A DNA stretch of 37,430 bases, taken from Candidatus Liptonbacteria bacterium (GTDB lineage: Bacteria; Patescibacteriota; Minisyncoccia; UBA6257; 2-01-FULL-56-20). The position numbers and the translations under genes were made by a program. The notes under the pieces are model-generated. The model saw only the letters and a program-made list of their open reading frames with translations. It was not told the origin of the DNA and ran no database searches. This document shows positions 1 through 37,430 of this stretch, piece by piece. Within the stretch, counting starts at the first letter, position 1, and each line of letters opens with the position of its first letter. The stretch is taken from assembly GCA_016867315.1 (NCBI GenBank), contig VGJV01000004.1, positions 1 through 37,430 on the forward strand. The letters are read 5' to 3'.

Positions 1-1
1 A

Positions 2-1399
2 GCTGGTGCAGTTGACGGTACCTTCACTTCCAACACTCGCCCTCCTTCTAGGTTGCAGTTCTTCACCAACACAGCCAACAGCACTCAAACCGAGCGTATG
101 AGAATAGATGCGAGCGGCAACGTCGGCGTCAACACGACGGACGTCGAAGCGGTCACCGGCTCCTACCGCAACATCCATCTGGGCGGCATGCCGGCGATCA
201 GCTACCACACGAGCAACCGCGCGGTGGGGATCAGCGACAACGCCTACATCGGCTCGGATACCAACTGGAAGTACCGCACGGCGGCCTCGGCGGCGATGAT
301 GGAGGCGGCCACCGGCGCGTTTACCGTCTATACGGCCGGTTGTAGCAGTTGCTCCATAGATGCGACGGTGCCCTGGACCGCCCAGTTGACGGTCTTGAAC
401 GACGGCAAGGTCGGCATCGGGACGCCGGGGCCACAAAAAATGCTCGATATTCTCGGCGGCGATGCAATGATTCGCTCCACGTCCGACACGGGTACTGCAA
501 CACTCAACTTTGGCAGTACAAGCTATTATCCACGCGCTTCAATTCGTTCTACTGGAATCGCTGGCGGTGACGCAACGCTTTCTCTCTGGACGAGAACAGG
601 AGGAACAGAGTACGAAAGGATAAAGATTTTACAAGACGGCAAAGTCGGCATCGGGACGCCGGGGCCAAGCTATAAATTGGACGTTGCCTCGGGCGGCTCG
701 ACCACGGCGCGATTCGGGACCATGCCCTCCGACACCGTGATCTTCGGCGGAGGAGCCGGGAAAATTACGGTGGGGACGATCGATCCAGTATTCAACATCG
801 AAGGGATCGCATATTCGACCTACACCCCCGACAACGTGGGCGGGGTGCGTACACAGACCACAGGCAAAGTAGTCCTCACCGCAACCAAAAACCCCGCTTT
901 GGGCGGGGCTTCGGTTGAATCTCGGAATAGTCCGAGAAACCCTGGGTTGGTACCTAACGCTACTATAACAAGCGGAATATTTTTGTCAAATCAGTGTGTG
1001 AATAACCTCGAGGGCCGTGGACCCGCGGGGAATTGCACCCCGGAGACCATGGTACCAACCCAAGGCTCGGACTATCCCGGGCCCACGGCTCCTTCATTAT
1101 ACCAGTACGTAATTGACTTTTCCGCCGCGGAGACGGGTTCCGATCTGTGGCTCTTCCGGAAAACCTCGAATTTCGGGGCTAAAACGGCCTGGGAGCGGCT
1201 TTCCGTGCTCCTTACGCCCGAAGGGGAAGCGAAGACGTGGTATACGCTCGATCCTGCGACAGAAACCATCACGCTCTCCGCCGATAGCCCCGTGGCGGTA
1301 TCCTACCAACTCTCCGCTCCCCGCGTGGATTACAAGAAATGGGGGAATCTGAACCACGATGGAGTAGAAGGGATCAATGTCTCGGAATTCGAAGAATGA
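2..1399 (+). CDS. Tail-fibre/surface-repeat protein, 5' truncated by window start (repeats of DGKVGIGTPGP type)
   Basis: Frame is open from base 2 (AGAVDGTFTSNTRPPSRLQFFTN...) through the listed ORF; repeated 'KVGIGTPGP' motifs typical of tail-fibre-like/endosialidase-associated repeats; stop TGA at 1397-1399. Confidence 0.8.
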   Translation, partial: AGAVDGTFTSNTRPPSRLQFFTNTANSTQTERMRIDASGNVGVNTTDVEAVTGSYRNIHLGGMPAISYHTSNRAVGISDNAYIGSDTNWKYRTAASAAMMEAATGAFTVYTAGCSSCSIDATVPWTAQLTVLNDGKVGIGTPGPQKMLDILGGDAMIRSTSDTGTATLNFGSTSYYPRASIRSTGIAGGDATLSLWTRTGGTEYERIKILQDGKVGIGTPGPSYKLDVASGGSTTARFGTMPSDTVIFGGGAGKITVGTIDPVFNIEGIAYSTYTPDNVGGVRTQTTGKVVLTATKNPALGGASVESRNSPRNPGLVPNATITSGIFLSNQCVNNLEGRGPAGNCTPETMVPTQGSDYPGPTAPSLYQYVIDFSAAETGSDLWLFRKTSNFGAKTAWERLSVLLTPEGEAKTWYTLDPATETITLSADSPVAVSYQLSAPRVDYKKWGNLNHDGVEGINVSEFEE

Positions 1400-1573
1400 G
1401 TTTTACGATGCAAGATGGGCATTTTCCTGTATCCGAAATTGCCTTGGTGTTGAGTGTTACAAGCATCGTTTTTATGTCACGAATGGCAGGGGTAGAGGTC
1501 AAAATATGCGAAACTCGTGCGATACGACTCTCAAAATTTCGTGATATGGAAAAAACCAAAAGGGCGAAATTCA

Positions 1574-1601
1574 TTGACTTTCCATCTCTACACACTAGAG
1601 T
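1574..1601 (+). promoter_or_regulatory. Promoter TTGACT-16-TAGAGT upstream of hicB-like gene
   Basis: TTGACT 1574-1579, TAGAGT 1596-1601, ATG at 1608. Confidence 0.5.
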
Positions 1602-1607
1602 GATTCT

Positions 1608-1811
1608 ATGAAATATCTTATCGTGCTTCGGAAAAGTAAATATGGCTATGATGCGCATGTTCCGGCGCTTCCAGGATGTCACAGTCAGGGGGATACTAAA
1701 CGCGAAGCACTCGCAAATCTTAAAGATGCAATTCTCACGTACCTCTCGATGGATGCAGAAGACAACGAAGGAAAAACAGAAGTACGAGAGCTGGAAGTCG
1801 CAGTCCCGTAG
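1608..1811 (+). CDS. hicB: HicB-like antitoxin (type II TA)
   Basis: MKYLIVLRKSKYGYDAHVPALPGCHSQGDTKREALANLKDAI: HicB partial RNase H-fold signature. Confidence 0.8.
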   Translation: MKYLIVLRKSKYGYDAHVPALPGCHSQGDTKREALANLKDAILTYLSMDAEDNEGKTEVRELEVAVP

Positions 1812-2329
1812 TGCTCTTTACGGATCTTTCCTCGGACAGAGTGGTGCGCGCTTTTGAAAAAGCCGGTTTTTGGGTAGCAAAAAGCCGCGGCAAGAAGCAC
1901 ATCGGCATGACCGACGGGAAACGGCGACTTACTATCCCGCGGCATCCGCGAATAAACCCGTACACGCTTCGCACAACCTCTACAAATAAACTTTTCTCTT
2001 GTTGTGCACAGATTTTCTCCAAAAAAGCCAGTCCGCAGTTTCCGCGATCTCGAAGTGTATCAGGCGACCCTCGCGTGCTCGGTGATTGTGGCGAAAGACG
2101 TATATCCGAAGCTCGAAAAATTAGCATGTCCGTTTGCGGAAGCGATGACGGACACCGCGCGGGGAATACCCTTATCCCTCGCCACGGGACACTCTTTGCG
2201 CTTCGGCGACCACGCAACGGCAATTTTGATTCTCGAACGGGCGATGGCGGGGTGCAACAAAATGGCAGTGTATCTCGAACACGCGAAGGGCATATACGGC
2301 CCGAAGCTCGACGCCTCGCTCCTCGATGA
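1811..2329 (+). pseudogene. hicA: HicA-like toxin, GTG start overlapping hicB stop; C-terminal part does not look like HicA
   Basis: VVRAFEKAGFWVAKSRGKKHIGMTDGKRRLTIPRHPRINPYTLR is HicA-like, then diverges into a frame overlapping the next ORF. Confidence 0.55.
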
Positions 2330-2420
2330 TCTCGTAGGGCGGTATGAGGCCGCCCGCGTGAAGATTTTCCGGCTCGGAAAAGCGTGGCAGAAGTTTACGC
2401 CTCCGCGTCCCCGTGCCTGA
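2004..2420 (+). CDS. Four-helix bundle (S23/IVP-like variant) protein
   Basis: VRSFRDLEVYQATLACSVIVAKDVYPKLEKL...ILERAMAGCNKMAVYLEHAK: four-helix bundle family pattern; GTG start. Confidence 0.6.
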   Translation: MHRFSPKKPVRSFRDLEVYQATLACSVIVAKDVYPKLEKLACPFAEAMTDTARGIPLSLATGHSLRFGDHATAILILERAMAGCNKMAVYLEHAKGIYGPKLDASLLDDLVGRYEAARVKIFRLGKAWQKFTPPRPRA

Positions 2421-2548
2421 TATTGCCACTCGCGTTGAGCCGAAGGCATGTCGAGACGCGCGCTTGTGCATTGAGCTGGCGGGATGATTTGATACAATAC
2501 AATACAATGGAGACAAGGGTTTAAATTGCAAAGCAATGGAAAATATAG

Positions 2549-2626
2549 GCATTGGGACGCGCCGCCGCGAAGTGGACCAATGAGTCGAAAGACGGCGTGG
2601 AAGGATTGGTCGTGCCGGAGGAATAA
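2549..2626 (+). pseudogene. Remnant of C-terminus of a paralogue of the first surface protein
   Basis: Translation ALGRAAAKWTNESKDGVEGLVVPEE* resembles the C-terminus of the first CDS (KKWGNLNHDGVEGINVSEFEE*). Confidence 0.5.
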
Positions 2627-2693
2627 ATAAGAAAATAGAAAGTAGAAATATAGAAAATAGAAGCAATGCTTAGGGACTACTTTAAAATAAATC

Positions 2694-2714
2694 GATCCCG
2701 CGTACGCGGGGATC
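2694..2714. repeat. Near-perfect palindrome GATCCCGCG-TA-CGCGGGGATC
   Basis: Read directly. Confidence 0.7.
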
Positions 2715-2803
2715 TCGGAGGCCGAAGGTGAATTCCCAAATTATAAATAAAGCGAAAATACTTGTCCACAGTTAGGTTTGAGTCGGTTTGTTAGAATTAA
2801 CCC

Positions 2804-3403
2804 ATGGACTTAATCAAAAAACATCTACCAATACTCATCGCCGCTATTTTAGGTGGTATAATCGGCGCAATCGTAATGCGAAATCTCATTCCTCCTCCCG
2901 CGCCGCAGAGTGGAGGCGGCTTCACTTTCAAGGGGGGAGAGGCCCAACCGATAGACTGCAAAACCACGGAAGAAAAAATGACGATCGCAGGCAGTTCGCT
3001 CGCAGGAATATTGAAAGACGGGCAGGAAGTGAAAGTGATAAAAGGATACTACAACTGTAAGGATGCCAACCGCGGCGACGTGGTGGTCTACGGCTATGCG
3101 GGAGGCACGCAGCCGCTCGCGAAGGTGGTAAAGGCCATTCCGAATGACAAGCTCGAACTCAAAAAGAGCGGCGCGGGCTGGAACATTTTAGTGAACGGCG
3201 CGCCGGCGAAAACTTCCGGCGGAACTCCTTACAACATCAGCGAGCAGGGTTTCCGTTTGCTTTCGCTCTACATCAAAGATTATGGGGGAGTAGTGCCCGG
3301 AAACGCGCATTTGATCATGGGCGACGAAATAGGGGGTTCGCTCGACAGCACGCGCTTCGGGTTGGTGGATAAGAGCGACTTTATAGGCAAAGTTGCGCGG
3401 TAG
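2804..3403 (+). CDS. lepB: Signal peptidase I-like (S26 family) membrane protein
   Basis: N-terminal TM; MTIAGSSLAGIL (Ser), RGDVVVY, LAKVVKAIPNDKLEL (Lys), GDEIGGSLDSTRFGLVDKSDFIGKV box E-like. Confidence 0.65.
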   Translation: MDLIKKHLPILIAAILGGIIGAIVMRNLIPPPAPQSGGGFTFKGGEAQPIDCKTTEEKMTIAGSSLAGILKDGQEVKVIKGYYNCKDANRGDVVVYGYAGGTQPLAKVVKAIPNDKLELKKSGAGWNILVNGAPAKTSGGTPYNISEQGFRLLSLYIKDYGGVVPGNAHLIMGDEIGGSLDSTRFGLVDKSDFIGKVAR

Positions 3404-3452
3404 CGCGAATGAGAATCAGGAATTAAGAAGCAAGAATCAAGACGTAGGAAGT

Positions 3453-3851
3453 ATGAATAAAGAAACAGGAAGCACGGCACCACATAAGATTAAAAATTTT
3501 ACTGATATTATCGCATGGCAGGAAGCACATACATTAGTACTCATGATATATCGAATCACCAAAAAATTTCCGAAAGAAGAACTATTTTCGCTTGTAGATC
3601 AAATGCGCCGGTGCATAATATCCGTTTCTTCTAATATCGCGGAAGGATTTGGAAGGCAGTCATATCGAGAGAAGATACAGTTTTATTCTATAGCACAGGG
3701 CTCTGTGGCAGAACTCCAAAGTCAGCTCTATGCAGGAAAAGATTTAGGATATGTTTCCGCTGGTGATTTTGGTGTTGCCTATGAGCAATCGATAAAAGTT
3801 AATAAACTGGTGAATGGTTTAATTAAGGGGGCGCGTCTTATAAGCGCTTGA
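3453..3851 (+). CDS. Four-helix bundle protein (23S rRNA IVP / S23 family)
   Basis: FTDIIAWQEAHTLVLMIYRITKKFPKEELFSLVDQMRRCIISVSSNIAEGFGR is a classic signature; start ATG 3453 preferred. Confidence 0.85.
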   Translation: MNKETGSTAPHKIKNFTDIIAWQEAHTLVLMIYRITKKFPKEELFSLVDQMRRCIISVSSNIAEGFGRQSYREKIQFYSIAQGSVAELQSQLYAGKDLGYVSAGDFGVAYEQSIKVNKLVNGLIKGARLISA

Positions 3852-3867
3852 TTCCTAATTCATATCC

Positions 3868-4818
3868 ATGAATAACCGCCTGATTCCTACTTCCTTATTC
3901 CTTATTCTCGGTGTTGCGATAGGCCTTTTTTCCGTATATTTCCTTCGCAACACACCTTTTGTGCGCGGTGCCGCAGGCGGTGTGATTACTATTAGCGCGA
4001 GAATTGCGGGTCTTCCGATTCCCAATGCGGATGAGGAAGTGGCGACTATTAATTATCTCCAATCCAAGCCGGCGGTAGGAAAATGGCGTTCTCAAGTGTT
4101 CACTTCGAACGGCACGTTCACGGTGCCTACGGGAGTGACGAGGGTATGGGTTACCGCCTGGGGCGGCGGAGGTGGAGGAGGAGGCGGATATAACTGCAGT
4201 GGAAACGCGTATCACGGCGGCGGAGGCGGGAGCGGGGAAATGGTGTATCGCCAAGGAGTGGATGTGAGTGCGGGTGGGGCCATCGCAGTAACGGTAGGGC
4301 CAGCCGGTACGGGAGGTTCGGGGGCTTCGGGTTCGAATGGCACAGCCGGAGGCACCTCGACCTTCGTTGCTACAAGTATCACGATATCTGTCGCGGGAGG
4401 TGGATTTGGAAGATCCGGAGCGTGCAATGCCTCGAATGCTACAGGAGGGTCGGGTGGAGGACCGCTTGGAGGGCCAGGAGGTGCGTCATATTCTACGGCT
4501 GGTGCACTGGGTAGCTCTACACTGATTCGGATTGGAGGCGGAGGAGGCGGAGCGCAAAATGCTTCAGGCTCCTTTATGGGACCTTTTGCGGGAGGTCTTC
4601 CAGGTTCAATTAATTCTGGGGGTGGGGGCGCGGCGGGATTAAGAGGTCCAGGGGGGCGCGGCGGAAACTCAGATTTTGCGAGCACCTGCACCGCAGGACA
4701 AAGTGCTTCTTCGACGAGCGGGGCTGGAGGCGGCGGAGGAGGAGGGGTAAACAGCGGGACTGGCTGTAACGGTGGAGACGGCGGCGCCGGGGGAGTATTA
4801 GTCGAATGGGTGGAATAA
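3868..4818 (+). CDS. Gly-rich membrane-anchored surface protein, paralogue 1 of 4
   Basis: N-terminal TM, GGVITISAR, FTSNGTFTVPTGVTRVWVTAWGGGGGGGG, ends GGVLVEWVE. Confidence 0.8.
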   Translation: MNNRLIPTSLFLILGVAIGLFSVYFLRNTPFVRGAAGGVITISARIAGLPIPNADEEVATINYLQSKPAVGKWRSQVFTSNGTFTVPTGVTRVWVTAWGGGGGGGGGYNCSGNAYHGGGGGSGEMVYRQGVDVSAGGAIAVTVGPAGTGGSGASGSNGTAGGTSTFVATSITISVAGGGFGRSGACNASNATGGSGGGPLGGPGGASYSTAGALGSSTLIRIGGGGGGAQNASGSFMGPFAGGLPGSINSGGGGAAGLRGPGGRGGNSDFASTCTAGQSASSTSGAGGGGGGGVNSGTGCNGGDGGAGGVLVEWVE

Positions 4819-4845
4819 TTTCCGAAGGAGTGAGAATTAAGAATC

Positions 4846-5883
4846 ATGAATCAAGAAATAAAACATAAGGGGCCGGAATCAAGAAGGAGTTTTCGGTTGA
4901 TTTGTGCTCCTAAATTCTTGCTTCTTTTTGCGGGCGGCATCGCTCTCGTGTGGCTGGGGATTGTAGCACCGCCTCTCGTAAAAGGACAGGCAATCAAAGT
5001 GATCACCATTTCCGCGCGCGTTACGGGAGTTTCTCCTCCTACAGCGTCGGGGGACGCGCTCACGTTGGAATATTTTCAATTGCAGAGTGTAACTGCCTCC
5101 AGTAAATCACAAACCTTTACCTCGAATGGCACGTTCACAGTGCCCACGGGAGTGTCTTTGATATGGGTCACCGCCTGGGGCGGCGGCGGCGGAGGAGGAG
5201 GATCAACCGGATTTCCGCCACCAAACAGCGGAGGGTCTACTGTCGGCGGAGGCGGAGGCGGCAGCGGCGCAGTGGTGTATAAAATGCCGCTCAACGTAAG
5301 CGGCGGACAACAATACTCAGTTACAATTGGAAACGGGGGGAATGGCGGGGTAAATGTTTCTTTTCCATCTTGGGGAGACTCCTCCGGTACCGATGGTGGA
5401 GATACTAAGTTCGGTGACCTCATAGTCGCCCAGGGAGGAAAAGGGGGACCGCAAGCCAGTCAGCAAAGAGGAGGTGTAGGAGGAGGTGGGGGAGGTAGAG
5501 GAGGGCTTAACACTTCTGGAAATACTGACGGTCGGGCTGGTTACCAAACCCCTTTTGGAGTGGGAGGATCGGGAGGAGGAAGCGGAGGAAATGGAGGATA
5601 TGCAGACGCAGGAAAGGGAGGTCCTATGCCCCCATTTGCAGGAGGAACCAAAGGTTCAACGGGCAATATTGGAGGTTTATGTAATTATGTGTCCGGCGGC
5701 GGTGGAGGCGGCGGAGGGTTTCGAGGCGCGGGAGGCAACGGAGGGAATTACCACACGAACGGGTCCGGGGCAGTGACGAATACTGGAGCCGGAGGAGGGG
5801 GGGGAGGGTCCGGTTGTAACTTCGGTAACACCATTGGCGGTGGAGGAGGAGCCGGAGGCGTAATCGTCGAATGGACGGAATAG
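4846..5883 (+). CDS. Gly-rich membrane-anchored surface protein, paralogue 2 of 4
   Basis: Same architecture; FTSNGTFTVPTGVSLIWVTAWGGGGGGGG, ends GGVIVEWTE. Confidence 0.8.
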   Translation: MNQEIKHKGPESRRSFRLICAPKFLLLFAGGIALVWLGIVAPPLVKGQAIKVITISARVTGVSPPTASGDALTLEYFQLQSVTASSKSQTFTSNGTFTVPTGVSLIWVTAWGGGGGGGGSTGFPPPNSGGSTVGGGGGGSGAVVYKMPLNVSGGQQYSVTIGNGGNGGVNVSFPSWGDSSGTDGGDTKFGDLIVAQGGKGGPQASQQRGGVGGGGGGRGGLNTSGNTDGRAGYQTPFGVGGSGGGSGGNGGYADAGKGGPMPPFAGGTKGSTGNIGGLCNYVSGGGGGGGGFRGAGGNGGNYHTNGSGAVTNTGAGGGGGGSGCNFGNTIGGGGGAGGVIVEWTE

Positions 5884-5914
5884 TGTGAAAAAATAGAATC
5901 CAGAATTAGGAATC

Positions 5915-6907
5915 ATGAACCAGGAAGTAAAACATGCGGATCAGGAATTAAACGAACTCCAGCCCAAAAGAAATAAAAGGCAGGCGCTTGCTTCCTTTTT
6001 CCTGCTTCTTGCTTCTATGACCGTCGGCTTCCTCGGTGCGCACTACTTGGTGAGAGGAGCGTCGGGCGGAGTGATCACTATATCCGCGAGACTCACCGGA
6101 ATCTTGACTCCAACCCAGTCGAGTGATCTTGTCACGCGAGGCTATGTGAACACGCAATCAGGCGGGGGAGGAAGGTTGAAATCCCAAACTATTAACACCT
6201 CGAGTACCTTTACAGCCCCGACGGGAGTTTCTTTGGTATGGGTTACTGCATGGGGAGGAGGCGGAGGTGGAGGAGGAGGCTGGTATTTAGGCAATTATTG
6301 TTGCGGCGGCGGCGGAGGTGGCGGCGGAGCGGCAATATTCAGAGTGCCTATGAACACTATTTCCGGCGCCTCAATTACAGTAACGATTGGAGCGGGAGGA
6401 GCGGGCGGCGCAGGGGGGAGTAGCGGCACTGGTGGAGTCGCAGGCGGAACCACTACGGTGGTAGGCACGCTCACGCTCTCTGCAGGTGGCGGTGGTGGGG
6501 GAGATTTTATAGGTTCTGGCGGGACAGGAGGGGGAGGGGCCTTGGGAGGAGCCGGAGGACCTTTTGTATTTGAACAAGGCACTACTCAGGGGAGACCTGG
6601 AATGAGCCCCTCGAGCACGCTGGTGGCGATGGGAGGAGGCGGGGGCGGAGGGGGGTTAGGAAACTATGCAATCCCGGGAGGTACAGGCGGAAGAGTAGGG
6701 AACTATGCCGGAGCGTCAGGTACCACGTGTATTACCGGTTCTACAGGGGGAGGTGGATCTAGTTTTGCCGGATCAGGAGGGACGGGTGGATGCACTGTTG
6801 GAAATAACGCCGCTGCGAATACCGGCGCTGGCGGAGGAGGAGGGGCAGGGAACAGTTCAGGAGGCACCGGCGGTTCCGGTGGCGTCATTTTGGAATGGGT
6901 GGAATAA
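5915..6907 (+). CDS. Gly-rich membrane-anchored surface protein, paralogue 3 of 4
   Basis: Same architecture; STFTAPTGVSLVWVTAWGGGGGGGGG, ends GGVILEWVE. Confidence 0.8.
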   Translation: MNQEVKHADQELNELQPKRNKRQALASFFLLLASMTVGFLGAHYLVRGASGGVITISARLTGILTPTQSSDLVTRGYVNTQSGGGGRLKSQTINTSSTFTAPTGVSLVWVTAWGGGGGGGGGWYLGNYCCGGGGGGGGAAIFRVPMNTISGASITVTIGAGGAGGAGGSSGTGGVAGGTTTVVGTLTLSAGGGGGGDFIGSGGTGGGGALGGAGGPFVFEQGTTQGRPGMSPSSTLVAMGGGGGGGGLGNYAIPGGTGGRVGNYAGASGTTCITGSTGGGGSSFAGSGGTGGCTVGNNAAANTGAGGGGGAGNSSGGTGGSGGVILEWVE

Positions 6908-6932
6908 AATCAGGAATCAAGAAGTAAGAATC

Positions 6933-7865
6933 ATGAATAAACAATCAAAAAGCACGAATCAAGAAGGAGGAATCAAGAAGCATGAATCAAGAAGTATGCG
7001 TGCTTCTCGATTCCCGCTTCTTACTATAAGCGGTCTTCTTTTTGGAGCGATTGCAGCCTTTTTGATGGTATATCCAGCTCAATCTAAGCCGGCAGAGATT
7101 CCTTTGGGAGAAAAGCTTTTCGCCGCTTCCGGGAGAACGCAATCGCGATTATTTACTTCGGGAACCACGGTATTTACATTTCCTTCGAACGTCTCGCTTA
7201 TTTGGGTGACGCTTTGGGGTGGAGGCGGCGGAGGAGGAGGAGTTTACACCTGGAACACCCAGGGCGGTGGCGGCGGAGGCGGCGGAGAAATTATTTACAG
7301 ATATCCGGTAACGATTACGCCCGGAGCGGCGAGCTCCATAACGATAGGAGAAGGGGGAACGGGTGGAATTTCGGGGGCTTCCTACTCCGACGGGATCACC
7401 GGAGGCACTTCTTCGTTTGTGATGCCTGGTCTTAGTCTGCATGCCGCCGGAGGGGTGGGAGGATTGCATGCGAACAACCTCGGAGCAGGAGGCGCGGGAG
7501 GAGGCCCGGGCGGCGGCGGAGGCGGAAGCGGCGATGGTGGAACGGGGGGCACCGGCTCGGCCAGCACATTTGGGGCAGGCGGAGGAGGGGGTGGTGGATA
7601 TAACGGATCGGGAGGTTCGGGATTGTTTAATACGGGAGGTTCGGGAGGTGGTTCTAGCAACGCCGGTGGCGGCGGAGGTGGAAGCTTCGGCGGGCCCGGA
7701 GCGGCGGGAGGAGTGGCGAACTGCGGCGCAGGAGGAATTGGAGCCGCGAATACCGGTGGCGGCGGAGGCGGAGCAGCCAGCAGGCATTACAGTAGCGGCG
7801 GTGGTTGCGGTAATTACGGTGGAAAAGGCGGCTCCGGCGGAATGATTATCGAGTGGATTCAGTAA
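6933..7865 (+). CDS. Gly-rich membrane-anchored surface protein, paralogue 4 of 4
   Basis: ATG 6933 (MNKQSKSTNQE...), TTVFTFPSNVSLIWVTLWGGGGGGGG, ends GGMIIEWIQ; listed ORF start 6705 is probably too early. Confidence 0.75.
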   Translation: MNKQSKSTNQEGGIKKHESRSMRASRFPLLTISGLLFGAIAAFLMVYPAQSKPAEIPLGEKLFAASGRTQSRLFTSGTTVFTFPSNVSLIWVTLWGGGGGGGGVYTWNTQGGGGGGGGEIIYRYPVTITPGAASSITIGEGGTGGISGASYSDGITGGTSSFVMPGLSLHAAGGVGGLHANNLGAGGAGGGPGGGGGGSGDGGTGGTGSASTFGAGGGGGGGYNGSGGSGLFNTGGSGGGSSNAGGGGGGSFGGPGAAGGVANCGAGGIGAANTGGGGGGAASRHYSSGGGCGNYGGKGGSGGMIIEWIQ

Positions 7866-7950
7866 AATCCACCATAGATCCGCCATACATTCGCCATAGA
7901 CCATAGATCCACTTTCATATATTCCAAACTCCACGCATATCTAAAAATAT

Positions 7951-7980
7951 TCTTAAACTCGACGACCGTAGGATTTAAGA
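7951..7980. repeat. 30-bp symmetric element TCTTAAA-CTCG-ACGACCGT-AGGA-TTTAAGA (left copy)
   Basis: Perfect 7-bp outer arms, ACGACCGT core; second copy at 8579-8608. Confidence 0.75.
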
Positions 7981-7990
7981 ACTTCAGATT

Positions 7991-8584
7991 ATGAAAGGAG
8001 ATTTCACTATTGCGGTACTTGAACGTCTTGCGGAGGCAGCAATGGAAATGGGAGATCTTACGCTCGCAGTCCTTGAGGCAGGATACGGAGCTTCTTCAGG
8101 AAGAATCCTTCAAGCTAAAGAACAAATAGAAATGAGAAGGGTGAGGAAGCGTCACGAGCGAGAACAATATGACCGAATAAGAAAAAGATGTTACAACATC
8201 CTCGCGTGGCTTGAGCAAGATGGGTTTATTGAAAGAAAAGAAAAAAAGTTTTTCACTACATTCCAAGGTTCGAGATATTTGAAAAAATTATTAGAGAGAA
8301 AAAAGAAGGCGCTGCCTCCCCCGCAATATGTGATCACAAAGTCTGTGACTACCATTATTGTGGCTTTTGACATCCCGGAAAAAGAGAGGAGAAAAAGAGA
8401 ATGGGTTCGGCAAGCTCTTCGGAGAATTGGATGTATGATGTTGCAGAAAAGTTTATGGGTAGGAAGAGTAAAAGTTCCACGAGAATTTTTAGATGACCTT
8501 GCAAAACTCGGACTTATTGAAGCGGTAGAAATTTTCGAAATTGGGAAAAAGGGAAGTCTGCGGCAAATCCTTCCGGATTCTTAA
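7991..8584 (+). CDS. PaaX-like regulator with Cas2-like C-terminal domain, not CRISPR-linked
   Basis: Winged-helix-like N-terminal half; SVTTIIVAFDIPEKERRKREWVRQALRRIGCMMLQKSLWVG resembles PaaX central/Cas2-like ferredoxin fold; no CRISPR array present. Confidence 0.65.
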   Translation: MKGDFTIAVLERLAEAAMEMGDLTLAVLEAGYGASSGRILQAKEQIEMRRVRKRHEREQYDRIRKRCYNILAWLEQDGFIERKEKKFFTTFQGSRYLKKLLERKKKALPPPQYVITKSVTTIIVAFDIPEKERRKREWVRQALRRIGCMMLQKSLWVGRVKVPREFLDDLAKLGLIEAVEIFEIGKKGSLRQILPDS

Positions 8585-8608
8585 ATCAAACGACCGTCAG
8601 ACTTAAGA
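8579..8608. repeat. 30-bp symmetric element TCTTAAA-TCAA-ACGACCGT-CAGA-CTTAAGA (right copy, overlaps stop codon)
   Basis: Same 7-4-8-4-7 layout as 7951-7980. Confidence 0.75.
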
Positions 8609-8631
8609 ATAAAAGCATTTCAGGTATGTGG

Positions 8632-11328
8632 TTATTCTAAATGAAGGCCCCGCTCGAACTCCATAAGTTTCTTTTTGAGCAGCGGATGCTTTTTAAGCTC
8701 CGAGTCTGCACGAAGAATTTCTTTCGCCGCTTCGCGGGTAGAAGAGACCAGTGGAGGATCGGTTAAAGCCTCCATGGCAACATCCGGGAACCCAGTCTGG
8801 GAGGTGCCTAAAAATTCTCCCGGTCCTCGGAGCTTCAAATCTTTTTCCGCCAGTTCAAACCCATTCTTTGCTTCAGTGATTGCCTTCAGGCGTTCGCGAG
8901 TAGACTTCGAATCGGAATCGGTAAAGAGAAAGCAATACGATTCATGTGCGCCCCGGCCCACGCGCCCGCGAAGCTGATAAAGCTGGGCGAGTCCAAAGCG
9001 ATCCGAACCCTCGATCATCATGATAGAGGCATTCGGCACGTCCACTCCCACCTCGATCACCGTCGTAGAGACGAGGACATCCAAGTTGCCTTCCCGGAAT
9101 TCTTTCATGATAGCTTCCTTCTCTACGGGTTTCATTTTGCCGTGAAGCATTCCCACTTGGAGATCCAGAAATATTTTTGCAGAGAGTCTTTCGTATTCTT
9201 CCTCTACGGTCCTTACATCCCACGCAGACAGTTGCGGACGTGACGCCGACAGTCGCGGACGTTTTTCTGCGTCTGTCCGCGTTTCTTCTGCGCCTGTCTG
9301 CGGAGCCTGGATGCGGGGGCAGATCACAAACGCCTGCCTGCCTTGCTGCACCTGGCCGCGAATGAATTCATACGCCTTCTCTCTCTTTTCGGGCGGGACG
9401 ATATGCGTTTTCACGGGTTTTCGGCCTGGGGGAAGCTCCGTAATCGTCGAGAGATCGAGATCCCCGAAGACGGTGAGAGTTAGGGTCCGAGGGATGGGAG
9501 TCGCGGACATACTTAAGAAATGCGGCAAGGACGCGGACAGTTGCGGACCTGACGCGGACAGTGGCGGAATTGCACGGGCAGTATCGTAAATAATTCTGTC
9601 GATCCTAAGTTTTTCTGGCCCGAAGTTCGCAAGTAGGGCGAGTTTATAAGGAGACCCTTTCAGGTAATTCCAGATTTGCTTTTTTTCAATTTGCCCTACA
9701 AAAGGCAATGCTTTGAGTTCCAATATTACCTTGTCGCTCACTACAAAGTCGGGACGATATACCCCAACTTTTTTATCGCCGTACTTTACTGGTATGGATT
9801 TCTCAACTTCAAAATATATACCTTTTCTTTTAAACTCCTCTTCAATAGCTTTTTCATAAATATTCTCTTTATGACCGAGGCCTAAAGTCTTTCTTACTTC
9901 AAAAAGGCATTCTCTAATTTGAAATGTTATGTCCTCATAAAGAAGTTTACTTTCCGCGTCTGTCCGCGTTTCATTCCGCGTCTGTCCGCGGGCGAGCAGG
10001 GCTCGCTGCCTGACGCCAAATCGGTGTTGTTCATCGACTACCACTAACCCCAGCGAGTGCCATGTGACGGCTTTGGAAAGCAGCGCATGCGTGCCGATGG
10101 CGATGGGAATCGTGCCGTTTTGAATAGCCGTAAGAAGTTTCTTTTTGGATTTTTCCTGCTCGAGACTCCCGTCGTGAGCAATCAGAGTTTCGTGGCTCGT
10201 GAGTAATGCGACAGGCACGGTAATCCTTATAGTATCGATCAGTTTTTTGAACGTTTCATAATGCTGGCGCGCGAGTACCTCGGTAGGAGCCATAACTGCG
10301 GTTTGGAGCCCCGCTTCAGCGGCGAGGAAGGCGGTAAGCGCCGCAATCACGGTTTTTCCCGATCCCACATCTCCCTGAAGCAGACGATTCATAGGATGCG
10401 GTTCGCGAATATCCTGGAGAATCTCCCAAAGTGATTTTTTCTGGGAAGAGGTGAGAGGGAAAGGGAGAGTTTCCAAAAAGGCTTTTACGCGTTCGATCGA
10501 GGCCGGAACTGCTGGTGCAGTCTCTTTCTGGAGAGCCATTCTTTGTTCCAAATTCGAAAGCTGAAGGAGGAAGAGATCCTCAAACGCGAAACGCCGCTTC
10601 GCTCGAGCCGCGTCTTCGAGTGTGAGAGGGAAATGTACTGCTCGAAGCGCATCGTTTACCTCCAGCAAATTTTCTTTTTCTAAAATCTGTGAAGGAATGA
10701 ATTCCCAAAGAGGCTCGATAGCGTCCAAAAGAGGATGGATAAGAAAACGAATGCCCTTGGAGGTAAGGCCTTTAGTTTCGGGGTAGATTGGCACAAGCCG
10801 CCCGGTGTGCCTAGTCGCGGACAGTTGCGGACTTGACGCGGACAGTGGCTGACCAGATTCGTCCACGTATTGTTCCGCGTCTGTCTGCATTCCATTCGGC
10901 CCTTGTCCGCGGTCAGTAAGTTCATACGTAGGATTATTCAGATATACATCTCCTTCTTCATTGGTGCCCACTTTCCCGGAAAAGTTATACCAATGTCCTT
11001 GCCGTAAAGAATGTGCTACATAAGGTTGGTTGAACCACACTGCCCGGAGCGAGCCGCTGGCATCCGCGAGTTCCGCCTCGACCACGACAAAACGCCTCCG
11101 CCAGCTTCGGCGGGATTCTGTACTTACCACCTGCGCCTGGATGGTGATGCGTTCACCTACTTCGAGATCAGAAATAGGCCGGAACGCCGAAAAATCTTCA
11201 TAGCGAACCGGAAAGTGAGAAAGAAGTTCTCGCACGGTCCTAATTCCCAGACGAGAGAGATGAGTTAAAAACCGTTTAGGAACGTGAGGGAATTCAGCTA
11301 ATGGAGTATCGAGAGGGATAGAATTCAT
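8632..11328 (-). CDS. recG: ATP-dependent DNA helicase RecG with in-frame insertions
   Basis: GDVGSGKTVIAALTAFLAAEAG, APTEVLARQHYETFK, VVVDEQHRFGVRQR, SMSATPIPRTLTLT, QLRGRVGRGAHESYCFLF. Confidence 0.93.
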   Translation of the reverse strand: MNSIPLDTPLAEFPHVPKRFLTHLSRLGIRTVRELLSHFPVRYEDFSAFRPISDLEVGERITIQAQVVSTESRRSWRRRFVVVEAELADASGSLRAVWFNQPYVAHSLRQGHWYNFSGKVGTNEEGDVYLNNPTYELTDRGQGPNGMQTDAEQYVDESGQPLSASSPQLSATRHTGRLVPIYPETKGLTSKGIRFLIHPLLDAIEPLWEFIPSQILEKENLLEVNDALRAVHFPLTLEDAARAKRRFAFEDLFLLQLSNLEQRMALQKETAPAVPASIERVKAFLETLPFPLTSSQKKSLWEILQDIREPHPMNRLLQGDVGSGKTVIAALTAFLAAEAGLQTAVMAPTEVLARQHYETFKKLIDTIRITVPVALLTSHETLIAHDGSLEQEKSKKKLLTAIQNGTIPIAIGTHALLSKAVTWHSLGLVVVDEQHRFGVRQRALLARGQTRNETRTDAESKLLYEDITFQIRECLFEVRKTLGLGHKENIYEKAIEEEFKRKGIYFEVEKSIPVKYGDKKVGVYRPDFVVSDKVILELKALPFVGQIEKKQIWNYLKGSPYKLALLANFGPEKLRIDRIIYDTARAIPPLSASGPQLSASLPHFLSMSATPIPRTLTLTVFGDLDLSTITELPPGRKPVKTHIVPPEKREKAYEFIRGQVQQGRQAFVICPRIQAPQTGAEETRTDAEKRPRLSASRPQLSAWDVRTVEEEYERLSAKIFLDLQVGMLHGKMKPVEKEAIMKEFREGNLDVLVSTTVIEVGVDVPNASIMMIEGSDRFGLAQLYQLRGRVGRGAHESYCFLFTDSDSKSTRERLKAITEAKNGFELAEKDLKLRGPGEFLGTSQTGFPDVAMEALTDPPLVSSTREAAKEILRADSELKKHPLLKKKLMEFERGLHLE
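9223..9302. repeat. Palindromic repeat element A inside recG (in frame)
   Basis: CGCAGACAG 9223-9231 / CTGTCTGCG 9294-9302; internal GCGGAC..GTCCGC repeats; encodes EETRTDAEKRPRLSASRPQLSA on the minus strand. Confidence 0.75.
9526..9984 (-). mobile_element. In-frame insertion in recG encoding a GxxExxxY-family (PD-(D/E)XK-like) domain, flanked by halves of the palindromic repeat
   Basis: 459 bp (153 aa) between RALLARG and PHFLSMSATPIPRT; contains LLYEDITFQIRECLFEVRKTLGLGHKENIYEKAIEEEFKRKGIYFEVEKSIPVKYGDKKVGVYRPDFVVSDKVILELKAL. Confidence 0.75.
10816..10911. repeat. Palindromic repeat element C inside recG (in frame)
   Basis: CGCGGACA 10816-10823 / TGTCCGCG 10904-10911; encodes MQTDAEQYVDESGQPLSASSPQLSA. 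Confidence 0.7.
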
Positions 11329-11508
11329 AATTCTTTGCGCTTTGCCGCGGCAATTTTGCGCAAACTATCCTTAAAACTGGAATAGTATACCACGGGCAGA
11401 ATTGAGAATCTAGAAAGCAAAAAATACAATTGCTCTCGGAACTGAAGTCTTGGTCTCCTTGACAAAGTAGGGGCTATATGATAATGGTTAAAGTACGAAA
11501 GGAGGGAT

Positions 11509-11775
11509 ATGAAAACCCTCAAATTGAAAAGATTCCTGCGCCCATGGGCGGAGGAACATAATGGGCTTGAGGATCTGGCAAAAGAGAAAAGAGCAGAGCT
11601 TCTGACGGGGCAATGTAGGGAAGTCAAGGAAGTTCCGTTTGTGGAACGGATAAAGGTAAAAAGGGAGCCGTTTCTCACATTTAACCAATGGCTGTTGGTA
11701 GTGGGAGTGATCGCGCTTTTCATCATGATGTGGGTGCTGAGCGCACTCTACCCCACGCCGGAATTCCTCAAATAA
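11509..11775 (+). CDS. Small single-pass membrane protein, unknown
   Basis: AAAGGAGGG SD before ATG, C-terminal TM WLLVVGVIALFIMMWVLSALY; TTGACA at 11459-11464 upstream. Confidence 0.65.
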   Translation: MKTLKLKRFLRPWAEEHNGLEDLAKEKRAELLTGQCREVKEVPFVERIKVKREPFLTFNQWLLVVGVIALFIMMWVLSALYPTPEFLK

Positions 11776-11788
11776 CGGTAGTAAAATT

Positions 11789-11823
11789 AACGCCACCTGT
11801 TCGGAAAATTAGCAGGTGGCGTT
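11789..11823 (+). terminator. Hairpin AACGCCACCTG...CAGGTGGCGTT
   Basis: Perfect 11-bp stem followed by ACATTTTC. Confidence 0.6.
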
Positions 11824-11856
11824 ACATTTTCATGAACGGTTAATAATCAATAGTCG

Positions 11857-12420
11857 ATGATCATCACAATGGGCGGTACGGCAAAAACAATCGCGGTAAT
11901 TGTGGGGATAGTAGTGCTCGTGCTTGTGGTGGGAATCGCAGCGGGCTGGATGGGGGGCGCCGCTACCACGGCCAAGCCATACGCGGGGCTTACGCCTGTC
12001 TCCGGCACCGTGGAGACTTCCACGCCCACTTCTACGGCCCCCACTTCCACCTCAGGTGCCGCAGGCACCGCGCTCGACGGAAGTACATCGGCAGGAATCG
12101 GAGTGGGAGCAACTTTGACTTTGCCGCAAGCGGTGATTACCTACACGGATCAAGGTTTCTCTCCCGTAAGCCTTACAATTTCAAAAGGGGAGAAGGTGAT
12201 ATTTGAAAACCAGTCTTCTCGCGCTTTTTGGCCGGCTTCCGCGCCGCATCCCGCGCACACGACCTATCCGGAGCGACAGGGCTGTGTGGCAAGCACCTTC
12301 GATGCCTGCGGTCCCCAGGCTTCCGGAGATCCGTGGGAATTCCAATTTAATAGAGTGGGTACGTGGAGGTATCACGATCATCTGAATCCTTCGAAAATGG
12401 GGACCATTATTGTGCAGTAG
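11857..12420 (+). CDS. Membrane-anchored cupredoxin-domain protein 1
   Basis: N-terminal TM, Thr/Ser/Pro linker, VIFENQSSRAFWPASAPHPAHTTYPE...CVASTFDAC...WRYHDHLNPSKMGTIIVQ (His/Cys/His/Met ligand pattern). Confidence 0.8.
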   Translation: MIITMGGTAKTIAVIVGIVVLVLVVGIAAGWMGGAATTAKPYAGLTPVSGTVETSTPTSTAPTSTSGAAGTALDGSTSAGIGVGATLTLPQAVITYTDQGFSPVSLTISKGEKVIFENQSSRAFWPASAPHPAHTTYPERQGCVASTFDACGPQASGDPWEFQFNRVGTWRYHDHLNPSKMGTIIVQ

Positions 12421-12480
12421 GAAAACTAGAAAGTAGAAAGTAGAATCTAGAGAGATACTGGATTTGCTATACTCAAAAGT

Positions 12481-12990
12481 ATGAATAAGATCATTGTTGC
12501 CATTGTGGCAATTGTTGCCCTCGTGCTTATAGGTATTGCCTTAATGCCTCCTAAGACCACCGCTCCAACTCCTGCGGACGCCCCGGCATTTCAAACCCCA
12601 ACCCAAACCCAAACCCAAACCCAAACGGAATCTTCTTCCTTGGGGACCGTAGAAGTGGAAACTACTACTCCTCCTCCCGCGCTGCCCGTATCGCAGTCAG
12701 TTACGATCAGCTACATCCCGAACGGATTTTCTCCTAGTGTCGTAAATATTAAAAAAGGAGACACGGTAGTGTTTAAAAATGACTCTGGAAAACCATTTTG
12801 GCCCGCCACAGATCCGCACCCAGCGCATACCGGCTATCCGGAAAAAGGAGGTTGTCGTGGGAGCGCCTTCGATGCTTGTAAACGCATTGAATCCGGAGAA
12901 TCTTGGTCCTTCACCTTCAATGAGATAGGTGCGTGGCGGTATCACGATCACATGAGCGCCAGTCAGGGAGGGGTGATTATGGTGGAATAA
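12481..12990 (+). CDS. Membrane-anchored cupredoxin-domain protein 2
   Basis: Paralogue of previous: VVFKNDSGKPFWPATDPHPAHTGYPEKGGCRGSAFDAC...WRYHDHMSASQGGVIMVE. Confidence 0.82.
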   Translation: MNKIIVAIVAIVALVLIGIALMPPKTTAPTPADAPAFQTPTQTQTQTQTESSSLGTVEVETTTPPPALPVSQSVTISYIPNGFSPSVVNIKKGDTVVFKNDSGKPFWPATDPHPAHTGYPEKGGCRGSAFDACKRIESGESWSFTFNEIGAWRYHDHMSASQGGVIMVE

Positions 12991-12998
12991 ATAACTTG

Positions 12999-13066
12999 AC
13001 CCGGTAGTGAAAGTTCGACTTTCCGCTCAAAGCGAGCGGCACTGGGTCGAACTTCTACTACCGGGT
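12999..13066. repeat. Large nested imperfect inverted repeat
   Basis: ACCCGGTAGTGAAAGTTCGAC / GTCGAACTTCTACTACCGGGT (21 bp, 2 mismatches) enclosing CCGCTC..GAGCGG. Confidence 0.7.
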
Positions 13067-13228
13067 TGATATAATTAAAGAAGCGCGATTCACAATTCGG
13101 GATGAAGCGAGCCCTAAGGATTCGGGCTTAGGGCTCGTCTCATCCATCTCAGGCTGTGTGCTGGATGCTTAAAGGAAAAAGACGAGCCGAACCTCCGTAA
13201 GAGGCCACTTCTTTTTTGAAAGTGTTTT

Positions 13229-13945
13229 ATGAAATTTAATGATTCTCTTCCGCGACAGGCGGAAATGATGCGGAGTCTGCGAGAGCGGATGGGGAGGGGG
13301 CTTTTTGCGTGGGAAGACTGGAGCAATCACTGCAAAGCATTTATTCAGGAAAAAGATGATCCGGGAATTGTAAGTGTGGTCCCATGGAGCATAGAAATCC
13401 TGGATGCCCCATGCCCGTTCTCTCCAGGGAAGAAAAGAAAAGATACTCACGAGTTAATTTTAGAGCTGGCAAAAGTAGGAGGCGAACCCCTGAGTCTCGC
13501 TCGTTTTGTGCGGATGCATACCCTTGAACGCCTCCCTCGGTTTGTCGTAGGAGCTGAAGAGTGGACATTGACGCAACCTTTTGCGTCCAATCTCGCGAGC
13601 TGTCGATGGCATGCCATGTATCGAGGAATAGTGAAGAAGCCATTTATGACTCGAAAAGAGATGCGGGCACAGGTGCTCGCTGAATTCCCCGAATATACCA
13701 TCCCTAATGCGCTCACAGTGGCCATGCTTCATATGTTTCATGGTTACCAGTTTGGCTGTAAGCCGCGGCAATACCTCGATCCGGAACAATGGATGATGAC
13801 TTCAGATCAAATCGACGAAAATAGGGTGGTGGAGATAGGCTGTTCTTCTCCGGAAGGGGTCTACATTAGCCACTCCAAACTCGACGAAGAGGCATCTGAT
13901 AACGATACCGGGGTCGCCTTGGAGCTAAAGCTTCCTAGTGCATAG
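13229..13945 (+). CDS. Hypothetical protein
   Basis: 238-aa ORF MKFNDSLPRQAEMMRSLRERMGRG...; no family recognised; longest frame here. Confidence 0.55.
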   Translation: MKFNDSLPRQAEMMRSLRERMGRGLFAWEDWSNHCKAFIQEKDDPGIVSVVPWSIEILDAPCPFSPGKKRKDTHELILELAKVGGEPLSLARFVRMHTLERLPRFVVGAEEWTLTQPFASNLASCRWHAMYRGIVKKPFMTRKEMRAQVLAEFPEYTIPNALTVAMLHMFHGYQFGCKPRQYLDPEQWMMTSDQIDENRVVEIGCSSPEGVYISHSKLDEEASDNDTGVALELKLPSA

Positions 13946-13998
13946 CTGGATGAGAAAGCAGTAAAAGGAGGAGTCCTACCAGATGGACAAAAACAAGC

Positions 13999-14024
13999 GC
14001 CCATGCCGGAAGGTATGGGCGCTG
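13999..14024. terminator. Hairpin GCGCCCATGCC GGAA GGTATGGGCGC between convergent genes
   Basis: 11-bp stem (one G-T) then TGCGCTATTTT. Confidence 0.6.
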
Positions 14025-14046
14025 CGCTATTTTAGCCAATGACAAC

Positions 14047-15126
14047 TTACTGCTTAGGTGTTTCTTTCTTGGGCTCCTCTCCCCATTTGAGCATGCCGCT
14101 CTTGTACTCTGTGACGCGGGTTTCGAAGAAATTCTTTTCTTTGCGGAGATCCATGATCTCGCTCATCCACGGGAAAGGATTCGCGGTATTATACACTTTT
14201 GCAAGTCCAATGCGCTCCAGGCGGCGATCGGCGATATATTTGATGTAATCGTTAATGGCTTCCGCATTGAGCCCCATGATCCCGCGGGGGAGACAATCCT
14301 TCGCATAGGCATATTCAAGTTCTACGGCTTTTTTGATATTTTCGGTCAAGGTCGCTTTGAATTCCGAGGTCCAGATCGCCGGGTTTTCTTGGACGATTGT
14401 GTTAATGAGATCCGATCCGAATGCCAAGTGTACCGATTCATCCCGAAGAATGAACTGGAACTGTTCGCCCACGCCTGCCATCCGGTTCTGCCGAAGGAAA
14501 GAAAGCATCATTACAAACCCCGCGTAGAAGAAGATGCCTTCCATGATGACGTAGAAGCCTACGAGATCGTGTACGAACCGCTGGATATTCGCGGTGCCCT
14601 GCGTGGTGAAATTGGGGTCCATGATGGATTTGGTCATCGCCACCACGAATTCATCCTTCTCCTTAATGGAGGGAATCGAGGCGTACATGTTGTACACCTC
14701 GTCGGGGTTGAGGCCCAACGTATCGCAAGAGTAAATAAAAGTATCGGTGTGGATCGCTTCTTCATATGCCTGCCTCAGGAGGTACTGCCGGCATTCGGGA
14801 TTCGTAATGTGCCGGTACACGATGAGCACCAAATTGTTCGCAGTGAGGGACTCGGCCGTAGAGAAGAACCCCATGTTCCAGAGGATGAGGCGGCGTTCAT
14901 CGTCCGAAAGCCCTTTCGGATTTTTCCAGGTCTCCACATCTTTTTGCATGTTGACCTCTTCGGGGATCCAGTTGTTTGCTACCCCTTTCTTATAATGCTC
15001 GCGCGCCCATTTGTATTTCATGGGCAGGATCTTGTTCGGGTCGGTGGAGGTGGAATTCAATATTCGTTTTTCGGCGTTTGCCGAAGAGGGAGCTGCGGGT
15101 ATGGAGAAAGAAGAATCGTTGGACAT
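14047..15126 (-). CDS. nrdB: Ribonucleotide reductase R2 (beta), class Ic-like
   Basis: R2 ligands; EEAIHTDTFIYSCDTLGLNPDE has Phe at the position aligning with E. coli Tyr122. Confidence 0.9.
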   Translation of the reverse strand: MSNDSSFSIPAAPSSANAEKRILNSTSTDPNKILPMKYKWAREHYKKGVANNWIPEEVNMQKDVETWKNPKGLSDDERRLILWNMGFFSTAESLTANNLVLIVYRHITNPECRQYLLRQAYEEAIHTDTFIYSCDTLGLNPDEVYNMYASIPSIKEKDEFVVAMTKSIMDPNFTTQGTANIQRFVHDLVGFYVIMEGIFFYAGFVMMLSFLRQNRMAGVGEQFQFILRDESVHLAFGSDLINTIVQENPAIWTSEFKATLTENIKKAVELEYAYAKDCLPRGIMGLNAEAINDYIKYIADRRLERIGLAKVYNTANPFPWMSEIMDLRKEKNFFETRVTEYKSGMLKWGEEPKKETPKQ

Positions 15127-15229
15127 AAGATAACTAATAACCTATGACTAATAACTTATAACAAGCAAGAAGACATTACAACCCCACTGATGTCATAGGC
15201 CATCAGTGTTAGGTCGTTAGTCGTGAACA

Positions 15230-18154
15230 CTACTGACACGCTTCGCAAAGTCCTCCTTCTGCAATATGAATCACTTTACTTGCTGATACGATAGAAGGGT
15301 CTTTCACTTCGCTTGGCGAAGTGATTTCCGCGCGTAAGGTGGAAGCCGAGGCCAGTTCTACTTGCGTGTCTCGCTGAAACGAAGTGGAGGTGGAAGGTTG
15401 GGGCTGAGGCTCTCCGGCGGAAGAGGGGAGAGTAGAGGCTACGGCAGCTACTGCCATCACTTCGGGGATACTCTCGGTAGCGGGGGGCGTGTCGTATTTC
15501 TTATTGATGTCCAAGGTGCTCTTCTCAATGGAGGAAGCGCCCAAGGTGCGGAGGTAATACGTGGTCTTTAATCCCTTCTGCCACGCTTCCATATACACAT
15601 CGGCAATAAAGGGTCCGGATTCGCTCGCGGTAAAGATGTTTACGGACTGGCTTTGGTCGATCCACTTTCCGCGATGTGCGGCGTGCTCCACGATCCAGTG
15701 GGGATCGATTTCGAAAACTTCCATATAGCGGTTCCGCAATTCCTCGGGAAGCTCGGCGATCCTTTGGACGCTCCCGTCATAGAACTTGAGCTTTTCAACG
15801 ATCTCATCCTTCCAAAGGTTCAGTCTCTCCAAATCTTCCACGAGATATTTGTTGATGACGGTAAACTCGCCGCTGAAGTTGGATTTTACGTAGAGGTTTT
15901 TGTAGATAGGCTCGATAGAGGGAAGACAGCCGGAAATGTTCGCAATGGTGGCGGTGGGCGCAATAGCTAAGCAGTTCGAATTGCGCATGCCGTGCTTTTT
16001 GACCGATTCTCGGACAGGTGCCCAATCAAGCTTTCCCTCCTTTTCAATGCCGGTGGGAATCCCGCGTTCTTCTTCGAGTATTCCCAAGGTGTCCACGGGG
16101 AAGAGGCCCCGGTCCCATTTGGAACCTTTGTAGCTCGAATAGGTACCGCGCTCTTCGGCGAGCTTCGAAGAGGCGAGTATTGCGTGATATGAGACAAACT
16201 CCATAAGCGAATCCGAAAGCTGCACGGCTTCCTCGCTCGCGAACTGCATTCTCACTTTATAAAGCAAATCCTGGTAGCCCATGATGCCCAATCCGACGGG
16301 CCGGTGTTGCAAGTTGGAATTCTTAGCCTCGATCGTGGGGTAATAGTTCAAATCGATTACGTTGTCGAGCAATCGGATTGCGGTGATAACGGTTTGCCCA
16401 AGAAGCTCGTAATTGATCTTCCCATGTTCGAAATGCCGCACTAAGTTTACGGAACCCAGATTGCAGACCGCCGTCTCTTCGCGGGAGGTGTTTAAAGTAA
16501 TTTCAGTACAAAGGTTCGAGCTGTGTACGACTCCCACGTGATCTTGCGGAGAGCGGATATTGCAAGGGTCTTTAAAGGTCATCCACGGGTGCCCCGTCTC
16601 GAAGAGCATCGTGATCATTTTCCGCCAGAGTTCCTGCGCCTTGATCCGTTTCCAGAGCTGAATTTCTCCCTTATCGGCTTTCGCTTCGTATTCTATATAG
16701 CGTTTCTCGAATTCCTTTCCATATACATGATGGAGATCTCCTACTTCATCGGGGGAGAAGAGCGTCCATTCGCCATCTTCCCGCAGCCGTTTCATAAAAA
16801 GGTCGGGAATCCAGTTCGAGGTATTGATATCGTGCGTACGTCGGCGTTCGTCCCCGGTATTTTTCCGGAGCTCCAAGAAATCCTCCACTTCATAGTGCCA
16901 GGTTTCGAGATACACGCAGGTAGCACCGCGGCGCTTGCCGCTTCGGTTGATGGAGGCAGTCGTAGCGTCCACGATTTTAAGGAAAGGAACCACGCCTTGG
17001 CTCGTGGTATTGATGCTCTTGATTAAAGCTCCCACTGCCCGCAAGTTGGACCAGTCATTACCTACCCCCCCGGACCATTTCGAAAGCTGCGCGTTGTCGC
17101 CGATACATTTAAAAATATGGTGGAGATCGTCTTCGACGGTCGTGAGGTAGCAGGAACTCATCTGCGGATGGGTGGTCGCGGAGTGAAGAAGGGTAGGGGT
17201 GGAGGGAACGTATCGGAAGGTGGAAATCGTGTGATAAAACTCCATAGCACGCGCTTCCTTCTTGGGTTCGATGAGAGACAAGCCTAACGCTACGCGCATC
17301 CAGAAATACTGGGGCACTTCAAAAATATTCTGATCGTAATCGCGCATGAAGTAGCGATCGTAGAGCGTCTGAATGCCCATGAACTCAAAAAGCTGATCGC
17401 GTTCCGGAACGAGCGTTTTACCGAGTGCCTCGAGATCGGCTTCGAGAACCCTTTTATCGAACCGGCCACATTCCACACCGCGCTTCATCGCTTTCGCAAA
17501 GCCGCTTTGATACGCTTCGATAAAGCCTTTTTCAAATTCATCTACTCCCAAAACTTCTTTATAGAGATCGTTCGCGAGGAATCGGGCCGCGACATTCGAA
17601 TACACCGGGTCGCGCTCGATGCGAGCCTTGAGCGCCATGAGCACCACTTGATTAATTTCAGAGGTGGAAATTCCGTCATAAAGACCGGTTTTCACATCTT
17701 CCAAAATTTCATAGACGTTAATGGCGGCCGCCGGATATTCGTTCGAGACATTTCTGATAGCTCGCTCAATTTGAGCGACATCGAAACGCGCGGTGGTGCC
17801 ATCGCGGCGTTTTACGTTCAATTCCCGCCGCTCTACCCGTTCAAGTGTCTCCCACTTCTTTCGTTCACGCACTTTTTCACGCTCCCGGCGATAGAGCACA
17901 TACGATTTGGATACGTTAAAGTGACCGGACTCCGCGAGTACGCGCTCCACAATGTCCTGAATATCTTCGACGCCCGGCACTCGCTCCACGAATTTGCGAT
18001 CGATCTCTCGAACGACCAAATTAGTGAGATCAAAAAGTTGAGTTTCGGTAAGGGGGACGCCCGTGGCGATGAAGGCTTTATCCATCGCGCGCTCGATTCG
18101 GGCGCGGTCAAAAGACACAATACTCCCATTCCGCTTTTTGATCTGATCAGTCAT
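15230..18154 (-). CDS. nrdA: Ribonucleotide reductase R1 (alpha) with two N-terminal ATP-cone domains
   Basis: IKKRNGSIVSFDRARIERAMDKAF and LNVKRRDGTTARFDVAQIERAIRN ATP cones; CLAIAPTATIANISGCLPSIEPIYKN; C-terminal CEACQ. Confidence 0.93.
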   Translation of the reverse strand: MTDQIKKRNGSIVSFDRARIERAMDKAFIATGVPLTETQLFDLTNLVVREIDRKFVERVPGVEDIQDIVERVLAESGHFNVSKSYVLYRREREKVRERKKWETLERVERRELNVKRRDGTTARFDVAQIERAIRNVSNEYPAAAINVYEILEDVKTGLYDGISTSEINQVVLMALKARIERDPVYSNVAARFLANDLYKEVLGVDEFEKGFIEAYQSGFAKAMKRGVECGRFDKRVLEADLEALGKTLVPERDQLFEFMGIQTLYDRYFMRDYDQNIFEVPQYFWMRVALGLSLIEPKKEARAMEFYHTISTFRYVPSTPTLLHSATTHPQMSSCYLTTVEDDLHHIFKCIGDNAQLSKWSGGVGNDWSNLRAVGALIKSINTTSQGVVPFLKIVDATTASINRSGKRRGATCVYLETWHYEVEDFLELRKNTGDERRRTHDINTSNWIPDLFMKRLREDGEWTLFSPDEVGDLHHVYGKEFEKRYIEYEAKADKGEIQLWKRIKAQELWRKMITMLFETGHPWMTFKDPCNIRSPQDHVGVVHSSNLCTEITLNTSREETAVCNLGSVNLVRHFEHGKINYELLGQTVITAIRLLDNVIDLNYYPTIEAKNSNLQHRPVGLGIMGYQDLLYKVRMQFASEEAVQLSDSLMEFVSYHAILASSKLAEERGTYSSYKGSKWDRGLFPVDTLGILEEERGIPTGIEKEGKLDWAPVRESVKKHGMRNSNCLAIAPTATIANISGCLPSIEPIYKNLYVKSNFSGEFTVINKYLVEDLERLNLWKDEIVEKLKFYDGSVQRIAELPEELRNRYMEVFEIDPHWIVEHAAHRGKWIDQSQSVNIFTASESGPFIADVYMEAWQKGLKTTYYLRTLGASSIEKSTLDINKKYDTPPATESIPEVMAVAAVASTLPSSAGEPQPQPSTSTSFQRDTQVELASASTLRAEITSPSEVKDPSIVSASKVIHIAEGGLCEACQ

Positions 18155-18220
18155 GAATTATGAGAAATTTTTTAGAGATATTTTTCAGTATACACCGCCG
18201 CATTGCCGCGCTACTCCTAC

Positions 18221-18229
18221 TTATCCACA
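18221..18229 (+). promoter_or_regulatory. DnaA-box-like TTATCCACA upstream of nrdA
   Basis: Exact match to TTATNCACA, in the nrdA upstream region. Confidence 0.4.
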
Positions 18230-18289
18230 GTTTTCACCACGCGAAAAAAAAGGCAAACTCTTCTTTCATTTGAGCTAAAAATCCATGAA

Positions 18290-18829
18290 TTATTCATGAG
18301 GCTGGAGTAAAAATTCAGCCAAAATTTCATAATCGGCTCCGTGAGGCGAAAGGTGGGATTCCATAAGCACTAAAGAGTTGGCTAATTCGTTCCAATTCAC
18401 TTGCTCGTGAAGCGATTTTATGGGGAAATGAGCAAATTCTTCTTCTCGAAAACGGGCAAGGGTGAGGTGTAAACGAAATGGCCGCTTCTCGGCAGGGCCA
18501 AGAGCAATATCGAGGTGAGATTTGAGGAGTAAAAGCTCACGGGGAGCATTTCCCTCCGCCCAAATGAGGCGGGGGCGCCGCGGATCGGGTCCAAAAGAGA
18601 GAGTATGAAAAAGAAGAGGGAAGGGAGAAGAGCTACGAGTAATATTTTCGAGAATCTCCTTGGTGCTTTCGATATTTTCGTCCGTGGCGTGCCAGGGAGG
18701 GATAAGAGTAATATGTAAATTTTTTCCGGCAAGCCATCGCACGGGGAAATTATAATGGCGAGCGGCCCACTCGGCCACGCATTGTTGCAGTTTTGGAGAA
18801 ATTTTCAAAGCCACAAAAATTCGGCGCAT
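18290..18829 (-). CDS. thpR: RNA 2',3'-cyclic phosphodiesterase (ThpR/2'-5' ligase family)
   Basis: MRRIFVALKISPKLQQ, two HxTx motifs (HITLIPPW, HLTLAR); start at the internal Met. Confidence 0.85.
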   Translation of the reverse strand: MRRIFVALKISPKLQQCVAEWAARHYNFPVRWLAGKNLHITLIPPWHATDENIESTKEILENITRSSSPFPLLFHTLSFGPDPRRPRLIWAEGNAPRELLLLKSHLDIALGPAEKRPFRLHLTLARFREEEFAHFPIKSLHEQVNWNELANSLVLMESHLSPHGADYEILAEFLLQPHE

Positions 18830-18927
18830 ACGAGTACTGTACCAGAAAATGAAATTGCCCACTTCCAGTTTCCCGGAAATGGGCAATTCATTGAATTTAC
18901 GAACGTGATGTAATCTGCGTTGCGGTC

Positions 18928-19419
18928 TTACGACGGCGCGCCGGCGAGTTCAGGCTCCTTCGCTGGAGTGGCGGGCACTTCAGGGGTCTGAACTTCAAAT
19001 CCGCCAGAGGCTTCCGAGGTTTCCGTCGAAGCTTGGGAATTTGCCGCATTGCCGGACCCAATCACTTCCGTTGCCGGTTCAGCCGGAGGGGCGACAGAAG
19101 CGGAAGGAATATCAGCATCTTTGACTACCCCGAGGCCGGTAGCCGAAACTTCAGGCTCCTTCTCAGTGGCTTCGAGTTCCGCAAGGGCGGCACGAACTTC
19201 GTTTGCGGCTTGAGCCAGCTTGTGAAGCCAGGCATGCGCGGCTCGCCAATCATGAATATAGGCCACCATCGCGGTGTTTGCCCTATGAAGAACGTGAGCT
19301 TCTGTCCGAACTCCCGGTTGCTGTAGCACCCAGGCCTCGAGTTGTGGATAGGTGGGTTTGTGCTCCCGAATGTAGTTGATGACAGCGGCTGAATCGAGTC
19401 CAAGGGCTTGGAGGGCCAT
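18928..19419 (-). CDS. Hypothetical protein with acidic low-complexity C-terminus
   Basis: MALQALGLDSAAVINYIREHKPTYPQLEAWVLQQPG...; no family recognised. Confidence 0.55.
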   Translation of the reverse strand: MALQALGLDSAAVINYIREHKPTYPQLEAWVLQQPGVRTEAHVLHRANTAMVAYIHDWRAAHAWLHKLAQAANEVRAALAELEATEKEPEVSATGLGVVKDADIPSASVAPPAEPATEVIGSGNAANSQASTETSEASGGFEVQTPEVPATPAKEPELAGAPS

Positions 19420-19515
19420 GGCATCATACCCTTTGCCGCACGCCGGATACTCCGGATCCCTCGCGGCAACTGGCGTGGACTGTACTATTTTTGGCGCTTC
19501 TCGTCAAACAAATAA

Positions 19516-19555
19516 AAACCCCCGTTCCGGTATTCCTCGGTCCCGGGCGGGGGCT
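19516..19555 (-). terminator. Intrinsic terminator on minus strand (AGCCCCCG...CGGGGGTTTTTATT)
   Basis: GC stem followed by T-run in minus orientation, downstream of the 19618-20646 gene. Confidence 0.6.
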
Positions 19556-19617
19556 GCTATTTCAGCATGTTTTGAACTTACAAACTCGAAGCTTCCAGAT
19601 CGTAGTGGAATCCAAGG

Positions 19618-20646
19618 TTAAGCCTGCCTTGAACTTACGTTGATAATCGTGGGATAAAGCTCAAAAAGCGAAAAAAGAAGGGCTAACGCCACCGGCCCTG
19701 CAAAAAATCCGATGGGGCCGAAGAAGGCGAGCCCCCCCAACACTCCCAAAAGCACGAAAAGGGGATGCATCCGCAGTTTTCGTTCGACCACAATGGTGCC
19801 AATAATGTTGTCGACGAGTCCCACAATGATAACCGACCATATAAGAAGCCCGATCGTAGGAGCGAGAGGAGCCGTGAAAAAGAGATAGACAATCGCAGGA
19901 AGACTTACGAGCATGGTGCCGAATGGGGGAAGGAGGGCAGCCACGGTGGCAACGGCTCCCCAAAGCATAGGAGAGGGCACTCCAAACACGAGAAATCCCA
20001 ACCCCGTCAAAATCCCTTGGAGGAGAGCGATGGCGAGTTTGCCTCGCACCACGGCATTGATAGCTTCAGTAAGGCGGCGAAGAATCTTTTCATCATATTG
20101 GTTGGCCAAAGGCGAGACAGCGATGACGCTCTTTTTGAAGTCTTCTCCGTCCCGAAGGAAGAAAAAAAGAGAAAGAATAAGCAGGAAGAAGTGAAGAAGA
20201 ATGTTCGCCACTCCCAAGAAAAGCCCTCCTAGGTTTTGCACCGTGAATGCCAGAGCCTGCTTCGCGTATTCCAGGGCATTTACTTGGAGGGTGGGCCAGA
20301 ATTCTCGAAGCCGAGCTTCGATGGTAGTGAATACTTTTCCCAAATCTCCACCATTATTTTGAAGGATGGTGGTATAAAGGTCTTGTGCGTCCCGGAAGGC
20401 CAAAAATCCAAAAGCAAGAAGAGGCACAATAATGACCACCGAAACCAATAAAATAATAACTAACGCCGCGAGCGTGCCCCCTCCGCCAAAGTTTCTATGA
20501 AAAAAGTGATATAGCGGATGCAGCGCGATTGCCAAGATGAGCGCGAGGAACAGCGTGGCGAGATATGGAAAAAGAATAAGATAAGCTACCCACAAAGCTC
20601 CCAAGAGGAGAAGTATGAAAAAGCCTATTTCGAATCGTTGTTGCAT
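19618..20646 (-). CDS. AI-2E family transporter (PerM-like)
   Basis: Multiple TM helices, LRDGEDF, VVRGKLAIALLQGILTGLGFLVFGVPSPMLWG, GLVDNIIGTIVVERKLRMHPLFVLLGVLGG. Confidence 0.9.
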   Translation of the reverse strand: MQQRFEIGFFILLLLGALWVAYLILFPYLATLFLALILAIALHPLYHFFHRNFGGGGTLAALVIILLVSVVIIVPLLAFGFLAFRDAQDLYTTILQNNGGDLGKVFTTIEARLREFWPTLQVNALEYAKQALAFTVQNLGGLFLGVANILLHFFLLILSLFFFLRDGEDFKKSVIAVSPLANQYDEKILRRLTEAINAVVRGKLAIALLQGILTGLGFLVFGVPSPMLWGAVATVAALLPPFGTMLVSLPAIVYLFFTAPLAPTIGLLIWSVIIVGLVDNIIGTIVVERKLRMHPLFVLLGVLGGLAFFGPIGFFAGPVALALLFSLFELYPTIINVSSRQA

Positions 20647-20652
20647 GCGTGA

Positions 20653-20931
20653 TTACTCTTTGGAGTAGCGCCTCCAGGCATCCGCTGCCTGGGGAGCCAA
20701 GGCTTCGAGTTCGGCGATGATCTGCTCTTTGAGTTCGGCGGAAGTAACGGCTTCTTTATTGTCCGCAAAGTCGAGAGCGCGCTGGGCAGCCTGATCCACA
20801 ATTCCGGCATTATCCGGACTATTCATACCCACATCGGCAAGCGCGCCTTCAATGGAGCCGCGAAGTTTCTGGGCATCGAACGGCTGTCGAGAACCGTTTC
20901 TTTTGACCACCTCCTTAGCCATACTTTTCAT
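20653..20931 (-). CDS. Standalone ATP-cone domain protein
   Basis: AKEVVKRNGSRQPFDAQKLRGSIEGALADVG: ATP-cone signature without other domains. Confidence 0.75.
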   Translation of the reverse strand: MKSMAKEVVKRNGSRQPFDAQKLRGSIEGALADVGMNSPDNAGIVDQAAQRALDFADNKEAVTSAELKEQIIAELEALAPQAADAWRRYSKE

Positions 20932-20973
20932 TGTACTCCTCTATGTTCTAATTTCTACTTTCTATTTTCTAAT

Positions 20974-21822
20974 CTAGACCGTGCGGGGCGCATCGCGGGG
21001 TAAATCGAGATTTTCCTTCTCGAATGCTAATTTGAGGCGTCGCCGCATTTCTCCCGTCGTATCCCATTGGTGAAGCGGCTGGGTATCGCCGATGACTTTG
21101 ATGGTGGTGCCCCAATCGCTCATTCCTTCTATGCGAAAAAACTGCGGCGGAGTGAGCACATACTTTTTCCATATGGGGTCCGCCGCGAGTTCCTCTCCCA
21201 CGCGGTTGATAATCTCGATCCCTTTCTCTACCCCCACCTTATGGGAGACCGTGATATTTAAGTTCACTCGAGAGAGTTTCTTCGAAAAATTGGAGACGCG
21301 CCGAATCATTCCATGAGGAAGGTGATGCACAGTGCCATCCAGATCCCGAAGTTGAGTAATGCGGAGGGTAATATCCTCGACCGTGCCGCAGGTGGCATCG
21401 AAGCATACATAATCGCCCACGCGATATTGATTTTCAATAATGATAAAAAGACCGGAAATCACGTCATGCACAAAGGACTGACTGCCGAACCCTATCGCGA
21501 TTCCTAAAATTCCCGCCGCCGCGATAAGGGGTCCCGTCTCCACTCCCAATTCGGCGAGAAACATAGTGGTCGCGACGATCCAGACCGTAACGCGGAGCGT
21601 ATCCGAAAAAACCCGGATAAGCGTTTTCTCCCGCCTGCGTTCCGCTTTTCTCGAAAGGAATCTGTCTGAGACGATCACGCGTCGCACCACTTTTTCGAGG
21701 AAAATAGTACCTATGATCCGAATTAAAATCGCCCCCACCACAATAAGGAGGAGTTTAAGTCCATGTGATTGGAGCCAATCCACCACCCCTTGTGGAGTAA
21801 TGTACATAGAAAACTCGAGCAT
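20974..21822 (-). CDS. mscS: Mechanosensitive ion channel (MscS family)
   Basis: AAAGILGIAIGFGSQSFVHDVISGLFIIIENQYRVGDYVCFDATCGTVEDITLRITQLRDLDGTVHHLPHG. Confidence 0.92.
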   Translation of the reverse strand: MLEFSMYITPQGVVDWLQSHGLKLLLIVVGAILIRIIGTIFLEKVVRRVIVSDRFLSRKAERRREKTLIRVFSDTLRVTVWIVATTMFLAELGVETGPLIAAAGILGIAIGFGSQSFVHDVISGLFIIIENQYRVGDYVCFDATCGTVEDITLRITQLRDLDGTVHHLPHGMIRRVSNFSKKLSRVNLNITVSHKVGVEKGIEIINRVGEELAADPIWKKYVLTPPQFFRIEGMSDWGTTIKVIGDTQPLHQWDTTGEMRRRLKLAFEKENLDLPRDAPRTV

Positions 21823-21961
21823 ATTCTTATGTCTTCATACCGCGCTTCCAGTAAAGGAATAATGGAGCTCTTTCCTTGGCGCGACGCTTGACGTAGAATG
21901 TCTCTAATGAACCCCCTTACTCCCTACATGAAAGAGAGCTTTTTAAGCAAAGGGAAATTAT

Positions 21962-23560
21962 GTGAGAACAGGGGTTTTTACTACGATGCAGATGAAACGT
22001 TTGGGGAGTAGCGGGGTGAAACGGGGAGCGAAAGGTAGCGCAGCGCGCAAAAAAGACGACTTTTTTGCGCGGATGGACGCCCAGGGCTTGGCGTTGGCCT
22101 ATGCCGACGTGCGCCTGCGCACCGGCCACTCCGAAACGCCTCCTTCCGAAGTGATCATGGAAAGCCGCTTTTCGAGACGTGTGCCGTTGAAGGTGCCTAT
22201 CGTGAGCGCGGCCATGGATCGGGTGACGGAATACAAGACTGCGATTGAACTCGCGAAACGGGGCGGGTTGGGCATTATCCACTTCGGCATGTCGCCGGAG
22301 AAGCAAGCCGCCATGGTGACCCGGGTGAAACTTTATTTGAACGCGATTATCGAAAAGCCTATTTGCGTAGAAGAGGGGGATACGATCGGAAGTATCGAAG
22401 AAATGCGCGAAGAGCAGGGCTGGGGCTTCCACAGTTTTCCAGTAGTGGATGCGAAAGGGATTTTAAAAGGAGTAATCACGCAGAGCGACTTCGAATTCTC
22501 GATGGACGCGAAGCGTGCCGCCAAGGAGGTGATGACGAAGACTCCCGTGACCGCTCCTGCGGGTACCGATTTGAAGAAAGCGTTCGACATAATGACCAAG
22601 ACCAAGAAGAAGTTTTTGCCCCTCGTGGACAAATCGGGCAAACTTTCGGGCGTGTATGTGTTCTCCGACGTGAAGCGCGTGCTCTTCGGAGGGAGTGAGT
22701 CCGCATATTACAACGTAGACAAAGAAGGGCATTTGCGGGTAGGCGCCGCCTTGGGAGTGGGAGAAGGCGAAATCGAACGGGCGGAACTGCTTGTGGAACG
22801 AAAAGCGGATGTGCTCGTGATCGAGACCGCGCATGGAGATACGCCGCGCGCAATCAAGGTATTAAAAGAATTGAAGAAAAATTTTCCTCACGTGGATGTG
22901 GTGGTAGGGAATGTCTCCGAAGGAGAGTCCGCGAAGCGGTTGACGGATGCCGGAGCAGATGGGGTGAAAGTGGGCCAGGGACCGGGTTCGATTTGCACGA
23001 CGCGTATTGTGGCGGGAATAGGGTGCCCCCAGGTAACCGCGGTGCATAATTGTGAAAAAGCGGTGCGAGGATACGACGTACCCGTCTGTGCAGACGGAGG
23101 CATTCGCTATTCGGGAGACATCCCCGTGGCGTTAGGGGCGGGCGCGGACTCGGTAATGCTCGGCATGATGCTCGCAGGCACGGAAGAAGCTCCCGGCAAA
23201 AAAGTGGTGGTAAACGGAATCACCTACAAAGACTACCGAGGAATGGGCTCCTTGGGCGCCATGCAGGCCAGTCGCGCGGCGCGGGAGCGCTATCGGGCAG
23301 ATAGCGGGAAGGCCGCCTTTTTCCCAGAAGGTGTGGAGGGGTTGATTCCGTACCGCGGGAGTATAGGCTCGGTGCTCGATCAGTTGACCGAAGGTTTGCG
23401 GCGGGGGATGGGGTATGTAGGAGCAAAAACCGTAAACGAATTACAGCAAAAATCGGATTTCCACCGGCTCTCCGGAGCGGGTATCGAAGAATCGCATGCG
23501 CACGACGTAGTGATCACCGAAGAAATGCCCAATTACGGGACAAGGAGAAAAGATAAATAA
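21962..23560 (+). CDS. guaB: IMP dehydrogenase (start uncertain; ATG 21986 also possible)
   Basis: VPIVSAAMDRVTEYKTAIELAKRGGLGIIHFGMSPEKQA, CBS domains, GPGSICTTRIVAGIGCPQVTAV, CADGGIRYSGDI, GMGSLGAM. Confidence 0.93.
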   Translation: MRTGVFTTMQMKRLGSSGVKRGAKGSAARKKDDFFARMDAQGLALAYADVRLRTGHSETPPSEVIMESRFSRRVPLKVPIVSAAMDRVTEYKTAIELAKRGGLGIIHFGMSPEKQAAMVTRVKLYLNAIIEKPICVEEGDTIGSIEEMREEQGWGFHSFPVVDAKGILKGVITQSDFEFSMDAKRAAKEVMTKTPVTAPAGTDLKKAFDIMTKTKKKFLPLVDKSGKLSGVYVFSDVKRVLFGGSESAYYNVDKEGHLRVGAALGVGEGEIERAELLVERKADVLVIETAHGDTPRAIKVLKELKKNFPHVDVVVGNVSEGESAKRLTDAGADGVKVGQGPGSICTTRIVAGIGCPQVTAVHNCEKAVRGYDVPVCADGGIRYSGDIPVALGAGADSVMLGMMLAGTEEAPGKKVVVNGITYKDYRGMGSLGAMQASRAARERYRADSGKAAFFPEGVEGLIPYRGSIGSVLDQLTEGLRRGMGYVGAKTVNELQQKSDFHRLSGAGIEESHAHDVVITEEMPNYGTRRKDK

Positions 23561-23561
23561 C

Positions 23562-23830
23562 AGGCCTCAATTCACTATTATGTTCACTCGCGATGTGGGC
23601 CATGTTGAGACAGAACAAGGAAAACTGACGCAGCGGTATGTCGATACCGCCAGGAGGTTTGACGCAGGTATGGCGCAACATGGCCATATCCCTTCGGGTT
23701 GCCGTCTCGTTCCCGATCGGCAGCGTTACTCCTCGGAGCTGTACCCGAGGGTACTAATCTCCTCATCGCGCCTTGCCGCTCGGGAACTATCCAGGCAACG
23801 CGAGCGAACGATAATAGTGATTTGAGGCCT
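23562..23830. ncRNA. Candidate structured RNA / cis-regulatory element between guaB and purA
   Basis: Closing stem AGGCCTCAA..CACTATTAT..TTC.CTCGCG with CGCGAG.GAA..ATAATAGTG..TTGAGGCCT; internal GGCCATGTTG/CAACATGGCC; loops GTTCCCGA/TCGGGAAC complementary. Confidence 0.6.
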
Positions 23831-25369
23831 ATGAGCGCTCTTCAAAAACTTACGGGGAGCGCTTCCACAGTTGCGGTAGTTTGTAATCAGTGGGGAGACA
23901 CGGGGAAAGGAAAGTTTGTGGATGTCTTAGCTGAATGGGCGGATGTGATCGCCCGCGGCACGGGAGGAGCGAATGCAGGCCACACCATCCATGTGGGAGA
24001 CAAGAAGCATGTATTCCACCTTTTGCCGTCGGGAATTCTCTATGATCACGAGGGCAAATGGAACATTGTGGGAGGAGGGACGGCGCTTGATCCTCGAGTA
24101 GTGATTGAGGAACTCGCAATTCTCGAAAGCGAAAAAATTTCATATAAGAATCTTCTGATCGCCCAGAATGCCAAATTAGTGCTGCCGCAGCACATCGTGC
24201 TCGATCGGGTGAGGGAAAGTGCAGCAAAAAAAGGCTTTGACTCGCCGGAGCATCCTGCGGCGGCGGTGAGGATCGGTACCACGGGCAGGGGAATCGGCCC
24301 GGTGTATGCCGATTATTACGCCCGCTTGGGATTGTGTACTAATGATCTTTTGAATATCGAAATCTTTAAGAAGAAACTGGAGCGAAATCTTAGGGAAAAG
24401 CTCTTGGTGCTCCGCCAATATGATCCCGCAGTGATAAAAGAAGTGATGCATCACCCGCATCTTCAAAACGGCCGATTTTGGAACGAGCAAAATATATTCG
24501 ATGTAGAGGCGATTCTCGAAACCTATAAAGAATATGGAAAGCGCCTCGGCGATATGATTGCCGATACGGAAGAATTTATGCACAAGGCTCGCGCCCAAGG
24601 TCGCAAAATATTATTGGAGGGCGCTCAGGGCAATTTACTGAGCGTAGATATAGGTACGTACCCCTATGTAACTTCCTCCGATTGTTCCATGCGCGGCTTG
24701 GTGCAAGGCGTGGGACTTCGCGAGCGAGATGTAGATCTCTGCTTAGGAATCGTGCGCGGATTCTACATGACGCGGGTGGGGGAGGGCCCATTTCCCACCG
24801 AGTTGGGCGGCACCAAATCCGCCGAATGGTGCGGAAAAGGGGAGGTAACGAAGGTCGTAGAGTCGAAAGAATTTCCGGAAGCTTCGGTAAATGATAAAGA
24901 CCCGTTCCTTCAGGGCGTAGGAATGCGCAAAGCGGGGAATGAATATGGAGCGACGACCGGCCGGCCCCGGCGAACAGGATGGCTGGACATCCCCTTATTG
25001 CGCTATTCGATGGAGCACTCCGGGCCCGAGGCAATTTTCACGAAACTCGACGTATTGGATGAATGCGAAGAAATTAAAATTTGCACGAAATACGATTATC
25101 AAGGCCCGGAATACCGATGGGGGAAAACGCTTTTCCATCCTGGAATGACCCTCGATAAAGCAGTGCCCGATCCGGAACTGTTAGGTCATTGCGTGCCAAT
25201 CTACGAATCTTTCCCGGGCTGGAAAGAATCCATTTCGGGAATCCGAGAATATAAAGCCATGCCGGCAAAATTGAAGACCCTCGTTTCTTTTGTAGAAAAA
25301 GCCGCGGGGCTTCGCGTCCGCGCGCTCTCCGTGGGTCCCGACAGGGAACAAACCATCGTCCGGGAATAA
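23831..25369 (+). CDS. purA: Adenylosuccinate synthetase
   Basis: VVCNQWGDTGKGKFVDVLAEWADVIARGTGGANAGHTI, GRGIGPVYADYYAR, LLEGAQGNLLSVDIGTYPYVTSS, GATTGRPRRTGWLD. Confidence 0.95.
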   Translation: MSALQKLTGSASTVAVVCNQWGDTGKGKFVDVLAEWADVIARGTGGANAGHTIHVGDKKHVFHLLPSGILYDHEGKWNIVGGGTALDPRVVIEELAILESEKISYKNLLIAQNAKLVLPQHIVLDRVRESAAKKGFDSPEHPAAAVRIGTTGRGIGPVYADYYARLGLCTNDLLNIEIFKKKLERNLREKLLVLRQYDPAVIKEVMHHPHLQNGRFWNEQNIFDVEAILETYKEYGKRLGDMIADTEEFMHKARAQGRKILLEGAQGNLLSVDIGTYPYVTSSDCSMRGLVQGVGLRERDVDLCLGIVRGFYMTRVGEGPFPTELGGTKSAEWCGKGEVTKVVESKEFPEASVNDKDPFLQGVGMRKAGNEYGATTGRPRRTGWLDIPLLRYSMEHSGPEAIFTKLDVLDECEEIKICTKYDYQGPEYRWGKTLFHPGMTLDKAVPDPELLGHCVPIYESFPGWKESISGIREYKAMPAKLKTLVSFVEKAAGLRVRALSVGPDREQTIVRE

Positions 25370-25428
25370 TTGACCGGAATTGATTTCTCTGGGTAGAGTG
25401 TGGGCAGGAAAGGAGGTAACGAACACCT

Positions 25429-26979
25429 TTGAAAAATAAAAAACTGACGATTGATTCGATTAAAAATTCTGAAAAACCGATTTTTGTGGGCGATGCAGCT
25501 TTTCTATGGCAACAGAGCGGGTGGACTTGGAGGCAATACAAAAATCTTTCTCGCTGGTTTGCGCACCAAGAATGGTTCCAAGGTCTATGCGCAGCGCATG
25601 AGCGGGTCTTCCACCCGGATTCAGCGCTCGCCGGGAAAGCGGAACTCGATTTCCTTGCTCAGCAGCTCTCTTGGCATGACGCTGAAGCCCCAGAACCGGA
25701 ATGGATGGATCGTTTGCCGCGAGAGGCTAGGACCTACATCCGGCATTGGCATTTGCTCACAGAGGGTTTCGATCCTCTTTGCGGTTGCATACGTTTACCG
25801 TACGCCGGGTTTGAGTATCTTCTTAAAGATTGGAGTCTCGCAAGCGAGACTTGCCAAGCGTTGGGAATTCACCGATTGGGTAGAATCGGACAGCTCGGCT
25901 TTCTTCGGGAGCCTTCCCTACAGTATGTAGTGAAATTTAATCACACGCGGCTCCTCCATGTCTACGATACGCAGGCAATCGCTACACTCATCGCGGAGAA
26001 TTGCGGGATGTTGCCAGAACTCGCGAGAACGCTCGAGGTGGCCGCGCTCTCTCATGATGTACTCACTCCCGCAGGGGGAGATTCTACGAAGCTTGTGAAT
26101 AGGCAAGCGTTCGATGAAGACGAACACTTTCGCGAGATATTCGGTCGGGATAGTTGGCAGTCACTCCAGGCTCGGTGGGAGCTCGATTCTGGATTACTCG
26201 ACCGCACAGTTCGGGGAGAAGGTTTATTGGGAAGAATCCTCGATCTGGCGGATAAATTCTACACTGCACGAGATGCGGAAGCATATCTTAATCATATGCC
26301 GTTCGAAGATCGCGGCCATCTGGGTTATCAGAGAGTTGCCGACCTCGTAAGTAAGTACCCCATGGTATGTGGAATTTGGCAGACGGCAACGCTCCAAGAA
26401 GGGAGATTAGTAATTGCGGATGCTCCGCGGCTCGTGCAATTCCTGAAACTTAGAGCTCTTATGTTTCGACATCTCTACTACCATCCACGCAGCAGAATTT
26501 TCGAGTGCTTGGTAGGGAAAGGAATTGCGAAATACCTTTATCATGAAGGTAAGCTTACCCGGAAAGAACTACTCACGCAGGGAGACGATTGGTTGGAGTG
26601 GAAAATATCCAACTTTTTGGAGACCCCTCTTCTCTTTAATTCGCTGCGGGTAATGCAGCATACAAGGATCGAAGAGTTTTCGGACCACTCCGCAGCCTTA
26701 CGGCGAGCGGCTCAATTCGACGGCGACAAAAGTATCCTGGTCGTGATTGATAGACACGTGAATACCACGAAGTCAGGTATCCAACGCTTCCCGGTCTTGC
26801 ATCGAGGAAGGGTAGCGATGCTTTCGGAAATATATCCGCAGGCCGCTGCAGAGATTGAAGCAATCATCAACATTCCGAAAACCACGAGACTTTACTTTTT
26901 TAATGCCACGGAGGATTTCGGAATAGGAAGAGGCTTGCGGAAAAGGATTAAGCGCATTCTCCGCTCGCTTCGCAATTAA
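25429..26979 (+). CDS. HD-domain (phosphohydrolase-like) protein
   Basis: TRLLHVYDTQAIATLIAENCGMLPELARTLEVAALSHDVLTPAGGD: H..HD..D pattern; TTG start after AAAGGAGGT. Confidence 0.7.
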   Translation: MKNKKLTIDSIKNSEKPIFVGDAAFLWQQSGWTWRQYKNLSRWFAHQEWFQGLCAAHERVFHPDSALAGKAELDFLAQQLSWHDAEAPEPEWMDRLPREARTYIRHWHLLTEGFDPLCGCIRLPYAGFEYLLKDWSLASETCQALGIHRLGRIGQLGFLREPSLQYVVKFNHTRLLHVYDTQAIATLIAENCGMLPELARTLEVAALSHDVLTPAGGDSTKLVNRQAFDEDEHFREIFGRDSWQSLQARWELDSGLLDRTVRGEGLLGRILDLADKFYTARDAEAYLNHMPFEDRGHLGYQRVADLVSKYPMVCGIWQTATLQEGRLVIADAPRLVQFLKLRALMFRHLYYHPRSRIFECLVGKGIAKYLYHEGKLTRKELLTQGDDWLEWKISNFLETPLLFNSLRVMQHTRIEEFSDHSAALRRAAQFDGDKSILVVIDRHVNTTKSGIQRFPVLHRGRVAMLSEIYPQAAAEIEAIINIPKTTRLYFFNATEDFGIGRGLRKRIKRILRSLRN

Positions 26980-27025
26980 CACGAACAACCTGAATAATCC
27001 CGGGTCGTTTTCGTTTTGAGAAATA

Positions 27026-27062
27026 AAAAACCCGCATGCGCCTCACACGCATCGGGTTTTTG
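27026..27062. terminator. Bidirectional intrinsic terminator AAAAAACCCGCATGCG...CGCATCGGGTTTTT
   Basis: Stem with A/T tracts both sides, between convergent genes. Confidence 0.85.
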
Positions 27063-27083
27063 TTACATGCTACTCGCTACGTG

Positions 27084-27305
27084 CTACATGCTCGAATTTC
27101 CCGTGGGGCACGCCTTGCACGAGTTCTTGTGCGTAGCGATTTCAAAAATCGCTGCGAGTCCTACGAGCACATAGACTACCTGCGCCACTACCGGCCAGCT
27201 GGCCAAAACTTTCGCGACGACGTCTCCCACCCCCACTCCTACCAAAAGCCAGTTCAAACCTCCAATGATAAGAAGGATGAACGCGGCAGTATGTAAGCCT
27301 TTCAT
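27084..27305 (-). CDS. DUF378 small membrane protein
   Basis: MKGLHTAAFILLIIGGLNWLLVGV...VVYVLVGLAAIFEI. Confidence 0.85.
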   Translation of the reverse strand: MKGLHTAAFILLIIGGLNWLLVGVGVGDVVAKVLASWPVVAQVVYVLVGLAAIFEIATHKNSCKACPTGNSSM

Positions 27306-27439
27306 AGTTAAAAAAGAGTCTGTTCCTCGACCTTTTCCTTAGATTTATTATACCCTTTTAGCCCAGAGAACTTATTCACAAGAGGAGAAGCGAAAATCCG
27401 GCCCTGATGGGTCGGATCGCGTTGGGTGGCTTAACCAGG

Positions 27440-27826
27440 TTAAGCCTTGATAATCAAAGAATCAGAAGGGCTTGAGGTGGGCGAGATGCTCCGAAGAAGT
27501 TCTTCTCGGTATATCTCGATCAACTCTTCGGTAAAACACCGCAAAATCATTGCGCGCAGGAGATTGGCCTCTTCGGGAGTGCGAGCAGCCTGTTTGATTT
27601 TTGGGAAAATGATATCCCATAGGAAGTTACTTGCTTGAAGTCGAATTCCATTAAAGAAAACTGCGCCTCCCGCAGTCATCTGTTCTCCCATCACATGAAT
27701 GAGAGTGAGATATATGGTTACCCTGGGACAGCGAACGCCATTGGTGCGGGAAACAAAATCTCGAGTGAGAGACAGGAGAGTCTCCACGGTGCTGGTGAAG
27801 AGGGAAGGGTCAAGTGTGTCTTTCAT
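27440..27826 (-). CDS. Hypothetical protein (start MKDTLDPSLF likely)
   Basis: Open frame of ~128 aa; stop within a GGCTTAACC-A-GGTTAAGCC palindrome. Confidence 0.45.
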   Translation of the reverse strand: MKDTLDPSLFTSTVETLLSLTRDFVSRTNGVRCPRVTIYLTLIHVMGEQMTAGGAVFFNGIRLQASNFLWDIIFPKIKQAARTPEEANLLRAMILRCFTEELIEIYREELLRSISPTSSPSDSLIIKA

Positions 27827-27894
27827 GGCGGTACTTTTAATTTTCGAAAGGACTTGTGAATATTGTAGAAACCACACGCGCCATGTCAATGAAA

Positions 27895-27915
27895 AAACCG
27901 CCCCTCCTTAATGAG
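27895..27915 (-). terminator. Minus-strand intrinsic terminator CCCCTCCTCATTAAGGAGGGGCGGTTTTTT
   Basis: 8-bp stem followed by T6 in minus orientation. Confidence 0.7.
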
Positions 27916-27950
27916 GAGGGGAGTAGGTATGCCGGTTTTAAGAAAAATTG

Positions 27951-28043
27951 TTATCCCTCGCAGTCACATTGAAGGCATTTTGTTCCCTTGCGATGCATGT
28001 GGCCGCATTTCGGGCATTTAGGTGCGCCCTGTTCTTCTGCCAT
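27951..28043 (-). CDS. 30-aa zinc-ribbon microprotein
   Basis: MAEEQGAPKCPKCGHMHRKGTKCLQCDCEG*; not in ORF track because <60 aa; followed by terminator. Confidence 0.6.
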   Translation of the reverse strand: MAEEQGAPKCPKCGHMHRKGTKCLQCDCEG

Positions 28044-28122
28044 AGTGATAGTGATGATTAAATAACGCGACCTTTATCGCAAGATGTTTCCATTGTGATG
28101 GAAAGAGATTAGGTGAAGATGA

Positions 28123-28185
28123 ATCCCGTGAGAGGCCCGCGCAAAGCCGCGGCGGATATCGAAGATATCCTGCCTCTCGCGGGAT
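28123..28185. ncRNA. Three-helix RNA-like motif, copy 1
   Basis: ATCCCGTGAGAGGC/GCCTCTCGCGGGAT outer stem, CCGC..GCGG and GGATATC-GAA-GATATCC inner hairpins. Confidence 0.6.
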
Positions 28186-28460
28186 GAATTTCATGTGATG
28201 TTCATGGGGGGAGCATTAAAAACTCATATAGAACAAGGCTGCGCAGACGCGCGGAGTTCTTGGTACTTCATAATTCGGAAACTCATTGAATCTCAATGAA
28301 GGTCAATGAGTAGGGAGAGACGCTAATTTTATGCCCGGAGGAAATATAAGGAAAAAATAGAAATCCTTATCCTGTACGTTTACAAACCGATTGTCCGTAA
28401 TGAGCTGCGGGAAAAATTCTCGGCAGCGCAAGGTCGAAATTAATGTCCTAAACGTAATAC

Positions 28461-29231
28461 ATGCAAAAAGGATTTGGAATGACAGTAAAAGGCTTGGCGC
28501 TTATGGCATGTGCGGTGGGACTCTTCTGGGGGTCCGGCGCAGAAGCGCAAACGTCGAAAGGGTTGTGCGTGCCTATTGTGGGTTTTGCCCGAATGGGAGA
28601 AGCGAATGATCCTGCGGAAGTGAGAAAGATCCAGGAATTTCTCGTGCAGTATGAGAATTTGGAAGTGCCTGTTTCCGGGATCTATGACGAAGCCACTATG
28701 GAGGGAGTAAAAGTATTTCAATCCCGACACGCGAGCGAAGTCCTCACCCCCTGGGGAGCTACACAGCCTACTGGATACGTATACATTACGACGCGCAACG
28801 CAATGAACGCGATTATCTGCGGCACAAACGCTCCGCTTTCGGCGGAAGAAAAGGCGGTTATCGCGGCCTACCATGCGCGTAAAAATGCAAAGCCAGTGGC
28901 GGTGGAAGCTTCAAAACCCCAGCCCACTACTTCTGCAGCCCCCACTCCTAAAGCGAGCCTTCCTTTGGTAGCGAGTGTTTCTTCGACTCCAGTACGCGAA
29001 AGCGCTGCTCCCCGAGCGGTGCTTGGAACCTCTACTACAGAGATAAAGAAAGAAACAATAGTTTCTCAAATAGCGACACCGCAATCAGAGAAAAAAGAGG
29101 AGCTGAAGCTGGTGAGTGCAAACGGAAGTTCAAGCGAAGAAACAAATGTTCCAAAAAGGAAATCAGGAGGGTTGATGAGTTGGGCAGGAGGAGTCCGAGA
29201 TCATCTCAAATGGTTCTGGGATTCTTTTTAG
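28461..29231 (+). CDS. Secreted peptidoglycan-binding-domain protein
   Basis: Signal peptide, DPAEVRKIQEFLVQYENLEVPVSGIYDEATMEGVKVFQSRH (PG_binding_1-like). Confidence 0.75.
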   Translation: MQKGFGMTVKGLALMACAVGLFWGSGAEAQTSKGLCVPIVGFARMGEANDPAEVRKIQEFLVQYENLEVPVSGIYDEATMEGVKVFQSRHASEVLTPWGATQPTGYVYITTRNAMNAIICGTNAPLSAEEKAVIAAYHARKNAKPVAVEASKPQPTTSAAPTPKASLPLVASVSSTPVRESAAPRAVLGTSTTEIKKETIVSQIATPQSEKKEELKLVSANGSSSEETNVPKRKSGGLMSWAGGVRDHLKWFWDSF

Positions 29232-29292
29232 TATATTGGAATGATTCTAGGCAAAAGGGCCTCATGCAGGGGCTCTTTTGTTTTTGATTCAT

Positions 29293-29320
29293 CCCCCACA
29301 CCTGCGCGCAGGTGTGGGGG
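29293..29320. repeat. Perfect 28-bp palindrome CCCCCACACCTGCGCGCAGGTGTGGGGG
   Basis: Read directly; no loop. Confidence 0.85.
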
Positions 29321-29360
29321 TTCACCCCTCTTTCACTGCTTGTGCACTTAACTGGGAGGT

Positions 29361-29468
29361 ATGCGAGCGATATGGTCAGGAGCGTTAAATTTTGGACTTA
29401 TCAATATCCCGGTGCGGCTCTATAGCGCGATAGAAGGCTGCTACTCACTCGAAAAGCTAGTGATCTAG
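29361..29468 (+). pseudogene. Truncated Ku-like N-terminus (35 aa)
   Basis: GGGAGGT SD then MRAIWSGALNFGLINIPVRLYSAIEGCYSLEKLVI*; first ~25 aa match the Ku N-terminal signature. Confidence 0.65.
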
Positions 29469-29950
29469 CGAATATCAAGAATTTTATATTTCCGAATCCC
29501 CATCTCCGTGCGAAGGAGTATGGTAGCTCCTTTGGGGTGGCGGAGGAGGGCGGCTCCCAAGGGAGATTTATGGGAAATCCGGTTTTTTTCCGGATTCGTT
29601 TCTTGAGGTCCCACGATTTGATAGATCCGCTCTTTCCCTTCGCATTCCAAAACCACGGTAGACCCCAGCTCTACGATCCCCGATGGGCCCCGAGGGCGGA
29701 TAATTACGATCCGCTTTAACTGAGCTTCGATAGTCCAAATCTGCCGATGCGTGCGGCGGAGCGTGGACTTTGCCATTTGGTACTCCGCATTTTCTGATCT
29801 GTCTCCGTAGGCGGCGGTGCGCGCGGTCTCGGCGATAAGGTCGGGAAGCGACGCTTTAAGTCGGGAAAGCTTATCTTTGAGTTTTACGAACCCTTCTTCA
29901 GTAAGAGGGATCGGTTCGTCATCTCGTTTCCGTGAGTGGAGAGTGCGCAT
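29465..29950 (-). CDS. greA: Transcription elongation factor GreA/GreB family
   Basis: EEGFVKLKDKLSRLKASLPDLIAETARTAAYGDRSENAEYQMAKSTLRR; start at MRTLHSRKR. Confidence 0.88.
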   Translation of the reverse strand: MRTLHSRKRDDEPIPLTEEGFVKLKDKLSRLKASLPDLIAETARTAAYGDRSENAEYQMAKSTLRRTHRQIWTIEAQLKRIVIIRPRGPSGIVELGSTVVLECEGKERIYQIVGPQETNPEKNRISHKSPLGAALLRHPKGATILLRTEMGIRKYKILDIR

Positions 29951-30043
29951 CCCCCTATGATACGGGATATCCCTTATGTTCCCAAGTCTAGATTGCTTCA
30001 GCCGCATTTAATTGGGTCCTAGGTATAAATGAAGGGCAGGTGA

Positions 30044-30110
30044 GTCCCGTTTAGAGACCCTCCCAAAAGCCGAGGCAGATATCGGGAAGATATCCTATCT
30101 CTAACGGGAT
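30044..30110. ncRNA. Three-helix RNA-like motif, copy 2
   Basis: TCCCGTTTAGAGA/TCTCTAACGGGA, CCTC..GAGG and GATATC-GGGAA-GATATC; compensatory differences from copy 1. Confidence 0.6.
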
Positions 30111-30145
30111 GAGTAAAGGTCGTCGGTGCGTAAAATCTGAAGCAT

Positions 30146-30481
30146 ATGACGAAAAATATTCTGATCACGTTGGTGGTCATTCTTACACTCGTAGGGGTCA
30201 TTGGATTCTTTAATGATCCGGTACTTGGTCTCTTCGATGTAGATCTCACTCATAACCTCGTGCACCTCCTCTCGGGATTACTCGCGCTCTATTTCGCGTT
30301 TAAGCCCGAAATGGCGGCCAGGAACTTTGCGAGAACATTTGCCGTAGTGTATGGGCTAGTGACTATTCTGGGGTTCCTCATGCCTGACACTCCGGTACTG
30401 GGCCTTATGGCCACGAACATGGCAGATAACTGGCTGCACCTTCTTCTCGCGCTCGTCTTCGGGTATGCGGGATGGGGATAA
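30146..30481 (+). CDS. DUF4383 membrane protein
   Basis: DLTHNLVHLLSGLLALYFAF, ADNWLHLLLALVFGYAG. Confidence 0.85.
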   Translation: MTKNILITLVVILTLVGVIGFFNDPVLGLFDVDLTHNLVHLLSGLLALYFAFKPEMAARNFARTFAVVYGLVTILGFLMPDTPVLGLMATNMADNWLHLLLALVFGYAGWG

Positions 30482-30488
30482 GTTTTGT

Positions 30489-30562
30489 GAGAATCATGAG
30501 GGGTGCGCAGCGTAAGCTTGGCCGAACGGCCTCGAGTGTCTGCGCAGCCCCGCATGATTCTC
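30489..30562. repeat. Long stem-loop (74 nt) just after the DUF4383 stop
   Basis: GAGAATCATG/CATGATTCTC, GGGG/CCCC, GCGCAG/CTGCGC, apical GGCCG-AA-CGGCC. Confidence 0.75.
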
Positions 30563-30587
30563 GGTAGTGGGTGATAAATAAAATAAC

Positions 30588-30755
30588 ATGGCTACAGAAG
30601 AAGAAAAAAGGCGGGCGGCGGAGCAACGGGAAGCAGTAGCCCGCCAGGAAAAAGAAGCCGCACAAAGAAGGCAGGAAGAATTGAGACGACAGGCAGAGCA
30701 AAAAAGAAGGGAGGCTGCAGATCTCGATCGAGCAGCCGGGCAGGGGAGAAGATAG
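30588..30755 (+). CDS. 55-aa highly charged coiled-coil-like microprotein
   Basis: MATEEEKRRAAEQREAVARQEKEAAQRRQEELRRQAEQKRREAADLDRAAGQGRR*; terminator follows. Confidence 0.6.
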   Translation: MATEEEKRRAAEQREAVARQEKEAAQRRQEELRRQAEQKRREAADLDRAAGQGRR

Positions 30756-30756
30756 C

Positions 30757-30782
30757 AAATACGCCCCTAGCGGGGCGTATTT
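30757..30782. terminator. Bidirectional terminator AAATACGCCCC-TAGC-GGGGCGTATTT
   Basis: Perfect 11-bp stem, A/T tracts both sides, convergent genes. Confidence 0.85.
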
Positions 30783-31748
30783 TTATTTCCCTTCGTGAGC
30801 TTTCTTTAAACTTTCGATATCAATCTTTTTCATTGTAAGAAACGCTTGAGTCACGCGGCCTATCTGCTCTTCCGTGCCCTGCGTTAAAAACTCTCCTAAA
30901 ATTTTTGGATTAATCTGCCAGGAAACGCCATATTTATCTTTGAGCCATCCGCATTGTTCGAACTCTGGGGCTGCAGAAAGTTTGCTCCAGTAATAATCAA
31001 TTTCTTCTTGCGTGTCGCAGTGCACGAGGAAAGAAATTGCTTCGTTGAAGATAAATTCATGCTCCCGAGCGCTCTCCATTGCGGCGAATCGCTGCCCTTC
31101 GAGAGTAAAGTCGGTGTACATAATTTTCCCTTCCTCCTCGGGCTCCATTCCTTTCGGATACCGCGCGATCATCCCGCGTTCCGCGTGGCTTGAGTTTGCC
31201 GACGGGGAATTTTTAAAGACCGAAATATAAAAATCAGTGGCCGCTTCTGCCTTGCCGTATGTATCTTTCGTAAACATAAGCGAGGGAGTAATAAAAGGCC
31301 GTTCCTCTCCCGTGGGGCTTGAAAGAATCAACTGCCAAGACACTCCATATTTATCTTGAATCCAACCATATCGTTCGCTAAACGGATATTTGTCGAGCGG
31401 CATGAGGGCCTTACCGCCGGCGGACAACTTTTCCCATAAGGCGTCGAGATTCTCGCGCGCTCCGCCCGCCGGCGGATTTTGTTTCGACGGATCGAAATTC
31501 AAGATAAAAGAAATCGAAGGATTAAATTTAAAAAGCGGCCCCGCACTTATTGCCATAAATTCATATCCGGCGAGCTCAAACACGAGAAAATCGCAATCTC
31601 CGGAAGGAGTATTCTTAATCACGCTGTGTTCTTTAATTTGCGACTTGCCTTGAACGGAGTCGAGAGGGCTAAAGGCGGCGACATAAAACTCCGCCGCTTC
31701 TTTGGCTTGGCCTTCGAACCACAAATGGGGCCCAATTTTTTGGGACAT
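30783..31748 (-). CDS. Two-domain VOC/PhnB-like protein
   Basis: Two repeats: IGPHLWFEGQAKEAAEFYVAAFSP...ISFILNFD and TPSLMFTKDTYGKAEAATDFYISVF...ISFLVHCDTQEEIDYYWSKLS. Confidence 0.88.
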   Translation of the reverse strand: MSQKIGPHLWFEGQAKEAAEFYVAAFSPLDSVQGKSQIKEHSVIKNTPSGDCDFLVFELAGYEFMAISAGPLFKFNPSISFILNFDPSKQNPPAGGARENLDALWEKLSAGGKALMPLDKYPFSERYGWIQDKYGVSWQLILSSPTGEERPFITPSLMFTKDTYGKAEAATDFYISVFKNSPSANSSHAERGMIARYPKGMEPEEEGKIMYTDFTLEGQRFAAMESAREHEFIFNEAISFLVHCDTQEEIDYYWSKLSAAPEFEQCGWLKDKYGVSWQINPKILGEFLTQGTEEQIGRVTQAFLTMKKIDIESLKKAHEGK

Positions 31749-31782
31749 GATTTGTTACTCGCTATTTGCTACCTGCTACTCG

Positions 31783-32208
31783 CTACTTGCTTTTCTTAGG
31801 TGGTTCCATCTGGAAGTTCAGCATCCATTCCACTCCATACTTATCCGTAACCATCGCAAACATCCCTCCCCAAAACTGCTTTTCTGGTTTCATGAATACG
31901 TCGCCGCCTTGCGAGAGCTTAGAGAAATGCTCATTAAGCTCCTGTTCACTTTCACAGTTCAAGGCCATCCCTACATTGTCGCCCACCACCGCCTTATCCC
32001 GCATCATATCGGAACCGAAAAAAGTTATTTTCCCACTCGAAAGTTCGGAATGGATGATATAATCGCTTTTATCCGGAGCGTCTTTCGCCATAGGACTTTC
32101 CCCGAGGGTCATATACTCCACTTTGCCGCCGAAAATACCTTTATAAAATTCCATCGCCTCCCGACACTTCTTATCATTGAAACGCAGAAACGGGTGTAAT
32201 GTAGCCAT
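31783..32208 (-). CDS. VOC family protein (PhnB-like)
   Basis: LHPFLRFNDKKCREAMEFYKGIFGGKVEYMTLGESPM. Confidence 0.9.
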   Translation of the reverse strand: MATLHPFLRFNDKKCREAMEFYKGIFGGKVEYMTLGESPMAKDAPDKSDYIIHSELSSGKITFFGSDMMRDKAVVGDNVGMALNCESEQELNEHFSKLSQGGDVFMKPEKQFWGGMFAMVTDKYGVEWMLNFQMEPPKKSK

Positions 32209-32303
32209 TGAATGGTAATACCGTAAGTAAGATTAATAATAGCTTAAGACTTTAAACTAAGGGGAGTCCCGCTGGCTATCTCTTTTTGAAAAACGTCCCG
32301 CCA

Positions 32304-32366
32304 AAGCGACGGCTTCGCCGTCGCGGAGCGAAGCCCAGCCCCGCCATTGGCGGGGCTGGGCGAGCG
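32304..32366. repeat. Tandem perfect hairpins downstream of tRNA
   Basis: GCGACGGC-TTC-GCCGTCGC and CCCAGCCCCGCC-ATT-GGCGGGGCTGGG. Confidence 0.7.
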
Positions 32367-32407
32367 AACACTCTCATCTTCAAAAAATGAGTTCGTATCT
32401 AATTTGT

Positions 32408-32691
32408 TGGCTCCGGCGGCAGGGATCGAACCTGCGACCATCTCCTTACACTTGTCCCACTGTTACCAATAGGGGTGGACTATATCATTGCCATAATCCA
32501 ATAAAGGATCGTAGGCATCTCGGTATCTAGTCTCTACGGTGCCCCCGTGATCGCGTAAGCGATTTTACGGGGTTCCCACGGTATTGCCCATTGCTGGGTT
32601 CCACCGTTATCCCGAGATTTTTACATCGCACAATTTCTTGTGCAAGCTGCCTTACTGACAGGGAGCCGCTCTACCGCTGAGCTACGCCGGA
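32408..32691 (-). tRNA. tRNA-Asn(GUU) interrupted by a group I intron; CCA encoded
   Basis: Exons TCCGGCGTAGCTCAGCGGTAGAGCGGCTCCCTGT + TAAGGAGATGGTCGCAGGTTCGATCCCTGCCGCCGGAGCCA fold as tRNA with loop CTGTTAA, acceptor TCCGGCG/CGCCGGA. Confidence 0.82.
32449..32657 (-). ncRNA. Group I intron (IC3-like), ~209 nt, no ORF
   Basis: GTAGAGACTAGA...ATATAGTCC (R/S, P7), P3 ATCTCGG/CCGAGAT, P1 CUGU/GCAG with U-G at 5' splice site, terminal G. Confidence 0.85.
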
Positions 32692-32785
32692 ATGCGTCTC
32701 CAGTGTACCGCAGCTTCGGCGATTTTCAAGTACGAGGTCATAGTCATTTGTTATAAGTTATGAGTCATTTCTGTATGATACATAC

Positions 32786-34168
32786 ATGCGTTTCCTCCTC
32801 GTTGCCGTTGGCGCAGGGGCAATAGGAATTACCCTTTCTTATGGGATGGTGTCGCGTCTTGCCGGCCATCCCGCCTCTTTAGGAGAAACCAAAGCCCTTA
32901 TTTCACAAACACTCAAAGGCGCGTTCGAGGGCAAGAAGCCACTTATGGAAATTTCTCTCGCGGATCGGCCCAAGCCTCAATCTGTTTCACTTCCCACAAA
33001 AGAAGAGAAAAAAGTTTCTGCTCCAGTCCCGAAAGTGGAAAAAGCCGCGGTACTCGAGGTTGTTCCAACTTCCACGCCCATAATTTCTTCTACCGCCTCT
33101 TCCGTGCCTGTTCCTCCGCCTACCCCAAAACCAATTCGAACGTGCGATTTTGAAACCAAAGAAGCCTCGCATCTTGTACTTTTGAATGAGCTTGCGTGGA
33201 TGGGAATGCTCCTGCGGGAGGAAGATGAAGGAGGCGGCGCTCAAGCCGAATGGATCGAGCTTAAAAATAATTCTGGTAAAGATTTGTCTCTCGCGGGATG
33301 GAAAATTATAAACAAAACAGGGAAATTCAAAATCGAATTCGAGACCGAAGACCGCCTTTCGGAAGGAACCTTCTTTCTCCTAGAGCGGGGGAATGATGAA
33401 GCAGTCCCTGAAATGGAAGCGGACAAATTATATGCCGGTGTGCTTTCGAATGTTGGGGATTGGCTCCGACTCTTCGATGCGGACTGCAAATTGATTGATG
33501 AAGTAGATGCGGCTCACGGTTGGGCAGGAGGAGAGAATGCCTCGAAGAAAACAATGGAAAGAAGTGCGATCGACTTGAGCTGGCACACGAGTGGGAATGC
33601 GGGAGGTACCCCAAAACGCGATAATTCCGCCGTGTACAACAAAAATACTTCCCTCGCCCTCCTTGCTGCGCCTTCTACCCCGAGTGCCGTTTCTCCTTCC
33701 GCTCCTCTCAATTCCGCGTCTGCTTCCACGACTGCAGGGAAAATAAATATTAACACCGCGAGTGGGGCGGAGCTCGAAAAAATCACGGGCGTAGGTCCCA
33801 CGCTGGCTCAAAAAATAATCGACTATCGCACGCAACACGGTTTGTTCGAGCAGATCGAAGATATTAAAAAAGTGAGTGGCATCGGAGAGGTGACCTTTGA
33901 AAAAATGAAAAGCGAGATTACTGTTGGAGAGGTAAGCCCCTCGTCTTCCGCACCCGCTTCCTCAGTCGCCACCGATAAGATCAATATTAATACGGCAGGG
34001 AAAGAGGAGCTCGAGAAAATTACCGGCGTAGGGGCGACCATCGCGCAGCGTATAATAGACTACCGCACTTTAAACGGGCCTTTCAGCCAAATTGAAGACG
34101 TGAAGAACGTAAAAGGAATCGGAGAGGCCACGTTCGAGAAAATGAAAAATGAAATAAGCGTACAGTAA
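32786..34168 (+). CDS. Lamin-tail-domain protein with two C-terminal ComEA-type HhH domains
   Basis: LTD-like LNELAWMG...AEWIELKNNSGKDLSLAGWKI; two repeats KININTA...LEKITGVG..(A)QxIIDYRT. Confidence 0.88.
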   Translation: MRFLLVAVGAGAIGITLSYGMVSRLAGHPASLGETKALISQTLKGAFEGKKPLMEISLADRPKPQSVSLPTKEEKKVSAPVPKVEKAAVLEVVPTSTPIISSTASSVPVPPPTPKPIRTCDFETKEASHLVLLNELAWMGMLLREEDEGGGAQAEWIELKNNSGKDLSLAGWKIINKTGKFKIEFETEDRLSEGTFFLLERGNDEAVPEMEADKLYAGVLSNVGDWLRLFDADCKLIDEVDAAHGWAGGENASKKTMERSAIDLSWHTSGNAGGTPKRDNSAVYNKNTSLALLAAPSTPSAVSPSAPLNSASASTTAGKININTASGAELEKITGVGPTLAQKIIDYRTQHGLFEQIEDIKKVSGIGEVTFEKMKSEITVGEVSPSSSAPASSVATDKININTAGKEELEKITGVGATIAQRIIDYRTLNGPFSQIEDVKNVKGIGEATFEKMKNEISVQ

Positions 34169-34199
34169 AGAGAAAATAGAAAGTAGAAAGTAGAAGCAT

Positions 34200-34667
34200 A
34201 TGCGTATTGTCGTAATTCTCCATAATATTCGAAGCCTTCATAATGTGGGCTCGATTTTCCGTACCTCAGACGGGGCGGGAGTAGAAAAGATATATTTGAG
34301 CGGGATTACGCCCACGCCGCTGGATCGCTTCGGCCACTATATTAAAGAGGTAGAAAAAGTGGCATTAGGGGCAGAGCGGAGCATGCCATGGGAAAAAATA
34401 TCAAGTACTGCCTCGCTACTACTGAGATTAAAAAAAGAAGGCTGGAAAATTCTAGCGATAGAGCAGGCTAAAAATTCCTTGCTCTATACAAAGAAACCGA
34501 AAAGCAAAAAGATCGCGGTGGTCCTCGGTGCGGAAGTGAAAGGATTGCCCCCCTCAATTCTTAAAGCTGCCGATACAATTTTGGAAATCCCCATGCTTGG
34601 AAAGAAAGAATCCTTGAATGTATCTGTTACTGCTGGAATCATTCTTTTCTCCCTACGGTACAATTAG
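34200..34667 (+). CDS. TrmH/SpoU family RNA 2'-O-methyltransferase
   Basis: LHNIRSLHNVGSIFRTSDGAGVEKIYLSGITPTP, VVLGAEVKGLP, IPMLGKKESLNVSVTAGI. Confidence 0.9.
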   Translation: MRIVVILHNIRSLHNVGSIFRTSDGAGVEKIYLSGITPTPLDRFGHYIKEVEKVALGAERSMPWEKISSTASLLLRLKKEGWKILAIEQAKNSLLYTKKPKSKKIAVVLGAEVKGLPPSILKAADTILEIPMLGKKESLNVSVTAGIILFSLRYN

Positions 34668-34670
34668 AGA

Positions 34671-35138
34671 ATGAAAAGAATGTACTGGATTTTTGTTATA
34701 GTCATTGTCCTCGCCATAGTGCTCGTGAGCGTGTGGTGGATTCGTGGGAAAAACGCTCTCATGGAGCAACATGAACTTCGGGTAGGTAATCGCACATATA
34801 TAGTGGAAATTGCCGATACTATTCCGCTTCGAACCCAGGGCCTCTCCGGCAGAGACAAACTTGAAGAGGGTCACGGAATGCTTTTTGTATTCGGTTCTCT
34901 CGGTGAGCATCCTTTTTGGATGAAAGATATGAAGTTTCCTTTGGATTTCGTATGGATCAATGGGGATCGCGTAGTGGGAACGACGGAACGCGTGCCGGCT
35001 CCTGCTCCAAGCTCTTCAATTCTATCCCTCCCAAACTACCATCCACCGGAACCAATAGACAAAATGCTCGAAATAAACGCGGGCGAAGTAGCAAAGTGGG
35101 GGATACAAGTAGGGGATAAAGTAGAAATCGGGAATTGA
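34671..35138 (+). CDS. DUF192 protein
   Basis: RTQGLSGRDKLEEGHGMLFVF...HPFWMKDMKFPLDFVWI. Confidence 0.9.
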   Translation: MKRMYWIFVIVIVLAIVLVSVWWIRGKNALMEQHELRVGNRTYIVEIADTIPLRTQGLSGRDKLEEGHGMLFVFGSLGEHPFWMKDMKFPLDFVWINGDRVVGTTERVPAPAPSSSILSLPNYHPPEPIDKMLEINAGEVAKWGIQVGDKVEIGN

Positions 35139-35218
35139 GAATTTGGAATTGTGAATTGGGGTTATTCTCAATACTCAATTCACACTTCTCAATTCATCGA
35201 TGTGCTAGAATTGTTTCC

Positions 35219-36253
35219 ATGAGGCTCGCACGTGTTGCTATAAACGGATTTGGACGTATCGGGCGTCTTTTCTTCCGTCAGGCGTTCGAGGCGGAAGGAA
35301 TCGAAATCGTAGCGGTGAATGACTTGGGGGACGTGCCGAACCTCGCCTATCTTTTAAAGTACGACACGGTATATGGGAGATATGAAAAAGAAGTAAAAGC
35401 CGAAGACGGCCCGAATGGCAAAGCGCTGATAGTAGATGGAAAGCGAATTATGGTGTTTCAGGAGAAGGAGCCAGCAAAGTTGCCGTGGAAAGATTTGCAG
35501 ATTGATGTGGCAATTGAATCCACTGGTTTTTTTGAGTCCTATGAAAAAGCCAAGGCACACCTCGTAGCCGGCGCGAAACGCGCGATAATCTCTGCCCCTG
35601 CCAAAGATGCAGATGGCGTAGAGGGGCAAACTGTACTCATTGGCACAAACGGAGGCGGTTTTGAAAAAGTGCTGCTTACCTCCAATGGTTCCTGCACTAC
35701 GAATGCTGCCGCTCCAGTCGTCTCGATTATGAGCGATAACCCCGGGATAAAGAAGGTAGTGTTGAATACCGTGCATGGGTACACCGCGACGCAAAATATT
35801 GTAGATGGGCCGGGGAAGGGAGGGGACTTCCGGCGGGGCCGTGCGGCGGCGCAAAATATTGTGCCCTCGAGTACGGGCGCCGCGATCGCCGTAACTCGGG
35901 CAATTCCTTCGCTTGTAGGGAAGTTCGACGGCATTGCCATGCGCGTACCCGTGCCCACAGGCTCGATTGCAGATATCACGTTTGTGTCGAAGAGAAAAAC
36001 TTCCGTCGAAGAAATCAACAACATCTTCCGGGAAGCCGCAAAGAGTTCCCGTTGGAAGGGAATTATGAAAGTGGTGGAAGAGCAAATCGTTTCTTCGGAT
36101 ATTGTGGGAGAACCCTACGGCGCGATTGTGGATTTGAGTTTCACTAAAGTAATCGACGGCGATCTCGTGAAGGTGCTTAGTTGGTACGACAACGAATGGG
36201 GTTACGTTTCAACCCTCTTAAAACATGTACAAGCTGTCGCCGCACTTGTTTAG
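35219..36253 (+). CDS. gap: Glyceraldehyde-3-phosphate dehydrogenase
   Basis: RVAINGFGRIGRLFFRQAF, SNGSCTTNAAAPV, WYDNEWGYVSTL; start at ATG 35219. Confidence 0.95.
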   Translation: MRLARVAINGFGRIGRLFFRQAFEAEGIEIVAVNDLGDVPNLAYLLKYDTVYGRYEKEVKAEDGPNGKALIVDGKRIMVFQEKEPAKLPWKDLQIDVAIESTGFFESYEKAKAHLVAGAKRAIISAPAKDADGVEGQTVLIGTNGGGFEKVLLTSNGSCTTNAAAPVVSIMSDNPGIKKVVLNTVHGYTATQNIVDGPGKGGDFRRGRAAAQNIVPSSTGAAIAVTRAIPSLVGKFDGIAMRVPVPTGSIADITFVSKRKTSVEEINNIFREAAKSSRWKGIMKVVEEQIVSSDIVGEPYGAIVDLSFTKVIDGDLVKVLSWYDNEWGYVSTLLKHVQAVAALV

Positions 36254-36315
36254 GGATTGCCATAGCCGCGCTTGGCTGATCAATCGCGATACTCAAAAGA
36301 GGTAAAACCTCAATT

Positions 36316-36379
36316 CATCTACTATTTTGCGATCGCTAAGATAGTAGATGTTGACTCATTACTTGATTTTATGTATAGG
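36316..36379 (+). promoter_or_regulatory. Hairpin CATCTACTAT..GCGATCGC..ATAGTAGATG abutting promoter TTGACT-17-TATAGG
   Basis: 10-bp perfect arms 36316-36325/36341-36350; TTGACT 36351-36356, TATAGG 36374-36379. Confidence 0.55.
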
Positions 36380-36480
36380 TTTGGTATCCTAAAGACTGGG
36401 GTTTGAAAAACGTCAGAATCGTTTGTCCTGGAGGATAGGACGAAAAAGACTGACAAAAATAATTATTGGAGGTGCTATGT

Positions 36481-36669
36481 ATGAAGAAGATACCCGTCCA
36501 ATGGCAAGAGGAAGGAAACGGCGAAGTTAAAGTCAAAATTGAAGGAGGAGGTATTATGCTTCCTCGCAACTGGCTAGGAAACCGAGAGAGCAGAACATTT
36601 CTCTTTTTTCGACACAAAAAGACGCCACAATCCCGGGTAATTCTTACCGGGCATCAAATACATCGGTGA
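36481..36669 (+). CDS. Hypothetical 62-aa protein
   Basis: GGAGGT SD 7 nt upstream of ATG; upstream promoter; downstream terminator. Confidence 0.6.
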   Translation: MKKIPVQWQEEGNGEVKVKIEGGGIMLPRNWLGNRESRTFLFFRHKKTPQSRVILTGHQIHR

Positions 36670-36700
36670 AAGCCGACTCCATTGTCCGTCATCGTCGTGG

Positions 36701-36731
36701 CCCGCTCTAGAGCAATCGAAAGCGGGCTTTC
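36701..36731 (+). terminator. Terminator GCCCGCT...AAGCGGGCTTT
   Basis: Stem followed by short T-run. Confidence 0.6.
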
Positions 36732-36787
36732 CATTTGTCATGAGTCATTAGTCTTAGGTCATAAGTTTGTTCTGCTATAATTTCCAT

Positions 36788-37252
36788 ATGGTTATCTACT
36801 TCGGCGCGGATCACAGGGGCTTCCCATTAAAAGAGAAGCTGAAGGCAGCGCTCCAAAGTCAGGGTTATGAAATCGCGGATATGGGGGCGACTGCGCTCGA
36901 TCCCGCGGATGATTACGCTGATTTTGCGGCGGCAGTGGGGAGAAAAGTAAGTTTAGCTGCCGACCAAAGTCGGGGAGTGCTCGTATGCGGTTCTGGGGCG
37001 GGGGTGGACTTCACTGCGAATAAATTTCCACGCGTACGTTCTTTCTTGGGGATCACTCCGGATCAGGTATATGACGCACGGCACGATGATGATGTGAATG
37101 TACTTTGTATCTCGGCAAACGTGATTGATGAGAACACTGCGCAAAAAATGCTCGAAACTTTTTTAGCCACTCCGTTTAAAGGAGAGGAGCGCCATCGTCG
37201 GCGTCTCATGAAGGTGGCGCAGGTAGAAGAGGAAGTAAGGGGGATGCAATAA
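36788..37252 (+). CDS. rpiB: Ribose-5-phosphate isomerase B-like
   Basis: MVIYFGADHRGFPLKEKLK...GVLVCGSGAGVDFTANKFPRVRS; start ATG 36788. Confidence 0.9.
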   Translation: MVIYFGADHRGFPLKEKLKAALQSQGYEIADMGATALDPADDYADFAAAVGRKVSLAADQSRGVLVCGSGAGVDFTANKFPRVRSFLGITPDQVYDARHDDDVNVLCISANVIDENTAQKMLETFLATPFKGEERHRRRLMKVAQVEEEVRGMQ

Positions 37253-37356
37253 ATTAACCTAATTTCTAATTGACCTAATGTCTAACGACTACCCGATTTT
37301 TTAAATTGGTAATTGGGATTTATTTAGATTTTAGAAATTAGTAATTAGAAATTCAC

Positions 37357-37430
37357 ATGCAAATCCTTCCTTCCATAAATTGTGCAGATGTGGAATGCGC
37401 GCGGGAGCATATCGGAGCCCTCCAAGGTAA
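37357..37430 (+). CDS. Start of a truncated CDS, possibly ribulose-phosphate 3-epimerase-like
   Basis: MQILPSINCADVECAREHIGALQG..., runs off window. Confidence 0.4.
   Translation, partial: MQILPSINCADVECAREHIGALQG

Follow-up and report, generated by a model that had tools for sequence, protein, structure and literature searches.

The window, a 37,430-nucleotide stretch of a Candidatus Liptonbacteria genome (G000), contains two hairpin sequences that are short, non-coding copies of a dispersed element family and not a private RNA. These copies are probably non-autonomous, MITE-like members of a mobile element family that occurs in very small bacteria and has a minimal, GIY-YIG-coding parent. 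Insertion of family members is well supported; that a GIY-YIG nuclease encoded by longer relatives moves them is an inference from the sequences, most of all for the window's short class.

The hairpin copies and their family

Both three-helix copies of the original prediction are present, and their limits could be set by comparison with relatives (Table 1). Each has 13-bp arms as terminal inverted repeats (with one bulge in copy 2) and is enclosed by a perfect 4-bp direct repeat, which is the true flank common to the two copies. The hexamer AGGTGA, previously described as preceding both, lies outside the element and is out of register: it adjoins copy 2, and stands about six bases further out at copy 1. 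Against shuffled sequences, the three-helix fold is strong for copy 1 (z = -6.9) and moderate for copy 2 (z = -2.0). Both copies are intergenic and do lie between divergent genes, with a PG-binding protein and a DUF4383 protein encoded on the plus strand and GreA/GreB on the minus strand; the small minus-strand ORF on the left side of copy 1 was identified by eye.

Table 1. Limits, arms and flanking repeats of the two hairpin copies in the window (positions of the 37,430-nucleotide stretch).
Feature	Position	Strand	Details
Copy 1 of mobile hairpin element	28124-28184	+	61 bp; limits from comparison with relatives
Copy 1 arms	28124-28136 / 28172-28184	+	left hairpin 28137-28152, right hairpin 28154-28170
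Copy 1 5' target-site duplication	28120-28123	.	TGAA
Copy 1 3' target-site duplication	28185-28188	.	TGAA
Copy 2 of mobile hairpin element	30045-30109	+	65 bp; limits from comparison with relatives
Copy 2 arms	30045-30057 (one bulged T) / 30098-30109	+	left hairpin 30059-30075, right hairpin 30078-30094
Copy 2 5' target-site duplication	30041-30044	.	TGAG
Copy 2 3' target-site duplication	30110-30113	.	TGAG

A pattern search located two further three-helix copies in the same genome (G000:C5:7875-7941 and C9:7326-7395). RNAalifold predicted 25 pairs for these four copies, five of them with two-sided changes, and a covariance model (R1) built from the four (the original prediction had proposed one from its two copies) found additional copies both in this genome and in relatives: it matched 22/61 related genomes at E<=0.1, and nine distinct places in G000 (11 matches, two of which hit the reverse strand of places already counted). 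A search for pairs of the terminal inverted repeat added four more, for a total of at least 13 distinct places in G000, all without a transposase ORF. The arms, TCCCGTTAGARRY and RYYTCTAACGGGA, are constant across genera, while the interiors vary and total lengths range from about 30 to 125 bp. With a tolerance of two mismatches, the pattern search in relatives rose barely above a reversed control for most genomes, and its matches do not count as evidence here. In addition, a scan of genome contigs with an 18-base core returned 118 stretches from many phyla, and four matches were found in viral contigs (with unequal arms, and none GIY-YIG by regular expression); both sets were treated as chance matches.

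The earlier claim that helix changes keep pairing was borne out in ten Y-type copies, drawn from six genomes with G000 contributing four, in which 14/25 pairs have two-sided changes. In this MAFFT alignment, 94.4% of cells pair, although the copies were found with a fold-based model, which biases the pair count toward that fold. Cells with two-sided changes number 46, compared with 15.8 in shuffles (0/500 reach 46), and pairing is lost when partners are slid by one to three columns. Such conservation of pairing would be expected if a nuclease selected its substrate by structure, as an extruded or single-stranded hairpin, but an arm-homogenizing copying process would look similar.

The original prediction had read the pair as a conserved Y-shaped element, an RNA or a binding site for protein, present twice within 2 kb. 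The Y fold and its covariation stand, on firmer evidence than two copies could give, but this reading is not the one favored here: the element is dispersed across contigs, genera, and families, bears terminal inverted repeats flanked by 4-bp target-site duplications, and is missing from one orthologous site in another genome. The prediction had also named membership in a known MITE or REP family as a refutation. This applies in part, since the element does behave as a MITE, but not as a catalogued one: the Rfam search called for earlier gave no match at the gathering score anywhere in the window, and our literature search found no published description of the family. At the same score, six loci of the wider set yielded a single tRNA (in L323).

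Other repeated sequences were also seen in G000. Another long hairpin, at window positions 30489-30565 and at G000:C9:7193-7233 (L393), has an apical part that is 93% alike in the two places and lower stems that differ between them, yet pair in both; it is possibly a second mobile hairpin family. Four long ORFs with abundant glycine-coding repeats and similar starts (3868-7865) are perhaps tandem paralogues of a surface protein. Finally, degenerate A/G-rich intergenic repeats, AAATAGAAAGTAGAAA, occur in both orientations at 2624-2662, 12423-12457, 20939-20976, and 34171-34200.

Insertion sites, start codons, and reading frames

Evidence for insertion comes from the flanks. One set of 100 pairs of terminal inverted repeats came from parts of three genomes and from additional loci; 59 of these pairs have identical 4-bp flanks, compared with 13.7 expected after shuffling of the flanks among pairs. 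A larger set, with duplicates removed, has identical flanks in 106/168 copies: 68/102 of those with lengths of 90-135 bp, 23/36 of those below 90 bp, 14/28 of those between 260 and 300 bp, and 1/2 of the others. These 168 copies were chosen for arms with at most two mismatches in 13, so the identity of their arms is not independent evidence. Of the ten Y-type copies, all but one are flanked by an identical 4-bp repeat.

Comparing all flanks against one another identified an empty site. In genome G042, a 120-bp copy occupies the junction between rplB and rpsS (gene names assigned from translations), and the same junction in G024 is without a copy. The flanks of the two genomes overlap by exactly four bases, TGAG, which fits insertion with a 4-bp duplication. 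For the short class, no orthologous empty site was found: genus relatives lack synteny at the window copies, and the host gene of the C9 copy is without a homologue in 60 relatives. A nested arrangement was also seen in G024, where two loci (L278:7714-7933 and L279:13675-13862) each have one element inserted in a second one, both times at an identical point within its right-hand hairpin.

The longer classes lie mostly on start codons. The last base of the element is A, and when followed by a repeat of the form TGAR it restores an ATG. Among oriented sites with a 3' TGA, 86/97 open an ORF of at least 50 aa; for the 3044 remaining ATGAR sites of these loci, the proportion is 30%. A restored start codon accompanies 79/102 copies of 90-135 bp and 18/28 of 260-300 bp, and only 1/36 of the short class (<90 bp), to which the window copies belong. 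In the short class, the combined length of element and repeat is a multiple of three in 24/37 copies (binomial p 9e-5, with relatedness ignored). One such copy lies in frame within glmS, where most of the inserted stretch is absent from the E. coli protein; other in-gene copies, read by eye, are in ruvB, a dihydrouridine synthase gene, an amino-acid-kinase gene, and others. When the dihydrouridine synthase was compared with solved structures, the alignment stopped near the insertion and no gap was visible. In G000 itself, a YecM-family gene contains the C9 copy, a close relative of window copy 1, as an in-frame insertion.

Coding relatives with a GIY-YIG nuclease

Pairs of the terminal inverted repeat spaced 260-283 bp apart occur in 30/244 genomes of the order. 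In 28 of the 30 loci read, the element (263-282 bp) is filled by a single GIY-YIG frame of ∼85-95 aa, its sole gene; the two loci without a coding frame are L348 (G117) and L361 (G054). A further place of this spacing that is not GIY-YIG-like, G048:C21, is outside the 30 loci read. The encoded domain is Pfam PF01541 (E 1e-16), and the nearest solved structure is the UPF0213 protein BH0048 (1zg2). The Y.Y, YxG, R, E, and N motifs are kept among the 27 aligned proteins (the coding locus L342 was dropped by the filter, and L347 and L354 end early), and the conserved Y, Y, R, E, and N residues are of the catalytic type. A perfect 4-bp repeat is missing in 14/28 coding loci. Where the repeats are TGAA, the frame can start at an ATG to which the 5' repeat contributes (MNPVR...). 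It closes, after ...LTG, on the TGA of the 3' repeat, and this TGA overlaps the restored host ATG. Across 379 genomes spread over the phylum, pairs of this spacing were found in 12; among 11 newly fetched phylum-wide loci, seven contain GIY-YIG by regular expression and two more by eye. One candidate for a longer pair (300-5000 bp), L264, proved to be two neighboring elements, one of them GIY-YIG-coding.

Several observations connect these coding elements with non-coding copies. The ∼120-bp class D of G024 has both ends, including the start ATG, in common with the coding element of that genome, for up to 25 nt at each end. Among the 244 genomes, copies of 95-125 bp are present in 22/30 with pairs of 260-283 bp, vs. 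40/214 of the others (Fisher p 4e-9); with the two genomes that lack GIY-YIG at that place reassigned, the counts are 20/28 vs. 42/216 (p 6e-8). By exact pattern, no coding copy was found in 42/62 genomes with ∼95-125-bp copies, G000 included, and the interior features that the window's short class has in common with the coding elements are limited to the terminal inverted repeat and the right-hand hairpin plan.

Other inverted repeats also bound a GIY-YIG gene. At least two further types, CCCAGTACTACAA and CCCCGTAAGAAA, do so and end exactly on a start codon, and an element with ends CCCCGCACCTTGTCC has a 5-bp repeat, TCTCA. Among 19 further GIY-YIG genes, most are without such repeats, including the two of G000. 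At L289:11444-11890, a GIY-YIG element with CCCCGTAAGAAA ends immediately precedes a non-coding copy of 131 bp that has these ends too, with TATG repeats; a putative parent and its derivative stand side by side here. By eye, small GIY-YIG genes without inverted repeats often adjoin tRNA genes (L368, L371-L375, L379-L382), and an Rfam-confirmed tRNA lies beside one GIY-YIG gene (L323:1813-1885). In three genomes (L313, L323, L383), GIY-YIG genes are bounded by the same perfect inverted repeat, CCCCCCACCACTT; an RNase P RNA context downstream of these genes, suspected by eye, had no Rfam support at the gathering score and was set aside.

Candidate mechanism, alternatives, and known systems

These features can be assembled into a putative mechanism. 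The GIY-YIG nuclease would recognize the terminal stem and adjoining hairpin of the element and cut its target with a 4-nt stagger, and would thereby insert coding and non-coding copies alike. Its preferred targets would be start codons, cut as A|TGAR, in the case of the longer classes, and TNNA-like sites in the case of the short class. The ∼120-bp and coding elements would land on start codons and leave the gene unbroken, because the last A of the element, together with TGAR, restores the ATG. The nuclease frame would start at the host's original ATG and stop on a TGA overlapping the restored one, with a possible translational hand-over to the host gene. The short class may survive between genes, or within genes if element and duplication together keep the frame. 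No coding element with TCCCGTTAGA ends was found in G000, so the window copies are probably remnants, immobile unless another nuclease acts in trans. At its broadest, the proposal describes a new class of autonomous transposable element, at ∼280 bp among the smallest, whose sole protein is a single-domain GIY-YIG nuclease; it would insert at start codons with a 4-bp duplication, borrow the host's ATG and ribosome site, return translation via an ATGA overlap, and support swarms of non-coding hairpins, including frame-keeping ones within genes. We give this full description an even chance of being correct.

Exact terminal inverted repeats with direct repeats of fixed length are the usual mark of DDE transposition. 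The ends seen here resemble that pattern, and many copy-bearing genomes are without a coding element, both of which favor a different mover for the same family, such as a host or plasmid transposase of the DDE or another type, with the GIY-YIG gene as cargo or helper. We regard this as unlikely, though it is the alternative to be taken most seriously: the GIY-YIG frame is the sole content of the coding element, GIY-YIG genes placed on start codons also lie within at least two unrelated types of terminal inverted repeat, neither G000 nor G024 (which has dozens of copies) has a Y1 transposase, and no pair of 300-5000 bp bearing a transposase was found in the fetched stretches, which are parts of genomes.

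The covariation in all three helices, the position of the window copies between divergent genes, and the ∼120-bp copies that directly precede a gene, where they may affect translation, could instead point to a structured RNA or DNA site copied for a host function, as a cis-regulator, small RNA, or binding site. Such a function is improbable given the flanking direct repeats, the empty site, the nesting of one copy in another (L278/L279), and the in-frame insertion into glmS; moreover, no common neighbor genes were seen and no Rfam family matched. Bidirectional terminators, or other look-alike chance hairpins, would account for the strong stem-loops, and the original prediction had named a terminator family as a possible refutation. 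We consider them very improbable: a T-run follows neither window copy, the 13-bp arm sequence is constant across genera, and flanks are duplicated, one site is empty, insertions occur within open frames, and the three helices covary.

Membership in a GIY-YIG mobile element family, the reading we prefer, places the copies near several known systems. By analogy, the family resembles the Rickettsia palindromic elements (RPEs), described in the available text as short, dispersed palindromic elements of several families, often in protein genes with the frame kept (PMC10969869). Here, too, short palindromes are dispersed and 24/37 short copies are frame-keeping, one of them in glmS, while the two window copies themselves are intergenic. 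Unlike RPEs, which were compared by description only, the present family occurs in other bacteria, has constant TCCCGTTAGA ends and clear 4-bp direct repeats, and includes longer members, bounded by these ends, in which a GIY-YIG nuclease is encoded. Bacterial MITEs are likewise short, numerous, and without an ORF, with terminal inverted repeats, target-site duplication, and ends in common with a coding element (as seen for class D of G024, whereas the window's short class has no more than the terminal inverted repeat in common with one); in contrast, the putative parent here carries a nuclease, not a transposase, the longer classes favor start codons, and the paired interior covaries. REP/REPIN sequences with their RAYT (Y1) transposases are also short palindromes dispersed between genes, whereas the present family has target-site duplications, and no Y1 transposase is present in G000 or G024. 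We had considered a Y1 (RAYT) enzyme as mover and rejected it: PF01797 had no match in G000 and was absent from 47/61 genomes, including G024.

Free-standing or intron-borne GIY-YIG homing endonuclease genes have the same catalytic domain, PF01541. Unlike these genes, the present elements have terminal inverted repeats and direct repeats, occupy many unrelated sites, contain no intron, and do not home into a cognate allele. Another parallel may be the insertions in CPR rRNA genes, for which the accessible part of the source describes GIY-YIG proteins at scattered sites, matching no intron and called outside a homing context, as well as short ORF-less insertions (PMC11270868). They apparently concern the same kind of bacteria and the same combination of GIY-YIG-coding and short ORF-less insertions, but that part of the source gives no terminal inverted repeats or duplications, and the comparison is by description only (PMC11270868). 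If the two are related, the family described here could also explain both kinds of rRNA-gene insertion (PMC11270868).

Taken together, the hairpins and the one-nuclease elements with the same ends suggest mobile DNA of a new and very simple type. If the proposal is true, palindromic elements of the RPE type would gain a candidate moving enzyme. A family that duplicates its target sites, favors start codons, and has a single partner gene makes the spread of small palindromic elements such as RPEs testable with a protein of ∼90 aa and a substrate of ∼60 bp. Annotation would change as well: some of the abundant small GIY-YIG genes of these genomes would belong to mobile elements, and peptides of about 20-27 residues inserted in conserved proteins would derive from the element. 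The family also shows that streamlined genomes carry many insertions, positioned such that genes remain readable.

Follow-up and report, generated by a model that had tools for sequence, protein, structure and literature searches.

How does a bacterium read its asparagine codons when the only tRNA-Asn gene found in its genome is cut in two within the anticodon itself? This is the question raised by positions 32691-32408, on the minus strand of the window, by which we mean the whole stretch of 37,430 nucleotides analysed here, from a Candidatus Liptonbacteria contig. A 209-nt insertion there separates U35 from U36 of a gene for tRNA-Asn(GUU). Once the exons are joined, ARAGORN calls a tRNA-Asn(gtt) of 75 nt, with its CCA encoded, just as a preliminary description of the locus had expected of the spliced form; from the unspliced window it calls no tRNA at all. 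When introns are allowed, the same program proposes a tRNA-Asp(gtc) in which the intron is misplaced, a candidate that is ruled out by the intact gene of a congener. The gene and its immediate surroundings are organized as follows:

32658..32691, minus strand: 5' exon of tRNA-Asn(GUU), positions 1-35, ending in C32 U33 G34 U35; same as in the intronless ortholog (locus L358) of congener G034.
32449..32657, minus strand: group I intron of 209 nt, its last base a conserved G (32449); seen with RF00028, with a held-out family model and from the empty site in the congener.
32408..32448, minus strand: 3' exon, from U36 A37 A38 through the encoded CCA; the joined exons are called by ARAGORN.
32702..32729, minus strand: promoter-like TTGAAA-16-TACACT, recognized by consensus match, with some 10 nt between it and the tRNA downstream.
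32786..34168, plus strand: gene of a ComEA-like protein, the divergent neighbour; a similar stretch adjoins the intronless tRNA-Asn in both congeners.

That the insert is a real group I intron, lodged between U35 and U36 as first proposed, is confirmed. Helices P1 to P9 and the P3/P7 pseudoknot can all be drawn, including P6a, P8, P9.0 and the last G:

32646..32661, minus strand: P1, where exon CUGU (32661-32658) pairs with guide GCAG (32650-32647), with a U-G wobble at the splice site; pairs kept in 16/16 sequences covering P1.
32657-32651, minus strand: L1 loop, the place where relatives hold an HNH ORF.
32626..32645, minus strand: P2 hairpin with a GAAA loop; two-sided changes in 8/8 pairs among relatives.
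32612..32618, minus strand: 5' strand of P3, AUCUCGG, with its partner CCGAGAU at 32523-32517.
Within 32578..32607, minus strand: P4 (32607-32603 with 32582-32578); 98.8% of cells paired, 5/5 pairs with two-sided changes.
Within 32578..32607, minus strand: P5 (32598-32596 with 32589-32587).
32538..32576, minus strand: P6 and P6a; one P6 pair shows a G-C/C-G swap, P6a is weaker.
32478..32532, minus strand: P7, GACUA 32532-32528 with UAGUC 32482-32478, crossing P3 and enclosing P8; invariant in 17 sequences.
32450..32476, minus strand: P9.0 (32476-32475 with 32451-32450) and the P9 hairpin (32473-32456); two-sided changes in both.

Fifty of the 51 pairs of this fold are standard; the outermost pair of P1, C-C here, is not. 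What marks a group I intron is present throughout: the core helices P3, P4, P6, P7 and P8 with the P3/P7 pseudoknot, the U-G pair at the 5' splice site, and an omega G at 32449 preceded by P9.0. The P7 and P3 strands, the splice-site pair and the final G are those that the preliminary description had picked out. Covariation was followed in 17 introns, that of the window and 16 same-site introns of other genomes: two-sided changes affect 33 pairs, each in one intron or more, and occupy 170 cells, against 64 in shuffles and 38-77 when partners are slid. Subgroup IC3, suggested by motifs in the preliminary description, is a candidate assignment; by its sequence the window intron lacks additional helices in the interval from P7 to P3, a feature that some same-site relatives do have.

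Covariance models agree with this anatomy, at rather different levels. RF00028 matches positions 32671-32456 with an E value of 1.3e-9, and in this respect the check suggested at the outset came out significant, but the score of 42.1 bits does not reach the gathering score of 50, which is a curated threshold and not a structural feature. Because of this shortfall a default Rfam scan, or one at curated cut-offs, is silent on the intron, and nothing is reported in the window at the gathering threshold. A model based on 18 further tRNA-Asn introns, with the window intron held out, gives it 136.4 bits (E 7.2e-40). Run on the whole bin (G000), the tRNA-Asn intron model finds three further matches. 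That in tRNA-Phe(GAA) is a second tRNA group I intron of this genome (L001 1479-1746, that is C1:201164-201431), apparently inserted at 33/34; additional helices lie between its P7 and P3, and it scores 50.9 bits with RF00028. Similar tRNA-Phe introns recur in the family (L050, L055, L060), several of them near tRNA-Pro/Arg genes. The other two are group I matches on the 23S rRNA contig (C7, L003), at 1489-1685 and 2039-2165, the second seen with the tRNA-Asn intron model only.

We can understand the locus, with a probability of about 0.88, as an endonuclease-free member of a mobile group I lineage that uses the CUGU half of Asn and Asp anticodon loops, and that splices the sole tRNA-Asn found. 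Group I introns are excised in two steps, initiated by guanosine. Here the guide GCAG of the transcript would pair with exon CUGU to form P1, a guanosine bound at P7 would attack after U35, and the freed U35 would in turn attack after the last G of the intron and join U36, leaving an intact GUU anticodon. Judging from its anatomy the intron is probably self-splicing, and the reaction would proceed without protein help.

The history of the insertion can be read in close relatives. In congener G034 the ortholog (L358) is uninterrupted: it aligns to window positions 32693-32658 and then directly to 32448-32373, with no filler in the gap, it is 100% identical over the tRNA, it is called as tRNA-Asn by ARAGORN, and it is accompanied by sequence resembling the ComEA-like neighbour. 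In a second congener, G033, the gene next to that neighbour likewise lacks the intron, and its exons have diverged. Another genus of the family displays the same alternation, with the intron in G035 and G036 and an intact match in G037. The G27-A43 mismatch of the anticodon stem, noticed early on, is real, and because the intronless ortholog with identical exons carries it too, it is no intron-related defect; its interpretation as decay is ruled out by the same gene. We infer that the intron was gained here rather than lost in the congeners, two directions that the tree alone cannot separate. The uninterrupted, identical gene of G034 and that of the window make a clean natural pair to study gain, cost and mobility.

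The intron would be a mobile guest rather than a fixture passed down by descent, from a lineage whose members insert into tRNA genes at the CUGU half-site of tRNA-Asn(GUU) and tRNA-Asp(GUC). The CUGU half-loop is common to both tRNAs, and within the family the same intron type sits at 35/36 of tRNA-Asp, as established by exon analysis for L066 and L071 and assigned by sequence and model score for L064 and L075. The window intron is not itself a homing intron, only kin of some: since its 209 nt hold no ORF, hence no endonuclease gene, in agreement with the preliminary description, it has not been filed as one. In about two dozen long introns an ORF bearing an HNH signature occupies the P1 loop, after the 5' splice site and ahead of the guide; one of these introns (L058) comes from the same bacterial family as the window. 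One intron ORF matches phrog_2255 in PHROGs (E 3e-29), and none has a Pfam match over cut-off, HNH scoring 17.6 bits against a cut-off of 21.4. Other types of endonuclease occur in phage tRNA introns, with LAGLIDADG in an 844-nt tRNA-Asn intron (L222) and PD-(D/E)XK in a tRNA-Lys intron (L232), both on viral contigs.

The route that we favour is entry by means of an HNH homing endonuclease encoded in the P1 loop, followed, probably, by loss of the ORF in the window copy. A variant of this reading, which we find unlikely while keeping it in mind, would replace endonuclease homing by reverse splicing, reverse transcription and recombination. The guide GCAG would recognize any CUGU loop, which fits the spread over tRNA-Asn and tRNA-Asp, and both the window copy and most of its relatives have no long ORF; yet the HNH ORFs found in the same lineage at the same site offer a DNA route. 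The site shared by Asn and Asp, together with these HNH-bearing cousins, makes the route of spread directly testable.

Could the intron have been present in the ancestor of the family, and then lost many times without any recent movement? Intron cores do carry some host-group signal, with 47 label changes against 87 in shuffles, and the cyanobacterial introns form one clade. This proposal is nevertheless largely refuted, and we give it little credit: a single clade for the family's eight Asn introns is rejected (p-AU 4.8e-14), the nearest intron by tree path is an HNH-bearing one on a Nealsonbacteria contig (L130), and the congeners lack the intron, G034 with the very same exons. The window intron belongs to a 15-row set with an SH-aLRT of 100 in a quick tree, and a 15-row set stands at 99/91 in a careful tree; the window's set brings together introns of the same family, others from CPR bacteria, one from a Bacteroidota MAG and two tRNA-Asp introns, its long HNH-bearing members being L058, L125, L130 and L191. 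These trees rest on short alignments of intron cores (165-168 columns) in which deep placements are weak, and L104, which is apparently the same record as L063 (the intron is identical and the contigs are equally long), was omitted from the careful one. Presence or absence at one site among close relatives and an intron tree unlike the host grouping, as expected of mobile group I introns, are both observed here.

How much does the cell depend on this guest? The bin comprises 878,862 bases in 14 contigs and is 99.5% complete. No second tRNA-Asn appears among all its RF00005 matches above cut-off, two of which were judged by eye, so that the other complete copy named at the outset as part of a refutation was not found, and a pattern search retrieves no intact CTGTTAA loop from the genome; the assembly being binned, with at least one contig that is probably archaeal, an unbinned second tRNA-Asn remains conceivable. 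The scan of related genomes, another check proposed at the start, located the same insertion site in 8/38 genomes of the family (G000, G006, G008, G012, G024, G031, G035, G036). None of these eight (0/8) has an intact match, against 22/30 of the others. A sample of 380 genomes of the phylum tells a similar story: the interrupted pattern is found in 66, the intact one in 267 and both in 11, an overlap counted by eye from tables, so that intact matches occur in 11/66 of the genomes with an interrupted pattern against 256/314 of the rest (Fisher p 9e-24). There were 68 interrupted-pattern matches, of which at least two look spurious (that of G256 and one of two in G228), and as the pattern fits any tRNA with U36 a fair statement is that about 65 of the 380 genomes, mostly with Asn, are concerned. 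The CPR context, initially held to be notable, is thus typical. Fifty-five of the 66 genomes show no intact match and look as if they were without tRNA-Asn; more generally, split genes escape standard tRNA finders, and many genomes consequently seem to lack this tRNA. With an essential and apparently single-copy tRNA interrupted in this way, translation of asparagine codons would hinge on a ribozyme, a parasitic RNA, excising itself. That the insert has ceased to splice, the tRNA being a pseudogene and the true tRNA-Asn missing from the assembly, is very hard to believe, for although the RF00028 score is under cut-off and the bin is fragmented and includes a foreign contig, all core pairs are kept, the exons are identical to those of the intact ortholog, the bin, 99.5% complete, yielded no other tRNA-Asn, and intact and interrupted genes exclude each other in many genomes as well.

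The foreign contig deserves a comment of its own. Contig C2 (L362, L363; 10000-40000 of 123337) carries transcription factor S and GatD over cut-off, and a transcription factor E-like protein below cut-off (E 4e-33); by its gene content, the contig, about 123 kb of the Patescibacteria bin, is probably contamination of DPANN origin, overlooked by bacterial marker checks. The same contig holds two tRNA genes with an insert in the anticodon loop, 60 nt long in tRNA-Arg(UCG), about 147 nt long and highly structured (fold z-score -5.2) in tRNA-Lys(CUU) (L044 101-232 and L077 1685-1906). They were considered as a second kind of intron of this bacterium, and the idea was rejected: because the contig carries archaeal genes, they are most likely archaeal tRNA introns. 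Elsewhere in the window, a RecG helicase ORF (8632-11328, minus strand) contains, at residues 466-578, an in-frame PDDEXK_3 domain that separates its two helicase domains, as well as a family of 37-nt repeats, D7, at 9223, 9511, 9532 and 10816, and four tandem paralogous glycine-rich ORFs (3868-7865, plus strand) share repeats D1 and D4-D6.

Beyond the phylum, tRNA-Asn proves to be anything but the unusual host that the preliminary description had taken it for. With a pattern that takes in the 3' strand of P7 together with the 3' exon, position 35/36 of tRNA-Asn accounts for 98 of at least 117 GTDB matches, among the matches listed, and tRNA-Asn for 38/63 matches in viral contigs. The hosts among the matches listed, named as deposited and with misbinning possible, extend from many CPR groups to Omnitrophota, Cyanobacteriota, Nitrospirota, Elusimicrobiota, Acidobacteriota, Bacteroidota, Planctomycetota and Rokuibacteriota, and to two Pacearchaeota contigs. 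One of these two, which may both have been misbinned, has a tRNA-Asn group I intron at 1913-2179 (L081; 83 bits with RF00028), and the other (L086) has, near 1318-1374, a tRNA-Asn intron with an HNH-like ORF of 70 aa, no RF00028 match at E 0.01, and nearby a Taw3-like gene, under the model cut-off yet with E 5e-38. It is possible, although we lean somewhat against it, that the 35/36 tRNA-Asn introns form an uncharted, cross-domain mobile lineage specialised on the CUGU anticodon loops of Asn and Asp, with HNH in the P1 loop, whose hosts would be Patescibacteria and other bacterial phyla, phages and DPANN archaea. If true, group I introns would here be reported for the first time from tRNA genes of archaea.

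A 2025 preprint by Nakagawa reportedly describes a new group I intron insertion site in tRNA genes of Patescibacteria. Its title is cited in the reference list of PMC12641178, and as far as that title goes its introns share phylum, intron kind and class of host gene with that of the window, so that the preprint may already hold the 35/36 site of tRNA-Asn. Its full text aside, none of the papers that our search covered gives tRNA-Asn as a host of group I introns in bacteria. According to Lui et al. 2021 (PMC8172020), group I introns interrupt some tRNAs of circularized genomes, mostly from CPR bacteria, and such tRNAs are difficult to find; the passages concerned name no hosts or sites, where the window has tRNA-Asn 35/36. 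The insertions of CPR bacteria reported in PMC11270868, with their homing endonucleases, are intron-like and mobile as here, and share CPR hosts, but they reside in rRNA, unlike the window intron, and the word tRNA is absent from that text. The 39 archaeal group I introns of Nawrocki 2018 (PMC6125680) are likewise all in rRNA genes, of uncultured archaea, unlike L081 and L086, which are in tRNA-Asn.

It is with the known group I introns of tRNA genes that we file the intron of the window. In bacteria these are small, and the 5' exon ends with U. The hosts named for them include tRNA-Leu(UAA) of cyanobacteria and plastids, tRNA-fMet, tRNA-Ile2(CAU) and tRNA-Arg(CCU) (PMC8450103, PMC4033280, PMC5733544). 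Like them, the window intron is a small group I ribozyme seated in the anticodon loop of a tRNA, behind a 5' exon ending in U; unlike them, it has tRNA-Asn for its host, and is inserted at 35/36.
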